In this document: positions 1 to 64,000 of the stretch, in pieces
Numbering within the stretch: the first letter of the stretch is position 1
Layout: each line of letters starts with the position of its first letter
Source of the DNA: an uncultured Pelagibacteraceae bacterium
Lineage (GTDB): Bacteria; Pseudomonadota; Alphaproteobacteria; Pelagibacterales; Pelagibacteraceae
Length of the DNA stretch: 64,000 bases
NCBI GenBank assembly: GCA_902604525.1
Contig: CACKYY010000005.1
Span: 1-64,000 of the forward strand
Reading direction: 5' to 3'
Program-made: the position numbers and the translations under genes
The notes under the pieces: model-generated
What the model saw: only the letters and a program-made list of their open reading frames with translations
Databases searched by the model: none
What the model was told of the DNA's origin: nothing

Positions 1-302
1 ACCTTTATATCTTTTTTTAGGTTTTTAAGTAAAATTGCTATGATTATACCCGGCATTCCACTACCTGAGCCTATATCTGTAGTTGTATTGCTATTAAAGT
101 CAACAATATCAATAATTTGCGCAGAATCAATAATATGGCGCTGAATTATGTCATTTTTTTCACTAAATTTATCGCTGATTAAGTTGATTTTTTCATTTTT
201 TTGCAAGATCATTGATATGTAGCTTTCAAAGTCTGAAAATGTTTCACGTGAAACATTCAGCCCAGAAAGTTTTGAGTAAGAATTTATAATTTCTTGATCC
301 AT
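1..302 (-). CDS. rsmG: 16S rRNA (guanine-N7) methyltransferase RsmG/GidB, 3' end cut by window edge
   Basis: Minus-strand translation from CAT at 300-302 gives [46 protein letters not shown]...DSAQIIDIVDFNS...DIGSGSGMPGI, a GidB-type start and SAM motif; adjacent to mnmG as is typical. Confidence 0.9.
   Translation of the reverse strand, partial: MDQEIINSYSKLSGLNVSRETFSDFESYISMILQKNEKINLISDKFSEKNDIIQRHIIDSAQIIDIVDFNSNTTTDIGSGSGMPGIIIAILLKNLKKDIK
240..255. promoter_or_regulatory. parS: parS centromere site (ParB binding)
   Basis: TGTTTCACGTGAAACA, exact 16-bp palindromic parS consensus, inside rsmG. Confidence 0.93.
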
Positions 303-2173
303 TAAGCTATATGCTTAATAGACTTTCTTTTTACGTGTGACAACAAAATATATACAGCCGCAGGAGTAATACCATCAATTCTTAAGGCCTGACCCATAGT
401 TTTAGGCTTAATTTGGTTAAATTTTGCCTTTACCTCATTTGATAGTCCTGAGAGCTTGTTATAATCAATTTTTTCAGGAATTATCAAGTTTTCATCTCTT
501 TTAAATGCAAGAATATCCGCTTTTTGCTTTTTTAAGTAACCTCTATAATGAGCATTGATTTCTATCTGCTCATCAATTTCGTTGTCATAATAAGGTATAT
601 CACTCCAAATTTCTCTAATTTTATGCATATCAACACCTTTTTGGGTTAAAATTTCATTCGAAGACCTAAGAATTCCATCTTTAGCTATCTTTATACCGTA
701 ATTTTCAGCTTTATTTGGAGAGATATGAGATTTAAACATTTTATTAGAAATATTCATTAATTTTTGAGATTTATCTAAATATATTTCCTTTCTTTGATCT
801 CCAATTAATCCAATTTCAATGCCTTTATCAGTCAATCTTTGATCAGCATTATCTGCTCTCAAGCTTAATCTATATTCTGCTCGAGAAGTAAACATCCTAT
901 AAGGTTCAGCAACGCCTTTGGTTACTAAATCATCAATCATTACCCCTATATATGCATCAGATCTATCTAATATAAACGGTTCTTGTCCCTTGACAGATAA
1001 TGCAGCATTAATCCCGGCAATAAGACCTTGTGATGCAGCTTCCTCATAACCAGTAGTTCCATTTATTTGTCCAGCTAGATAAAGATTATTAATTTTTTTA
1101 GTCTCGAGTGTTAAAAAAAGCTCCCTAGGATCTATATAGTCATATTCTATAGCATATCCAGGTCTAATAATTTTTACATTCTCTAAACCATTGATATTAT
1201 TACATATTTCTTGCTGTACTTCACTGGGGAGTGATGTCGAGATACCATTTGGGTAAATTGTATAGTCATTTAGTCCTTCTGGCTCCAAAAATATCTGATG
1301 CCTTCCTTTATCCGAAAATTTTACTATTTTATCCTCTATAGATGGACAATATCTTGGTCCAACACCTTTTATGCTACCAGAGTACATTGCGCTCTTTGAT
1401 AAATTTTTTTCTATAATATTGTGTACCTTGTGATTGGTGTATGTCATCCTACATGATACTTGTTCGTTTATATTTTTTTTAGTTAGAAATGAAAAAAAAT
1501 AAGGATCATCATCTGCAAACTGTTCTTCTAAATTTTTATAATTAATAGTTCTCGAATCTAATCGGGGAGGGGTTCCGGTTTTTAATCTTCCAATTTTAAA
1601 TTCATATTTTTGTAATTGTTCACTTAAACCTGTGGAAGGTTTCTCATCATATCTTCCTGCTGGTGTTCTTTCATCACCTATATGTATTAAACCATTTAAA
1701 AAAGTGCCTGTTGTTAGTATTAACTTACTACATGTAACTTTTTTACCTTTTTTAGTTTCAAAACCACTTATAGTGTTTTTATTAAAAATAAATTTAATAA
1801 CAGGATCAGAAAAAATGCTTAAATTACAATAATTTACAAGTTTTTCTTGCATATATTTTCGATATAAAGATCTATCAGACTGTGTTCTTGGTCCACGAAC
1901 AGCAGGACCTCTACTTCTGTTTAGCAACCTAAATTGAATTCCTGATTTGTCAGCAATCTCTCCCATAACACCATCAAGAGCATCTATCTCTCTAACTAAA
2001 TGACCTTTACCTAATCCACCAATAGCTGGATTACACGACATCTCACCAATCGTTTCAATCTTATGGGTAAATAAAGCAGTGTTAACACCTAAGCGTGCAG
2101 AAGCTGTTGCAGCTTCACAACCTGCATGTCCGCCACCGATTACTACTACATCAAATGCTAAATCATTTTTCAT
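302..2173 (-). CDS. mnmG: tRNA uridine-5-carboxymethylaminomethyl modification enzyme MnmG/GidA
   Basis: [13 protein letters not shown] motif, full-length 623 aa GidA-like protein. Confidence 0.98.
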
Positions 2174-2289
2174 CAGCTAAACTTATAGGTGATTGATTTA
2201 TTTACAAGATACCTCTTATAATTGACGAATAAGTGTTGAATCTCAACGATTTTTGAAAAAAATGACTAAAAGCCTTGATAAACTGCTTA

Positions 2290-3621
2290 TTATTTGCCTA
2301 TGCAAAAATCGTTGAAAATGCTGCCTAATATCTCCTCCACATCAACTTTTCCAACAATCATTCCAAGATGTCTCGTAGCTAATCTTAAATCTTCAGCTGC
2401 TTTATCAAAATCCTCAATTTCTTTTTTTTGATTAAAGTTTTTTAGATGATCTAAACATTGTTGAAGATGCTGTCTATGACGCTCTCTAGTTATTAATATA
2501 TCATCACTTGTAATAAATTTATTTTTTAAATTATTTTTTATTTTCAAGATTAATTCATCAATATTAGTATTTTCTTTAATTGAAATTAAAACGTGATTAA
2601 TTTTTTTTATTTTAGAATCAATATCTTTTTCTAATAGATCTGATTTATTAATCACTAAAATTGCATTTTCATCTAATAATCTCCTCAAAACATCAGTAAA
2701 ATCAAGGTTTTTAGCATCTACTACTACTAGCTTAAGGTCTGCTTCTTCTGCTCTCCTAAGTGATAATTTTATACCTTTTTTTTCGATTTCATCTTTAGAC
2801 TCTCTTATACCAGCTGTATCAGATACTATTACTGGGTAGCCATCAATATTAAGATGTGTTTCTATTACGTCTCTGGTCGTTCCTGCAATTTCTGAAACGA
2901 TTGCAACATCCCTATTTGATAAATAATTTAACAAACTAGACTTACCAGCATTGGTTGGCCCAAGAATTGCAATTTTAAAACCTTCTCTAATTCTTTCTCC
3001 AACTTTTTGATCATCCAAAATTTTTTCAATATTTTTTATAACGTCGTCTGAACTTTTTTTAATCTCATTTAAAGTATTCTTTGGTAATTCTTCATCAGGA
3101 AAATCTATTTTAGCTTCCACATGAGATAAAGTTTTTAATAATTTTTCTCTTAAAAAATTAAATTGATCAGCTGATCGACCCTTCATTATTTTGATTGCTT
3201 GTTGTCTTTGAATTTCGGTTTCGGATGAAATTAAATCAGCAACACTCTCTGCTTTGAGTAAATTTATTTTGCCATTTTGAAAAGCAAGCTTAGTAAATTC
3301 TCCAGGATCAGCTAAACGACAATTTTTTATTTTAGAAATATTAGTGTGTATAGCATCTATTACAGCTTTACTGCCGTGTATGTGTATTTCGGCCATATCC
3401 TCACCTGTATAGCTCTCAGGGCCAGGAAACCATAATATTAAACCCTCATCTATAAGCTCAGAAGTGTTGATTTTGTTGATTTTTCTGAGTGTTGCTACTC
3501 TTGGCTTAGGTACACCCTTACCGGTCATTAGCTCTATCACTTTAGAAGTATCTTCACCTGAAATTCTTACAACGGCTATACCCGAAACTCCTGGTCCACT
3601 AGATAAAGCAAATATAGTCAT
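2290..3621 (-). CDS. mnmE: tRNA modification GTPase MnmE/TrmE
   Basis: GPTNAGKSSLLN, DTAGIRES, NKSD, C-terminal FCIGK. Confidence 0.98.
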   Translation of the reverse strand: MTIFALSSGPGVSGIAVVRISGEDTSKVIELMTGKGVPKPRVATLRKINKINTSELIDEGLILWFPGPESYTGEDMAEIHIHGSKAVIDAIHTNISKIKNCRLADPGEFTKLAFQNGKINLLKAESVADLISSETEIQRQQAIKIMKGRSADQFNFLREKLLKTLSHVEAKIDFPDEELPKNTLNEIKKSSDDVIKNIEKILDDQKVGERIREGFKIAILGPTNAGKSSLLNYLSNRDVAIVSEIAGTTRDVIETHLNIDGYPVIVSDTAGIRESKDEIEKKGIKLSLRRAEEADLKLVVVDAKNLDFTDVLRRLLDENAILVINKSDLLEKDIDSKIKKINHVLISIKENTNIDELILKIKNNLKNKFITSDDILITRERHRQHLQQCLDHLKNFNQKKEIEDFDKAAEDLRLATRHLGMIVGKVDVEEILGSIFNDFCIGK

Positions 3622-3731
3622 AGTGATAATATACCTCTGTTCAAACTATAATAATATATTTTTATTTTGTATTAATCTTAAATGTAAATTTATTCAAAAA
3701 ATAACAAGATAAATATTCGAAAAAGTTTTTT

Positions 3732-5408
3732 TTATAGTTTGCTTAATTCTTTGAAGAAGTTATGCGAGAAGCTTTTTGTGTCAAACAGTGGCCCATCCAA
3801 TGCTCTATCGAAGATTTTATTTCTAATATTATTTAGTTTTTCAAGGTTATTTGAAAGTTCGATTGTTTTATCAATATAATCCTTTTCGTCTTTAGCAATC
3901 AGATATTGTAGGTCTAAATTTTTATTTATAGACTCCCCACATCTTGAATTAAAATTATAACCTTTCATTGTAAGAACTGGCACATTTTTCCAGACAGATT
4001 CAAAAGTAGTAGTAACTCCATTATATGGAAACGTATCTAAAGCTAAATCAATTTTATTATAATAATTTAAGTGTTCTTCAAATGACTTTGTATTTTCTAA
4101 AAAAATCACTGACTCAAATATTTTTTTATCTTCAAATTTTTTTTTAATTCTATAGTTACTTTGCACTTTTGATGATGATTTTAATATTAATTTTGAATTT
4201 TTTACTTTTTTTAAAATTTCAGACCAGGTATTCAAAACATTGTCATTTATTTTACTAAAATTATTAAAACAACCTAAGGTAAAATATTTATTTTTAAATG
4301 AAGGAAGTTCTGTTTTTTTTCTTTTATAGTCAAATCCGCAATGGCAATTCCATATCTTATCCATGTAAATAATTTTTTCTGAATAAAGTCTTTGTTCATC
4401 TGAATAAATTAGATTCTGATCTGTAATTATATAATCCATATTTTTCAACCCGGATGTATTGCAGTAACCTAGCCAATTTATTTGAATCCTAGAGATCCTA
4501 TTTTTAAACAGGGAAGGACGATTTCCTGAAGTCATACCCATCAAATCTACTACTATATCTAAATTTAATTTTCTAACAGTATTTATTGCTTCGGTATCAG
4601 AAAAATTTCTTATGTTTAAAGATTTATCAACCAAATTTTTGAAAATGTCTGTATATAAATCTTCTTTTTTTTGATTTAAAATTAGGTAAATTTCAAATTT
4701 TTCCTTATCATAATTCTCTAAAACTGTTTTTAAAAAGTAAGTAATTGAATGGCCATCTATGATGTCCGATGAAAGAAACCCAATTTTAAGTTTGCTATTT
4801 TTGACATCTGAAATTTTTATAAGTCTGGTATCGTTAATTTTTTCTATATTGTTATCTAGAAATTGACCTAATTTTAAAAAATCAGATTGAGACCAATTTT
4901 TATCAAAGCATTTCCAATACGCATAGGAGGTTAAGTTTCGAATTGAAAATTTTTGACTTTCAATTATTTTATTCAAATAAAATGCTATATTTTTACTATC
5001 ATTTAAAATTCTGTAGATCGAGACCATCCCCTCATTAATCTCAAGATCACTTTCACAAAAATTTTTTACCTCACTATGAAATGAAATGATTTCATCAAAA
5101 TCCACATCCTCTTTTTTTAAATGAAAATACATTAATGATGAATTAATAAAATTAGACAAACCTTTAATTGCACTTTTAGATGTCTTTTCCTTGAGAAAAG
5201 AATTTTTAAAATCATTTCTAGCTAAGCTGATATTATTTTGATCTTCTGTTTTCATTGCTAATCTACTTATACCCAGCAAATTAAGCACTTTTGATGATTT
5301 TTCGTTTTGTGGAATTTTTGTTGTAATGAAAGTTATAATTTCTAAAAATTTTTTCTGATTGTATAAGTCTTCTAAATAGATCTCGATATTTACTATCGTA
5401 TTACTCAA
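3732..5408 (-). CDS. TPR / glycosyltransferase family 41 (O-GlcNAc transferase/SPINDLY-like) protein
   Basis: KLKIGFLSSDIIDGHSITYFLKTVLENYDKEKFEIY..., RISRIQINWLGYCNTSGLKNMDYIITD, DTFPYNGVTTTFESVWKNVPVLTMKG motifs. Confidence 0.88.
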   Translation of the reverse strand: MSNTIVNIEIYLEDLYNQKKFLEIITFITTKIPQNEKSSKVLNLLGISRLAMKTEDQNNISLARNDFKNSFLKEKTSKSAIKGLSNFINSSLMYFHLKKEDVDFDEIISFHSEVKNFCESDLEINEGMVSIYRILNDSKNIAFYLNKIIESQKFSIRNLTSYAYWKCFDKNWSQSDFLKLGQFLDNNIEKINDTRLIKISDVKNSKLKIGFLSSDIIDGHSITYFLKTVLENYDKEKFEIYLILNQKKEDLYTDIFKNLVDKSLNIRNFSDTEAINTVRKLNLDIVVDLMGMTSGNRPSLFKNRISRIQINWLGYCNTSGLKNMDYIITDQNLIYSDEQRLYSEKIIYMDKIWNCHCGFDYKRKKTELPSFKNKYFTLGCFNNFSKINDNVLNTWSEILKKVKNSKLILKSSSKVQSNYRIKKKFEDKKIFESVIFLENTKSFEEHLNYYNKIDLALDTFPYNGVTTTFESVWKNVPVLTMKGYNFNSRCGESINKNLDLQYLIAKDEKDYIDKTIELSNNLEKLNNIRNKIFDRALDGPLFDTKSFSHNFFKELSKL

Positions 5409-5413
5409 TTTAA

Positions 5414-6682
5414 CTAAGCAGGCTTGTTCATAGAATTGAAAAACTCTGAATTATTTTTTGTGTCTTTTAATTTTGAATTTATAAATTCTATAGCATCCAT
5501 GGTTCCCATTGGTGCAATTATTCTTCTAAGAACATTCATTTTTTGCAAGTCATTTTTATCAAATAACAATTCTTCTCTTCTTGTTCCCGATTTCGTTATA
5601 TCAATTGCTGGGTAAATTCTTTTGTCAGCAATTTTTCTATCTAGAACTGTTTCGCTATTACCAGTCCCCTTAAATTCCTCAAAAATTACTTCATCCATTC
5701 TACTTCCAGTATCAATCAAAGCAGTTGAGATAATTGTTAAAGAACCTCCTTCTTCAATATTTCTAGCTGCACCGAAAAATCTCTTTGGTCTTTGAAGTGC
5801 ATTGGCATCGACACCGCCTGTTAGAACTTTTCCTGAACTTGGTATGACCGCATTGTAAGCTCTTCCCAATCTTGTTATTGAGTCTAAAAGAATAACTACA
5901 TCTTTTTTGTGTTCGGTTAATCTTTTTGCTTTTTCAATAACCATCTCAGCTACAGCAACGTGTCTTTGAGCAGGTTCATCAAAAGTTGAGCTAATTACTT
6001 CACCTTTTACTGTTCTTTGCATGTCTGTTACTTCTTCTGGACGTTCATCAATTAACAATACAATTAAATAACATTCTGGATAATTTTTCGCTATAGAGTT
6101 AGCAATACTCTGTAAAATCATTGTTTTACCTGCTTTGGGAGGTGAAATTATTATAGATCTTTGTCCTTTACCAATCGGACTAACCAAATCAATTAGTCTA
6201 GGTGTTAAGTCTGGTTTCTTCTCTACTTTAGTGGTTTCAACTTCCATAACTAACTGCTTATCAGGATAGAGTGGTGTAAGGTTATCAAATGCAATTTTGT
6301 GTCTTGCTTTTTCTGGCTCTTCAAAATTTATTTTACTTACTTGTAGTAAAGCAAAATATCTTTCACCTTCTTTAGGTGCTCTAACAGGTCCTTCAACTGT
6401 GTCACCTGTTCTTAATCCAAATTTCCTAATCTGACTTGGGCTTACATAGATATCATCTGGTCCTGGAAGATAATTTGACTCCATTGCTCTTAGAAAACCA
6501 AAACCATCTTGCAATAGCTGCAAAACGCCCACACCAGTAATTTCCTCTTTTTCAGCTACCTTCTTAAGGATGGCAAAGAGAATTTCTTGTTTTCTTAAAG
6601 TACTTGCATTTTCAATACCAAGTTCTTCTGCTTGTGTAATAAGCTGTTCAGATGATTTTAGTTTTAACTCTTGAATGTTCAT
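5414..6682 (-). CDS. rho: transcription termination factor Rho
   Basis: [53 protein letters not shown]. Confidence 0.98.
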
Positions 6683-6748
6683 GATTAAAAATTTGATAAG
6701 GGCTTATCAGTTATCGATAATATATATTCTCTTTGTGGTTTTTCAACC

Positions 6749-7183
6749 CTAGATTGGTTTAAAAATGACCACAAATATGATCAAAATCAGTAATATTGTC
6801 GGTATTTCATTTATATAACGATAAAATTTATGAGAATGACTATTTCTGTCTATCTTGAACTGGTTGAGTAATTTACCTAGATAAAAATGATACACGGTAA
6901 GGGTAATTACAAACAACAACTTCAAGAACATCCAGGTTTGACCAAGCTGTTGAAAACCAATGCTATGAATAAGCAAGAGACCAAACAGCCAAGATAGTGT
7001 CATTGCTGGAGTCATTATGTACAAATAAAGTTTCCTTTCCATCTTTTTGAAAATTTCAGAAACTTTTAATTCAGAATTGTTTTCTGCATGATAAACAAAA
7101 ATTCTTGGGAGATATAACAGACCTGCCATCCACGAAATTACAGCTATCAAGTGTAAAGATTTAAATAACAAATAAGAATTCAT
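6749..7183 (-). CDS. hemJ: HemJ-type protoporphyrinogen oxidase (membrane protein)
   Basis: SLHLIAVISWMAGLLYLPRIFVYH motif; located next to hemH and hemE. Confidence 0.88.
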   Translation of the reverse strand: MNSYLLFKSLHLIAVISWMAGLLYLPRIFVYHAENNSELKVSEIFKKMERKLYLYIMTPAMTLSWLFGLLLIHSIGFQQLGQTWMFLKLLFVITLTVYHFYLGKLLNQFKIDRNSHSHKFYRYINEIPTILLILIIFVVIFKPI

Positions 7184-7186
7184 TTT

Positions 7187-8185
7187 TTAAATATTTTTTT
7201 CAATTAAAGATTTCAATAGAAGTATATGATCATCGTTATCATTTAAACATGGAACCATATCAAAATTTTCACCTCCAGATTTTAAAAAGCTATCCTTACC
7301 TTGAATTAAGATTTCCTCTAAAGTTTCAACACAATCAGATGCAAAACCTGGACAAATTGTAAGAATATTTTTTTTGCCTTCTTTTGGTAAATTTTCTAAG
7401 GTTTTGTCTGTGTAAGGCTGCAACCATGCTTGAGGTCCAAACCTAGACTGGAATGTGGTTTTAATTTCTATAGAATTAAATTTTTCAGAGATTAGTCTGG
7501 TCGTTTTATGACAATAACAATGATAAGGATCACCCTTATCAAAATATTTTTTAGGTATTCCATGATATGAGGCAATTATTAAATCAGGTTTCCAATTTAT
7601 TTCACTGATTTTTTTATTAATAGATTTGACCAACGCATCAATATAAAGAGAATTAGATTCGTAATGAGGAATAATTTTTAGTGAAGGTTGCCACCTCATA
7701 TTCATTAAAGTCCTATAGACTTCATCACATACTGTTGCAGTTGTTGCTGCAGCGTATTGTGGATAAAGTGGCAGTATAACTAAATTTTCACAACCCTTTT
7801 CCTGAAGTTTATTTATTCTACTTTTAATACTTGGATTTCCATATCTCATAGCAAAATCTATTATTAGATTTTCTTTTTTTAAAGAATTTGAAATCTTTTC
7901 ACTTTGTTTTTGTGTATAATATAAAAGAGGAGACATATTTTCATTTTTCATCCAAATTTCTTTGTAAGCTTTAGCTGTTTTAGATGGTCTGAAAGTTAAT
8001 ATAAACAAGTTTAAAATTATTTGCCAAATTATAGGATTTACTTCTATAACTCGTTTATCAGACAAAAATTCTTTTAAATATTTCCTAATATCAAACCAGC
8101 TTGTAGAGTCTGGGGTGCCTAAATTAATAACAAGAACGCCAGTTTTTCCAAATTTAACAATTGGGTGATTATTATCAATCTTCAT
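7187..8185 (-). CDS. hemH: ferrochelatase
   Basis: GVLVINLGTPDS, PLYPQYAAATT, SYHGIPKKY, CPGFASDCVETLEEI. Confidence 0.97.
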   Translation of the reverse strand: MKIDNNHPIVKFGKTGVLVINLGTPDSTSWFDIRKYLKEFLSDKRVIEVNPIIWQIILNLFILTFRPSKTAKAYKEIWMKNENMSPLLYYTQKQSEKISNSLKKENLIIDFAMRYGNPSIKSRINKLQEKGCENLVILPLYPQYAAATTATVCDEVYRTLMNMRWQPSLKIIPHYESNSLYIDALVKSINKKISEINWKPDLIIASYHGIPKKYFDKGDPYHCYCHKTTRLISEKFNSIEIKTTFQSRFGPQAWLQPYTDKTLENLPKEGKKNILTICPGFASDCVETLEEILIQGKDSFLKSGGENFDMVPCLNDNDDHILLLKSLIEKNI

Positions 8186-9187
8186 TTAATAATCTCTCAC
8201 AATATTTACTAAACATTCAATCATGTCTGGGTTAGTTTGTGGTAGTACACCATGGCCAAGATTAAAAATATATGGATGGTCTTTAAAAATATCTAAATAT
8301 TTTAGAACTTCTTTTTTTAAATTTTCTTTATCTGTTAATAAAATTTTTGGATCTAATCCACCTTGAACAGGGATCTTTATATTTTTACTTATTGCTAAAG
8401 GGTCTACGTTATAATCGATATTTACCGCATCAGGCTTAACTATTTCACAAAATTCTTTATAATTTTTGATTTGTCTTGGAAAACAAATTACAGGAACATT
8501 TAAAGATTTAACGTAATCAACTAAATTTAAAGTTGGTGTATAAATATAATTTGGATAATCTCTTTCTTCCAAAAGGCCTGCCCAGCTATCAAAAATTTGT
8601 ATAATATTAGCACCATTTTCAATTTGGTTTTTAATATGTATCTTAAGAAATTTTTCAATAATTAATAAAATTCTATTAATTAAAAAATCATCTTTAAAGA
8701 AATCCTTTTTAATATTTTTTTTTGGAGATTGTTGATTTATCATATAAACAAGCAATGTCCATGGCGCTCCAACAAATCCAATTGTATTTTTATTCTTAGA
8801 AGACATTTCCATGCTCACAGATTTTATGGCTTTGTAAACTGGATAAATTTTTTCAACAAAATCTATTTCATCTATCTTGGACATTAATTTTATATCTAAA
8901 TCACCAAGAACTGGTCCAAAGTCTTTTTTAAATTCAACTCTTTGTTTTAATCCATATGGTAACATCAAAATATCAGAAAATATTATTGCAGCATCAAGAT
9001 CAAATCTTTTGATAGGTTGAAGAGTTATTTCTGAAGATAATTCATGATTTAAACATAATTTAATGAAGTTAGGATTTTCTTTTCTTATTTTTCTAAATTC
9101 TGGTAAATATCTTCCAGCTTGTCTCATTATCCATATAGGATTGGTAATTGTTTTTTTATTTATTATTACTTCTTGTAGTGGCGTCAT
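8186..9187 (-). CDS. hemE: uroporphyrinogen decarboxylase
   Basis: PIWIMRQAGRYLPEFR, GAPWTLLVYM, FDSWAGLL, FNLGHGVLP. Confidence 0.97.
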   Translation of the reverse strand: MTPLQEVIINKKTITNPIWIMRQAGRYLPEFRKIRKENPNFIKLCLNHELSSEITLQPIKRFDLDAAIIFSDILMLPYGLKQRVEFKKDFGPVLGDLDIKLMSKIDEIDFVEKIYPVYKAIKSVSMEMSSKNKNTIGFVGAPWTLLVYMINQQSPKKNIKKDFFKDDFLINRILLIIEKFLKIHIKNQIENGANIIQIFDSWAGLLEERDYPNYIYTPTLNLVDYVKSLNVPVICFPRQIKNYKEFCEIVKPDAVNIDYNVDPLAISKNIKIPVQGGLDPKILLTDKENLKKEVLKYLDIFKDHPYIFNLGHGVLPQTNPDMIECLVNIVRDY

Positions 9188-9460
9188 ATTAAAATTATAT
9201 ATATAATTATTGTATTAGTACTATGTTCTGTGGATTATGATGATTGTTCATTTTAAACATTATATTAACGTTTTAACCACATATATAATTAAATAAAACT
9301 CAGAAAAATCAACACTTTTTGAACTTTATTAACATTCATGTATAGTTAGATTGAATTTATTATTAATGTTAATAAAACCCTTATTTTACAGAGCGGAGCG
9401 AATAAAAAATTAAATTAAGTTATGTTATTAAAATAATACAAATTTATTAACAATTTATTC
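9188..9460. other. oriC: candidate chromosomal replication origin (oriC), hemE/ppsR intergenic type
   Basis: AT-rich gap at a complete gene-orientation switch, with DnaA-box-like 9-mers TGTGGATTA (9229-9237, minus) and TTAACCACA (9273-9281, plus), each one mismatch from TTATCCACA; synteny matches the Caulobacter/Rickettsia hemE-RP001 origin; parS 9 kb away. Confidence 0.75.
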
Positions 9461-10288
9461 ATGGTTAATACATATCAAATATATTTAATCTCGGATTCTA
9501 CTGGCGAAACTTTAGAGAGAATTTTTCTAGCACTAAAAGCCCAATTTAAAAATATTGAATATAAAATTCACTCGTATTCTTTTACCAGAACAGAAAATCA
9601 AATTTTAAAAATTTTAGAAGACGCTCAAACAAATAATAACTCAATCATTTTATACACAATCGTTGATAATAATTTGGCAAAATATTTAGCTAATACTAGT
9701 GATGACAAAAAAATTCCTTGTTTTGGTGTTCTTGGAAATCTTATTTTAAATTTTTCAAAAATTTTAAATCAAAAAGCCTCACATGAACCAAGTGGCCAAC
9801 ATATTTTAAATGAAGAATATTATGACAGAATAGAAGCTATTCAGTTTACTATGAATCATGACGATGGCAATTTATTAAATGATATTGATAAATCAGATAT
9901 AGTTTTAGTAGGGGTTAGCAGAACAAGCAAAACACCAACTTCTATTTATCTTGCAAATAAAGGGTTTAGGACCTCAAATATACCGTTAGTTAATGAAAAT
10001 TCATTGCCCGAGAAATTAAAAAAAAATCCTCATTTTACTTGTGTAGTTGGTTTAAGCACTGAGGCTGAAAGATTAGCAGATTTAAGAAAAAACAGAATGA
10101 ATTCTCTTAAAGAAAAAGATAATACAGAATATACTAATTTAGATAATATTAAGGACGAGGTTTTAAAAGCAAAAAAAACTTTTCAAAAATATAAATGGCC
10201 TGTAATTGATGTTACTAGAAAATCAGTAGAAGAGACAGCTGCATCTATTATTAAAATACACGAAATATATTCTAATAATGCAAAATAA
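9461..10288 (+). CDS. ppsR: pyruvate,phosphate dikinase/PEP synthase regulatory protein (DUF299, RP001 homologue)
   Basis: YLISDSTGETLERI, VGVSRTSKTPTSIYLANKG, YKWPVIDVTRKSVEETAA. Confidence 0.95.
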   Translation: MVNTYQIYLISDSTGETLERIFLALKAQFKNIEYKIHSYSFTRTENQILKILEDAQTNNNSIILYTIVDNNLAKYLANTSDDKKIPCFGVLGNLILNFSKILNQKASHEPSGQHILNEEYYDRIEAIQFTMNHDDGNLLNDIDKSDIVLVGVSRTSKTPTSIYLANKGFRTSNIPLVNENSLPEKLKKNPHFTCVVGLSTEAERLADLRKNRMNSLKEKDNTEYTNLDNIKDEVLKAKKTFQKYKWPVIDVTRKSVEETAASIIKIHEIYSNNAK

Positions 10289-10865
10289 CATAATTTTAGC
10301 ATCTAAGAGCAAAGTTAGAAGAGATATTTTGGAAAAAAATAATATAGCTTGCGATGTTAAACCTTCAAACATAGATGAGGACATAGTTAAAGCAAGTTTA
10401 TTAAAAGAAAAAGCCTCACCTGAAATTATTTCAAAAAATCTAGCTGAATTAAAAGCTAATAAAGTTAGTTCAAACAATTATGAACAAATCGTACTTGGTG
10501 CAGACAGTGTTATTGATTTGGATGGAGAGTTAATTTCAAAGCCACAACACAGAAAAGAGGCATTGCTAATACTAAAAAAACTTAATGGTAAAGAACATCA
10601 TTTAATTAGTTCTGTTTGTATATCTAAAAATGGATCAATGATTTGGAATTATACAGATAAAGCAAAACTCAAAATGAAAGATTTTACCGAGGAAGAACTA
10701 GAAGAATATCTCTCAAAAATTTCCGACAATGCTTTATTCGCATACAATGTGTATCAAATAGAAGGTGAGGGAAGGAAGTTGTTTTCAAAAATAACTGGAG
10801 ACGAAAACACTATAATGGGTCTCCCAATCCAGCAAATAAAAGAATACTTAAATCATATTAAATGA
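10278..10865 (+). CDS. maf: Maf-family nucleotide pyrophosphatase
   Basis: IILASKSKVRRDIL, VLGADSVIDLDGE, YQIEGEGRKLFSKITGDENTIMGLP. Confidence 0.95.
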   Translation: MQNNIILASKSKVRRDILEKNNIACDVKPSNIDEDIVKASLLKEKASPEIISKNLAELKANKVSSNNYEQIVLGADSVIDLDGELISKPQHRKEALLILKKLNGKEHHLISSVCISKNGSMIWNYTDKAKLKMKDFTEEELEEYLSKISDNALFAYNVYQIEGEGRKLFSKITGDENTIMGLPIQQIKEYLNHIK

Positions 10866-11653
10866 AAAAATATTTAGTAATAGGAAATCCAATAGATCAC
10901 TCTTTGTCTCCTGAATTGCACAATCATTGGATTAATCAATGTGGTCTTGATGCTATTTATGAAAAAAAAAAATTAGATAATAACGATTTAGAAAATTTAA
11001 TTTTAGACATTAGAAAGGGAAATATAAATGGTGTAAATGTTACAGTACCTTTTAAAAATACTATAATACCTTATTTAGATGAGTTAAGCAGTGAAGCTAA
11101 AAAAACACATTCAGTTAACACAATTTATTTGGAAAATAAAAAAATAATTGGACATAACACTGACATTGAAGGCTTTGAAACTGCAATTGAAAATATTAAC
11201 TTTGATTTTAAAAAAAAGAAGATTTTTATTTTAGGTGCAGGTGGAGTTGTTCCTTCTATTATTTATGCTTCAATAAAAATGGGATCTTCTGAAATTATGA
11301 TAAGTAACAGAACTAAGAGAAAGGCAGACGAGGTTAAAAACATTTTTAATAATATTAAATTAGTGAATTGGGGAGAAATACCAGATTTTGATGTGGTAAT
11401 AAATGCGACGAGCTTAGGATTGAATCAAGATGATAAAATAAATTTAGATTTTACCAAAGTGGGTAAAAATAAATTATTTTATGATGTGATTTATAATCCA
11501 AGTGAAACAAATTTTTTAAGCTCAGGTAAAAAATTAGGTAATAAATATGAAAATGGTAAATTAATGTTTATCTACCAGGCGTTTTCAGCATTTAAGTTGT
11601 GGCATGGTATAGAGCCATCAGTAAACGATGAGACAATTAAACTTTTAGATTGA
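10862..11653 (+). CDS. aroE: shikimate dehydrogenase
   Basis: VIGNPIDHSLSPELHN, NVTVPFK, NTDIEGF, LGAGGVVPSI. Confidence 0.97.
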   Translation: MKKYLVIGNPIDHSLSPELHNHWINQCGLDAIYEKKKLDNNDLENLILDIRKGNINGVNVTVPFKNTIIPYLDELSSEAKKTHSVNTIYLENKKIIGHNTDIEGFETAIENINFDFKKKKIFILGAGGVVPSIIYASIKMGSSEIMISNRTKRKADEVKNIFNNIKLVNWGEIPDFDVVINATSLGLNQDDKINLDFTKVGKNKLFYDVIYNPSETNFLSSGKKLGNKYENGKLMFIYQAFSAFKLWHGIEPSVNDETIKLLD

Positions 11654-12246
11654 TGATAAGAATTGGAATTTTAGGTGATATCGGATCAGGCAAAAGCTTT
11701 GTTGCTAAAAATTTTGGGTATCCAATTTTCAACGCTGATTATGAAGTTTCAAAATTATATGAGAAAAATAGAAATATTTATCAAAAATTAAAAAAAATCT
11801 TACCAGAATATATATTTGAATTTCCAATAGACAAAATACAACTCTCAAAAGCAATTCTTGCAAATAATTCAAATTTAAGAAAAATAATTAAGATAGTACA
11901 CAAAGAAATAAGGAATAAATTGCAATCTTTTTTAAAGAAACACAAGAATAAAAAATTTGTTATCTTGGATATACCTTTGCTTTTAGAAAATAAAATAAAC
12001 AAAAAAAAGGATATTTTAGTTTATGTTGAATCTAGCAAAATTGATATATCTAGAAATTTAAAGAAGAGAAAAAATTTTAATTTTAAAATATTAAGCAAAT
12101 TTAAAAAAATTCAACTTCCACTTGCTTATAAAAAAAAAAATTCTAGGTTTATTATTAAAAATAAATTTACTCAAAAATCTGTTAAAGATGGAGTAGAAAA
12201 AATTTTAAAAACTATTAAAGATGAAAGAAGTAGTTCTCGATACTGA
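11650..12246 (+). CDS. coaE: dephospho-CoA kinase (divergent, Lys-rich)
   Basis: RIGILGDIGSGKSFVAKNFG P-loop, NADYEVSKLY, ILDIPLLLEN; origin-proximal synteny aroE-coaE-dnaQ. Confidence 0.9.
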   Translation: MMIRIGILGDIGSGKSFVAKNFGYPIFNADYEVSKLYEKNRNIYQKLKKILPEYIFEFPIDKIQLSKAILANNSNLRKIIKIVHKEIRNKLQSFLKKHKNKKFVILDIPLLLENKINKKKDILVYVESSKIDISRNLKKRKNFNFKILSKFKKIQLPLAYKKKNSRFIIKNKFTQKSVKDGVEKILKTIKDERSSSRY

Positions 12247-12886
12247 AACAACTGGCCTATCAGTCAAAGAAGGACATAGAATTGTTGAGATTGGATGTGT
12301 AGAATTAGAAAATTTAATTCCAACAAAAAACAAATTTCATTGTTATTTAAATCCTGAAAGAAAAGTTTCTGAAAAAGCATTAGCAGTTCATGGATATAGT
12401 GATGAATTTTTATCTAAACAAAAAAAATTCAATGAAGTTGGAGAAGAATTTTTAGAATTTATAAAAGACAAAAAACTTGTAATTCATAATGCTGAATTCG
12501 ACCTTACACACCTAAACAATGAACTAAGTCTATTTGGTAAGAAAAATATTGATAACGAAATTGTAGATACACTTATTTTGGCTAGGGACAAGTTCCCTGG
12601 TGCCCCAGTGAGTTTGGATGCTCTTTGTAAACGTTTTAGGATTGATAATTCCAAAAGAACTCAGCACACAGCTTTAATAGACTGTGATTTATTAGCAAAA
12701 GTTTATATAAATCTCATCGATCAAAAAGAGCCAACACTAAATTTTCAAAATTCTAGCCAGGAAAAAAATCATTTGAATAATTTGAATGTTGAGTATTATA
12801 AAAAGGTTGTGAGTCCCACTCCAGAAGAAATTAGAAACCATAAAGAATATCTAAAACAACATTTAAAAAAAAACTTTTTTAATTAA
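12221..12886 (+). CDS. dnaQ: DNA polymerase III epsilon subunit (3'-5' exonuclease)
   Basis: VLDTETTGL, IVEIGCVEL, HNAEFDLTHLN, RTQHTALIDCDLLAKVY. Confidence 0.96.
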   Translation: MKEVVLDTETTGLSVKEGHRIVEIGCVELENLIPTKNKFHCYLNPERKVSEKALAVHGYSDEFLSKQKKFNEVGEEFLEFIKDKKLVIHNAEFDLTHLNNELSLFGKKNIDNEIVDTLILARDKFPGAPVSLDALCKRFRIDNSKRTQHTALIDCDLLAKVYINLIDQKEPTLNFQNSSQEKNHLNNLNVEYYKKVVSPTPEEIRNHKEYLKQHLKKNFFN

Positions 12887-13307
12887 ATCTTTGCTTGTAC
12901 AGCTCTTCAAATTCTATTTTTTTTTCAAATTTTATTCCAGGATAACCTGAATTATTTAAAAGATCTAATAGTGCTTTTTCTAAGTCAGGATAAATTTTAA
13001 CTTGAACATCACATAGTATAATTTTTTCCAATTCTTTTTTGTCTGTTACTTCCTCGTTAACTTTAATTATAGTTGAGTATACGATTTCGAAATGAGATTT
13101 TTTTTTACTTTGCTCTTTGTCTTCGAATTTAAACGTCGTATTAACCTCAATCATTTTGTTTTTCAGAGGTTTAGAGTTAATATCAATACTAAGTTGATAT
13201 TTTCCAATACGGTCTCTTACAATTAAATAAGTTTCAACATCAGGAGTTTCACTTGACAAGTCTTTAATAAATTTTCCTAATATTTTAAATTTTTCTGTCA
13301 TTATCAT
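12879..13307 (-). CDS. secB: SecB-like protein-export chaperone
   Basis: FKILGKFIKDLSSETPDVETYL resembles the SecB N-terminus; alphaproteobacterial dnaQ-secB synteny. Confidence 0.82.
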   Translation of the reverse strand: MIMTEKFKILGKFIKDLSSETPDVETYLIVRDRIGKYQLSIDINSKPLKNKMIEVNTTFKFEDKEQSKKKSHFEIVYSTIIKVNEEVTDKKELEKIILCDVQVKIYPDLEKALLDLLNNSGYPGIKFEKKIEFEELYKQRFN

Positions 13308-13710
13308 CTTCTATATCTTCAAAGTCTCCCTCGATAAAATTATTTTTTTTTTCTTTTTCCCTAGCGAATTTTTTAGAAAATTTATTAAAAATTAATTTTC
13401 GACTTAAAGGAAATATTAATAGAAAACCCAAAATATCAGTTGCAAATCCAGGTATTATCAAGAGCAAAGCTGCAAATGCAATAGCCGCACCTGAAATTAC
13501 CTCGTAGGCAGGTGTTTCATTTTTACTTAATTGAGCGAATCCAGATTTTATTGTATTTAGCCCTTCATATTTTGCGTAATACAATCCTATAACTGCAGTG
13601 GTAAAAATGAGAAAAATGGTTGTAATTGCTCCGACCTGTGAACCAATTTTTATCAAAAGATAGATTTCAATAACCGGTACTAGGATTATTGTTAATAATA
13701 TTGGGTTCAT
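13285..13710 (-). CDS. fxsA: FxsA family membrane protein
   Basis: PVIEIYLLIKIGSQVGAITTI, LLIIPGFATDILGFLLIFP. Confidence 0.9.
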   Translation of the reverse strand: MNPILLTIILVPVIEIYLLIKIGSQVGAITTIFLIFTTAVIGLYYAKYEGLNTIKSGFAQLSKNETPAYEVISGAAIAFAALLLIIPGFATDILGFLLIFPLSRKLIFNKFSKKFAREKEKKNNFIEGDFEDIEDDNDRKI

Positions 13711-13768
13711 TTGTCCTTAATCTAAATTGCTGGTTGAAATTAATCAATAGAGTAATTACTATTAGTTA

Positions 13769-14365
13769 ATGAATTATAGTTTTGAGTATATCGACATCAT
13801 ATTGCTGGCTATGATAGCTGGATTCATTTTTTTAAGACTAAGAGGAATTCTTGGTAAAAGAACTGGTTTTGAGGGAAAAACCCCTGCCCAATTTAAAGAG
13901 GTGTTAAAAAATATTAAAGTTGAGCAACCAAGAAAATCAAATGAAATTTTTGACACAGCTGCTCAAGAAGACTTTTTAAAAGGTGCTAAAATTGCATATG
14001 AAACTATAATTACTGATTTTAGTGATAATGATAATAAAATTACAACAAGCAGATCATTGTTAAACGGACAGATATATTCCCAGTTCAATGATGCTCTTAA
14101 GGAAAGAAGTTCAAGAGGTCATTTTGCTGAGATTACTTTTATAGGTATTAACTCAGCTGAAATCAAAGAACATAAAAAGATTGGTAACATTTTAAATGTT
14201 ACAGTTGATTTTATTGCTGAAGTAATAACTTGTATCAGAGACAAAGAGAAAAAAATTATATCGGGAGACCCAGAAAAAATTAAAAAAATTTATGATACCT
14301 GGGTGTTCTCAAGAGACACAACTTCTGCAAATCCTAACTGGCAGTTGGTAAATACTTTAACCTAA
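13769..14365 (+). CDS. Tim44/TimA-like domain protein
   Basis: Membrane anchor IDIILLAMIAGFIFLRLRGILGKRTG followed by Tim44-like domain (FLKGAKIAYETI..., DTWVFSRDTTSANPNWQLV). Confidence 0.9.
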   Translation: MNYSFEYIDIILLAMIAGFIFLRLRGILGKRTGFEGKTPAQFKEVLKNIKVEQPRKSNEIFDTAAQEDFLKGAKIAYETIITDFSDNDNKITTSRSLLNGQIYSQFNDALKERSSRGHFAEITFIGINSAEIKEHKKIGNILNVTVDFIAEVITCIRDKEKKIISGDPEKIKKIYDTWVFSRDTTSANPNWQLVNTLT

Positions 14366-14788
14366 TTGAGTAACGATATTTCAGAAAAAGATAAGAAAGA
14401 CTGGGAATCTTTTATTTCTAGCGAAGAAAGACTTCCTAACAAAGATTTTAAATCATCAAAACAAAAATTTTTTAAAGTAAAATCAATTGATCTTCACGGA
14501 TATACCCTTGAAGAAGCAAACAAGACTATAGAAGAATTTATATATCAATCTTTTGCAGAAAGAATAAATAAGTTGGTTGTTGTTACAGGTAAAGGACTGC
14601 ATTCTCAAAATGAAAAAGATCCTTATGTATCCAAAGATTTAAGTATATTAAAATACTCAGTCCCTGAATTTATAGAAAACAACAAGATTTTGATGAATAT
14701 GATTAATGAAATAAAAGACGCAAGCATCGAAGATGGTGGTAGTGGGGCTTTTTATATTTATTTAAAAAAAAATAAAATTATAAAATAA
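14366..14788 (+). CDS. Smr domain protein (TTG start)
   Basis: [40 protein letters not shown]. Confidence 0.88.
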
Positions 14789-16151
14789 ATTTTGAAAGAT
14801 CAGTATCTTTAACTAAACTATCTAAGTTTTTGTCAATATAATCTTTGTTAATAGTAATTTTTTCACCTGCACGATCTGTGGCTGTAAAACTAATTTCATC
14901 TAAAATTTTTTCAATAATTGTATGTAATCTTCTTGCACCAATATTTTCTACTGTTGCATTCACTTCTGAGGCAATGTTTGCAATGGTATCAATTCCATCG
15001 TCTGAAAACTCGAGATCAACATTCTCAGTTTTTAATAAAGCAACGTATTGCTTGATTAAACTAAAATCTGGTTCTCTTAAAATTCTTTTAAAATCTCCAC
15101 TAGTTAAAGCCTCCAACTCAACTCTAATAGGCAATCTTCCTTGAAGTTCTGGGAGTAGATCAGATGGTTTAGCAAGTTGAAAAGCACCAGATGCAATAAA
15201 TAAAATATGATCAGTTTTAATCGGGCCATGTTTTGTATTAACTGTTGTTCCTTCAATTAGTGGCAGCAAATCTCTTTGAACACCTTCACGAGATACATCT
15301 CCACCTACTCGGTCAGTTCTTGCTGAAATTTTATCTATCTCATCTAAAAAAACGATTCCATTATTCTCAGTTGATAACTTTGCAGCTTTAACAATTTTAT
15401 CTTGTTCTATTAATTTATCAGACTCATCGTTAATTAAAATTTCATGAGATTCTTTTACAGACATTTTCTTTTTTTTTTCTTTTGTTCCCATCGATTTACC
15501 AATCATTTCACCAATATTAATCATTCCAACATTAGCTCCTGGCATACCTGGAATTTCAAATGAAGCTCCACTAGAACCAGTATCGCTTACAGCAATTTCT
15601 ATTTCGTTGTCATCAAGATCACCGTTTCTAAGTCTTTTTCTAAAGCTTTCTCTGGTTGCCAAACTTGCTTTTTTACCAACTAATGCGTCTAATACTTTTT
15701 CTTCTGCTGCTTTTTGAGCTTGAGCGAAAACTTCTTTTCTTTTTTTAACTTTTTCCATTGCGATAGCAATTTCAATTAAATCTCTAACAATTTGTTCTAC
15801 ATCTCTACCAACATAACCAACTTCAGTAAATCTAGTTGCCTCTACTTTTACAAAAGGGGCCTCAGCAAGTTTTGAAAGTCTTCTTGATATTTCTGTCTTT
15901 CCAACTCCTGTTGGTCCAATCATTAAAATATTTTTTGGCAAAACTTCATTTTTCATTTCACCTTTCAGTGCCTGTCTTCGCCATCTATTTCTTAAAGCAA
16001 CAGCAACAGCTTTTTTTGCTTTGTTTTGTCCAACTACAAATCTATCTAATTCTGAAACTATTTCTCTTGGAGAAAGAGAGCTAACTAAAGATGCCTCTTC
16101 TTTTTTATTTTTTTCTTTTGGGTGTAAGGGGGTAACGTTAGAATTATCCAT
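14778..16151 (-). CDS. hslU: HslU ATPase subunit of HslVU protease
   Basis: [43 protein letters not shown]. Confidence 0.98.
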
Positions 16152-16666
16152 TATATTTTTTCAACTTTAACATTATTGTTTGTAAATACACATATATCTG
16201 CAGCAACCTTGATAGCTTTTTTGGCAACTTCCTCTGCTGACATCTCACCTTCCATTAAAACTTTTCCTGCAGCTAAAGCATAATTTCCACCTGAGCCTAT
16301 GCCAATTACATCGCCTTCAGGCTCCAAAACATCACCAGTTCCAGAAATAATATAACTATTACTTTTGTCACCAACAGCCATTAGTGCTTCCAATCTTCTT
16401 AAATATTTATCTGTCCTCCAATCTTTTGCTAGTTCAACTGCAGCTCTTGATAAATTACCCGCATGTTTTTCAAGTTTACCTTCTAACCTCTCAAACAATG
16501 TTAATGCATCTGCTGTTGATCCTGCAAATCCAGCAACAACATCTCTTTTTTCAATTTTTCTAACTTTTGAAGCAGTGCTTTTGACAACAGTATTTCCCAT
16601 ACTAACTTGCCCATCACCTGCAACTACTACTTCACTGTTTTTTCTAACCAGTACAATTGTTGTCAT
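16151..16666 (-). CDS. hslV: HslV peptidase subunit (ORF track begins at upstream TTG 16672; ATG at 16664-16666 preferred)
   Basis: [47 protein letters not shown]. Confidence 0.97.
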
Positions 16667-16672
16667 GAACAA

Positions 16673-16701
16673 TAAATGGTAACTATTTTTGATACTTCAA
16701 G
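16673..16701 (-). promoter_or_regulatory. candidate RpoH (sigma-32) promoter for hslVU
   Basis: Minus strand CTTGAAG-N13-TACCATTTA against consensus CTTGAAA-N11-16-CCCCATNTA; ends 6 nt before the hslV ATG. Confidence 0.5.
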
Positions 16702-16754
16702 TACTCACACTAACGTTGATATAGTTGGATTATGTATGTATACCTTTAAAATAT

Positions 16755-17345
16755 ATGGCTAGAACAGGAAAAGTATCTCGAAAAACGAAAGAAACCAGCA
16801 TCAGTGTTGAAGTGAATATTGATGGTAAAGGAAAATACCAAATTGACACTGGCATAGGCTTTTTAGACCATATGCTTGAACAATTATCAAAGCATTCATT
16901 AATAGATTTAAAGGTTAAAGCTAAAGGAGATACACATATTGATCTCCACCACACTACTGAAGATACTGGTATTGCAATTGGTGAGGCATTAAAAAAAGCT
17001 GCAAAAAAATTTGTGGGTATTAAACGTTATGCACATAGAGTTATTCCAATGGATGAAACTTTAACTAGGGTTGCAATTGATGTTTCAAACAGACCTTACT
17101 TGATTTGGAAAGTAAAATTGAAAGTTGAGAAACTTGGAGAGATGGATACTGAATTATTCAAAGAATGGTTCCAAGCTTTTTCACAATCTGCTGGTATTAC
17201 GTTGCACGTTGAAAATATTTACGGGGACAATAGTCACCATATTATTGAGTCTTGCTATAAAGGTTTAGCGAGATCTTTAAGAGATGCTTTAGAGATGGAT
17301 CCTAGAAATAAAAAAAGCATTCCATCAACTAAAGGCTCATTATAA
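16755..17345 (+). CDS. hisB: imidazoleglycerol-phosphate dehydratase (ORF track starts at 16725; MARTGK start at 16755 preferred)
   Basis: [53 protein letters not shown]. Confidence 0.97.
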
Positions 17346-17350
17346 GTTTA

Positions 17351-17977
17351 ATGAATGTCACAATTGTTGATTATAATTCGGGCAATATAAGCTCTGTCAT
17401 AAACTCCTTTAAGGAAGTTGCAAAAAAAAACGTAAATATTGAAGTAACTTCTGATTTAAATAAGATTAAATCGAGCGATAAAGTAGTTTTACCAGGTCAG
17501 GGTTCGTTTAAAAGTTGTGTTGATGCTTTAAATAATATCAAGGGTTTGGTCTACACTTTAAATGAATTTGCTATTAGCAATAAAAAACCACTTCTTGGAA
17601 TTTGTGTTGGGTTACAGATGTTTGCTGACGTTGGTTATGAAGAAACGGAAACTAAAGGTTTAGGCTGGATATCAGGCAAGGTATCAAAAATCGATAATCA
17701 AAATGGAAAGTATAAACTTCCCCACATAGGCTGGAATCAAATAAATATTTTGAAAAATAGTAAGATTTTTAAAGATATAGAAAATAATTCTCATATGTAT
17801 TTTGTTCATAGCTATGAACTTATTCCAAATGATAAGCGTGTGGTATCTGCAACTACAGATTATTCATCTAATATTGTTTGTTCAGTAGAGAAAGAAAATA
17901 TTTTCGGAACTCAATTTCATCCTGAAAAAAGTGATAAAACTGGACTTAAAATAATTGATAACTTTATAAACTTGTAA
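17351..17977 (+). CDS. hisH: imidazole glycerol phosphate synthase subunit HisH
   Basis: VDYNSGNISSV, LPGQGSF, LGICVGLQMF, GTQFHPEKS. Confidence 0.97.
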   Translation: MNVTIVDYNSGNISSVINSFKEVAKKNVNIEVTSDLNKIKSSDKVVLPGQGSFKSCVDALNNIKGLVYTLNEFAISNKKPLLGICVGLQMFADVGYEETETKGLGWISGKVSKIDNQNGKYKLPHIGWNQINILKNSKIFKDIENNSHMYFVHSYELIPNDKRVVSATTDYSSNIVCSVEKENIFGTQFHPEKSDKTGLKIIDNFINL

Positions 17978-18118
17978 ATGAAATATTTTTTATTTGTAAC
18001 TTTATTTTTATTATATGCTTGTGAAATTACCAATGTACCTAAGGACATTAAAAAAAATATAAAAAATAAAGGTATTCAAATGAAAGCTACTATTGAACCA
18101 AGCATTAAAATAAAATAA
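17978..18118 (+). CDS. 46-aa putative lipoprotein inside the his operon (absent from the ORF track)
   Basis: ATG 17978, stop 18116-18118: MKYFLFVTLFLLYACEITNVPKDIKKNIKNKGIQMKATIEPSIKIK; signal peptide with lipobox-like LYAC; stop overlaps the hisA ATG by 1 nt. Confidence 0.65.
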   Translation: MKYFLFVTLFLLYACEITNVPKDIKKNIKNKGIQMKATIEPSIKIK

Positions 18119-18849
18119 TGAAAATTTTTCCAGCAATAGATATTAAAGATAAAAAGTGTGTGAGGTTAGTTAAAGGAGACTTTGATAATAAAACTGAATA
18201 TAAAATGTCTCCAGTTGAACAAGCTGGAAAATATAAAGATCATGGTTTTAAAAATTTACATATTGTTGATCTGGATGGAGCTTTAACTGGCAAGCCAGTA
18301 AATCTTGATATTACAAAAGAAATAGTTAAAAAATTTGACTTAAAAATTGAAGTTGGGGGTGGAGTTAGAAGTATTGATAGTATTCAGAAATATATTGATG
18401 TTGGCGTTGAAAAAGTAATTTTAGGAAGTGCAGCGATTAAAGACAAAAACTTTTTGAAAGAAGCCTGTGAAAAATTTCCAAATCAAATTGCTTTAGGCTT
18501 AGATGCTAAAAATGGATATCTATCTGTATCTGGCTGGAAAGAAAACTCTAATCAATTAACTTTGGATTTTTTAAAAGAGGTAAATGACTTTGGCGCTAGT
18601 AGATTAATTTATACTGATATCAACAGAGATGGAATGAAACAAAGTCCTAATTTTGAGGAGACTGAAAAAGTTGCTGATACTTCTAATTGTCCTGTAATTA
18701 TATCTGGTGGAGTTTCTTCAATAGATGATATTAAAAAGGCCAAAGAATTAAACAATAATAACATTGAAGGCATTATAGTTGGTAAAGCTATATATGATGG
18801 TGATATAAATTTGGATGAATTAGTTAAAGAATTGGATGCTGAAAAATAG
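18118..18849 (+). CDS. hisA: HisA ProFAR isomerase
   Basis: [40 protein letters not shown]. Confidence 0.97.
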
Positions 18850-19588
18850 AATAATACCTTGTTTGGATGTTAAAAATGGTCGTGTAGTGAAGGGTATTAA
18901 TTTTGTGGATTTAAAAGATGCTGGAGATCCTGTTGAGCAAGCTAAAATCTATTCAGATGGTGGAGCAGATGAAATTTGCTTTTTAGATATCACTGCATCA
19001 AATGAAAATAGAGATACAATTTACGATGTTGTAGATAAAACTTCCAAGAAATGTTTTGTGCCATTAACTGTTGGAGGTGGTGTTAGAAGTGTTGAGGATA
19101 TTAATAAACTACTTAATTGTGGAGCAGATAAAGTGTCAATTAATACTGCTGCAGTTCAAAATTCAAAAGTGGTTGAGGATAGTTCAAGAAAGTTTGGTTC
19201 ACAATGTATTGTAGTTGCAATTGATGCAAAGAGAAAAGATGGTGGATGGGAAATTTTTACTCATGGGGGAAGAAATTCAACAGGAATAAATGCTTTGGAA
19301 TTTGCCTCAAAAATGGAGAAGTGCGGAGCTGGTGAGCTATTAGTTACTTCTATGGATAAAGATGGAACTCAGTCAGGATATGATATTGAGCTTATGCAAA
19401 AGATATCATCTGGTGTAAATATTCCAGTGATTGCATCTGGTGGAGTTGGAACTTTAGATCACTTAGTAGAAGGAATAAAATCAGGTGCAAGTGCTGTTTT
19501 GGCAGCATCTATATTTCATTATGGCACTTATTCAGTTAATGAAGCTAAGCAATATTTGGCTTCAAAAGATATACCTGTTAGGATTTGA
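18836..19588 (+). CDS. hisF: imidazole glycerol phosphate synthase subunit HisF
   Basis: [54 protein letters not shown]. Confidence 0.98.
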
Positions 19589-19589
19589 T

Positions 19590-19862
19590 ATGTTAAAAAT
19601 TTTAGAAGATTTAGTAACTCTTGCAAGAGAAAGAAAAAGTAATCCTGTTGTAGGATCATATACTAATAAGCTTTTAGAAGACAAATCCTTAGCAAAAGAA
19701 AAAGTTTTAGAAGAGATCAATGAGTTAATTGAAGCCGTAGAGCAAGACACAAATAAAATACACGAAGCTGCAGATGTTATTTATCACCTAATTGTGTATC
19801 TTGAAAAAAGTGGAATAAAAATTGAAGAGGTGATGAAGGAATTGACTAATAGAAGAAAATAA
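19590..19862 (+). CDS. hisE: phosphoribosyl-ATP pyrophosphatase (track ORF starts upstream at 19485; MLKILEDL start at 19590 preferred)
   Basis: NPVVGSYTNKLL...KEKVLEEINELIEAVEQDTNKIHEAADVIYHLIVYLEKSGI. Confidence 0.95.
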   Translation: MLKILEDLVTLARERKSNPVVGSYTNKLLEDKSLAKEKVLEEINELIEAVEQDTNKIHEAADVIYHLIVYLEKSGIKIEEVMKELTNRRK

Positions 19863-19865
19863 AAA

Positions 19866-20231
19866 ATGGCCTACGACGATAACAACATTTTTGCTAAAAT
19901 TTTAAGAGGGGAAATACCTTGTAATAAAATTTATGAGGACGAGTTTGTTTTATCCTTTCATGACATCAATCCACAAAAAAAAATTCACGCCTTAGTAATT
20001 CCAAAAGGGAAATATATTGATTTAGATGATTTTAGTTTAAATGCTTCATCTGAGGAGATGGTGGGTTTGTTAAAAGGTATAAATATTGTTGCAAAAAAAC
20101 TTGGTATTTCAACAGAAGTAGGCAAGGGCTATAGAGCTTTGGCTAATATCAATGATCATGGTGGCCAGGAGGTTCCTCACTTACACTTTCATCTTTTTGG
20201 AGGTGAAAGGGTTGGAAAAATGGTTGAGTGA
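19866..20231 (+). CDS. HIT family hydrolase (HinT-like)
   Basis: IFAKILRGEIPCNKIYEDEFVLSFHDI, GGQEVPHLHFHLFGG. Confidence 0.96.
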   Translation: MAYDDNNIFAKILRGEIPCNKIYEDEFVLSFHDINPQKKIHALVIPKGKYIDLDDFSLNASSEEMVGLLKGINIVAKKLGISTEVGKGYRALANINDHGGQEVPHLHFHLFGGERVGKMVE

Positions 20232-20731
20232 CACAAGAAGTAAAAAGAAATTATTTAGAAATCAATTCGCTTGGGGATCTAAATCAAGGATCTAAGCCTT
20301 CAGACGATTACTCTTTAAATTTGTTAGATCCGGCTAACTTTCAGTTAAACAAATTTTTTTATAAAAACATTGGTAATAAACATAAGTGGGTGGATAGATT
20401 AACTTGGACAGAAGGGAAATGGATAGATTATGTATCAAGTAAAAATGTTAAAACATTCGTCTTAAAACACAAAGAGGATTTGGTCGGTTTCTTTGAATTA
20501 ATTTATCATCAAGATAAAAAAGAAGTTGAAATAGCCTACTTAGGTATTTTAGAGGAGTATCATAATAAAAAACTTGGATCATATTTATTGTCTGAAGCAA
20601 TTAAGATATCTTTTAAAAATAAAATAAATCGTACTTGGGTTCATACTTGTACTCTAGACCACAAGAATGCTTTGAATAATTACATGATGAGAGGTATGAA
20701 AATATTTAAAACTGAAATCATAAAAATTTAA
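20228..20731 (+). CDS. GNAT family N-acetyltransferase (GTG start)
   Basis: VEIAYLGILEEYHNKKLGSYLLSEAIKISF acetyl-CoA motif A. Confidence 0.88.
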   Translation: MTQEVKRNYLEINSLGDLNQGSKPSDDYSLNLLDPANFQLNKFFYKNIGNKHKWVDRLTWTEGKWIDYVSSKNVKTFVLKHKEDLVGFFELIYHQDKKEVEIAYLGILEEYHNKKLGSYLLSEAIKISFKNKINRTWVHTCTLDHKNALNNYMMRGMKIFKTEIIKI

Positions 20732-21276
20732 TTTTGGGTTGGAATTTTAAAAATATTTTTTGAAATTATTCTATTTTTTCGAATTGAAGATAAAAAAGTA
20801 ATATTAAAATTTTGATAAATATCTGTATTTTGCCATCCAATTAAATCATAATTTTCTTTATTAAAAAAAACATTAATTTCAATATCATTTTCTTTGATTG
20901 TATAATTAATCAATGATTCATCGACAATCCTTTCTTCTAAAACACCTATTTTGTTAATTAAAAAATTTTTATCTAAAATAAAGTTTAGGGGAGTTTTATC
21001 AAGTGGATATCGATAATAGCTCGTAATAGTTTTAATAACTAAAGATTTACCATTTGACACTAAAATTTTATTATTACTCTTAGCATATTCACAAAACATT
21101 TTTTTTGGATATTCAATTGTACAATTACCATTTTCAATTTTTCCATTAATATTTTGCTCAAAATTAAAGTCTAAATTTCTGGTATTTTTTAAATTTTCAA
21201 TAATTTTTTCTTTATTATTTGCGGTGCTATTTGTGGTTAAAATTAAAAAAAAAAAAATAACAATATACTTTATCAT
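20728..21276 (-). CDS. lolA: outer-membrane lipoprotein carrier LolA-like protein
   Basis: Signal peptide, NLDFNFEQNINGKIENGNCTIEYPKKMFCEYA; next to ftsK as in other alphaproteobacteria. Confidence 0.75.
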   Translation of the reverse strand: MIKYIVIFFFLILTTNSTANNKEKIIENLKNTRNLDFNFEQNINGKIENGNCTIEYPKKMFCEYAKSNNKILVSNGKSLVIKTITSYYRYPLDKTPLNFILDKNFLINKIGVLEERIVDESLINYTIKENDIEINVFFNKENYDLIGWQNTDIYQNFNITFLSSIRKNRIISKNIFKIPTQN

Positions 21277-23360
21277 TAAAGAACATCTCTTTTACCAACA
21301 TGATTGGCTTTACTAACTATTCCATCTGCTTCCATCATATCAATAATTCTTGCAGCTCTATTGTACCCTATTTGTAGTTTTCTTTGCAAAAACGAGGTCG
21401 AAGCTTTACCTTCTGATCTAATTATTTCCAAAGCTTGTTGGTAAAGCTCATCTTTATCACCTTGATTAGGGCTATCCCCGATCTCTTTTTCATCTGCAAA
21501 ATTTAATATTTCGTCTACATAATCTGGTTCTGCTTGTGATCTTAAAAAATTGTTAATTTTTTCTATTTCATTATCTGAAACAAAAGGGGCATGAATTCTG
21601 ACTATTCGATTAGCAGAAGACATATAAAGCATGTCTCCTTTACCGAGCAACTGTTCCGCTCCCTGTTCTCCTAAGATTGTTCTACTATCTATTTTTGATG
21701 TAACTTGAAATGATATCCTGGTTGGAAAATTTGCTTTAATAGTTCCTGTAATTACATCAACACTCGGTCTCTGCGTAGCCATTATAATGTGAATACCAGC
21801 TGCTCTTGCCATTTGAGAGAGTTTTTGGATATAATTCTCAATCTCTTTACCTGCCACTAGCATTAGGTCAGACATTTCATCTACCACTACAACTATGTAA
21901 GGCATTGGAAGTTTATGTTTAGCATTATAACCATCTATATTTCTCACTCCCTCTTTAGTCATCAGTCTGTATCTATTCTCCATTTCTTTTACTACCCAAC
22001 CAAGTACAGAGGCCGCTTTTTTTGCTTCAGTTATTACTGGGCATAATAAATGAGGTATCCCTTCATAAGTCGAGAGTTCAAGCATCTTGGGATCGATTAA
22101 AATAAATTTACATTTATCAGGTGTATGTCGGTAAAGAAGAGACAAAATAATGGTATTAATACAAACTGACTTTCCAGACCCAGTAGTTCCAGCAATTAGC
22201 AAGTGAGGCATAGAAAATAAATCTCCAACAATAGCCTTACCCGATATACTTTTACCAAGTGCAATTGGTAGTTTTATTTCTCTTTTTTTAAAATCTGCTG
22301 TGTTTAATATCTCACTAAGATAAACATTCTCCCTTGCATTGTTTGGTAACTCTATTCCAATAGTGTTACTTCCTGGTATGGTTGCAATTCTTGCAGACTC
22401 CGAACTTGTATTCCGTGCAATATCATCTGATAAATTAATAATTTTAGAAACTTTTACACCTGCAGCTGGTTCAAACTCATTAAGAGTTACTACTGGGCCA
22501 TAACTTACTTTTTTTATACTTCCATCAACACCAAAATCTAAAAGAATTTTTTCTAAAAATTCTGAATTATCCGAATCGTTTTGATCAGAATTTTCTCTTT
22601 CTTTTTTGGTTGGAACTTTTAATAAATCAAAACTTGGAAGTTTAAATTTTATTTTTTCGCTAATTTTATTTTCAGCTTTAATGAAGGGAAGATCTTCTTG
22701 GATAAGATTTTTTATTTCATCCTGAGGAATATATTCACTTATTACTTCGCTTTTGTCAGTATAATTTTTTTCCTCTTTTTTAAAAAGAAAATTATAAATT
22801 TTTATAATTGAGTGGTAAAGTTTAATTAGATTAAAATTTATACTTACCAAGAATAATCCAAAAGTTAAAAAAATTAAAATATAAAAGGTGATTGTTTCAT
22901 GAATTTGAATCAATGAATTTAAAAAAGTTTGGTTGAAATAATTTCCAACAAAGCCTCCATTTCCATTTATGTAAAGTGTAAAAGCATCAGAATAAAAATA
23001 GCTTAAGAAGAGTGTTCCAAATAAACTATAAACTGCGATAAAAAATACATTCTCTATAAGTAGAAAAAATTCTTTAAGTCTAAATATGTTGATGCCAGTT
23101 AAAATTAACGTAAAGGATATTAAGTAAGAGATTAGACCGACAGATTGAAAGAACAAATCAGATATAAAGCTTCCTTGAAAACCTAATAAATTTTTAATTT
23201 CTTTGTTCTCAGGAAAAACAAAGTTTGGATCCTCAGGAGAATATGTAATTAAGGCAATAAGAAGTAATGTACCTGTTGCAAAAATTAATGCGCCAAATAT
23301 TTCTGCCAAACGTTTTATAGCAAAATTAAGTAATAAATTGGCTGTTTTTTTAATATCCAT
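21276..23360 (-). CDS. ftsK: DNA translocase FtsK
   Basis: N-terminal TM helices, HLLIAGTTGSGKSVCINTI, VVVDEMSDLM, C-terminal gamma winged helix LQRKLQIGYNRAARIIDMMEADGIV. Confidence 0.98.
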   Translation of the reverse strand: MDIKKTANLLLNFAIKRLAEIFGALIFATGTLLLIALITYSPEDPNFVFPENKEIKNLLGFQGSFISDLFFQSVGLISYLISFTLILTGINIFRLKEFFLLIENVFFIAVYSLFGTLFLSYFYSDAFTLYINGNGGFVGNYFNQTFLNSLIQIHETITFYILIFLTFGLFLVSINFNLIKLYHSIIKIYNFLFKKEEKNYTDKSEVISEYIPQDEIKNLIQEDLPFIKAENKISEKIKFKLPSFDLLKVPTKKERENSDQNDSDNSEFLEKILLDFGVDGSIKKVSYGPVVTLNEFEPAAGVKVSKIINLSDDIARNTSSESARIATIPGSNTIGIELPNNARENVYLSEILNTADFKKREIKLPIALGKSISGKAIVGDLFSMPHLLIAGTTGSGKSVCINTIILSLLYRHTPDKCKFILIDPKMLELSTYEGIPHLLCPVITEAKKAASVLGWVVKEMENRYRLMTKEGVRNIDGYNAKHKLPMPYIVVVVDEMSDLMLVAGKEIENYIQKLSQMARAAGIHIIMATQRPSVDVITGTIKANFPTRISFQVTSKIDSRTILGEQGAEQLLGKGDMLYMSSANRIVRIHAPFVSDNEIEKINNFLRSQAEPDYVDEILNFADEKEIGDSPNQGDKDELYQQALEIIRSEGKASTSFLQRKLQIGYNRAARIIDMMEADGIVSKANHVGKRDVL

Positions 23361-23420
23361 ATAAGAATCGATTTAATCACTTTGTATCATCTAATTTTTG
23401 TTGTTAAAATTAAAAATAAT

Positions 23421-24491
23421 ATGAGGGTTTGTATATTAGGTGCTGGCTTATCAAGTTTAACTTTAGCAAAAGCTTTAGTTAATCGAAACATATATGTAGA
23501 TCTTTATTCGCAAAAAAAAAAAAATTTACCAGATAAATCACGAACTATTGGTATTTCAAATAGTAATATTGAATTTTTTAATGATTCAATAATCAATGTA
23601 GATAAAATTGCATGGAAACTAAAAAAAATAGATATTTTTTCAGATAACCTGAGGAAAGAAAAATTAATTAATTTTGAAAATAATGATAATGAACTTTTTT
23701 CTATTATTAGAAATCAAAATCTTTATGAAACTTTAAAAAAAAGTCTGTTTAAAGATAAATACTTTAAAAGAATTAATTTTTATAAAAATTTTAATTTTTT
23801 AGATAATTACAGTCTTGTTATTAACACCGATTTTACTAGTTCAATTACGAAAAAGTATTTTAGTAGAAAAATTGTAAAAAAATATAATAGTTCTGCTTAC
23901 ACAACAGTTTTACAACATGAAAAAATCGATAACAATATTGCAGTACAAATTTTTACAAAATTAGGACCCTTAGCTTTTTTACCAATTTCTGAAAAAGAAA
24001 CATCTGTAGTTTATTCTTTCTATAATAAAAAAAAAGATAATATAAATAATTTAATTGAAAAGTATAATCAGAAATATAAGATTTTAAAAATAGGTAAAAT
24101 TAATTCTTTTGAGTTAAAATCTTTAAGCTTAAGATCATACTATCACCGCCATATATTAGCATTTGGTGACCTGTTACATAAAATTCACCCTCTTGCTGGT
24201 CAAGGTTTCAATATGACCATCCGTGATATTAAAATTCTGTTAGAAATAATTGTAAACAAATATAATTTAGGTTTGAATTTAGATAGTTCTGTAAATCATG
24301 AATTTGAAAAAAAATTGAAACATAAAAACTTTATATTTTCTAATGGAATTGATCTGTTACATGAATTTTTTAATTTTGAAAGAAAAATGAATAGTAGTCT
24401 ATTGAGCAAATCTGTTCAAATGTTAAATAAGAACAGTAAAATTAATAACTTTTTTACTAAAGTTGCTGATAGAGGAACTTTAGTTTACTGA
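23421..24491 (+). CDS. UbiH-like FAD-dependent ubiquinone biosynthesis hydroxylase (track start 23382; MRVCILGAG start preferred)
   Basis: MRVCILGAGLSSLTLAKAL Rossmann motif, HILAFGDLLHKIHPLAGQGFNMTIRDI motif. Confidence 0.88.
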   Translation: MRVCILGAGLSSLTLAKALVNRNIYVDLYSQKKKNLPDKSRTIGISNSNIEFFNDSIINVDKIAWKLKKIDIFSDNLRKEKLINFENNDNELFSIIRNQNLYETLKKSLFKDKYFKRINFYKNFNFLDNYSLVINTDFTSSITKKYFSRKIVKKYNSSAYTTVLQHEKIDNNIAVQIFTKLGPLAFLPISEKETSVVYSFYNKKKDNINNLIEKYNQKYKILKIGKINSFELKSLSLRSYYHRHILAFGDLLHKIHPLAGQGFNMTIRDIKILLEIIVNKYNLGLNLDSSVNHEFEKKLKHKNFIFSNGIDLLHEFFNFERKMNSSLLSKSVQMLNKNSKINNFFTKVADRGTLVY

Positions 24492-25129
24492 ATAGTTGTG
24501 TTGTCGTATATATCGTGAGTATATGTACTTAAGATTTCTGCTATTTTATTTTTTCTCATATCTAAATTTTTAGCCTCTAATAATACTTGTTTTTCTTCTA
24601 ATGAAAAAGGAGATGCCATAGCTAGTGCATTTATTGTTTCATCAAGGCTTTGTTTTTCTAATGCTTTCCAATTTATTATAAAGCCTCTTTTCTCAAACAA
24701 TGATTTTAAATCTTTAAAAATTAATTCAAGGTCAGAAAATTTTAAGTCCTCTTTTTCAGTTTTCAAATCTTGAAAAAAATCTTCATAATTAACATTAAGA
24801 ATTCTATACTTTTTTTCAGTTTTCAATTCCTCAATATTTTTGAATCTTATTATCCCTTTTAACTCAATTACATAGCGACCATCTTCAGTCTCTCTAAAAC
24901 TTGTTATTTTTCCCAAACACCCAATTTCGTGCAGCTCTGGAATTTTTCTATTATTTGGTAAATTTTTAGGCTGTATCATTCCAATAGTCTTATTTGATTT
25001 CATGCTATCGTTAATCATATCAATATATCGAGGTTCAAATATATTTAATGGAACAGTAGTTTTAGGGAAGATTATAAAATTACTTAAAGGAAAAACAGGT
25101 ATTTTATTTGGTAAATCTTCATTTTTCAT
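24485..25129 (-). CDS. Lon N-terminal (LAN/PUA-like) domain protein
   Basis: IPVFPLSNFIIFPKTTVPLNIFEPRYIDMI, IGCLGKITSFRETEDGRYVIELKG. Confidence 0.92.
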   Translation of the reverse strand: MKNEDLPNKIPVFPLSNFIIFPKTTVPLNIFEPRYIDMINDSMKSNKTIGMIQPKNLPNNRKIPELHEIGCLGKITSFRETEDGRYVIELKGIIRFKNIEELKTEKKYRILNVNYEDFFQDLKTEKEDLKFSDLELIFKDLKSLFEKRGFIINWKALEKQSLDETINALAMASPFSLEEKQVLLEAKNLDMRKNKIAEILSTYTHDIYDNTTIQ

Positions 25130-25178
25130 TAGTTGTAAGATAATAATAAAATAAAAAAAAACAATAGTTAAATGCTAC

Positions 25179-26534
25179 ATGAATTTAGTTCAGGCGCAAA
25201 AATTTATAGAAAAAAAAGATTTTGGAAAAGCTCTTGATATCTTTTTAGAAATAGAAAAAAAAGATTCTAATGATGAGAAGGTTTTTTTTTATCTAGGTCT
25301 AATTTACTTTGAATTAAATAATTATAAAAAATGTATTTTTTACTACGATAAATTTTTAAAAAAAGTTCCTAATTCAAATAGTGCTTTATATAATTTGGCT
25401 ATAGCAAAACAATTTGTTGGTCAAACGGAAGAAGCTAAAGAAATTTATAATAGGCTGATTAAAAAAAATAAAAAAAATATCAGAGCTTATTATGGATTAT
25501 ATGTTCTTGATCGAACTTATTTGAGCGATGAAAAACTTAATTATTTAGATCAAATTAAAAATGAAGAAAAATTAAGTTTATATGAAAAAGGAATTATTAA
25601 TTTTATTCTTTCAAAAAAAGAGAAGCACAAAAAAAATTATAAGCAAGAATTGGAATATTTAAAAAAATTTCATTCAAAAATATTTAAATCAAATTATACA
25701 TACAACCTTACATCACAATTCTATTATAATAAAATTATCATTAATCACTTTAAAAAATTTCAATTTATAAAAAAAAATAATAATAATAAAATCATAGAAG
25801 GATTAGAGCCTATTTTTATCATAGGACTTCCTAGATCAGGTTCTACTCTGATTGAATCAATTTTAACTTCTAGTGTTGAAAAAATAAATACTTATGGAGA
25901 ATGTCATGTAGTCAATATGTCAGTTCTAGATCAAATTGGGCCAAAAATTTATAAAAAAAATTTTAATATTGATAGTTTTAAATTTGAAATTAATTTAAAT
26001 ATTATAAGTAAGAAAGTACTTGATAGATATTTTCAATTTAATAAAAAAAATAATTATAAATTTATTGATAAATCTTTAGAAAATTTTTTTAATGTTGAAA
26101 TAATTAAAGAAATATTTCCAAAAGCAAAATTTTTACATACTTACAGAAAACCTTTAGATTCCATTATGTCTATTTATCAATCTATGTTGTCTGATTTATC
26201 TTGGACACACACTTTTGAAGATATTTTTAATTATGTAGATAATTATCTAAAAGTTTTAAATTATTTAAAGGATAAGGATTATAATATTATGGATATTAAT
26301 TTAGAAAAATTCACAGATAATAGTGAGGAGATGTCTAAGAAAATTTTTGATTTTTGCAATCTAACCTGGAGTAAAGATATTTTGCAATTTTATGAAAGAA
26401 AAGATTTGTTTACTAAAACTTTAAGTTTTAATCAAATTAGATCAAAAATATCAAAATATAATAACGAGAAATACCAACCTTATTTTGAGTTATTAAATGA
26501 CTATAAAAAAAAATATGACTGGCTTAATAATTAG
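25179..26534 (+). CDS. TPR-sulfotransferase fusion protein
   Basis: N-terminal TPRs; EPIFIIGLPRSGSTLIESIL (PAPS 5'-phosphosulfate loop), FLHTYRKPLDSIMSIYQS. Confidence 0.9.
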   Translation: MNLVQAQKFIEKKDFGKALDIFLEIEKKDSNDEKVFFYLGLIYFELNNYKKCIFYYDKFLKKVPNSNSALYNLAIAKQFVGQTEEAKEIYNRLIKKNKKNIRAYYGLYVLDRTYLSDEKLNYLDQIKNEEKLSLYEKGIINFILSKKEKHKKNYKQELEYLKKFHSKIFKSNYTYNLTSQFYYNKIIINHFKKFQFIKKNNNNKIIEGLEPIFIIGLPRSGSTLIESILTSSVEKINTYGECHVVNMSVLDQIGPKIYKKNFNIDSFKFEINLNIISKKVLDRYFQFNKKNNYKFIDKSLENFFNVEIIKEIFPKAKFLHTYRKPLDSIMSIYQSMLSDLSWTHTFEDIFNYVDNYLKVLNYLKDKDYNIMDINLEKFTDNSEEMSKKIFDFCNLTWSKDILQFYERKDLFTKTLSFNQIRSKISKYNNEKYQPYFELLNDYKKKYDWLNN

Positions 26535-27670
26535 TTAAAATCGTTCAATAGATTTTCTTTTCTAAAATCAATTTGATTTTCTAAATATTTTTTCATTAAA
26601 CCACTATTTACGTAATTATTATAAATTTTTTTATAACTATAATCTTCTGTAGCGTCTGCATAATAAATCCAATTATTTATAGTTAAAATATCTAATAAAT
26701 GAATACCTTTTAATGTTTCCCCCCATATTTTTTGATCTCTTTTTAATCTGCTGGGTTCTCTTTGATCTATTAATTTTTCTTTTTCTGCCCAATTTGAGAG
26801 ATATTTAAATTCTTTATCTTCATCACTACTAATTTCTTCAAAAGCGGGATATGATTTATAGTATTCTGAACATCCATGTTTAATTTTTACGTTAAAGTTA
26901 TTAATATTCGCCTTCTTAATTTTTTGATTTAGTTTTTTTATAATATCTTGTGCTTCTGAAATACCTTCACAATAGATGTAACCTTTATAGTTGCCTTTAA
27001 TATTTTGACGCATTTCAACAATACACTTTCTAATATTATTATTTTTTAGATATAGATTATTAAAAACTAAAAATAACTTTATTAAATCAACTACATTACT
27101 TAAATTTATTTGTATTTTGTAACAACTAAAACAATATTTTGGAATTATATTATATTCATTGAATACTTTAAAATGTCTATTGCAATTTAAATTTTTTGAA
27201 TTCTTTCTAAATAGTTGAGTTTCGTTTGAATATAAATTTTTATTATATTTTTTTATATAATCATTACTTTTAATTAAAATATTACTTAAATTTTTCTCAA
27301 AATATAAATTTTCATCCTTAAAATTTTTTAAAATTTGTCCAATTACAAAATCAATATGAATTAAATAATGCTCGTCTTTTTTACTGGGCTTATATAAAGT
27401 TAAAACATTTATCAAGTTCATTACTGCACCCAAATCGTTTTCGTTAATTTTTAATGCTATCACAAAATGTTTCAGTGCTTCAGAGTACTTTCCTAATTCT
27501 AAATAAGAAATCCCAAGATTATTATGAGCTAGATTTGAATTTGGATTTTCTTTGGCTGCTCTTTTAAATGATTGGATTGAGTCATTTATTTTTCCAAGTT
27601 TAAATGAAGCCACACCATTATTTACATATTTTATAACATTAGGTTTTAGCTCTTTACTAATTTTGTCCAT
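26531..27670 (-). CDS. TPR protein with uncharacterised C-terminal region
   Basis: NVIKYVNNGVASFKLGKINDSIQSFKRAAKENPNSNLAHNNLGISYLELGKYSEALKHF TPR repeats. Confidence 0.8.
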   Translation of the reverse strand: MDKISKELKPNVIKYVNNGVASFKLGKINDSIQSFKRAAKENPNSNLAHNNLGISYLELGKYSEALKHFVIALKINENDLGAVMNLINVLTLYKPSKKDEHYLIHIDFVIGQILKNFKDENLYFEKNLSNILIKSNDYIKKYNKNLYSNETQLFRKNSKNLNCNRHFKVFNEYNIIPKYCFSCYKIQINLSNVVDLIKLFLVFNNLYLKNNNIRKCIVEMRQNIKGNYKGYIYCEGISEAQDIIKKLNQKIKKANINNFNVKIKHGCSEYYKSYPAFEEISSDEDKEFKYLSNWAEKEKLIDQREPSRLKRDQKIWGETLKGIHLLDILTINNWIYYADATEDYSYKKIYNNYVNSGLMKKYLENQIDFRKENLLNDFN

Positions 27671-27776
27671 TAAATTTATTTAATATTAATTTATCACTTT
27701 TAGATAAACTTTAGAGTAATTAATTTGATACTTGCTAAATTTTTAAAAGTCACTATTTTCAATATTTATAGAAGAT

Positions 27777-27851
27777 GCGGGCATAGCTCAGTGGTAGAGC
27801 GTCTCGTTGCCAACGAGAAGGTCGAGGGTTCGACCCCCTTTGCCCGCTCCA
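27777..27851 (+). tRNA. tRNA-Gly (anticodon GCC), CCA encoded
   Basis: GCGGGCA acceptor / TGCCCGC partner, TCTCG-TTGCCAA-CGAGA anticodon arm, GAGGG-TTCGACC-CCCTT T-arm, 3' CCA. Confidence 0.97.
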
Positions 27852-27858
27852 ATTAAAA

Positions 27859-28770
27859 GTGATAAAATCAGAATTTATAACCTCTTTATTTCAAAAATTT
27901 ATAATAAATAGTGATATAAGAAAATTTAAAAAAAGTTTAATTTATTATTGTTTATTTAGGGCAATAAGAAATTTTTTATCAAAAAATATAATTTTAAATA
28001 TATATAATTTTAAAGTTTACGGGAGCACAAATAAAAATAAGACTTCTTATTTTCTACTCAAAAAATGTGAATTTGGAGACTATCATGAACTTAATACAAT
28101 AAAAAAAATTTCCGATAAACATAAAATTTTATTTTTAGATTGTGGATGCAATTATGGATTTTACTCGTTATATGTAGCTTCACTTTCAAAAAAAAATAAA
28201 ATCATTTCAGTTGAAGCATCTAAAAGAACACTTAAAGAATTTAATAAAAATTTGAATTTGAATAATTTTTCAAATATTGATTTTTATAATAATGTAATTT
28301 CTGATACAGATGGAAAAGTCATTAATTTCAATGAAAGCGAAAAAGATTGGGAAAGTTCCATTACACATCAAGATTATAATTCAAATGAATCAAGCATTGT
28401 TAATTCAATTAAAATCGACACAATTGTTCAAGATCATGAATTAGAAGAATATAAAATTATTATTAAATTAGATATTGAGGGAAATGAATTAAGTGGAATC
28501 CATGGCTCTCTAAAATTGATTGAAAAATCGTCTCCATTAATAATAATGGAGTTTTCTAAGTATATTTTTAATAAAAAGGACAATATTGAATATTTAAAAA
28601 ACTTTTTGGATAGGTATGATTATTCTATTTATGATACAAATAATAAAAAACAAGGTTTGGATAACATTTTGATCACATTAGATAATTTGGAAAAAAGACA
28701 TAAAACAATTGGAAATTTTTATTTAATTAAAAATTCATCTAAAATTCTAGAGGAATTTCTTTCATTATGA
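27859..28770 (+). CDS. FkbM family methyltransferase
   Basis: ILFLDCGCNYGFYSLYVASLSKKNKIISVEASKRTLKEFNKNLNLNNFSNIDFYNNVIS, IIIKLDIEGNELSGIHG. Confidence 0.92.
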   Translation: MIKSEFITSLFQKFIINSDIRKFKKSLIYYCLFRAIRNFLSKNIILNIYNFKVYGSTNKNKTSYFLLKKCEFGDYHELNTIKKISDKHKILFLDCGCNYGFYSLYVASLSKKNKIISVEASKRTLKEFNKNLNLNNFSNIDFYNNVISDTDGKVINFNESEKDWESSITHQDYNSNESSIVNSIKIDTIVQDHELEEYKIIIKLDIEGNELSGIHGSLKLIEKSSPLIIMEFSKYIFNKKDNIEYLKNFLDRYDYSIYDTNNKKQGLDNILITLDNLEKRHKTIGNFYLIKNSSKILEEFLSL

Positions 28771-29111
28771 ATGATTTGACTGAAAAAAAATGTATGCCAT
28801 GTGAGGGTGGAGTTTTACCTTTCGATACGTCTGAAATTCATAAATATCAGAAGAAAGTAGACGGGTGGGACATTATAAAGGGTGAAGAGAAAGTATTTTT
28901 CTTATTGAAAAAATTTAAATTCGATAATTTTTTAAAAAGCCAAGAATTTGTCAATGAAGTAGGCAAGATATCTGAAGAAGAGGGACATCACCCAGATATT
29001 TCATTTGGATGGGGTTATGCTGAAATAAAAGTTACCACACATGCTATAAAAGGTCTTTCTGAAAATGATTTTATTTTGGCCGCAAAGATAGACAAAATAA
29101 CTAATGTTTAA
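28767..29111 (+). CDS. pterin-4a-carbinolamine dehydratase family protein
   Basis: FLKSQEFVNEVGKISEEEGHHPDISFGWGYAEIKVTTHAIKGLSENDFILAAKID. Confidence 0.92.
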   Translation: MNDLTEKKCMPCEGGVLPFDTSEIHKYQKKVDGWDIIKGEEKVFFLLKKFKFDNFLKSQEFVNEVGKISEEEGHHPDISFGWGYAEIKVTTHAIKGLSENDFILAAKIDKITNV

Positions 29112-30633
29112 AGTGCCTAGTTTTAGAAAATACTAAAACAGTATCAGTCTCATTAGCAAATTTAATTATCTCTTTATCTCTTATTGATCCCGAAGGCTGA
29201 ATTACAGCTTGAACACCTGATTGTATTAATTTTTCTACACCATCAACAAATGGAAAAAATGCGTCTGAGGCAGCAACTAAGTTCTCATTCGATTTTGTAA
29301 ATTTTTTCATTTTGTTTATTGCTATTTTGCAGCTATCCAGTCGACTTGTTTGTCCAGAGCCAATGCCAACTGTTGTTTCATTGGAAGCAAGAACAATTGC
29401 ATTAGATTTAACATTACGGCAGATATTAAATGCAAAAATTAGATTTTTCATTTCTTTAGAAGTTGGTTTTCGCTTTGATACAATTTTAAAATCTTTGGTA
29501 GTAAATTTTTTAAGATCCTCAGATTGAATTAATATCTCATTATTAACTGATACATGTTTTAAACCATCATTAATCTTATAATTTGAAGCGTCTATTAATC
29601 TTAAATTTTTCTTTTTCTTTAATATTTTCATTGCGTTAGTGTCAAAACTGTTAGCTATAATTACTTCAATAAATAGTTTACTTAATTCAAGAGCTAAAAG
29701 TTTTGTTATTTTAAAATTACAAGAAACTATACCTCCAAAAGCACTGACAGGATCACATGCAAATGCAGATTTATAGCTTTCAAGGTGGTTTTTTTTAATT
29801 GAAACTCCACATGGATTTGCATGTTTAACAATTACTGTTCCAGCATTTTTTGGAAGTGATTTTGAAATTGTTAATGCTGCAAAAATATCATTATAATTAT
29901 TATAACTAAGCTGCCTTCCATGGACCTGCTCGATATTCATTTCTGATTTTCTTGAATAAATCGCACTCTCTTGGTGAGGATTTTCACCATACCTAAGTTT
30001 TTCAATTAAGTTTCCATGCAAGACTCTTTTTTCTGGAAAGTTTGTGTTTGTTATTTTATTAAAATAATCTGAAATCATAGAGTCGTAATAAGCTGTTTCA
30101 GTAAAAGCAATTCTTGATAGTCTTTCCCTAAAGTCTAAAGAGGTAGATCCTTTAAATTTGTTTAGTTCATCTATCAATTCAGAATATTGTTCTGATGAAG
30201 TAATTACTGTTACATCCTTATAATTTTTTGCAGCAGATCTCACCATGGTAGGTCCCCCAACATCGATATTTTCAATTATTTTACTATGATTAGTGTTGTT
30301 ATTTAGTGTGTTCTCGAAAGGATAAAAATTAACGATAACCAAATCTATATTCTCAAAATTATTAACTCTTAAGTCTTTCAGGTGTAATTTGTTATCTCTT
30401 TTATTTAATATTCCAGCATGTATTTTAGGGTGAAGAGTTTTCACTCTTCCTTCTAATATTTCTGATGAATTAGTAAATTCTGAGACCTCAATACAATTAA
30501 ATTTTAATTTTTTAATTTCTTTATAGGTACCACCAGAACTTATAATTTTTACTTTATTTTTTTTTAATACACTTAAAAGAGGTTTTAGATTTTTTTTATC
30601 TGAGACAGATATGAGAGCAGTTTTTATTTTCAT
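29101..30633 (-). CDS. purH: bifunctional AICAR transformylase/IMP cyclohydrolase
   Basis: ALISVSDK, SSGGT, EILEGRVKTLHPKIHAGIL, KHANPCGVS, DAFFPFVDGVE. Confidence 0.98.
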   Translation of the reverse strand: MKIKTALISVSDKKNLKPLLSVLKKNKVKIISSGGTYKEIKKLKFNCIEVSEFTNSSEILEGRVKTLHPKIHAGILNKRDNKLHLKDLRVNNFENIDLVIVNFYPFENTLNNNTNHSKIIENIDVGGPTMVRSAAKNYKDVTVITSSEQYSELIDELNKFKGSTSLDFRERLSRIAFTETAYYDSMISDYFNKITNTNFPEKRVLHGNLIEKLRYGENPHQESAIYSRKSEMNIEQVHGRQLSYNNYNDIFAALTISKSLPKNAGTVIVKHANPCGVSIKKNHLESYKSAFACDPVSAFGGIVSCNFKITKLLALELSKLFIEVIIANSFDTNAMKILKKKKNLRLIDASNYKINDGLKHVSVNNEILIQSEDLKKFTTKDFKIVSKRKPTSKEMKNLIFAFNICRNVKSNAIVLASNETTVGIGSGQTSRLDSCKIAINKMKKFTKSNENLVAASDAFFPFVDGVEKLIQSGVQAVIQPSGSIRDKEIIKFANETDTVLVFSKTRHFKH

Positions 30634-32258
30634 TGTAATTTAATTATTTCCCATTTTATAATTTGCTCATTTTCTTTATTCATTCCAGAAATAAAAATAT
30701 TTTGATTATCTTTGTATGAATTTTTATTACCGAAATATAAGCTATTATCAATATTTATATCCAATTTATCACAACTGAATCTCCAACCTTCATCCTCCAA
30801 TTCAATAAGTATAGATTTATTGTCTTGAGTTTTCATTACTTTGGAATTTGGATAAAGGTGAAATCTAATATCAAACTTTATTTCTTTAGTAGGATTTTTT
30901 CTTAATATTTTATCATATCCAACAAATTTGTTTTGTTCTGGATAAAACTCCAGTTCTCTTTCATGAATTGTCCCAAATTTTTGTAAATATCCATTATGTG
31001 AGCCTGAAATTTTCCAATAATTTTTTTCATATATAATATTCTTTTTTGAAACTTTAAGTCCTTTTTCTAATAAAATATTATTATTATTTTTTTTGGAAGA
31101 GCATGAGGAAAAATCTTCAACAATCAATGTGCTATGAAGAGCGGTGCTCTTAGATAGTTTATTTAGTTTGTTATTTTTGTTCGAAAAATACCCTGTATTG
31201 GTTATTAACCTTTTTTGATTTGAAAATATTTCAAAAGATAGAGCACCGTACTGATAATCAACAGAAAAATTTTTGCTTGGACTTGAGCCCACATCCATTG
31301 CTAAAATAATTTTTTTATCTTTCAGAATGGCGTACCCGCCTAGCTCGTTCACATCATTTTTAAAAGTATAACCAAATCTTTTTAAGTATTGATCAAAATC
31401 TTTGTTCTCTGAATGATAATTACCATTAAAGAAAACGTCGGTACCAATATTTTTCCAGATAAATGCATAACTTGATCCTAAATGAAATATTGTTTCATCT
31501 ATATATTCAGGAATGACATTTTGAGATTCTTTGAACCACTCTCTTATGATGATAAAATATTTTAGATAAAAGACCAATTGTTTAATGTTTCTCGACTTTG
31601 TAAAGCCCTGGTTGTCAATTGAAGATTTAATTATATTTTTTAAAATACCCAATCCACTTTCAAGATAGTTTTTTTCACTTTTATAAGCTAATCCAGTTAA
31701 AATTATCGCAGAACAACCAATTAATTTATTTTCAAATGCATTTGAGGATCCAACTTCACTTAACAAATGATTAGTTTGTTTTTGAATCATGTGATCAAAC
31801 ATTAAACGATATTCTTTATCACTATCCTGATAGGTAAGCTGATGATTGGATAGCCAGGCAATTATTCTTTTAGCAGTTAAATCAAATTCCCAACTATGTT
31901 TGTTATATTTATTATTCTCTTTTACCCAATTTTTAATGACTGACTGTGTAGTTTCTTTTGAGGATTTTAAATCAAGACTGAAAAACCAAAAAAAATTATT
32001 TAATTTTTCGTAATCTTTTGTACTCATTTTGTTTTGCCAAATAGATTCAACAGCAAAATCTTCAATTCGGTATTTTTTATTTTGATATTTTATAATTGAA
32101 GAGAGAAGGTGGGGACTTGGCTTATATTGAAAATTATTATCAAAAGTTCTTGAAATTTTTTTTTCATAAAAATTAGAATTTTGATAAATTTTTTTAATAT
32201 TATTCTTTAAACCAAAATAGAACTGGCCAAAAAAACCTAAGGAATTCGCATTAATCAT
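30630..32258 (-). CDS. heparinase II/III family protein
   Basis: LGGYAILKDKKIILAMDVGSSP...HSTLIVEDFSS, WRFSCD; purH-adjacent as in many alphaproteobacteria. Confidence 0.85.
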   Translation of the reverse strand: MINANSLGFFGQFYFGLKNNIKKIYQNSNFYEKKISRTFDNNFQYKPSPHLLSSIIKYQNKKYRIEDFAVESIWQNKMSTKDYEKLNNFFWFFSLDLKSSKETTQSVIKNWVKENNKYNKHSWEFDLTAKRIIAWLSNHQLTYQDSDKEYRLMFDHMIQKQTNHLLSEVGSSNAFENKLIGCSAIILTGLAYKSEKNYLESGLGILKNIIKSSIDNQGFTKSRNIKQLVFYLKYFIIIREWFKESQNVIPEYIDETIFHLGSSYAFIWKNIGTDVFFNGNYHSENKDFDQYLKRFGYTFKNDVNELGGYAILKDKKIILAMDVGSSPSKNFSVDYQYGALSFEIFSNQKRLITNTGYFSNKNNKLNKLSKSTALHSTLIVEDFSSCSSKKNNNNILLEKGLKVSKKNIIYEKNYWKISGSHNGYLQKFGTIHERELEFYPEQNKFVGYDKILRKNPTKEIKFDIRFHLYPNSKVMKTQDNKSILIELEDEGWRFSCDKLDINIDNSLYFGNKNSYKDNQNIFISGMNKENEQIIKWEIIKLQ

Positions 32259-32262
32259 TAAC

Positions 32263-32922
32263 TTATTTTAGTTTTAATAAATTAATATTCTTTTTTATAT
32301 CTCCATCATTACTTTTGAATACAGTTGTACCTGAAACAAGAATATTTGCTCCAGCATCAATAGCAATTTTGCAATTTTCAAAATTTATTCCACCATCTAT
32401 TTCAATATCAAACGTCAAATTTTTTTCTTGTTGAATTTTTTTAAGTTGTTTAATTTTATCCAGAACCTCTGGCATAAATTTTTGACCTCCAAAACCTGGA
32501 TTAACACTCATGATTAAAACCAAATCAACTTGATCTAAATATTCAGTAATTAATTCAATCTTTGACTCCGGATTAAGAGAAACTCCAACCTTTTTTTTTA
32601 AATCTATAATAGTTTTAATTGACTCTGCTAAGTTTTGAGTGGCCTCTGGGTGAATCGTAATTATATCTGCTCCTGCCTCTGCATATGCTTTTATGTATTT
32701 ATGCACTGGTGAAATCATTAAGTGTACATCAAACTTTAAAGAGCAGTGCTTTCGAAGAGCCTTAATAACGGGGGGGCCAATAGTTAAATTTGGAACAAAA
32801 TGACCGTCCATGACATCTACGTGTATCATATCTGCGCCACCTTCCTCTAATCTTTTAATTTCAGTACCTAGCTGACTAAAGTCAGCAGATAAAATTGAGG
32901 GTGAAATTTGTATATTTTTCAT
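32263..32922 (-). CDS. rpe: ribulose-phosphate 3-epimerase
   Basis: ISPSILSADFSQLG, HVDVMDGHFVPNLTIGPPVIKALR, MSVNPGFGGQKF, EIDGGIN. Confidence 0.98.
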   Translation of the reverse strand: MKNIQISPSILSADFSQLGTEIKRLEEGGADMIHVDVMDGHFVPNLTIGPPVIKALRKHCSLKFDVHLMISPVHKYIKAYAEAGADIITIHPEATQNLAESIKTIIDLKKKVGVSLNPESKIELITEYLDQVDLVLIMSVNPGFGGQKFMPEVLDKIKQLKKIQQEKNLTFDIEIDGGINFENCKIAIDAGANILVSGTTVFKSNDGDIKKNINLLKLK

Positions 32923-32950
32923 TGATAACTAGATTTACTAGTATCAATTT

Positions 32951-33307
32951 TTAAAATTTAATTGAATTAAAAAATTGATAAATTTGTCTTGATATTTCAC
33001 TTTCGAGAGGAAATGATAGCATTCCCATAACAGAATACCCCAAGATCCAAGGCATTAAATAAAATCTAATCATATAAAAAAACCAAGCCACATACAAGGG
33101 TACAAGAGGACCTATAATAAATGATGGGGTAATTGGTTTAAATAGTCTGATTAAAGGATTTGTATATTTAACAAACACTCTCATAAAAAAGAATTCAGAA
33201 TCCTCTTTTTGAAAGATGTTCATTGCAACTCGACCGATTAATGTCCACATGATTATGCCAAAGAAATAATCAATAAAATATATAAACGGATGAAAGTTTG
33301 CTGACAT
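32951..33307 (-). CDS. conserved hypothetical membrane protein
   Basis: 118 aa, several predicted hydrophobic segments; in-line with rpe. Confidence 0.65.
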   Translation of the reverse strand: MSANFHPFIYFIDYFFGIIMWTLIGRVAMNIFQKEDSEFFFMRVFVKYTNPLIRLFKPITPSFIIGPLVPLYVAWFFYMIRFYLMPWILGYSVMGMLSFPLESEISRQIYQFFNSIKF

Positions 33308-33340
33308 TTAAGATTTATATTTGAAAAAGAAAAGAAAGAA

Positions 33341-33364
33341 AAGGGGCGAAATTAATCGCCCCTT
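33341..33364 (-). terminator. intrinsic terminator downstream of the symporter operon
   Basis: Perfect 9-bp inverted repeat AAGGGGCGA-AATTAA-TCGCCCCTT; read on the minus strand it is followed by TTTCTTTCTTTTCTTTTTC. Confidence 0.8.
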
Positions 33365-33375
33365 ATAAAGTTTAT

Positions 33376-35187
33376 TTACTGTTTTCCAAGAATTGTTTTA
33401 CCACTTGGTACACGTACTTCATCAACCATTTTTTGAGTTGCTTTGTCTGGCTCTTGAGTCATTAAACTCACAACCACCATTGCAACCAAACTAACAGCTG
33501 ATCCGAAGATACCAAATGTTAATTGAGTAATTCCTAGGAATCCACTTCCACCAGTTCGTACCCAAACTAAGTACCAAGTACCAGCAGCTAGACCTCCTAA
33601 CATACCAGCAATAGCACCTTGTCTGTTAGCTCTCTTCCACCATACACCAAGTACAAGTGGGAAGAACAATCCAGACATCGCAAAGTCAAATGCCCATATG
33701 ACCGAACCTAAGATACCTTGGATCTCCATTGCCGCAATAGTTGCTCCAGCAAAACCAATTACTACAAGTAATACCCTTGCAACAACTAGTCGTTTTGCAG
33801 TTTCCGCTTTTGGATCAATGATCTTATAGTAAACATCATGTGATATAGCGTTTGCAATCGCTAGGATCAAACCATCAGCTGTTGACATGGCAGCTGCCAT
33901 ACCTCCAGCAGCAACCAGACCTGAAATTACGTAAGGTAATCCAGCTATCTCCGGTGTTGCTAATACAACGGCTTTACCACCCATGAAGAACTCGTTTAAT
34001 TCAACAGTTCCATTTCCGTTAAAGTCGCTGATAAACATTAAGTTTGCTTGGTTCCAGTTTTGATACCAATCTATCGCTTGAACTTCTGCAATTGATTTAC
34101 CGATAATACCAGTTGATAAATTCGGATCAATCAATGACAACTTAGATAGTGTAGCTAACATTGGAGCAGAAGAATAAAGTAAGAAGATAAAGAATAGTGA
34201 CCAACCTACTGATTTTCTAGCTGCTTTAACACTTGGAGTAGTGAAGTATCTCATCATCACGTGAGGTAATGATGCTGTTCCCATCATCATCGCCAATGCT
34301 AATGAAATAAATGCCCATGGTGTTGCGTTAACTGCAGAGTGAGCTTTAGTTATTCCTGCTAAGCCTTTAGGTACCGTTGCTAAATCAGCAGCAGAGTTTT
34401 TAACAAAACCAAACTGTGATTCTAACTCACCAATTCTAGCCACTTCGTCAGCTAACATAAAGTGCGGGAAGAAACCTGCACCCATTTTGTTACTGATCCA
34501 GAATACTGGAAGTAAGTAAGCTATAATTAGAACGATATATTGTGCAACCTGTGTCCAAGTTACCCCTCTCATACCACCTAACATTGAACATAATAAAATA
34601 CTTATTAGTCCAATATAAACTGCGTATTGAAATGGGATATCAAGTGCAACAGATGCAATAGTACCTGTAGCGTTAATTTGTGCTGTTACATAAGTAAATG
34701 AAGCAACGGTTAAAACCACTACTGCACTAAACCTAGCTAAATTACCACCGTATCTTGTACCTATAAAATCTGGAACTGTATAACAGCCAAATTTTCTTAA
34801 GTATGGTGCTAATAAAGATGCAACTAACACATAACCACCAGTCCAACCTACAAGTAGAGCCATATAACCGTAACCTTTAAAGTAAATACCTCCAGCCATT
34901 GCAACGAATGAAGCACCAGACATCCAGTCTGCTGCCGTGGCCATTCCATTGAATACTGTTGGTACTTGTCTTCCAGCTACGTAATACGCATCTGCTTGGG
35001 CTGTTCGTGACAGGTAGCCGATCAATGCATAGATGAACACGGTAAATGCTACAAAAGCAATACCGATTGCTTTCGCAGTCATACCCATCTGTTCTGCAAT
35101 TGCCATAATAATTATGAATCCTATGAACCCTCCGGTATAGATTCCATAAATCTTAGGCAAGTTGTCTATAAAATTACCCTGTTTCAT
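33376..35187 (-). CDS. sodium:solute symporter (ActP/acetate-type, DUF4212-paired) with embedded EF-hand loop
   Basis: ADAYYVAGRQVPTVFNGMATAADWMSGASFV, SSS-family helices; partner DUF4212 gene upstream; near acs. Confidence 0.92.
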   Translation of the reverse strand: MKQGNFIDNLPKIYGIYTGGFIGFIIIMAIAEQMGMTAKAIGIAFVAFTVFIYALIGYLSRTAQADAYYVAGRQVPTVFNGMATAADWMSGASFVAMAGGIYFKGYGYMALLVGWTGGYVLVASLLAPYLRKFGCYTVPDFIGTRYGGNLARFSAVVVLTVASFTYVTAQINATGTIASVALDIPFQYAVYIGLISILLCSMLGGMRGVTWTQVAQYIVLIIAYLLPVFWISNKMGAGFFPHFMLADEVARIGELESQFGFVKNSAADLATVPKGLAGITKAHSAVNATPWAFISLALAMMMGTASLPHVMMRYFTTPSVKAARKSVGWSLFFIFLLYSSAPMLATLSKLSLIDPNLSTGIIGKSIAEVQAIDWYQNWNQANLMFISDFNGNGTVELNEFFMGGKAVVLATPEIAGLPYVISGLVAAGGMAAAMSTADGLILAIANAISHDVYYKIIDPKAETAKRLVVARVLLVVIGFAGATIAAMEIQGILGSVIWAFDFAMSGLFFPLVLGVWWKRANRQGAIAGMLGGLAAGTWYLVWVRTGGSGFLGITQLTFGIFGSAVSLVAMVVVSLMTQEPDKATQKMVDEVRVPSGKTILGKQ

Positions 35188-35447
35188 TATTCATCCTCTC
35201 TTTCGCTGAAGCCAAACTCTTCATCGATTTTTTCTTGCCTATTCGCAAACCAGAAAATTAGAATTACGAATGCGCCAAGAGATCCCTGACATGTAAACCA
35301 ATATGTCCACGGATAACCGAAAGGTCCTGTGACCTCGTTCATTTCAGCTCCAAAAAGGAAGATGCCAATTGAGAATATAAACCAGATTGCTAATGTTATC
35401 ATCAGCAAACCTCTGGATTTCTCCCAATGTTTTTCTTGATTTGACAT
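35187..35447 (-). CDS. DUF4212 symporter small subunit
   Basis: HWEKSRGLLMITLAIWFIFSIGIFLFG...FGYPWTYWFTCQGSLGAFVILIFWFANR. Confidence 0.93.
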   Translation of the reverse strand: MSNQEKHWEKSRGLLMITLAIWFIFSIGIFLFGAEMNEVTGPFGYPWTYWFTCQGSLGAFVILIFWFANRQEKIDEEFGFSEREDE

Positions 35448-35581
35448 TTTTACCTCTCTATTTAGTTATAACTGGCAAAACCATAACCATTATAAGGCTT
35501 TTGAAAAGACCTAAATTTAACCATAATAGGTACTTATTTACTGACTTTTTTAAGGTATAAATGCCACATACAGGGCAAATT

Positions 35582-36205
35582 ATGTCAAAATACAAGTTAA
35601 CTTGGAAAGATCTAACAACAACGGATTTTAAAACATATTTGTTCGCAATGTTTAAAGCGTTCATTCCTAAAAAAAAAATTAAAAGTTTAGATGAACTCGA
35701 GGTATTTATTCAAACTAAATCTGCATGGGTTACGCAAGTAACTTTATATAATTATTTAAAAACTCGGATGGGAACAAGATATGTCCTCCATTTTGATAAT
35801 GATGAATTCATGAGATCCGTCAATCTTGCTAAATGGAATATTTATTCTGTAGCACTTCAAGACTTATCGTTTTTTACTTTCTCTTATTTGAGAGTGAATT
35901 TTAATTTTCAAGACATCAATAAAGCAAAAGAAACTTTTAATAAAATATTAGATGATGAAATTTCTAATAAAATGCCATTAGATATTGTTGACCAGGCTAG
36001 ACTAGATTTTGATAGTAGATTTCAAAATATTAATTGGGATACTTATTATACCGATTTACCATTTAATCCAAGTGCACTATCATTATATAAGTGGGCACCA
36101 ATTGCTGAAGAGTTAAAAACTCTAGATCGAAAAATTGTGTTAAACTCTATGATATTAAAGTGGGATGTTATCAAACAAGAATTTCAAAACTTAATTCAGT
36201 TTTAA
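35582..36205 (+). CDS. conserved hypothetical protein (track start 35561; MSKYKLTW start preferred)
   Basis: ORF of about 207 aa between actP-like and acs-like genes; no recognised domain. Confidence 0.7.
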
Positions 36206-38286
36206 ATATTTTTTCTATTATCAACCAAACTATCAACAACACTTGGATCAGCTAAAGTAGTTGTATCACCTAATTGTCCATGTTCGTTTGCAGCAATCTT
36301 TCTTAAAATTCTTCTCATTATTTTCCCTGATCTTGTTTTTGGAAGACCTGGAGTAAAGTGTATTAAGTCTGGAGTTGCTAGAGGTCCAATCTGTTTTCTG
36401 ACCCAAAGTTTTAAATCTCTTTCAAGATCTCCCGTTTCTGTTTCTCCTGCATTTAAAGTGACATAACAATATAAACCATTTCCCTTAATATCGTGTGGAT
36501 AACCAACTACAGCTGCTTCAGCTACTTTTGGGTGAGCAACAAATGCACTTTCAATTTCAGCTGTACCTAAATTATGTCCTGATACAATAATTACATCATC
36601 AACTCTTCCTGTAATCCAGTAATATCCATCTTTATCTCTTCTACATCCATCACCGGTAAAATATTTTCCATTAAACTGAGAAAAATATGTGTCGATAAAT
36701 CTTTGATGGTCTCCATAAACAGTTCTCATTTGACCTGGCCATGATTGAGCAATACAAAGTCTTCCTTCACCAGCGCCTTTTATCTCTTTACCGTTTTTAT
36801 CAACGATGACAGGCTTTATTCCATAGAAAGGTTTTGTCGCTGAACCAGGTTTTAATGGAATGGCGCCAGTTTGAGGAGCTATCAGTATTCCCCCAGTCTC
36901 AGTTTGCCACCAAGTATCTACAATTGGGCTCTTAGAGTTTCCAACTGTTTTGTAATACCACATCCAAGCTTCAGGATTAATTGGTTCACCAACTGTCCCA
37001 AGTAATTTTAAAGATTTTCTAGATGTTTTTTTAACCGGTTTATCACCTTCACGCATTAAAGCTCTAATTGCCGTGGGAGCGGTGTAGAAAATATTAACTT
37101 TATATTTATCAACTATCTGCCACCATCTTGAAGTGTCAGGATAATTAGGAATTCCCTCAAACATGATTGTTGTCGCACCATTAGCAAGAGGTCCATAAAT
37201 AATATAACTATGTCCAGTTACCCATCCAATATCAGCAGTACACCAATAAATATCTTTTGGTTTATAGTTAAAAATATATTGATGTGTCATTGATGCGTAA
37301 ACCATATATCCACCAGTAGTATGAAGAACTCCTTTTGGTTTACCAGTTGAACCTGAAGTATACAAAATAAATAAAGGATCCTCAGCATTCATTTCTTCTG
37401 GCTCACAATGACTTGGAACATCTTTAATTAGATCATGATACCAAACATCCCTTTCTTCATTCCAATTGATGTAATTTCCAGTTCGTTTAACAACAATACA
37501 TTTTTTAACATTGGGACAACTTGTTAAAGCCTCATCAGTTGTATATTTTAATGGAATAGTTTTTCCACCTCTAACACCTTCATCAGCAGTGATTATATAT
37601 TCAGACTCGCAATCATTTACTCTGCCTGAAATTGATTCTGCAGAAAAACCACCAAATATAATCGAATGAACTGCTCCAATTCTAACACATGCTAGCATTA
37701 AAATTGCAAGCTCTGGGATCATGGTTAAATAAATTGTAACTCGATCACCTTTTTTAATTCCAAGTTTTTTTAAACCATTTGCTGCTTTGGAAACTTTTTG
37801 GTGTAATTGTTTGTAAGTTATTTTTTGACTATCTTTTGGATCATCGCCAACCCAAATAATTGCAGTTTTATCTTTTTTGTCTTTTAAATGCCTATCGATA
37901 CAGTTTGAAGAAGCATTTAAAGTTCCATCTTGGTACCATTTAATTTTTACTTCTTTAGCACTATATTTAACGTCTTTGATTTTTTTATAAGGTTTTATCC
38001 AAGTAATTCTTTTTCCCTCTTTCCTCCAAAAATCATCATTACTTTTTATAGATTGAGAGTATTTCTGTTGGTACTTACTTTTATTTGCTAAACTTGCCTT
38101 CACCCACTCTGGTTTAGTTTTAATAATTATTTCAGGGGGAGAAGAACCATTTTCTTTTTTAGTCTTTTTTTTGCTTTTCTTTCTTTTTTTAATTTTTTTT
38201 GAAACCTTTTTTACTTTATTTTTTTTCTTAACTTTTTTAGAAGATTTTTTTTTTACTTTAGATTTTTTTTTCTTTTTTTTTGGCAT
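36202..38286 (-). CDS. acs: acetyl-CoA synthetase with Lys-rich N-terminal extension
   Basis: [86 protein letters not shown]. Confidence 0.97.
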
Positions 38287-38301
38287 GTGAAATTTTTTAT
38301 A

Positions 38302-38715
38302 TTAAATCTTACTCATGTTATTTATAATTTTCCAGCTTTTATAATCGATTGGCATGACAGATAATCTGCTCTGTTTAATCAACCCTAAATTGCCCAATTT
38401 CTTATGTTTTTTTATGTTTTCCAAAGTAACTGCTCTATCTAATTTCTTTTTAAACTTAACGGTGACAGCTACAAAGCGGCCGCTTTTATCAGTTTTGTCT
38501 ATGTAATGTTCTTTAATGACTTCTACAATACCCACAATTTCTTTACCAATATTTGAGTGATAAAAAAAACAAAGATCACCCTTTTTCATAGACTTTAAAT
38601 TTTTTGCAGCCTGATAATTCCTTACACCATCCCAAGGAGCACCTTTAGAACCTGACTTTATTTGTTGATCAATAGACCACACATCTGGCTCAGATTTCAT
38701 TAACCAATACTGCAT
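38302..38715 (-). CDS. EVE domain-containing protein
   Basis: YWLMKSEPDVWSIDQQI...WDGVRNYQAAKNLKSMKKGDLCFFYHSN. Confidence 0.95.
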   Translation of the reverse strand: MQYWLMKSEPDVWSIDQQIKSGSKGAPWDGVRNYQAAKNLKSMKKGDLCFFYHSNIGKEIVGIVEVIKEHYIDKTDKSGRFVAVTVKFKKKLDRAVTLENIKKHKKLGNLGLIKQSRLSVMPIDYKSWKIINNMSKI

Positions 38716-39788
38716 TATAATTTGACTCCAGCTCCTTTTAAAAAAGCAGCATCTTCATCTAGTGACCATCTAGGTTTTGCAGGGTGATCTAATTCGCTAA
38801 ATTGTTTTAATTTAAATTTTTCTAAACCAACCATAGCTATCATTGCAGCATTATCTCCACAAAGTTCTTTTGGTGGAAAGATGCTTTGGTAATTTTGTTC
38901 TTCACATAAACTGATTAGCATATTTCTAATATTTTCGTTAGCTGCTACTCCTCCAGCAACTACAAAATTTTTTTTAGTTGGGTTACTCTGTTTTTCAAAA
39001 TCTTTAAAAGCAATTTTAGTTTTCTTATATAAAATTTCTTCAATTGTTCTTTGAAATGATGCGGCAAGATCAAATTTTTCTTGATCAGTTTTAATATTTT
39101 TTGTTATTCTTAACACTGCTGTTTTAAGACCAGCAAAAGATAAATTACAACCACCTTTATTAAAAATAGGTTTTGGTAAATTATATTTATTAGGATCACC
39201 TTCTTTTGCCAAAATCTCAATTTGTGGACCACCTGGAAATTCTATTCCTAAAAGTTTTGCAGTTTTATCAAATGCTTCTCCTAAAGCATCATCAATTGTT
39301 GTTCCTAATCTTTTATATTTTCCTAAACCTTGCACATTTAAAAATTGTGAATGACCTCCTGATATTAATAAAAGCAGGTAGGGATAATTTAAATTTGAAT
39401 TTAATTTAGGACTTAAGGCGTGACCTTCTAGATGATTAACAGCTATAAAAGGTTTATCTATAGAAGCGGCAAATGCTTTTCCAAAACTTAAACCAACTGA
39501 TAGACAAACAATTAAGCCAGGTCCTGCAGTGGAAGCTACAGCATCAATTTCATCAATTTTTTTTCCACTATCATCAATAGCTTTTTGAACAATCCAATCA
39601 ATTTTTTCAATATGGGATCGTGCTGCTAATTCTGGAACTACTCCTCCAAATTCCTTATGAACTTCAACTTGGCTTGAAACAATATTTGATAAAACTAAAG
39701 GGTTTCCCAGCTCATTTTCAGTTATTATTGATGCAGCTGTCTCATCACAGCTCGTTTCTATTCCAAGAATTAAGGGTTTTTTGATCAT
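38715..39788 (-). CDS. tsaD: tRNA N6-threonylcarbamoyladenosine transferase TsaD
   Basis: LGIETSCDETAASI, NHLEGHALSP, ISGGHSQFL, GGVAANENIR. Confidence 0.98.
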   Translation of the reverse strand: MIKKPLILGIETSCDETAASIITENELGNPLVLSNIVSSQVEVHKEFGGVVPELAARSHIEKIDWIVQKAIDDSGKKIDEIDAVASTAGPGLIVCLSVGLSFGKAFAASIDKPFIAVNHLEGHALSPKLNSNLNYPYLLLLISGGHSQFLNVQGLGKYKRLGTTIDDALGEAFDKTAKLLGIEFPGGPQIEILAKEGDPNKYNLPKPIFNKGGCNLSFAGLKTAVLRITKNIKTDQEKFDLAASFQRTIEEILYKKTKIAFKDFEKQSNPTKKNFVVAGGVAANENIRNMLISLCEEQNYQSIFPPKELCGDNAAMIAMVGLEKFKLKQFSELDHPAKPRWSLDEDAAFLKGAGVKL

Positions 39789-39844
39789 TCAAATAGTTTT
39801 TAATAATTGTACAATCTCAATACAAGTAAGAAATAAATATATTT

Positions 39845-40762
39845 ATGAATAGAAAAATTATCATTGGATCTAGAGGAAGCAAGTTAGCAATGCTTTATGC
39901 TGAAAAAGCTAAAGATAAAATTGTCAAAACTACTAATTTTAGTAATGAAGATGTATTTATAAAAAAAATTACTACTAAAGGGGATGAGTTTCAGGATGTA
40001 AGATTATCCGAAGTTGGAGGTAAAGGATTATTTTCAAGTAATATTGAAAAAGAGCTTCAAGATAAAAATATTGATGTTGCAGTTCATGCACTCAAAGACA
40101 TGCCAGCCCTTGAAACAAAAGGTCTTAAAACAAACTCATTTTTAGAAAGAAATGATCCAAGAGAAATTCTTATTACAATCAATAAAAAAAAATTAAGTGA
40201 ATTGAAAAAAAATTCTATAATTGGAACTTCATCTTTTAGAAGAGAATATCAAATTAAAAAAATTAGATCAGATCTTGAATGTAAACTTATTAGGGGAAAT
40301 GTTGATACACGGATTAAAAAATTAAAAGACGGAATATACGATGCAATAATTTTGTCTTATGCAGGAATTAAATTTTTAAATTTTGATAACAAAATCTCAG
40401 AAATTTTTTCCCCAGAACAAGTGATTCCAAGTGCTGGACAAGGTATAATCGCTCTTCAATGCAGAGAAGATGATGAGGAAATAATCTCAGTTTTAAAAAA
40501 AATAAATCACAATGAAACATTTATGAGAGCACATGTTGAGAGAAATATTTTAAAAGTTTTGGAGGGAGACTGCGAAACTGCAGTTGGAGCCCACTCCATA
40601 ATAAAAGAGGACAAAATTATCGTTGAAGCAGAACTATTCTCTTTAGATGGCACTAAAAGGTTTTATGAAAAAAAAACTGGCAAAGCAGAAGATTTCAGCC
40701 AAATTGGAAAAGAAATTGGTCAAATTTTAAAAACAAAATCTAACAATTCTTATAAAAGATAA
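39845..40762 (+). CDS. hemC: hydroxymethylbilane synthase
   Basis: IIGSRGSKLAMLYA, AVHALKDMPA, GTSSFRRE, GQGIIALQCRE, LEGDCETAVGAH. Confidence 0.98.
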   Translation: MNRKIIIGSRGSKLAMLYAEKAKDKIVKTTNFSNEDVFIKKITTKGDEFQDVRLSEVGGKGLFSSNIEKELQDKNIDVAVHALKDMPALETKGLKTNSFLERNDPREILITINKKKLSELKKNSIIGTSSFRREYQIKKIRSDLECKLIRGNVDTRIKKLKDGIYDAIILSYAGIKFLNFDNKISEIFSPEQVIPSAGQGIIALQCREDDEEIISVLKKINHNETFMRAHVERNILKVLEGDCETAVGAHSIIKEDKIIVEAELFSLDGTKRFYEKKTGKAEDFSQIGKEIGQILKTKSNNSYKR

Positions 40763-40763
40763 T

Positions 40764-41462
40764 ATGCATATTTTATTAACAAGACCATTAGAAGATTGTT
40801 CTGAAATGATTGTTAAATTTAAATCATTAGGTCACCAAGTTTCTCATCTTCCTTTATTAAGTGTTGAGGAGGTAATTCATGATAAAATTAATTTTGAGGA
40901 TTTTAATGGAATTATTTTCACTAGTGCTAATGCTGTAAAATTTCTAAACCATGATAAAATTAATAAGACAATCAAATGCTTTTGTGTTGGAGAGACAACT
41001 GAAAAAAAAGCAAGAAGTCTTGGTTTCCAAAATACAATTGCAGCAGAAGGAAATGTTTCAAACTTAAAAGAATTAATTTTGCAAAACTATGATGCATCGA
41101 GTGGTCAGTTACTTTATGTGAGTGGAGAGACAATATCCGTCGATCTAGACCAGCAGTTAATAAATGAAGGCTATAGTATTAAGAGGATTGTGAATTATAA
41201 AGTTGATCACAATATGAATTTTAATGAGGACTTTGTTAAAAAATTAAAACAAAATATACCTGACATGGTTTATGTTTACTCCCAAAATAGTGGATCAAGC
41301 TTTTTAAATTTTATCAAAATTCATCAACTAGAAAGTCTATGGATGGATACGAATTTAATGTGTATAGGTGAAAAAACCTCATCAATACTGAACGAAATTA
41401 AATGGAAAAAGATTTTTCTTTTTAATCCTGGAGAAGAGGAGTTTTTGTTATATAAAATTTAA
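40764..41462 (+). CDS. hemD: uroporphyrinogen-III synthase
   Basis: HILLTRPLEDCSEM, IIFTSANAVKFL, CIGEKTSSIL; follows hemC. Confidence 0.92.
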   Translation: MHILLTRPLEDCSEMIVKFKSLGHQVSHLPLLSVEEVIHDKINFEDFNGIIFTSANAVKFLNHDKINKTIKCFCVGETTEKKARSLGFQNTIAAEGNVSNLKELILQNYDASSGQLLYVSGETISVDLDQQLINEGYSIKRIVNYKVDHNMNFNEDFVKKLKQNIPDMVYVYSQNSGSSFLNFIKIHQLESLWMDTNLMCIGEKTSSILNEIKWKKIFLFNPGEEEFLLYKI

Positions 41463-41464
41463 CC

Positions 41465-42550
41465 ATGGATATAATAAATAATTTTTCTGAAATATTTTTA
41501 TCAGTTTGGAATAAGGGGATTCTTGGAGTTGATATTTTTCAAATTTTAATTGGTATTGCTATATTTTTAGTTTTTCTAGTTTTTAGAGGCTTGATCAGTA
41601 AATTAGTTATTAAAAAATTAGAAATTATATCAAAGCGAACTACAAATAAGTTAGATGATACTTTCGTTCGATCTTTAGAAGGCCCTGCAAGATTTTTGCC
41701 AATTGTTTTAGGTTTCTTTATTGCAAGTTATTACATGACTTTTTCTGCCGAGGGTAGGGATGTTGTAGATACTATTAACAGAACCTTAATAACAATTTTA
41801 ATATTTTGGGTCATACATCAAATAATAGAACCAGTATCTTATATATTAAGTGGACTAGATAAACTTCTAACAAGAGAACTTATTGGATGGATAATTAAAT
41901 CATTAAAAGTATTAATTTTTATACTTGGGTTAGCTGCTGTTCTTGAGTTATGGGGAATTAAAATTGGTCCAATAATTGCAGGACTTGGTTTGTTTGGTGT
42001 TGCGGTAGCTTTAGGTGCACAAGATTTATTTAAAAATCTAATTTCAGGAATTTTAGTATTAGTTGAAAAAAGATTTAAAATTGGAGATTGGATTGCTGTT
42101 GAAGGAATTATAGAAGGGATAGTTGAAAAAATTGGTTTTAGATCCACAACAATTAGAAAGTTTGATAAGTCTCTAGCAATTATTCCAAACTTTCAGTTTG
42201 CAGAAAATGCAGTGATAAATGTTAGTGAAACTTCAAATTGGAGAGTGAGGTGGATTATAACTCTTCAATATGACTCTACAATTGTTCAATTAAAAAAAGT
42301 GAGAGACGAAATAGAGGAATATATTAATAAAAGTGAAGACTTTAACCAAGCAACAGGAGTTGCTGTAAGAATAGAAAAATTTTCAGACAGTTCTATTGAT
42401 TTACTTGTGAGATGTTTCACAAATTCTAATAGTTGGAGTAATTCTTTAGAAGTGAAAGAGAGATTAGCAATCGAAATAAAACAGATAGTTGAAAAAAATG
42501 GTGCTTCTTTTGCTTTCCCAAGTCAGTCGATTTATGTTGAAAAAAAATGA
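41465..42550 (+). CDS. MscS-type mechanosensitive ion channel
   Basis: GLGLFGVAVALGAQDLFKNLISGILVLVEKRFKIGDWIAVEG...IIEGIVEKIGFRSTTIR. Confidence 0.95.
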   Translation: MDIINNFSEIFLSVWNKGILGVDIFQILIGIAIFLVFLVFRGLISKLVIKKLEIISKRTTNKLDDTFVRSLEGPARFLPIVLGFFIASYYMTFSAEGRDVVDTINRTLITILIFWVIHQIIEPVSYILSGLDKLLTRELIGWIIKSLKVLIFILGLAAVLELWGIKIGPIIAGLGLFGVAVALGAQDLFKNLISGILVLVEKRFKIGDWIAVEGIIEGIVEKIGFRSTTIRKFDKSLAIIPNFQFAENAVINVSETSNWRVRWIITLQYDSTIVQLKKVRDEIEEYINKSEDFNQATGVAVRIEKFSDSSIDLLVRCFTNSNSWSNSLEVKERLAIEIKQIVEKNGASFAFPSQSIYVEKK

Positions 42551-42837
42551 TAGCAATTTTTTATTTAGTTTTACAAATTTTAAAACTTTATTCGTATGTT
42601 GTAATTGCCAATGTAATTGTTAGTTGGTTAATTGCCTTTAACGTTTTAAATACCCAAAACAGATTTGTTTATTCTCTATTAGAATTAACCTATAGACTTA
42701 CAGATCCAATTTTAAATAAAATCAGACGTTTTATACCTAATTTAGGATCTTTAGACATATCCCCTGTAATTCTTCTTCTATTGATTTGGTTTATTGAAAT
42801 GTGTATGAAGCTCTACATTGCGCCAATGATTTTTTAG
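42547..42837 (+). CDS. YggT family membrane protein
   Basis: LTYRLTDPILNKIRRFIPNLGSLDISPVILLLLIWFIE. Confidence 0.95.
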   Translation: MIAIFYLVLQILKLYSYVVIANVIVSWLIAFNVLNTQNRFVYSLLELTYRLTDPILNKIRRFIPNLGSLDISPVILLLLIWFIEMCMKLYIAPMIF

Positions 42838-42846
42838 AAAGATAAA

Positions 42847-43692
42847 ATGATTTTAATAGATGGAAAGAAAGCTGCTGCAGAGTTAAGACAAGAGCTTAAA
42901 CATGAAGTTACAAGTTTAAAAGCTAAATATAATAGAGTGCCAGGTTTAACAGTTATCCTGATAGGAGATTTAACTCCAAGCCAAATTTATGTGAGAAATA
43001 AAGAAAAATCTGCAAATGAGGTAGGTTTAAAATCTGAAGTTATTAAATATCCAGATTCAGTAGAGGAAAAAACAGTATTAGAAAAAATTGGAGAATTAAA
43101 TAAAGACGAAACAGTTTCTGGAATTCTAGTTCAGCTACCGCTCCCAAAACATATTGATAAACAAAAAGTTATTGAAACTATTTTACCGTCAAAAGATGTT
43201 GATGGATTTCATCCAATGAATGTAGGAAATCTTTCTTCTGGATATGAAAGTTCAGTGCCATGTACTCCTTTAGGTTGTTATTTATTAATCAAAAAAGTTG
43301 AGCCTAACTTAAATGGAAAGAAAGCAGTAATAGTCGGAAGATCAAATTTAAATGGAAAGCCAATGACGCAACTTCTTTTAAAAGAAAATTGCACAGTTAC
43401 GGTAACTCATTCAAAAACTAAAGACCTGAAATCAGAATGTTTAGAGGCAGATATAATAGTTGCTGCTGTTGGAATTCCAGAGCTTGTCAAGGGTGACTGG
43501 GTTAAAAAAGATACGATAGTTATTGATGTAGGTATAAATAAAACCGATAAAGGTATTGTTGGAGATGTTGATTTTGATGAAGTTTCTAAAAATGCAAAAG
43601 CATTAACGCCGGTCCCAGGGGGTGTTGGACCTATGACAATCGCTTGTTTATTGAAAAATACTATAGAGTGTTTCAAAAGATCGCAAATTTAG
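42847..43692 (+). CDS. folD: methylenetetrahydrofolate dehydrogenase/cyclohydrolase
   Basis: GILVQLPLPKHID, DVDGFHPMNVGNL, VGRSNLNGKPM, TPVPGGVGPMT. Confidence 0.98.
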   Translation: MILIDGKKAAAELRQELKHEVTSLKAKYNRVPGLTVILIGDLTPSQIYVRNKEKSANEVGLKSEVIKYPDSVEEKTVLEKIGELNKDETVSGILVQLPLPKHIDKQKVIETILPSKDVDGFHPMNVGNLSSGYESSVPCTPLGCYLLIKKVEPNLNGKKAVIVGRSNLNGKPMTQLLLKENCTVTVTHSKTKDLKSECLEADIIVAAVGIPELVKGDWVKKDTIVIDVGINKTDKGIVGDVDFDEVSKNAKALTPVPGGVGPMTIACLLKNTIECFKRSQI

Positions 43693-43729
43693 GAATTAAA
43701 TCTCACAATTTATTCTGTTACTCTAAGAT

Positions 43730-43933
43730 ATGAAAAAACCAAAGTATCCGTACAGGATTGCAATAATTTTTCTTTTATTAACTTTTCCAACAATTGGAGC
43801 CACTCAACTCGGTTGGTACCTTCACGATCAACAAACAGGTTTTGATTATGGAATGATAGTAGGCACTGTATCAGTAATCTATGCAGCTTATTTATTGTAC
43901 GAAAAAAAATGGAGAGAGGAAGATGAAGATTAG
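43730..43933 (+). CDS. small hypothetical membrane protein
   Basis: 67 aa, two hydrophobic segments, acidic tail; co-directional with next ORF. Confidence 0.6.
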   Translation: MKKPKYPYRIAIIFLLLTFPTIGATQLGWYLHDQQTGFDYGMIVGTVSVIYAAYLLYEKKWREEDED

Positions 43934-43936
43934 TTT

Positions 43937-44203
43937 ATGGAAAAAATAATTTTTTTTGGATTAGTAATCCCTATTATGGGTTACGTTTTATATTTAGGTG
44001 GCATGGCAATTATGAATGGATTTAATGCTAAGGAAGCCAATAGAGCTGAAAAAGAAGAAGTTGAAGAAGAAGCCAAGACAACCATATCAGCTGATAACAG
44101 TTCATTGAGTGATGAATTAGCAAAATTAAATAGTTTGCGAGAAAGTGGAGTGCTTACTCAAGAGGAGTTTGAGAAAGCAAAAAATAAATTATTAAATACC
44201 TAA
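43937..44203 (+). CDS. SHOCT domain membrane protein
   Basis: C-terminal SDELAKLNSLRESGVLTQEEFEKAKNKLL SHOCT motif. Confidence 0.8.
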   Translation: MEKIIFFGLVIPIMGYVLYLGGMAIMNGFNAKEANRAEKEEVEEEAKTTISADNSSLSDELAKLNSLRESGVLTQEEFEKAKNKLLNT

Positions 44204-44204
44204 G

Positions 44205-44996
44205 ATGTTAAGAATTATTCCCAATAAAAATAATATTGGGGCTGAGATTGACACCGATCTTCAAAAACTTTCGAAAGAAAATTTCAAAATCATTATGAAT
44301 GCTCTAAATAAATATGGGATGATCTTTTTTAGAAGACAAAATCTTTCTTCTAAACATTATGTTGAGTTTGCTAAAAATTTTGGAAAACTCGCAGATTATC
44401 CTAGATTAAAAGGATTAAACAAAAAATATCCTCAGATAACAGTTGTTCAAAGAAAAGAAAGTGATAAAGGGCCAAGTTTTGGGGAGCAGTTTCATACAGA
44501 CTCTATTTATACAAAAAAACCACCAAGATTTACAATGTTGTTATCAAAATTAGTTCCAAGAAAAGGAAAAGCAAATACAGAGTTTTGTTCGCAGTATTAT
44601 GCTTTTAAAGATTTAACTGGATCTATGAAACGAAAGTTATCAAGTTTAAAAGGTGTCTATTCCTCAGAAGGACCTATTTCAATTACGACAAAAGAGAGAG
44701 TAAAAGAGAAGGGCAAGAAAATAAAAGAATTAAAATCCGTTCATAAGATTATAAGAAAAATTAGCAAAGACTATGCAATTTACTCTAGTCCAGGTCATCT
44801 AGTTGGATTTCAGCCAAAAATAAAAAATGCAAGTGATTTAAAAAAAAAATTGTTCAAACACCAAATTAAAAAAAAATTTCAACACTCATTAGAATGGGAA
44901 AAAAATCAATTAGCGATTTGGGATAACAGATCCATGTTGCATCAAGCAACACCTTTTAAAGGTAATAGAATTATGCACAGAATAACAATTCTTTAA
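44205..44996 (+). CDS. TauD/TfdA-family alpha-ketoglutarate-dependent dioxygenase
   Basis: YGMIFFRRQNLSSKHYVEFAKNFGKLA, EQFHTDSIY (HxD), WDNRSMLHQATPF...MHRITI. Confidence 0.93.
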   Translation: MLRIIPNKNNIGAEIDTDLQKLSKENFKIIMNALNKYGMIFFRRQNLSSKHYVEFAKNFGKLADYPRLKGLNKKYPQITVVQRKESDKGPSFGEQFHTDSIYTKKPPRFTMLLSKLVPRKGKANTEFCSQYYAFKDLTGSMKRKLSSLKGVYSSEGPISITTKERVKEKGKKIKELKSVHKIIRKISKDYAIYSSPGHLVGFQPKIKNASDLKKKLFKHQIKKKFQHSLEWEKNQLAIWDNRSMLHQATPFKGNRIMHRITIL

Positions 44997-46093
44997 TTTT
45001 TCCTCATTAACCACAAGTTATCACCTCCCAAAAAATAAATTTTACCATTTTCAGGATGTACTTGAATGTCTCTTAGTCTTCCAATCTTATCCTTAAAGAC
45101 TACATTCTCTTTGACATTAGACAGATCAGAAAAATCAATTGCTCTTAATGATTTATCTTTTAAAGAAGTTACTAGAGCAAGACCATTCCATTCTTTAAAT
45201 TCCGAACCTTTGTAAATTGTGATGGCACTGGTTGCAATTGAAGGAACCCAATATTTAATAGCTTTCGTGAAGCCAGGCTTCCATTTTGGTCCAATTTTAC
45301 TACCTGAATAATTTGTTCCACCCCAGCCTAAAATTTTCCATCCATAGTTTTCACCTTTTTTTGCCTCACCAAACCAGTCCCCTCCTTTAGCGCCGTGATT
45401 ACTCATATAAATTTTTCCATCATAAGGAGACAAGGTTAAACCTTGAGGGTTTCTAATACCTATTTGATATATTTCTGGTAACCAATCTGATTTACCTTCA
45501 AACTTAGGATTATCTTTAGGTATACTTCCATCTAAGTGTATTCTTATAATACTGCCTGGATGTTGAGTTGGATCTTGTGCAATCATACCTTGTCCTCTTT
45601 CACCAGCAGATGCAAATAAATAATTATCTTTAATAGCAAGTCTTGATCCAAAATGATAACCAGAGTCTATTGGTGGATTAGCTTGAAAGATATTTTTAAA
45701 ATCTAATTCTTGTTTATTTAATTTCGCTTTTGCAATTGAAGTGCTAGTTTTCCAATTAACTCTATTTTCAGTATAAGAAATCCAAACAGTATTGTTTTGA
45801 TAAATAATATCTAGCAATCCTCCTTGACCATACTCTAAAAAATTCAAATTATGTTTTACTTCTAATATTTCTTTTGTAACAATATTTATAATTTTTATTT
45901 TTCCACTTTTTTCAGTAACTATAATTTCATCTTTACTGATAAAAGATGAGCCCCATGGATCTTTAAGTTTAGCAATTTTTTCAAAGTTTAAATTTGCAGA
46001 AAAACCATTTGACCATAGAAAAGTAAAAAAAATTATAGATAAGAAAAATCTAATCACTTTATGACAGTTTAGATCTACCACCATCAACAGCAA
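44993..46093 (-). CDS. PQQ-dependent sugar (glucose/sorbosone) dehydrogenase-like secreted protein
   Basis: Signal peptide; PWGSSFISKDEIIVTEKSGKI, GSIIRIHLDGSIP, GIRNPQGLTLSPYDGKIYMSNHGAKGGD, GENYGW. Confidence 0.92.
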   Translation of the reverse strand: MLLMVVDLNCHKVIRFFLSIIFFTFLWSNGFSANLNFEKIAKLKDPWGSSFISKDEIIVTEKSGKIKIINIVTKEILEVKHNLNFLEYGQGGLLDIIYQNNTVWISYTENRVNWKTSTSIAKAKLNKQELDFKNIFQANPPIDSGYHFGSRLAIKDNYLFASAGERGQGMIAQDPTQHPGSIIRIHLDGSIPKDNPKFEGKSDWLPEIYQIGIRNPQGLTLSPYDGKIYMSNHGAKGGDWFGEAKKGENYGWKILGWGGTNYSGSKIGPKWKPGFTKAIKYWVPSIATSAITIYKGSEFKEWNGLALVTSLKDKSLRAIDFSDLSNVKENVVFKDKIGRLRDIQVHPENGKIYFLGGDNLWLMRKN

Positions 46094-46769
46094 TTATCTG
46101 ACCTGTGACCCAAGAACTATCATCAGTTATTAAAAATTTAGCTAATGAAGCTGAGTCTTTACCCTCACCCAACCTTTTTAAAGGATGAGCCTTTGCAATA
46201 CCTTCTGCTATTGCTGTATTTTTTAACATTGGTTCTGCAATTTTAGATTTTGTTAAACTTGGAGCAACACAGTTTACTCTAATGTGTGGAGCAAATTCTG
46301 CAGCAAGAGAAACTGTTAAACCTTCAACGGCTGCTTTTGTAGATGCGATGATAGCATGATTAGTAAAACCTCTTTGTGCAGCCACAGTTGAAAATAAAAC
46401 AATTGAACCTTTGTTCTTTTTTAGGCTTTCTTGATATCCTTTGATTGCCTCAACAGCTGAATATAAATTTAACTTCATGCATTTATTGAAATCTTCTTCT
46501 TTTACCATTCGTAAAGGTTTTAAATCAATTGAACCAACACAGTAAGCAATCCCTTTTACTTCTGATACATCAGCTTTGACTTTTTCTATAAAGCCTTCTT
46601 CTAAAACATCAGCAACAGTAAATGAGCATCCTAACTTACTTGCAATAGCGCTTACTTCACTTTCGTTCCTTGCGACTAAATGAATGTCATTACCAGAATT
46701 TTTTAATTGTTTTGAGAGGCTAGAACCAATAGATCCTGTCGCACCGAAAATGAGATATTTTTCTGACAT
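46059..46769 (-). CDS. short-chain dehydrogenase/reductase
   Basis: IFGATGSIGSSLSKQL, HAIIASTKAAVEGL, GQIIAVDGGRS. Confidence 0.93.
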   Translation of the reverse strand: MSEKYLIFGATGSIGSSLSKQLKNSGNDIHLVARNESEVSAIASKLGCSFTVADVLEEGFIEKVKADVSEVKGIAYCVGSIDLKPLRMVKEEDFNKCMKLNLYSAVEAIKGYQESLKKNKGSIVLFSTVAAQRGFTNHAIIASTKAAVEGLTVSLAAEFAPHIRVNCVAPSLTKSKIAEPMLKNTAIAEGIAKAHPLKRLGEGKDSASLAKFLITDDSSWVTGQIIAVDGGRSKLS

Positions 46770-46796
46770 AAAATTTTTTATTAGTTATATTTAATC

Positions 46797-48287
46797 ATGA
46801 AGTTATTTTTTATACTTGGTAATCAGTTATTTCCAACAAAATACATCGACCGCTACAAAAAAGACCATACTTTCTTTATGGCAGAAGACAAAGGTTTATG
46901 CACTTATGAAAAACATCATAAACAAAAAATTCTATTGTTCCTATCCTCTATGCGGTCCTACGCAGATAGTCTTAAGAAAAATAAATTTAAATTAGAATAT
47001 TCAAAAATTGAAGATAAAGAATTTAGTGAAGATTATTTAAAAAAATTAAAAAAAATTATTACCAAAAAAAAAATCAAAGAAGTTTCTAGCTTTGAGATAG
47101 AAGACAAACCCTTTGAACAAAAGATTTCTGTGTTTTTTAAAAAGGAAAAGATTGATTGGAATATCCTCCAAACACCAATGTTTTTAAATTCTCGTGAAGA
47201 ATTTAAAAAATATCTAGGAAACTCAAAAAAACCATTTATGGCAACCTTCTACAAAGAGGTAAGAAAAAAATCTGGAATATTAATGGGTTCTGATGGCAAC
47301 CCTGTAGGTGGTAAGTGGAGTTTTGATGAAGACAATAGAAATAAATTACCCAAAGATATTTCAATACCTAAATTTCCTAAAATTAAAGAGACAAATCATA
47401 CAAAAAAATTAAAACCTATTATTGAAAAGTTATTCAAAGAACATCCAGGTAATACAGATCATTTTTGGTTTGCAACAGAATATGATGACGTTGTCAAACT
47501 TTTGAATTTTTTTATAAAAGAGAAATCAAATCTATTTGGTGACTATGAAGATGCTGTAGATCAAAAAGATAATATTCTTTTTCATAGTGCTCTAAGTCCT
47601 TATATTAATCTTGGATTAATAACGCCAGAATTTATTATTCAAAAAGTTTTAGAGTTTCATAAAAAAAATAAAATTAGAATGAATTCTCTTGAAGGCTATA
47701 TTCGTCAGGTAATTGGTTGGAGAGAATTTATGCGAGGAATTTATCAAGGTTATTCAAAAGAAATGGAAGCTGGAAATTTCTTTAAACAAAATAGAAAAAT
47801 GAAAAATTCTTGGTACGAAGGAAATACAGGTCTTCCACCATTAGATTATGCGATTAAAAATGCTGTTAATCATGGTTGGTCTCATCACATAGAAAGATTG
47901 ATGATTTTATCTAACATTATGAACCTATGCGAGATCAAACCTATAATTGTTTACAAATGGTTTATGGAAATGTTTGTAGACTCATCTGATTGGGTAATGG
48001 TTCCAAATGTTTATGGGATGGGGCTGTTTAGTGATGGAGGAATTTTTGCAACCAAACCTTATATATGCGGATCGGCATACTTTATGAAAATGATGGATTT
48101 TAAAAAAGGTGAGTGGTGTAACACAATGGATGGACTTTACTGGAGATTTATAGATAGAAATAGAAAATTCTTTTTAAAAAATCCTCGTTTGTCAATGATG
48201 GTAAGGATATTTGATAAAATGAAACTAGATAGAAAAAAATTAATTTTATCTGAAGCTGAAAAATTTATTAAACAAAATACCGCATAG
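46797..48287 (+). CDS. photolyase/cryptochrome of the FeS-BCP (PhrB-like/deoxyribodipyrimidine photolyase-related) family
   Basis: [98 protein letters not shown]. Confidence 0.93.
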
Positions 48288-48418
48288 TGAAAAAAGAAAA
48301 TCTGCCGTCTAAAATTTGTTTAGTTTGCCAAAGGCCTTTTAAGTGGAGAAAAAAATGGAAATTGAACTGGGAAAAAGTCAAATATTGCTCAAAAAGGTGT
48401 TCTAATAAAAAAATCTAA
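48287..48418 (+). CDS. DUF2256-like 43-aa zinc-ribbon-like protein (GTG start, not in ORF track)
   Basis: Translation (V/M)[42 protein letters not shown], CxxC...CxxxC; overlaps the photolyase stop codon by 1 nt. Confidence 0.88.
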
Positions 48419-48420
48419 AT

Positions 48421-48954
48421 ATGAATTTGGAAAAATACAAATGGAAAAGTAGAATTTTGCTTGTAATTACGCCTAATTTTAAAGACCAGTCATATCAAAA
48501 AGTAAAAAAAATATATCAAAGCAAGATTAAGGAATTCCATAAAAGATATGTAAAATTGATTTGTAAATCAGATAAAAACAAAACTTTTTCAATTAATCTT
48601 ATTGGTTTTGATGGAAAATCAAAAAAAATAATGAATGATTTAAAGCCCAAACTAGTTTTCCAAATAATTGACAAGATGCCATTAGGTAAAAAAATTAAAC
48701 CAATTAACCTATCTTTATATTCTGATTATAATCCTAAAACCACAACACATGGATTGGGATTTAAAAATAAAGAAAAAGCTCTATTCACAATTAATACAAT
48801 TAAAAATAGATCTACGAAGTATCAAGTAAATGTAGTTTCAACCATGCTGGGTAGAGCTAAAAATCATCCAAACAAAACTAAAGATATGGGTAGTGCTATA
48901 AAAGTATTTGATGATTGGTTGAAAAAATATAAGAGAAAAAAAAATGAAAAGTAA
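48421..48954 (+). CDS. hypothetical; N-terminal part resembles DUF4174, C-terminal part is distinct
   Basis: NLEKYKWKSRILLVITPNFKDQSYQKVKKIYQ ... INLIGFDGKSKK; C-terminal YNPKTTTHGLGFKNKEKALFTINTIKNRSTKYQVNVVSTMLGRAKNHPNKTKDMGSAIKVFDDWLKKY. Confidence 0.6.
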   Translation: MNLEKYKWKSRILLVITPNFKDQSYQKVKKIYQSKIKEFHKRYVKLICKSDKNKTFSINLIGFDGKSKKIMNDLKPKLVFQIIDKMPLGKKIKPINLSLYSDYNPKTTTHGLGFKNKEKALFTINTIKNRSTKYQVNVVSTMLGRAKNHPNKTKDMGSAIKVFDDWLKKYKRKKNEK

Positions 48955-50386
48955 GATGTCTAATTTTTTAAATAAAATAATAATTTTAACAATTTTAATA
49001 ATACCCAACATTGTTAATGCAGATTTTTTTGAGGATATAACTGATAAAATTGTAGATAATCCAAAAAGACTTAGTTATGGCATTTCTGTTGCTGATATAA
49101 ATCAAAATGGAAAATATGAATTTATAGTTACAGGATTTAGTTATCCTAATTTAGCTTTATCATATGATGATGGAATATTAATTAATATTGCTAATCAAAA
49201 TATATTTTCTGATGAATCTAGAAAAACTATTGGTGTTGCAGCATGCGATGTTGATAGAGATGGTTATGAAGAAATATATTTTCTTAACACAGATTCATAT
49301 AGTGGAACAAAAAAATATTCAGACAGACTTATAGACTTAGAAGGAAGCAAGTTTTTAGACATGTTTGAAATTGAAAAAAATAAAGAGGATTTAAATTTAA
49401 CAGCAGGTAGATCTGTTGTTTGTGTGGATAGGAAAGGTAATGGCGAATATGGTCTCTATGTATCAAATTATGGTGGACCAACGAGGTTTTATGAGATTGA
49501 AGATAAAAAGATTAAAGATAAATCAGTTAGCTTAAATTTAGATAAGGTTACAGGTGGAAGGGCAGTTGTTTCAGGGCATATTTTAACAGATAGATCTGAT
49601 ATTTTTGCAGCAAATGAAAGAGGTGCAAATTTTCTTTTGAAAAATAATAATGGGGTTTTTGAAGACGTGGCTTTTGATTATCGAGTGGATGATGTTATCC
49701 AAAACGGAAGAGGAACTGCATTATCAGACATACTTTATCGAGGAAGATTAGATATAATAAGTGGAAATTGGCAGGGTTATCACAGAGCTTACGCCTTACA
49801 AGATAATCAATTTAAAGATATAGGTAATAGTAAATTTGATAAACCTTCAAGAATTCGAACAATTATATCTGCTGATTTTGATAACGACGGTTATGATGAA
49901 GTCTTCATGAACAACATAGCTGAGCCTAACAAGTTATTTAGGATAAAAGAGAATGGAGCTTTTGAGGAAATAATACTGGAAACAGGCCTTGAACCTGATG
50001 GATTTGGTACAGGAGCTGCAGTTGCTGACATTGACGGTGATGGTATTTTAGAATTACTAGTTTCTCGTGGTGAAAGCAAAGAACAGGCATTAACTTTATA
50101 TAAAGCAAAAGTTGATAAACAGAGCAAATATTTGAGAATTAAGCCTCTTAATAAATTTGGAGCTCCAGCGAGGGGTGCAACAGTTACATTATTTACAAAT
50201 CAAAGAAAACATTCAAAAACTATTGATGCTGGATCTGGTTATTTGTGTCAAATGGAGCCTGTGGCACATTATGGAATTAGAAAAAACGAAAAAAATTTTA
50301 AAGTAGAAGTTAAATGGACTGATGGTACTAAAAATTTAATCAAAATAACTTCGTTAAATCAAACAGTTACTGTAAAACAAAAATGA
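48944..50386 (+). CDS. secreted FG-GAP repeat / ASPIC-UnbV-domain protein
   Basis: Signal peptide; repeated D-x-(D/N)-x-D-G motifs (ADFDNDGYDEVFMNN, ADIDGDGILELLVSRG); RGATVTLFTNQRKHSKTIDAGSGYLCQMEPVAHYGI. Confidence 0.9.
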   Translation: MKSKMSNFLNKIIILTILIIPNIVNADFFEDITDKIVDNPKRLSYGISVADINQNGKYEFIVTGFSYPNLALSYDDGILINIANQNIFSDESRKTIGVAACDVDRDGYEEIYFLNTDSYSGTKKYSDRLIDLEGSKFLDMFEIEKNKEDLNLTAGRSVVCVDRKGNGEYGLYVSNYGGPTRFYEIEDKKIKDKSVSLNLDKVTGGRAVVSGHILTDRSDIFAANERGANFLLKNNNGVFEDVAFDYRVDDVIQNGRGTALSDILYRGRLDIISGNWQGYHRAYALQDNQFKDIGNSKFDKPSRIRTIISADFDNDGYDEVFMNNIAEPNKLFRIKENGAFEEIILETGLEPDGFGTGAAVADIDGDGILELLVSRGESKEQALTLYKAKVDKQSKYLRIKPLNKFGAPARGATVTLFTNQRKHSKTIDAGSGYLCQMEPVAHYGIRKNEKNFKVEVKWTDGTKNLIKITSLNQTVTVKQK

Positions 50387-51072
50387 AAAAAATCTTATCT
50401 AAATTCATTTTAATTTTCTTCGTTTTTTTTCAATTTGAATCATTTGCAGAAGAAAAAAATTATCATAAAGAATTAATTACTGATTGGTCTAGAATATTTC
50501 CAGATCAAAATAGAAATGCAGCTGGACCAAAGTTTTTTAAGTATATTATAGATAAAGAAATTACATATAAAGATTTTACAGAATTTAATAAATTATATTG
50601 TGCAGTTTCTGGATCATTAATTGAACCAAATAGCGAACCAGATTTTCTATACGCTAAAGAGAGCAAATCTGGCGAAAAAATTTGTGGTGACTACTATAAG
50701 TGCTGCATTCCTTGCTCGTGCGATATTATGAAATATTCTGAAATTGAAAAGATGACTCATAAATTTTTGGATGGTTTAAAAGATTTCTATGTATTTACCA
50801 TCAGAAATCCTTGCAAAAAGAAAGATTTTCCCGACCGGGTAAATAAAGATTACTTTTGTGATGGTGAAAAAATCAATAATAATCAAGTCTATAATCTTAA
50901 TGATCGAGTAGTAATAGGTTTATTACATGAAGGAAGAAGCTGTAAAAAAGAAGAGATAGATTTTGTAAAAAGTCACCAAGTAACGGGAAGGTTTTGTGAA
51001 TTACGAAATAATACTCCTTTAGAAAATTTAAAAACTGGAATGGGCGATATATTTATAAAGCTTGCCAGATAA
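50383..51072 (+). CDS. secreted Cys-rich hypothetical protein
   Basis: Signal peptide; CGDYYKCCIPCSCDIMKYSEIEKMTHKFLDGL; 10 Cys in mature region. Confidence 0.75.
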   Translation: MKKILSKFILIFFVFFQFESFAEEKNYHKELITDWSRIFPDQNRNAAGPKFFKYIIDKEITYKDFTEFNKLYCAVSGSLIEPNSEPDFLYAKESKSGEKICGDYYKCCIPCSCDIMKYSEIEKMTHKFLDGLKDFYVFTIRNPCKKKDFPDRVNKDYFCDGEKINNNQVYNLNDRVVIGLLHEGRSCKKEEIDFVKSHQVTGRFCELRNNTPLENLKTGMGDIFIKLAR

Positions 51073-51119
51073 TATTATTTAATTTGTTCAAAGAATTGTT
51101 CTGAGCTAAACTGAAACTA

Positions 51120-51839
51120 GTGAATATTATCATAATACAACACATTAAGATAGAAGACCCCGGATATATCAAAGATTTAATGTTAGCTGATGGATTTAAT
51201 CTAACCACTGTTGAGTTAGATGAAGGTGAAAAAATACCTGAAGATTTAAATAAATTTAATGGAATGTTTTGTATGGGAGGTCCAATGGACACCTTTATGG
51301 AAAAGCAGTATCCATGGTTAGTAGAGGAGAAGAAAAAAATTAAAGAGTTTGTTGTGGATTTAAAAAAACCTTACTTAGGATTTTGTTTAGGCTGTCAGTT
51401 ACTAGGAGAGGTAATAGGGGGGCAAGTAGTTAAATCAAATCCTGCTGAGATTGGAATGATGGATATCAACTTTACAAAAAAAAAAGAAGTTGACAATTTG
51501 TTTTCAAAATTTCCAAACCAAATTAAAAGTCTACAATGGCACTCTTATGAGGTGCAGGGTATTGAAAATCATAAGGATGTGACTTTGTTAGCTTCGTCAC
51601 CGGTTACAAAATTTCAAATTTTTAAATACCAAAACCACGCCTATGGAATTCAATTTCATATAGAAATAAAAAATACCACAGTCAAAGAATGGGGATGTGT
51701 ACCAGAATATAAAAAAGCTTTGGAGGATCAGCTTGGTAATGGTGCGTTAGAAAAATTTGATCAATCTGCAAAGGATAACATGAAAGATATGAATAACTAT
51801 TCTAAAATCCTTTATGATAATTTTAAAAAACTTTTATGA
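51120..51839 (+). CDS. class I glutamine amidotransferase (GMP-synthase-like) domain protein
   Basis: IIIIQHIKIEDPGYI, CMGGPMDTF, YLGFCLGCQLLGEVIGGQVVKS, YGIQFHIEI; TTG/GTG-type start in ORF track. Confidence 0.92.
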   Translation: MNIIIIQHIKIEDPGYIKDLMLADGFNLTTVELDEGEKIPEDLNKFNGMFCMGGPMDTFMEKQYPWLVEEKKKIKEFVVDLKKPYLGFCLGCQLLGEVIGGQVVKSNPAEIGMMDINFTKKKEVDNLFSKFPNQIKSLQWHSYEVQGIENHKDVTLLASSPVTKFQIFKYQNHAYGIQFHIEIKNTTVKEWGCVPEYKKALEDQLGNGALEKFDQSAKDNMKDMNNYSKILYDNFKKLL

Positions 51840-52057
51840 ACAATAAAATATTTGAATGGGCTGGAGTTATAACTGCAATATTATATTCTTTGTTTGTAGC
51901 TTTAAATATAGGGATTGAATTTTTCGGTTTTTGTTTATTACTTTTTTCAGCAATTTTAATCGGAATATGGGCTTATAGGGGCGGTCATAAGGGAATTTTA
52001 TTTCTACAATTTTTTTATGCAACAGCCGGTATTATTGGGATGGTACGTTGGTTTTAA
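51836..52057 (+). CDS. small hypothetical membrane protein
   Basis: 73 aa, three hydrophobic segments; overlaps upstream stop. Confidence 0.65.
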   Translation: MNNKIFEWAGVITAILYSLFVALNIGIEFFGFCLLLFSAILIGIWAYRGGHKGILFLQFFYATAGIIGMVRWF

Positions 52058-53193
52058 TTAAAGCTTGATATTATTTTTGGAATATAATTTTTAAAATTAA
52101 AAAAACCTTTGTTGCAATATTGCCAGGACAATCGATCAAGATCCCTGTATAAAAAATCTAATTTAATATTATTTGAATTTAAAGAATCTAAGTTTTCACC
52201 AACAGTTGGATATAGTCCGTAACAATTTTCAATATTTTTAATTTCACTAATATCAATAACCTCACACTCGATAGAATTATCTTTTAATCTTTGTTGTTGG
52301 TCATTTATTAAAAGAGACTTAAATTCCACTGATTTTTCACTGAGCTTGATAGATCTATTTTCATTTTTAACAGCAAGTATGTATATTTTTTTAAAATTAT
52401 TTTCTTTGAAGTCAGTGATTTCAAATGAGAGATTATTTTCAAAAATTATAAGATTTTTACCTTCTAAATCCTGCGAGTTAATGAGATCTTGTTTAATTAT
52501 AGAGTAAGTTTTTTCTGAAATTTTTGGAGGAGCATTCTCATTTAATTTGATGCTTTGAAACCTGTTATTGGTAAATTTTTTTATGTTCCATTCACTTGCA
52601 AGGTAATGCTTACCTTGAGTTTGAATTCCAGCTACCCATCTCCAACCAAGGGTATTAGATGCAGCATCTCCGTCATACAGATGTTGCATAAAAAACTCAG
52701 CACCAAGTTGCCAAGGTAATTCTAGAGTGAAAATCCAAATACTCGCAAACCACATTCTGGTATGGTTGTGAAGATAGTTATTCTCTTTGAGTTCATTTAC
52801 CCAGTAATTAAAGCATTCAATATTTGTTTTCCCTTCGATTGCATTTAAATATTCTTTGTTATCTTTGAAATCCTCTCTTATTTTTTTTAGCTCTATTAAA
52901 TAATCATTCCATACATTTGGTCTTAGCTCTAGCCAGCCTTTCCAATAAGTACGCCACAAAACCTCTTGAATAAATTTTTCATTTTTTGCAAAAGAAAATT
53001 TATCAAGAGATTTTTTTATTATTTCTTTTTCACTTATTATCCCGTGTGTAATGTAAGGTGATAAGCACGAGACATTAGATCTACTCTCTGGACCAAGATC
53101 AAAATTCCTTAATTTAGAGTAATCTGTTAAATTATTTTCAACAAAATGATTTAGTTTTTCAATGGCTTTCGCCCTCGAAGCCTCAAATAACAT
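52054..53193 (-). CDS. cryptochrome/photolyase FAD-binding domain protein lacking the N-terminal antenna domain
   Basis: LSPYITHGIISEKEIIKK, EVLWRTYWKGWLELRP, HNHTRMWFASIWIFTLELPWQLGAEFFMQHLYDGDAASNTLGWRWVAG begin within the first ~50 aa; about 155-aa C-terminal extension. Confidence 0.9.
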   Translation of the reverse strand: MLFEASRAKAIEKLNHFVENNLTDYSKLRNFDLGPESRSNVSCLSPYITHGIISEKEIIKKSLDKFSFAKNEKFIQEVLWRTYWKGWLELRPNVWNDYLIELKKIREDFKDNKEYLNAIEGKTNIECFNYWVNELKENNYLHNHTRMWFASIWIFTLELPWQLGAEFFMQHLYDGDAASNTLGWRWVAGIQTQGKHYLASEWNIKKFTNNRFQSIKLNENAPPKISEKTYSIIKQDLINSQDLEGKNLIIFENNLSFEITDFKENNFKKIYILAVKNENRSIKLSEKSVEFKSLLINDQQQRLKDNSIECEVIDISEIKNIENCYGLYPTVGENLDSLNSNNIKLDFLYRDLDRLSWQYCNKGFFNFKNYIPKIISSFN

Positions 53194-53200
53194 ATTTAAA

Positions 53201-53581
53201 TTACCTAGATTTTTTTTTCTTTAGACCAAGCTTGTCACTATGTCTTAATCTTAGTACAACAATTGCTCCAGCGATCAACAGTATAGCAACTGCCTCATAA
53301 ACTAGAGCTGTAGGATCCATTTCTTTTCCTTGAAGAATAATAAATCGAGCAAGAGCTGTTATTGCAATAAGAAGTGGTAGAGTAATGCTTATAGATTGTT
53401 GATTCCAAAAAACTCTTACCATTGCAAGCACTTCTAAATACAGAAACATTAAAAGTAAATCAGCTAAGGTAACTAGTTGATTTGTAAACATATTTAATAT
53501 TTCAATGCCAACAGCAATTACAGTGCTGATTAAAATAATACACATCAACCCTAATTGTAAGTTTTTTGCTATCTTATCCAT
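53201..53581 (-). CDS. PsiE-like phosphate-starvation-inducible family membrane protein
   Basis: VTLADLLLMFLYLEVLAMVRVFWNQQSISITLPLLIAITALARFIILQGK. Confidence 0.85.
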   Translation of the reverse strand: MDKIAKNLQLGLMCIILISTVIAVGIEILNMFTNQLVTLADLLLMFLYLEVLAMVRVFWNQQSISITLPLLIAITALARFIILQGKEMDPTALVYEAVAILLIAGAIVVLRLRHSDKLGLKKKKSR

Positions 53582-54039
53582 TATTTATCTTTACTAAACG
53601 GTAGCCATTTTTCAAATACTGATTTTGAAGAACCATCATACGGAATCGAGTAAGAATATGGGTTTGGACTAGTTAAAACTTCAATTCCTTTTGAAAAGAC
53701 AAATATAAAAACTATAACAAAAACAATAACCATTATCTTAAAGGGGTCAAAATTTTTTGTCTTAAAAACGCTAGCAGAACTCTCTTCTGCTCTGTGAAAA
53801 TGTTTAAATGTCATATAGACTGCAAAAATCAAACCAATATGAGCTAAAAATAGACCTGCCCAACCAAATGCAAAAGTTGTATATGAAAAAACATATAAAC
53901 TAAAAACAGTGGTCCAAATAAAACTTAAGACTAAAAGAATTTGTAACCTTACTGTTTTAGGAAGAGCCCTCAAATCATTTTTACTATCATCAAATAAAAT
54001 ATTAGCTGCCTCTATCATCCAATTTTTTAATGATTCCAT
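53581..54039 (-). CDS. conserved hypothetical 4-TM protein
   Basis: SLKNWMIEAANILFDDSKNDLRALPKTVRLQILLVLSFIWTTVFSLYVFSYTTFAFGW, hydrophobic segments. Confidence 0.7.
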   Translation of the reverse strand: MESLKNWMIEAANILFDDSKNDLRALPKTVRLQILLVLSFIWTTVFSLYVFSYTTFAFGWAGLFLAHIGLIFAVYMTFKHFHRAEESSASVFKTKNFDPFKIMVIVFVIVFIFVFSKGIEVLTSPNPYSYSIPYDGSSKSVFEKWLPFSKDK

Positions 54040-54096
54040 AAATCTAAGATATAGTTTTAAATAAATTTGACAAACGATAAATTGACCTAAGATTTA

Positions 54097-55284
54097 TTAA
54101 GAACGTAGTTTTTTCTTATGAAAATTAATAAATCTTTCAACATTTGTTTTATTAAAGGTTTTATTTTCTTCAAAAGAAACTTTTTTCATAGAGTAGGCTG
54201 CACTTTTAGTTTGTCTGGAAATTATTGTAACATTCCCTTTGTAAAGTTTAAGTTTAACTGAACCATTAACTTTATTTTTACTTAGATCCACAATCTTTTG
54301 GAGTTTAAATCTTTCTTTTGAATACCAGTAGCCATTGTAAATAAGCTCTGCATATCTTGGCATAATTTGATCTTTTTTATGCATTGTATCTTTATCTAGA
54401 GTTACAGACTCCATTGCACGATGGGCATGCATTAACAAAGTACCCCCAGGTGTTTCGTATACACCTCTAGACTTTATTCCAATAAATCTATTTTCAACTA
54501 AATCAACTCTGCCAATTCCATTTTTACCTGCAAGTTGATTTAATTTTTCTAATAATTTTGCTGGAGAATTTTTTTTCCCATTCACACCAAATGGATCCCC
54601 GTTTTTAAAATTGATAGTAACAAAAGATGCTTTATTTGGTGCCTTTTCTGGCGAAACTGATCTTTGAAAAATAAATTCTGGCGCAAAATTTTTTGGATTT
54701 TCTAAAAGCTTACCTTCAGTAGAAGTGTGAAATAAATTATCGTCTACTGAAAAAGGAGACGCACCTTTTTTATCCTTTGGAATAGCTATGTTGTGTTTTT
54801 TTGCATAATTAATTAGATCAGTTCTTGATTTTAATTTCCAAATTCTCCAAGGAGCGATGATTTTTATTTTCGGGCCAAAGTAATGATAGCCTAATTCAAA
54901 TCTTACTTGATCGTTTCCTTTACCAGTCGCGCCGTGGGAAACTGCAAAAGCTTTAAATTTTTTAGCAACTCTAATCTGATCTTTAGCTATGAGTGGTCTT
55001 GCTATGGATGTACCCAACAAGTAAACACCCTCATAAATAGCATGACCTCTGATCATTGGATAAACATAATCTTTAACAAAGATATCTTTTAAATCTTTAA
55101 TAATTATTTTAGTAACACCAAATTTTTTTGCATTAGAGATAATTTTTTTTCTATCAATCTCTTGTCCTACATCTGCGGTGTAACAAATTACTTCTGCGTC
55201 ATAATTTTCTTGAAGCCATTTTAAAATTATAGAGGTATCAAGCCCTCCAGAGTACGCTAGAACAATTTTTTTTTTTGATTTCAT
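54097..55284 (-). CDS. argG: argininosuccinate synthase
   Basis: KKIVLAYSGGLDTSIILKWLQE, HGATGKGNDQVRFELG, NRFIGIKSRGVYETPGGTLL. Confidence 0.98.
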   Translation of the reverse strand: MKSKKKIVLAYSGGLDTSIILKWLQENYDAEVICYTADVGQEIDRKKIISNAKKFGVTKIIIKDLKDIFVKDYVYPMIRGHAIYEGVYLLGTSIARPLIAKDQIRVAKKFKAFAVSHGATGKGNDQVRFELGYHYFGPKIKIIAPWRIWKLKSRTDLINYAKKHNIAIPKDKKGASPFSVDDNLFHTSTEGKLLENPKNFAPEFIFQRSVSPEKAPNKASFVTINFKNGDPFGVNGKKNSPAKLLEKLNQLAGKNGIGRVDLVENRFIGIKSRGVYETPGGTLLMHAHRAMESVTLDKDTMHKKDQIMPRYAELIYNGYWYSKERFKLQKIVDLSKNKVNGSVKLKLYKGNVTIISRQTKSAAYSMKKVSFEENKTFNKTNVERFINFHKKKLRS

Positions 55285-55288
55285 TAAA

Positions 55289-55801
55289 TTAACTACAAGC
55301 TTTTCGAGATGCGTTATAAGCTTTAGTAAATCCTAGCAACGAATAGTGATCAATTGTTTGAGAACCTTTTTGATTGTATCCCGTAATCATTATTCGAGAA
55401 CCTTTTCTCATTTGCTTAATCATTTTCAATTCAACTTTATTATCAGCAATCCAAGCAAAACCTTGTTCTTTAATGTCAAATTTAAACTTATTTTTTCCTG
55501 AGGCAGCAGTAACAGAGTTGCTTTTGTTAAATTCATACCCTGGGGTAACACTCACTTCATTGGTAATGCTTTCGTTTGGTCTAAAGGCTACAAATAATTT
55601 TGCATCTCTCTTGTTTGTTTTTGGAGCTTGCAAGATAGGTGATGATTGTGCGAAACAAACTTTTCCGCTTGCTTCAGAAACTACCATTGCTTCCCAATCT
55701 TTGTATTTGCCAATTTTTTTTACTTCTTGAGCTTGAAGCTGATTGAAGCTAGTTAAAAATAAAATAATAAAAAACGCTGTAATTTTTTTAGTTATGGACA
55801 T
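55289..55801 (-). CDS. invasion-associated locus B (IalB)-family secreted protein
   Basis: Signal peptide; YKDWEAMVVSEASGKVCFAQSSP...MRKGSRIMITGYNQKGSQTIDHYSLLGFTKAYN. Confidence 0.9.
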   Translation of the reverse strand: MSITKKITAFFIILFLTSFNQLQAQEVKKIGKYKDWEAMVVSEASGKVCFAQSSPILQAPKTNKRDAKLFVAFRPNESITNEVSVTPGYEFNKSNSVTAASGKNKFKFDIKEQGFAWIADNKVELKMIKQMRKGSRIMITGYNQKGSQTIDHYSLLGFTKAYNASRKACS

Positions 55802-56826
55802 GGATTTGGGTAAATTTTTTGAACATGGTTTATTTCTTTAATGACATTATCTGACAGATTAACATTTACACTTTCTATATTTGTTTTCAACTGCTCCATT
55901 GTTGTTGCACCGATAATTACACTAGTCATAAAGTCTTGTATTTCACAAAATTTTATAGACATTTGACTCATATCAAGATTATGTTTTTTGCTTATATTGT
56001 AATAAAGCTCTACCGCTTCCTCAGTATTTGGCTTTCTATATCTTGTCCAAAAATCAAAATCTCTTTCCATTCTTGATCCTTTTGGAAATTTTTTATTTCT
56101 ATATTTTCCACTCAAATAACCACTTGCAAGAGGAGAATATGATAAGCATCCGATTTCTTCTCTTATTGATACTTCTGCTAATCCAACCTCGTAAGATCTA
56201 TTTAATAAACTATATGGGTTCTGGATCGACATCATTCGGGGCAAATTTTTGTCCTTTGAGAGTTTAAGAAAGCTCATTGTTCCCCAAGGTGTTTCATTCG
56301 ATAAACCAATGTATCTAATTTTACCCTGATCTATGTATTTGTTTAATTCTTCCAATACATCTTCAAATTGGCTCCAATCATTTTCTTGATGAACATAACC
56401 TAATCTTCCAAAGTTATTTACTTTTCTTTCTGGCCAATGAAGCTGATATAAATCAACATAATCAGTTTTTAATCTTTTAAGACTATTATTTAAAGCGCTC
56501 TCTAAGTTAGGACCTACAAAACTATTTTCTCCATTTCTTAAATAATCCCTAGCAGGTCCTGCAACTTTAGTTGCAAGAATTACCTTGTCTCTTTTTTTAG
56601 TTTTCTCAAACCATTTTCCAATTATTTCTTCTGTATCGCCATAAGTTTCTTTTTTGGGAGGTACGGCATATAATTCTGCTGTATCCCAAAAATTGACTCC
56701 CTGATCCAAAGCAAAGTCCATTTGCTCAAATGCTTCATTTTGCGTATTTTGTTCTCCCCAAGTCATAGTTCCGAGACAAATTGTGCTTACTTTTAAGTCC
56801 GTGTTTCCTAGATTTTTGTAATTCAT
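55792..56826 (-). CDS. aldo/keto reductase (Tas-like)
   Basis: MNYKNLGNTDLKVSTICLGTMTWGEQNTQNEAFEQMDFALDQGVNFWDTAELYAVPPK, VDLYQLHWPER. Confidence 0.97.
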   Translation of the reverse strand: MNYKNLGNTDLKVSTICLGTMTWGEQNTQNEAFEQMDFALDQGVNFWDTAELYAVPPKKETYGDTEEIIGKWFEKTKKRDKVILATKVAGPARDYLRNGENSFVGPNLESALNNSLKRLKTDYVDLYQLHWPERKVNNFGRLGYVHQENDWSQFEDVLEELNKYIDQGKIRYIGLSNETPWGTMSFLKLSKDKNLPRMMSIQNPYSLLNRSYEVGLAEVSIREEIGCLSYSPLASGYLSGKYRNKKFPKGSRMERDFDFWTRYRKPNTEEAVELYYNISKKHNLDMSQMSIKFCEIQDFMTSVIIGATTMEQLKTNIESVNVNLSDNVIKEINHVQKIYPNPCP

Positions 56827-56904
56827 TTGAAAATTATGTTAACGTTTTATAAACCTTTTAAGGTATCTTGAATAATTAGTAAAAGGCTATTATATAACAT
56901 CCAT

Positions 56905-57666
56905 ATGGAATTTGATAAAAACGGAATACTAAATAGAACAAAAGCAGCTCAGCAATCCACTGTTGTAATGGATGAAGGTTTAAGAGCCTACATGCTAAAA
57001 GTTTACAACTACATGGCAACAGGAATTTTATTAACTGGAATAGTTGCACTATTAACATTTAAAATGTCAGTCGTTACTAATGATGCTGGATCTATTGTGG
57101 GTCTAACTCAAATGGGTAATGCAATTTATATGTCAGGTCTAAAATGGCTTGTAATGCTTGCGCCTTTAGGAATTGTTTTTTATATGAGTTTTGGAATTAA
57201 TAAAATGAGTGCATCAAAAGCTCAAACAACTTTCTGGGTTTTTGCTGGTTTGATGGGTTTGTCTTTATCCTCAATTTTATTAGTTTACACAGGAATGAGT
57301 GTAACAAGGGTATTCTTTATTTGTTCAGCAACTTTTGGTGCAATGAGTATTTATGGTTACACCACAAAAAGAGATCTGACTAAATTAGGTTCTTTCTTAA
57401 TGATGGGATTAATTGGAATAATTATAGCTTCAATAGTTAACATATTTATGAAATCATCGATGATGTATTTTGTGATTTCAATATTAGGGGTATTAATTTT
57501 TGTTGGCCTTACTGCTTACGATACGCAAAAAATTAAAAATATGTACGCAGTTAGTGATACAGGCGAAATCATGGGTAAAAAAGCTGTTATGGGTGCTCTT
57601 ACTCTTTATCTGGACTTTATAAATCTATTTATAATGTTATTAAGACTTTTTGGCCAAAGACGTTAA
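56905..57666 (+). CDS. Bax inhibitor-1/YccA family membrane protein
   Basis: LRAYMLKVYNYMATGILLTGIVALL, GLTAYDTQKIKNMY, ALTLYLDFINLFIMLLRLFG. Confidence 0.97.
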   Translation: MEFDKNGILNRTKAAQQSTVVMDEGLRAYMLKVYNYMATGILLTGIVALLTFKMSVVTNDAGSIVGLTQMGNAIYMSGLKWLVMLAPLGIVFYMSFGINKMSASKAQTTFWVFAGLMGLSLSSILLVYTGMSVTRVFFICSATFGAMSIYGYTTKRDLTKLGSFLMMGLIGIIIASIVNIFMKSSMMYFVISILGVLIFVGLTAYDTQKIKNMYAVSDTGEIMGKKAVMGALTLYLDFINLFIMLLRLFGQRR

Positions 57667-57671
57667 TTTTA

Positions 57672-58013
57672 TTATAGCTTTTTCCAATTTGTATTTTTTA
57701 ATAACAATCTAAGCTCAAAAGAGTTTTTTAAAATCTTACCATTTGTATCTGTAATCAAATATTTAAGATTTTTATCTTTTGGCTTAAAATTTTTACAAAT
57801 TTTATAAATTGCATTTTCAGTTGCGTTTCTAAAAACACTAAAGCTCACCTGTTTGCTAGAAATATTTAACCCATAATCTTTCCAAGATCCTTCAGAAACC
57901 ATTTTTGCATACAGATCCAATATAATTTTAAGTTCATCTTTTTCAAAGAACTGCTTTTGCTCTATTTTATTTTGAGGGTTATTGATTATTAATTTTAGAT
58001 TATTGCGCATCAA
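57672..58013 (-). CDS. DUF2794 family protein
   Basis: FFEKDELKIILDLYAKMVSEGSWKDYGLNISSKQVSFSVFRNATENAIYKI. Confidence 0.85.
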   Translation of the reverse strand: MMRNNLKLIINNPQNKIEQKQFFEKDELKIILDLYAKMVSEGSWKDYGLNISSKQVSFSVFRNATENAIYKICKNFKPKDKNLKYLITDTNGKILKNSFELRLLLKNTNWKKL

Positions 58014-58554
58014 TTTTATGTTTATTAATTAGTGGTATTTGAAACGCAGTAAAAATTATTGTTATTGGCAGCATTCCCCATACTTTAAAGTTAACCCAGA
58101 ATTCCTCAGTTTGTGTTCTCCAAACAAACTCATTAAGTACAGCGAGCCCAAGAAAAAAAAACATCCATCTTTTGTTTAGTATCTCCCATCCAATATCAGA
58201 TAAGGGTATGGATTTACCCATAATTTTTTTTAAAATAGGTTCTCTTGTAAAATATTTTCCAAAAAATAAAGCTAAGGCAAATAAAATATTTATTATAGTT
58301 GGTTTTACATAAATAAATATTGGATCATTAAAATAAATAGTTAGTCCTCCAAAGAATGTGATTAATATTCCACTAACCAATGGCATTGGAGGTATTTTTT
58401 TTTCAAAGAACCACATAACTGCCAAAGCAATTAAAGTTGCAACTATGAGTGGAGGTATTGCAACTGATAGATTTTTATCATTATTATAATAAAAGAAAAA
58501 AAATATTGCTAACGGCCCGAAATCGGTAATAAATTTCAAAAAAGATTTATTCAC
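58000..58554 (-). CDS. yciB: inner membrane-spanning protein YciB / septation protein A
   Basis: LKFITDFGPLAIFFFFYYN, VSGILITFFGGLTIYFNDPIFIYVKPTIIN, LNEFVWRTQTEEFWVNFKVWG. Confidence 0.96.
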   Translation of the reverse strand: MNKSFLKFITDFGPLAIFFFFYYNNDKNLSVAIPPLIVATLIALAVMWFFEKKIPPMPLVSGILITFFGGLTIYFNDPIFIYVKPTIINILFALALFFGKYFTREPILKKIMGKSIPLSDIGWEILNKRWMFFFLGLAVLNEFVWRTQTEEFWVNFKVWGMLPITIIFTAFQIPLINKHKIDAQ

Positions 58555-58604
58555 TAAAAGATATTAACATATTTGCCACATCACAAAACATTAATCTTTT
58601 TTGC

Positions 58605-58633
58605 ATTGATTTTTATATTTAAATACCCATACT
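58605..58633 (+). promoter_or_regulatory. candidate RpoH-like promoter of hspQ
   Basis: ATTGATT-N13-ACCCATACT, same spacer length as the hslV candidate, 7 nt before the hspQ ATG. Confidence 0.4.
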
Positions 58634-58640
58634 AATAACA

Positions 58641-58961
58641 ATGGCAACTCAAAAAGCTAAATTCTCAATCGGTGACATTGTTAAACACAAACACTTTGAA
58701 TTCAGAGGTGTCATCTATGATGTTGATTTTGAATTTAATAATTCTGAGGAATGGTATCAATCGATCCCAAAAAATGTCAGACCAAGAAAAGATCAACCAT
58801 TTTATCATTTGCTTGCTGAAAACGATGAAATTACTTATGAGGCATATGTTTCAGAGCAAAACTTGCTTATGGACGATTCTGATGAGCCAATAAAACATCC
58901 TTTAATTGAAGAAATTTTTTCAGGAAAAAAGGGCTCAAGCTACTTCAAACTTTCAAATTAA
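58641..58961 (+). CDS. hspQ: heat shock protein HspQ (hemimethylated DNA-binding/YccV-like)
   Basis: KFSIGDIVKHKHFEFRGVIYDVDFEFNNSEEWY, RPRKDQPFYHLLAEN, AYVSEQNLL. Confidence 0.96.
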   Translation: MATQKAKFSIGDIVKHKHFEFRGVIYDVDFEFNNSEEWYQSIPKNVRPRKDQPFYHLLAENDEITYEAYVSEQNLLMDDSDEPIKHPLIEEIFSGKKGSSYFKLSN

Positions 58962-59029
58962 GCATATCAATATTCCAACACATTTAGCTCAAATCTAGGC
59001 CATAAATACTCTTTAAATCCATGTCATAT

Positions 59030-59094
59030 TCTGATCAAGGATGTTAAACGTTATATTTGGTCTTATTGTCTCCCCCTCTGCATTCTTGATCAGA
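59030..59094 (+). ncRNA. candidate structured RNA / leader hairpin between hspQ and ccmC
   Basis: 15-bp stem TCTGATCAAGGATGT / GCATTCTTGATCAGA (13 Watson-Crick + 2 G-U) enclosing a 35-nt loop; noncoding. Confidence 0.45.
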
Positions 59095-59142
59095 TAACTT
59101 TTTCATAATAGAAATCTCAAAATTAATAATTAAATACCAGGT

Positions 59143-59850
59143 ATGTTTAAAATCTTTGAACCAAATAAAATTTTTCAAATAACCTCTAAAGCCCCAAAGT
59201 ATATTTTATTTTTATTTGTTGTTGTTTTGACAGTTGGTTTGACAGAGGCATTAATTTTGTCACCAGAGGATTACAAACAAAGCGACGCAGTTAGAATTAT
59301 GTATGTTCATGTTCCATCAGCATGGATCTCACTTGGAATTTTTTCGTCGATTACGTTTTTATCGATAAGTGGTTTTATTTTTAAAAATAAAAATTTTTTT
59401 TTAATAGCAAAAAGTTTAGCACCATCTGGATTTGTTTTTAATGTAATTGCTTTAGTTACAGGTTCTATTTGGGGCAAACCTACATGGGGAACTTGGTGGG
59501 CATGGGATGCTCGGATTACATCAATGTTAATTTTAGCATTATTTTTTGCTATGTATTTAATAGCTTGGAGAATTTACGAGAAAGAAGAAAAAGTTTTTAA
59601 GATTACTACTTTTATAACTATTGTTGGTATTATAAATGTTCCAATTACTAAATACTCGGTTGATTGGTGGAATACACTTCACCAGCCAGCATCAATTAAT
59701 ATTTTAACAAAAAGCTCAATACATTCCTCAATGCTTTTCCCGTTATTATTAATGACTGCGGCATTTGCTCTATTTTCGTTGTTAATTTTCTTAATGAAAT
59801 ATAATACAGAACTGATAAAAATTAAAAATAAAGGCTTAGATAGATTATGA
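59143..59850 (+). CDS. ccmC: heme exporter protein CcmC
   Basis: VRIMYVHVPSAWISLGIFSS, GSIWGKPTWGTWWAWDARITS, NVPITKYSVDWWNTLHQPASI. Confidence 0.98.
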   Translation: MFKIFEPNKIFQITSKAPKYILFLFVVVLTVGLTEALILSPEDYKQSDAVRIMYVHVPSAWISLGIFSSITFLSISGFIFKNKNFFLIAKSLAPSGFVFNVIALVTGSIWGKPTWGTWWAWDARITSMLILALFFAMYLIAWRIYEKEEKVFKITTFITIVGIINVPITKYSVDWWNTLHQPASINILTKSSIHSSMLFPLLLMTAAFALFSLLIFLMKYNTELIKIKNKGLDRL

Positions 59851-60074
59851 TTAATGAATTACTTTTTATGAATGGATATGCAGTGTACGTAATGTCTGCT
59901 TTTGGCTTTACTCTTTTAAGTTTTTTAGGCTTGTATATGATTACGAAGCTACAATTCGTTAAAGAGCAAAGTAAATTTGTTGCTAAGTTTGGGTCTTTAA
60001 ATCCTGACAAAGCTAATTCTGCAAAAACACAAAGAATCAATAAAGAAATTTTAGCTAACGCCACAAATAACTAA
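59847..60074 (+). CDS. ccmD: heme exporter protein CcmD
   Basis: FMNGYAVYVMSAFGFTLLSFLGLYMITK; position between ccmC and ccmE. Confidence 0.85.
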   Translation: MINELLFMNGYAVYVMSAFGFTLLSFLGLYMITKLQFVKEQSKFVAKFGSLNPDKANSAKTQRINKEILANATNN

Positions 60075-60084
60075 CTTTTGAACC

Positions 60085-60504
60085 ATGTATGGTCGTAAAG
60101 TTAAATTAAGATTTTTGTTTGTAACATTAATTTTAGTTACATTAATTTTAACAGTTTTTTTAATTCTAAAATCTTTAGAGGAAAATGTAGTTTTTTTTCA
60201 ATCACCAACTGAAATTAAAACATTATCAGAATTAGATACAAATAAAATTAGAGTTGGAGGAATGGTTAAAAAAAATTCAATTAATGTAAATTCTGATGAA
60301 GTTAACTTCATTATCACAGATTTTAAAAATGAAATAAATGTAAGTTATTCTGGTGCTGTCCCTAATCTCTTTGCTGAGGAAAAAGGGGTAGTTGCAGAAG
60401 GATTTTTAAAAGATAGAAATTTTTTTTCTGCCACTAAAATATTAGCTAAGCATGATGAAAATTACATGCCACCAGAAGTAAAAGAAGCTTTGGAGGAGAA
60501 ATAA
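60085..60504 (+). CDS. ccmE: cytochrome c maturation protein CcmE
   Basis: [55 protein letters not shown] (heme-binding H). Confidence 0.98.
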
Positions 60505-60505
60505 A

Positions 60506-62380
60506 TTGATTTACAGTGTTGTCGGTCATTACTCACTTATCTTAGGTTTATGTGTTGGCTTAATTTTAATTTTTTTTTCAATTCAAAATTTTAAAAACTC
60601 AAATCAATTAGATACTAAAATTTTATCTTTTTCGTTTTTACAGTTATTTTTTGTTTTAATTAGTTTTTTAGCTTTAATTATTTCTTTTGTTATCTCAGAT
60701 TTTAGTAACGAAACTGTATTTAACAACTCACATACGACTAAACCCCTTTTTTATAAAATTAGTGGAACTTGGGGAAACCACGAGGGGAGTTTGCTGTTAT
60801 GGTTATTAGTTTTAACATTATTTATATTTATATTTTTATTAAGAACTAAAGATCAACCAATTAAGTATAAAATTTTAACACTAGGTTTTCAGCAAGTAAT
60901 TATAATTGGTTTTTTTTTATTTCTCATTCAAACTTCAAATCCTTTTAATTATTTATTTCCAGTTCCAGATGAGGGCTTAGGATTAAATCCAATATTGCAG
61001 GATCCTGCATTAGCAATTCATCCACCAATTTTATATTTGGGTTATGTTGGTTCCTCTATTATTTTTTCATCTGCTTTAGCTGCAACCACCTTAAAAATGG
61101 TTTCAACAAGCTGGGCGGTACATATTAAAAAATGGGTTTTAATCTCCTGGATTTTTTTAACATTAGGTATTTTACTTGGATCAATTTGGGCTTACTATGA
61201 ATTAGGTTGGGGAGGATTTTGGTTTTGGGATCCAGTAGAAAATGTCTCTTTAATGCCTTGGCTAGCTTTGACAACTCTTTTACACTGCATTTTAGTACTT
61301 GAGAGAAAAGAAATCCTAACTTCATGGGTTATTATATTATCTATTGCTACTTTTACTTTGAGCATGTGTGGAACTTTTTTAGTAAGATCTGGAATTCTAA
61401 ATTCTGTTCATACATTTGCTAATGATCCAGAAAGAGGTTTATTTATTTTAATATTCTTATTTGCTTTAATTTTTTTGTCTTTATTCATTTTTTTCTTTTT
61501 TCATCAAACCAATAAAGATAATTCGTCTAATTTTTTTTGGTTAAGTAAAGAAACTTCAATTTTAGTAAATAACTGGTTTATGATGTATTTTCTATCAGTT
61601 GTATTGATTGGTACAGTTTATCCTATATTTTTAGACGTCATATCCTCTCAAAAAATATCTGTGGGGCCACCATTCTATCACAAACTCATTGCTCCATTTT
61701 TAATTCCTTTTTTATTTGCGATGGCAATTGGTCCAAAGTTAAAATGGATAAAATCTGATTTGAAAAACAAGATCTATCTGATTTCTTTATTAACTATCTC
61801 TATTTTAATATCTTTTTTTATTGTCAAAATTTTTAATACAAATATCCTTATTAACACTATTTTAATCTCAAGTGCTCTCTATTTATTTTTTATTACATTG
61901 AGAGATTTTTTTAATAAGAAATATAAAAATTTTGCTCAAAACACTGCTCATTTTGGATTTAGTTTATTGATTTTAAGTATTTTATTTAACAATTTATTTT
62001 CAAGTGAAATTATAACCAATTTAAAAGTAGGCGAAACTTATGATAATTCAAAAACTAAAATAGTTTTTGAAAGTATCAATCAAAAAACAGAAAAAAATTA
62101 TAAATCTATAATTGCTAATTTTAATATTACAAATTCCGAAGGTATAAACAATAACTTGTCACCTGAACTAAGAATATATAATCAGCCTAATATCACAACT
62201 AGTGAGGCAGATATTAAAACTACAATAATGAAGGATAAATTTATTGTAATTAATCTTGTCCAAAATCAGGATTATTTTAATGTAAGATATCAAGTTAAAC
62301 CTTTCATGTTGTGGATATGGTTATCGGTTATCATGATAAGCTTAGGTGGTTTAGTTAGTTTTTTACAAAAAAGAATATGA
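60506..62380 (+). CDS. ccmF: cytochrome c maturation protein CcmF
   Basis: FYKISGTWGNHEGSLLLW, DPALAIHPPILYLGYVG, ELGWGGFWFWDPVENVSLMPW. Confidence 0.98.
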   Translation: MIYSVVGHYSLILGLCVGLILIFFSIQNFKNSNQLDTKILSFSFLQLFFVLISFLALIISFVISDFSNETVFNNSHTTKPLFYKISGTWGNHEGSLLLWLLVLTLFIFIFLLRTKDQPIKYKILTLGFQQVIIIGFFLFLIQTSNPFNYLFPVPDEGLGLNPILQDPALAIHPPILYLGYVGSSIIFSSALAATTLKMVSTSWAVHIKKWVLISWIFLTLGILLGSIWAYYELGWGGFWFWDPVENVSLMPWLALTTLLHCILVLERKEILTSWVIILSIATFTLSMCGTFLVRSGILNSVHTFANDPERGLFILIFLFALIFLSLFIFFFFHQTNKDNSSNFFWLSKETSILVNNWFMMYFLSVVLIGTVYPIFLDVISSQKISVGPPFYHKLIAPFLIPFLFAMAIGPKLKWIKSDLKNKIYLISLLTISILISFFIVKIFNTNILINTILISSALYLFFITLRDFFNKKYKNFAQNTAHFGFSLLILSILFNNLFSSEIITNLKVGETYDNSKTKIVFESINQKTEKNYKSIIANFNITNSEGINNNLSPELRIYNQPNITTSEADIKTTIMKDKFIVINLVQNQDYFNVRYQVKPFMLWIWLSVIMISLGGLVSFLQKRI

Positions 62381-62895
62381 AAAAAAAATTAATTCCGTAT
62401 TCAATAATATTAACATTTTTAATTATTTTTGCTGTTTTTTACAAAAGTTTAAAAGATACAAATATTTATACACCAGAGACGAAGATCAATAATGATATCC
62501 CAATTTTCTCGGCTGATCTTCTGCTTTTAAATGAGAATTCAAACTCAACTGAAATTTTTGAATTAGATAAATTCTATTTATTAAACATTTGGGCTTCTTG
62601 GTGTGTTCCATGTAGAGATGAACACCCAATATTAATGAGATTAAGTAAAAATAATAAATTAAATATTATTGGCATCAATTATAAAGATAACAAAAAAAAT
62701 GCTAAAAGCTTTTTGGATGAATTAGGAAATCCTTATGAAAAAATCATTGTAGATAAAAATGGGACAAATTCAATCGAGTGGGGAGCTTTTGGTGTACCTG
62801 AAACTTTTATAATTTATAATAACAAAATAATTAAAAAATATATTGGGCCTCTTAATAATGAGTTGCTGTTAGAAATACAAAAAATAATAAAATGA
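62377..62895 (+). CDS. ccmG: thiol:disulfide interchange protein CcmG/DsbE
   Basis: LLNIWASWCVPCRDEHPILMRLS, WGAFGVPETFII. Confidence 0.96.
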   Translation: MKKKLIPYSIILTFLIIFAVFYKSLKDTNIYTPETKINNDIPIFSADLLLLNENSNSTEIFELDKFYLLNIWASWCVPCRDEHPILMRLSKNNKLNIIGINYKDNKKNAKSFLDELGNPYEKIIVDKNGTNSIEWGAFGVPETFIIYNNKIIKKYIGPLNNELLLEIQKIIK

Positions 62896-63254
62896 AAATA
62901 TTTAAAAATTTTGTAATTATTTTTCTCTTAATGACTATTAATAATATTAATGCGAATGAAAAGAGTGAAAGAAATGAAATCACAAAAAATCTCAGATGCT
63001 TGATATGTCAAGGACAGTCAGTTTATGACTCAGACTCTGATTTTGCAAACAGCATGAAAATTTTAGTAGATAAAAAATTAGACGAAGGCTTATCAGAAAA
63101 AGAAATATATATTTATTTTAAAGAAAAATATGGTGATTGGATTTTGTATGATCCTGGTCTCAACAAAAATACGTATTTACTATGGTTATTACCAATATTG
63201 ATATTTCTATTTGGAGGTGCAATAATTGCTAAAAGTTTTATACTAAAGAAATAA
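62892..63254 (+). CDS. ccmH: cytochrome c maturation protein CcmH
   Basis: LRCLICQGQSVYDSDSDFANSMKILVDKKLDEGLSEKEIYIYFKEKYGDWILYDP. Confidence 0.97.
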   Translation: MKIFKNFVIIFLLMTINNINANEKSERNEITKNLRCLICQGQSVYDSDSDFANSMKILVDKKLDEGLSEKEIYIYFKEKYGDWILYDPGLNKNTYLLWLLPILIFLFGGAIIAKSFILKK

Positions 63255-63267
63255 CTATTAATTATCT

Positions 63268-63780
63268 ATGAAATTCAAAAATTTTCTGACTTCATTATTC
63301 TTGGTTTTTTTTACTTTTTCAGTGAATGCTGAAGAATTAAAAATAAAAAATCATAATACAGAATTTAATATTTATACAGGTATGTTCGATTTTAGTGATG
63401 ATGGAAAAAAATCCACATTATTAGGTTTCCAACATCAAAATGAGAACTTGAATAAGGATACTTTTATAGGAAATCTTTCACCAATAACTGGAGCTTTAAT
63501 CACGGCAGATGCTGCAGGTTATTTGTATACTGGTGTACAAGCTCAATATAAACTGGGTGCTTTAAATATTACTCCGAGTTTTACTCCTGGTTTATATTTT
63601 GAAGGAGACGGTAAAGACTTAGGACATTTGATCGAATTTAAAAGTGAATTACAATTTTCACTAGATTTGCCAAATACTAGCGAGCTAGGTTTTTCTTATA
63701 ATCATATATCTAATGCTAGTTTAGGGGATAAAAATCCTGGGGCAAATAGTTATATGTTTAATTTCTTAAAAAACTTCTAA
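63268..63780 (+). CDS. PagL-like lipid A 3-O-deacylase (acyloxyacyl hydrolase family)
   Basis: Signal peptide; C-terminal FSYNHISNASLGDKNPGANSYMF resembles the PagL active-site motif. Confidence 0.82.
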   Translation: MKFKNFLTSLFLVFFTFSVNAEELKIKNHNTEFNIYTGMFDFSDDGKKSTLLGFQHQNENLNKDTFIGNLSPITGALITADAAGYLYTGVQAQYKLGALNITPSFTPGLYFEGDGKDLGHLIEFKSELQFSLDLPNTSELGFSYNHISNASLGDKNPGANSYMFNFLKNF

Positions 63781-63788
63781 TAAAACTT

Positions 63789-64000
63789 ATGAATTTAAAA
63801 GATTGTCATAATTTTGCTGATTTCAGAAAATTAGCACAAAAAAAGTTACCTTCTCCAATTTTTCATTACATCGATGGCGCTGCAGATGATGAAGTTACGT
63901 ACGCAAGAAATACAAGTGCATTTGATGATGTTGATTTGGTGCCCAATGTTTTAAGGGGTGTAGAGAATGTTGATTTATCGACAACAATATTTGGAAAGAA
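63789..64000 (+). CDS. FMN-dependent alpha-hydroxy-acid (L-lactate-type) dehydrogenase, truncated by window end
   Basis: MNLKDCHNFADFRKLAQKKLPSPIFHYIDGAADDEVTYARNTSAFDDVDLVPNVLRGV. Confidence 0.9.
   Translation, partial: MNLKDCHNFADFRKLAQKKLPSPIFHYIDGAADDEVTYARNTSAFDDVDLVPNVLRGVENVDLSTTIFGK

Follow-up and report, generated by a model that had tools for sequence, protein, structure and literature searches.

The hemE-ppsR intergenic region

SAR11 bacteria rank with the ocean's most abundant cells, and estimates of growth from metagenomes depend on the position of the replication origin. In the open-access literature we found no paper that names the SAR11 origin; in the portion of PMC9589681 that was accessible, a SAR11 terminus is inferred from coverage and no origin is named. 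The window analyzed here is a stretch of 64 kb (positions 1-64000 of a 76-kb contig, from an assembly of 37 contigs that is 82% complete); the closest relatives that carry a name are single-cell genomes of the Pelagibacteraceae (SAR11). An earlier reading of the letters alone, called here the sequence-only reading, had proposed an oriC in the gap between hemE and ppsR, which spans 9188..9460 (273 bp, of which 50 are G+C, 18%). Skew, proximity of parS, conserved gap length and box enrichment support that proposal, and this gap is very probably the single chromosomal oriC of the SAR11 (Pelagibacteraceae) bacterium. Composition and synteny give its location, and a conserved array, an intact DnaA and a parS are present; the origin type, the alphaproteobacterial hemE/COG1806 kind, is already known (PMC1914354), and what is new is the array of AT-shifted boxes. 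The left border gene is hemE (8186..9187, minus strand), recognized by a PF01208 match, and the right border gene is ppsR (COG1806/DUF299, the RP001 homologue; 9461..10288, plus strand), recognized by a PF03618 match, so that the domain matches agree with the identities first assigned. The divergence of the surrounding genes was likewise seen in the open reading frames, which run leftward from 302 to 9187 and rightward from 9461 to 12886. An Rfam scan returned no match.

The hemE-gap-ppsR arrangement was kept in 136 loci from at least 10 genera, a sample that includes a few genomes entered twice. Comparison of the gap across these relatives, which had been suggested along with the original proposal, showed a length of 261-294 bp (mean 271.6, sd 6.5) and conserved box positions. 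In the complete relative G063 (1.44 Mb), whose ppsR is 87% identical to that of the window, spacers have a median length of 2 bp, or 72 bp between divergent genes, and the sole other intergenic stretch of at least 150 bp within 15 kb of the gap measures 173 bp (at 924.7 kb). In five genomes of genus g9 (L280, L282-L285) hemE no longer adjoins ppsR; in the two genomes that were read rho stands in its place, and the gap of 348-353 bp still holds TTATNNACA-type and TTATAAACA-type sites. As a side observation, the ppsR match in several relatives (G110, G118, G049 and others) contains one in-frame TGA near its end, probably the natural stop read through.

GC skew and the parS segregation marker

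Since the fragmented assembly of the genome itself cannot be ordered, skew was taken from relatives. The cumulative GC skew of G063 is V-shaped, with its minimum at 939,974 and its maximum about half a genome away; the gap homologous to 9188-9460 lies at 910,394-910,660, 30 kb from that minimum. SAR11 skew mostly stems from the direction of genes, so this was included as a factor in a fit of third-position skew; the best split of G063 then had its two ends at 905-950 kb and near 110 kb. When 400-kb regions of four genomes (G063, G035, G040 and G043) were pooled, the corrected switch fell 5-10 kb from ppsR (bootstrap 95% interval −15 to +27.5 kb), the optimum being displaced 5-10 kb toward ppsR. 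In each of the four genomes the raw minimum was displaced by about 30 kb toward hemE, an offset that is attributed to gene direction. The replication component of the skew is weak, with clear individual gains from G063 and G035 only and little from G040 and G043, so that the first two supply most of the pooled signal. A switch of skew at the site was thus found in relatives rather than in the fragmented assembly of the organism itself, and the prediction that the skew minimum should fall here held in G063 to within 30 kb of 1.44 Mb for the raw minimum and about 10 kb for the corrected switch. A search of G063 for an E. coli-type dif gave a best match that still had 7 mismatches.

A perfect parS, TGTTTCACGTGAAACA, lies at 240..255 of the window and is the only copy in the genome assembly. 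In G063 the parS is at the start of an rsmG-like gene, with parA and parB next in line. Of the 12 genomes searched, 9 had exactly one perfect parS, at a distance of 7-19 kb from ppsR in every case; the other three, all complete relatives searched for perfect copies only, had none. In genus g1 the site lies toward hemE, in g5, g9 and g12 toward ppsR, and such a change of side with the distance kept small would be expected from inversions around an origin.

A conserved array of DnaA-box-like sites

The sequence-only reading had pointed to two near-consensus 9-mers in inverted orientation, and both were present on opposite strands with one mismatch each: box A, TAATCCACA, at 9229..9237 on the minus strand (the plus strand reads TGTGGATTA), which is TTATTCACA in most relatives, and box C, TTAACCACA, at 9273..9281 on the plus strand, which is TTATTAACA or TTATCAACA in relatives. 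Between them, a weak box-like site TTTTAAACA (9251..9259, plus strand; TTATAAACA or TTATTAACA in relatives) is the first of a tandem with a spacing of 11/22 bp, and in several species plus-strand sites at gap positions 62, 73 and 84 keep this 11-bp phase. Three further sites, overlooked in the sequence-only reading, have the DnaA-box-like form TTATTAACA: site D at 9326..9334 (plus strand), site E at 9367..9375 (minus strand), where one representative relative has an exact TTATCCACA, and site F at 9444..9452 (plus strand), just before ppsR. These three compare with 0.1 expected in the gap. The earlier description of few and imperfect boxes in a reduced origin therefore stands as to their imperfect, AT-shifted form and fails as to their number, since about six sites are conserved.

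One-mismatch boxes are not unusual over the whole window (29 against 21.6 expected), but the two in the gap exceed its own dinucleotide shuffles (2 against 0.2, maximum 1 in 30 shuffles), and nowhere else in the window are boxes packed as densely. In 31 representative gaps the form TTATNNACA occurred 93 times, against 11.7±3.8 in dinucleotide shuffles (about 8 times as often), and in 26 further gaps, mostly from other genera, 60 times against 7.7±2.5, although these species are related and the counts across gaps are not independent. Elsewhere in G063 the form was not enriched, either in the other intergenic regions (10 against 11.7) or in those under 23% GC (3 against 3.6). A genome-wide count of TTATTAACA was no higher than that of its reversed control, so the enrichment is local to the gap.

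Over the 136 loci four positions are clear, namely A (minus strand, mostly TTATTCACA), C (plus strand, mixed), E (minus strand) and F (plus strand), the last two mostly TTATTAACA. At matching positions TTATTAACA alternates with TTATTCACA, TTATCAACA, TTATACACA and, rarely, TTATCCACA, and it is mainly this exchange of orthologous sites with near-consensus forms that leads us to call TTATTAACA a DnaA box. An exact TTATCCACA was found in 1 of the 31 representative gaps and the strict TTATNCACA form was absent from the gap of the window; since the sites are AT-shifted, a search with TTATCCACA undercounts the array. DnaA itself is complete, with ATPase, helix-turn-helix and the RDHTT recognition motif. 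The dnaA loci (L184-L195) lie about 60-72 kb from ppsR in most complete relatives, across several genera, though not at the origin. An exact TTATCCACA in hemH (7758-7766) was considered as an outlying DnaA site and rejected; it encodes an LYPQ motif and is there in 21 of 73 loci.

A putative opening module and control sites

Read on the minus strand from box A toward hemE, the sequence is TAATCCACA-GAAC-ATA-GTA-CTA-ATA-CAATAATTATATATATAA. The repeat ATA-GTA-CTA-ATA (9213..9224, minus strand), which gives 3'-NAT-5' triplets on the plus strand 4 nt from box A, is likely a DnaA-trio, and the very AT-rich stretch TATATATAATTA (9188..9212), between the repeat and hemE, is a candidate unwinding element. 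The rule for a basal unwinding system asks for a box with at most 2 mismatches, a spacer of 0-16 and at least 3 NAN triplets (PMC8287927); here the box has 1 mismatch, the spacer is 4 and there are 4 triplets, under a rule that is lax in AT-rich DNA. Of 57 gaps, 28 had runs of at least 4 [CAT]TA triplets, where shuffles gave 4.7, and only 1 had them on the opposite strand. The [CAT]TA form alone is informative, because a test of NTA runs that leaves the first base free cannot, by its construction, tell the strands apart. The repeat is weak in several other genera and overlaps a possible hemE promoter. Its position beside the hemE-side box suggests that unwinding may proceed toward hemE.

Sites for two regulators were also counted in the gaps. 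CtrA sites of the form TTAA-N7-TTAA were not enriched (13 against 9.0 in shuffles), nor were accessory IHF sites (4 against 2.6), and the gap of the window held none of either. CtrA sites are few or absent in several Rickettsiales and so are not strictly defining. Among the OmpR-type regulators of G063, three of four of which have counterparts in the genome studied, the best score against the NCBIfam CtrA model was 124.6 bits with a cut-off of 350; since this model was built on Rhodobacterales, the absence of a CtrA gene from G063 is only probable. GANTC, the target of CcrM, of which SAR11 has a homologue (PMC3973325), was not enriched: the gaps of the 136 loci contain 3 copies in 36.9 kb, whereas the AT-rich intergenic DNA of G063 has 16 in 11.1 kb. 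Since the loci are related, this depletion is no more than suggestive.

Alternative explanations

Origins upstream of dnaA are seen in many bacteria outside the Alphaproteobacteria, and replication might start in the AT-rich gap beside rpsT, about 60 kb off on the hemE side. The distance of dnaA from ppsR, about 60-72 kb in most complete relatives checked, the 316-bp gap of 19% GC upstream of dnaA in G063, and the position of the raw skew minimum midway between dnaA and the hemE-ppsR gap would all fit such an origin. However, the corrected skew is about 20 log units worse at the dnaA position, and 0.5% of bootstraps come within 10 kb of that position; one TTATNNACA and no one-mismatch box occur in the 310-bp regions upstream of dnaA from 12 genomes (3.4 kb in total); and parS lies near hemE-ppsR. 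On the pooled corrected skew and the upstream box scan we rejected a dnaA-linked origin, 62 kb away, as highly improbable. We give equally little credence to the gap being merely a shared hemE/ppsR promoter region, with the 9-mers and TAATACTAATA acting as sites of a promoter or regulator. The two genes do diverge, ACTA is strand-specific, and a weak sigma-70-like match (TCCACA-17-AATAAT) shares bases with box A and the triplet repeat, but promoter-like matches in the gap are no more frequent than in shuffles, and the gap is far longer than the 72 bp that is the median for divergent gaps in G063. The lack of TTATNNACA enrichment in other intergenic regions and the persistence of TTATNNACA-type sites in genus g9, where rho replaces hemE, also count against a promoter-only reading, which leaves skew and parS unexplained. 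Promoter and origin can coexist, as in Caulobacter.

The gap may instead be an origin at which TTATTAACA is occupied by another AT-preferring protein, leaving DnaA with just the one or two near-consensus boxes; we regard this sub-variant of our best explanation as unlikely. It draws on the two mismatches that separate TTATTAACA from TTATCCACA and on a DnaA recognition region that looks canonical. Against it, where some species have TTATTAACA, others have TTATTCACA, TTATACACA, TTATCAACA or TTATCCACA at the orthologous site, with TTAT and ACA constant and positions 5-6 variable.

Proposed mechanism and comparison with known origins

With the hemE-ppsR gap as the chromosomal origin, DnaA, encoded about 60 kb away, would bind an array of about six 9-mers of TTATNNACA form. 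We infer that this includes the TTATTAACA sites and that a DnaA filament would start at box A, run leftward onto the top strand and pass through the 3'-NAT-5' triplets. The AT-rich 25 bp beside hemE would then open and receive the helicase, forks would depart bidirectionally from the gap, and the new origins would be segregated by ParB bound at the parS some 9 kb off. Tentatively, with somewhat less than even confidence, we see here a family-wide SAR11 variant of oriC, in which boxes moved to the TTATTAACA type under AT pressure with the usual DnaA motif, a fixed-length array (about 270 bp) combines mostly weak boxes with one trio module, CtrA and IHF control are lacking, and GANTC is avoided. 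An origin map at base level offers a fixed anchor and explains the undercount by box searches, and it makes initiation without CtrA testable.

The candidate opening module resembles the basal unwinding system of Bacillus subtilis (PMC8287927) in its box, 4-nt spacer, four NAT triplets of the expected polarity and adjoining AT-rich DNA; the SAR11 triplets are mostly not of the GAT form. With the origins of Rickettsia prowazekii and other Rickettsiales the gap shares AT-richness, sparse CtrA sites and, for Rickettsia, the hemE/COG1806 borders (PMC1914354). Consensus sequences for the DnaA box (TTATNCACA) and IHF had served to locate those origins (PMC1914354), whereas the SAR11 gap has no TTATNCACA and no IHF enrichment. 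The same borders flank Cori of Caulobacter crescentus (PMC1914354), so that the Caulobacter-type context recognized in the sequence-only reading is confirmed as to its border genes. In both, the gap is AT-rich with DnaA sites, and rsmG-parA-parB, mnmG, mnmE and rho lie on the hemE side (in the SAR11 genus studied). In contrast to Cori, the SAR11 origin has no excess of CtrA or IHF sites, and the search for a CtrA gene found none; this origin is about 270 bp long, with its boxes shifted to TTATTAACA and dnaA about 60 kb away.
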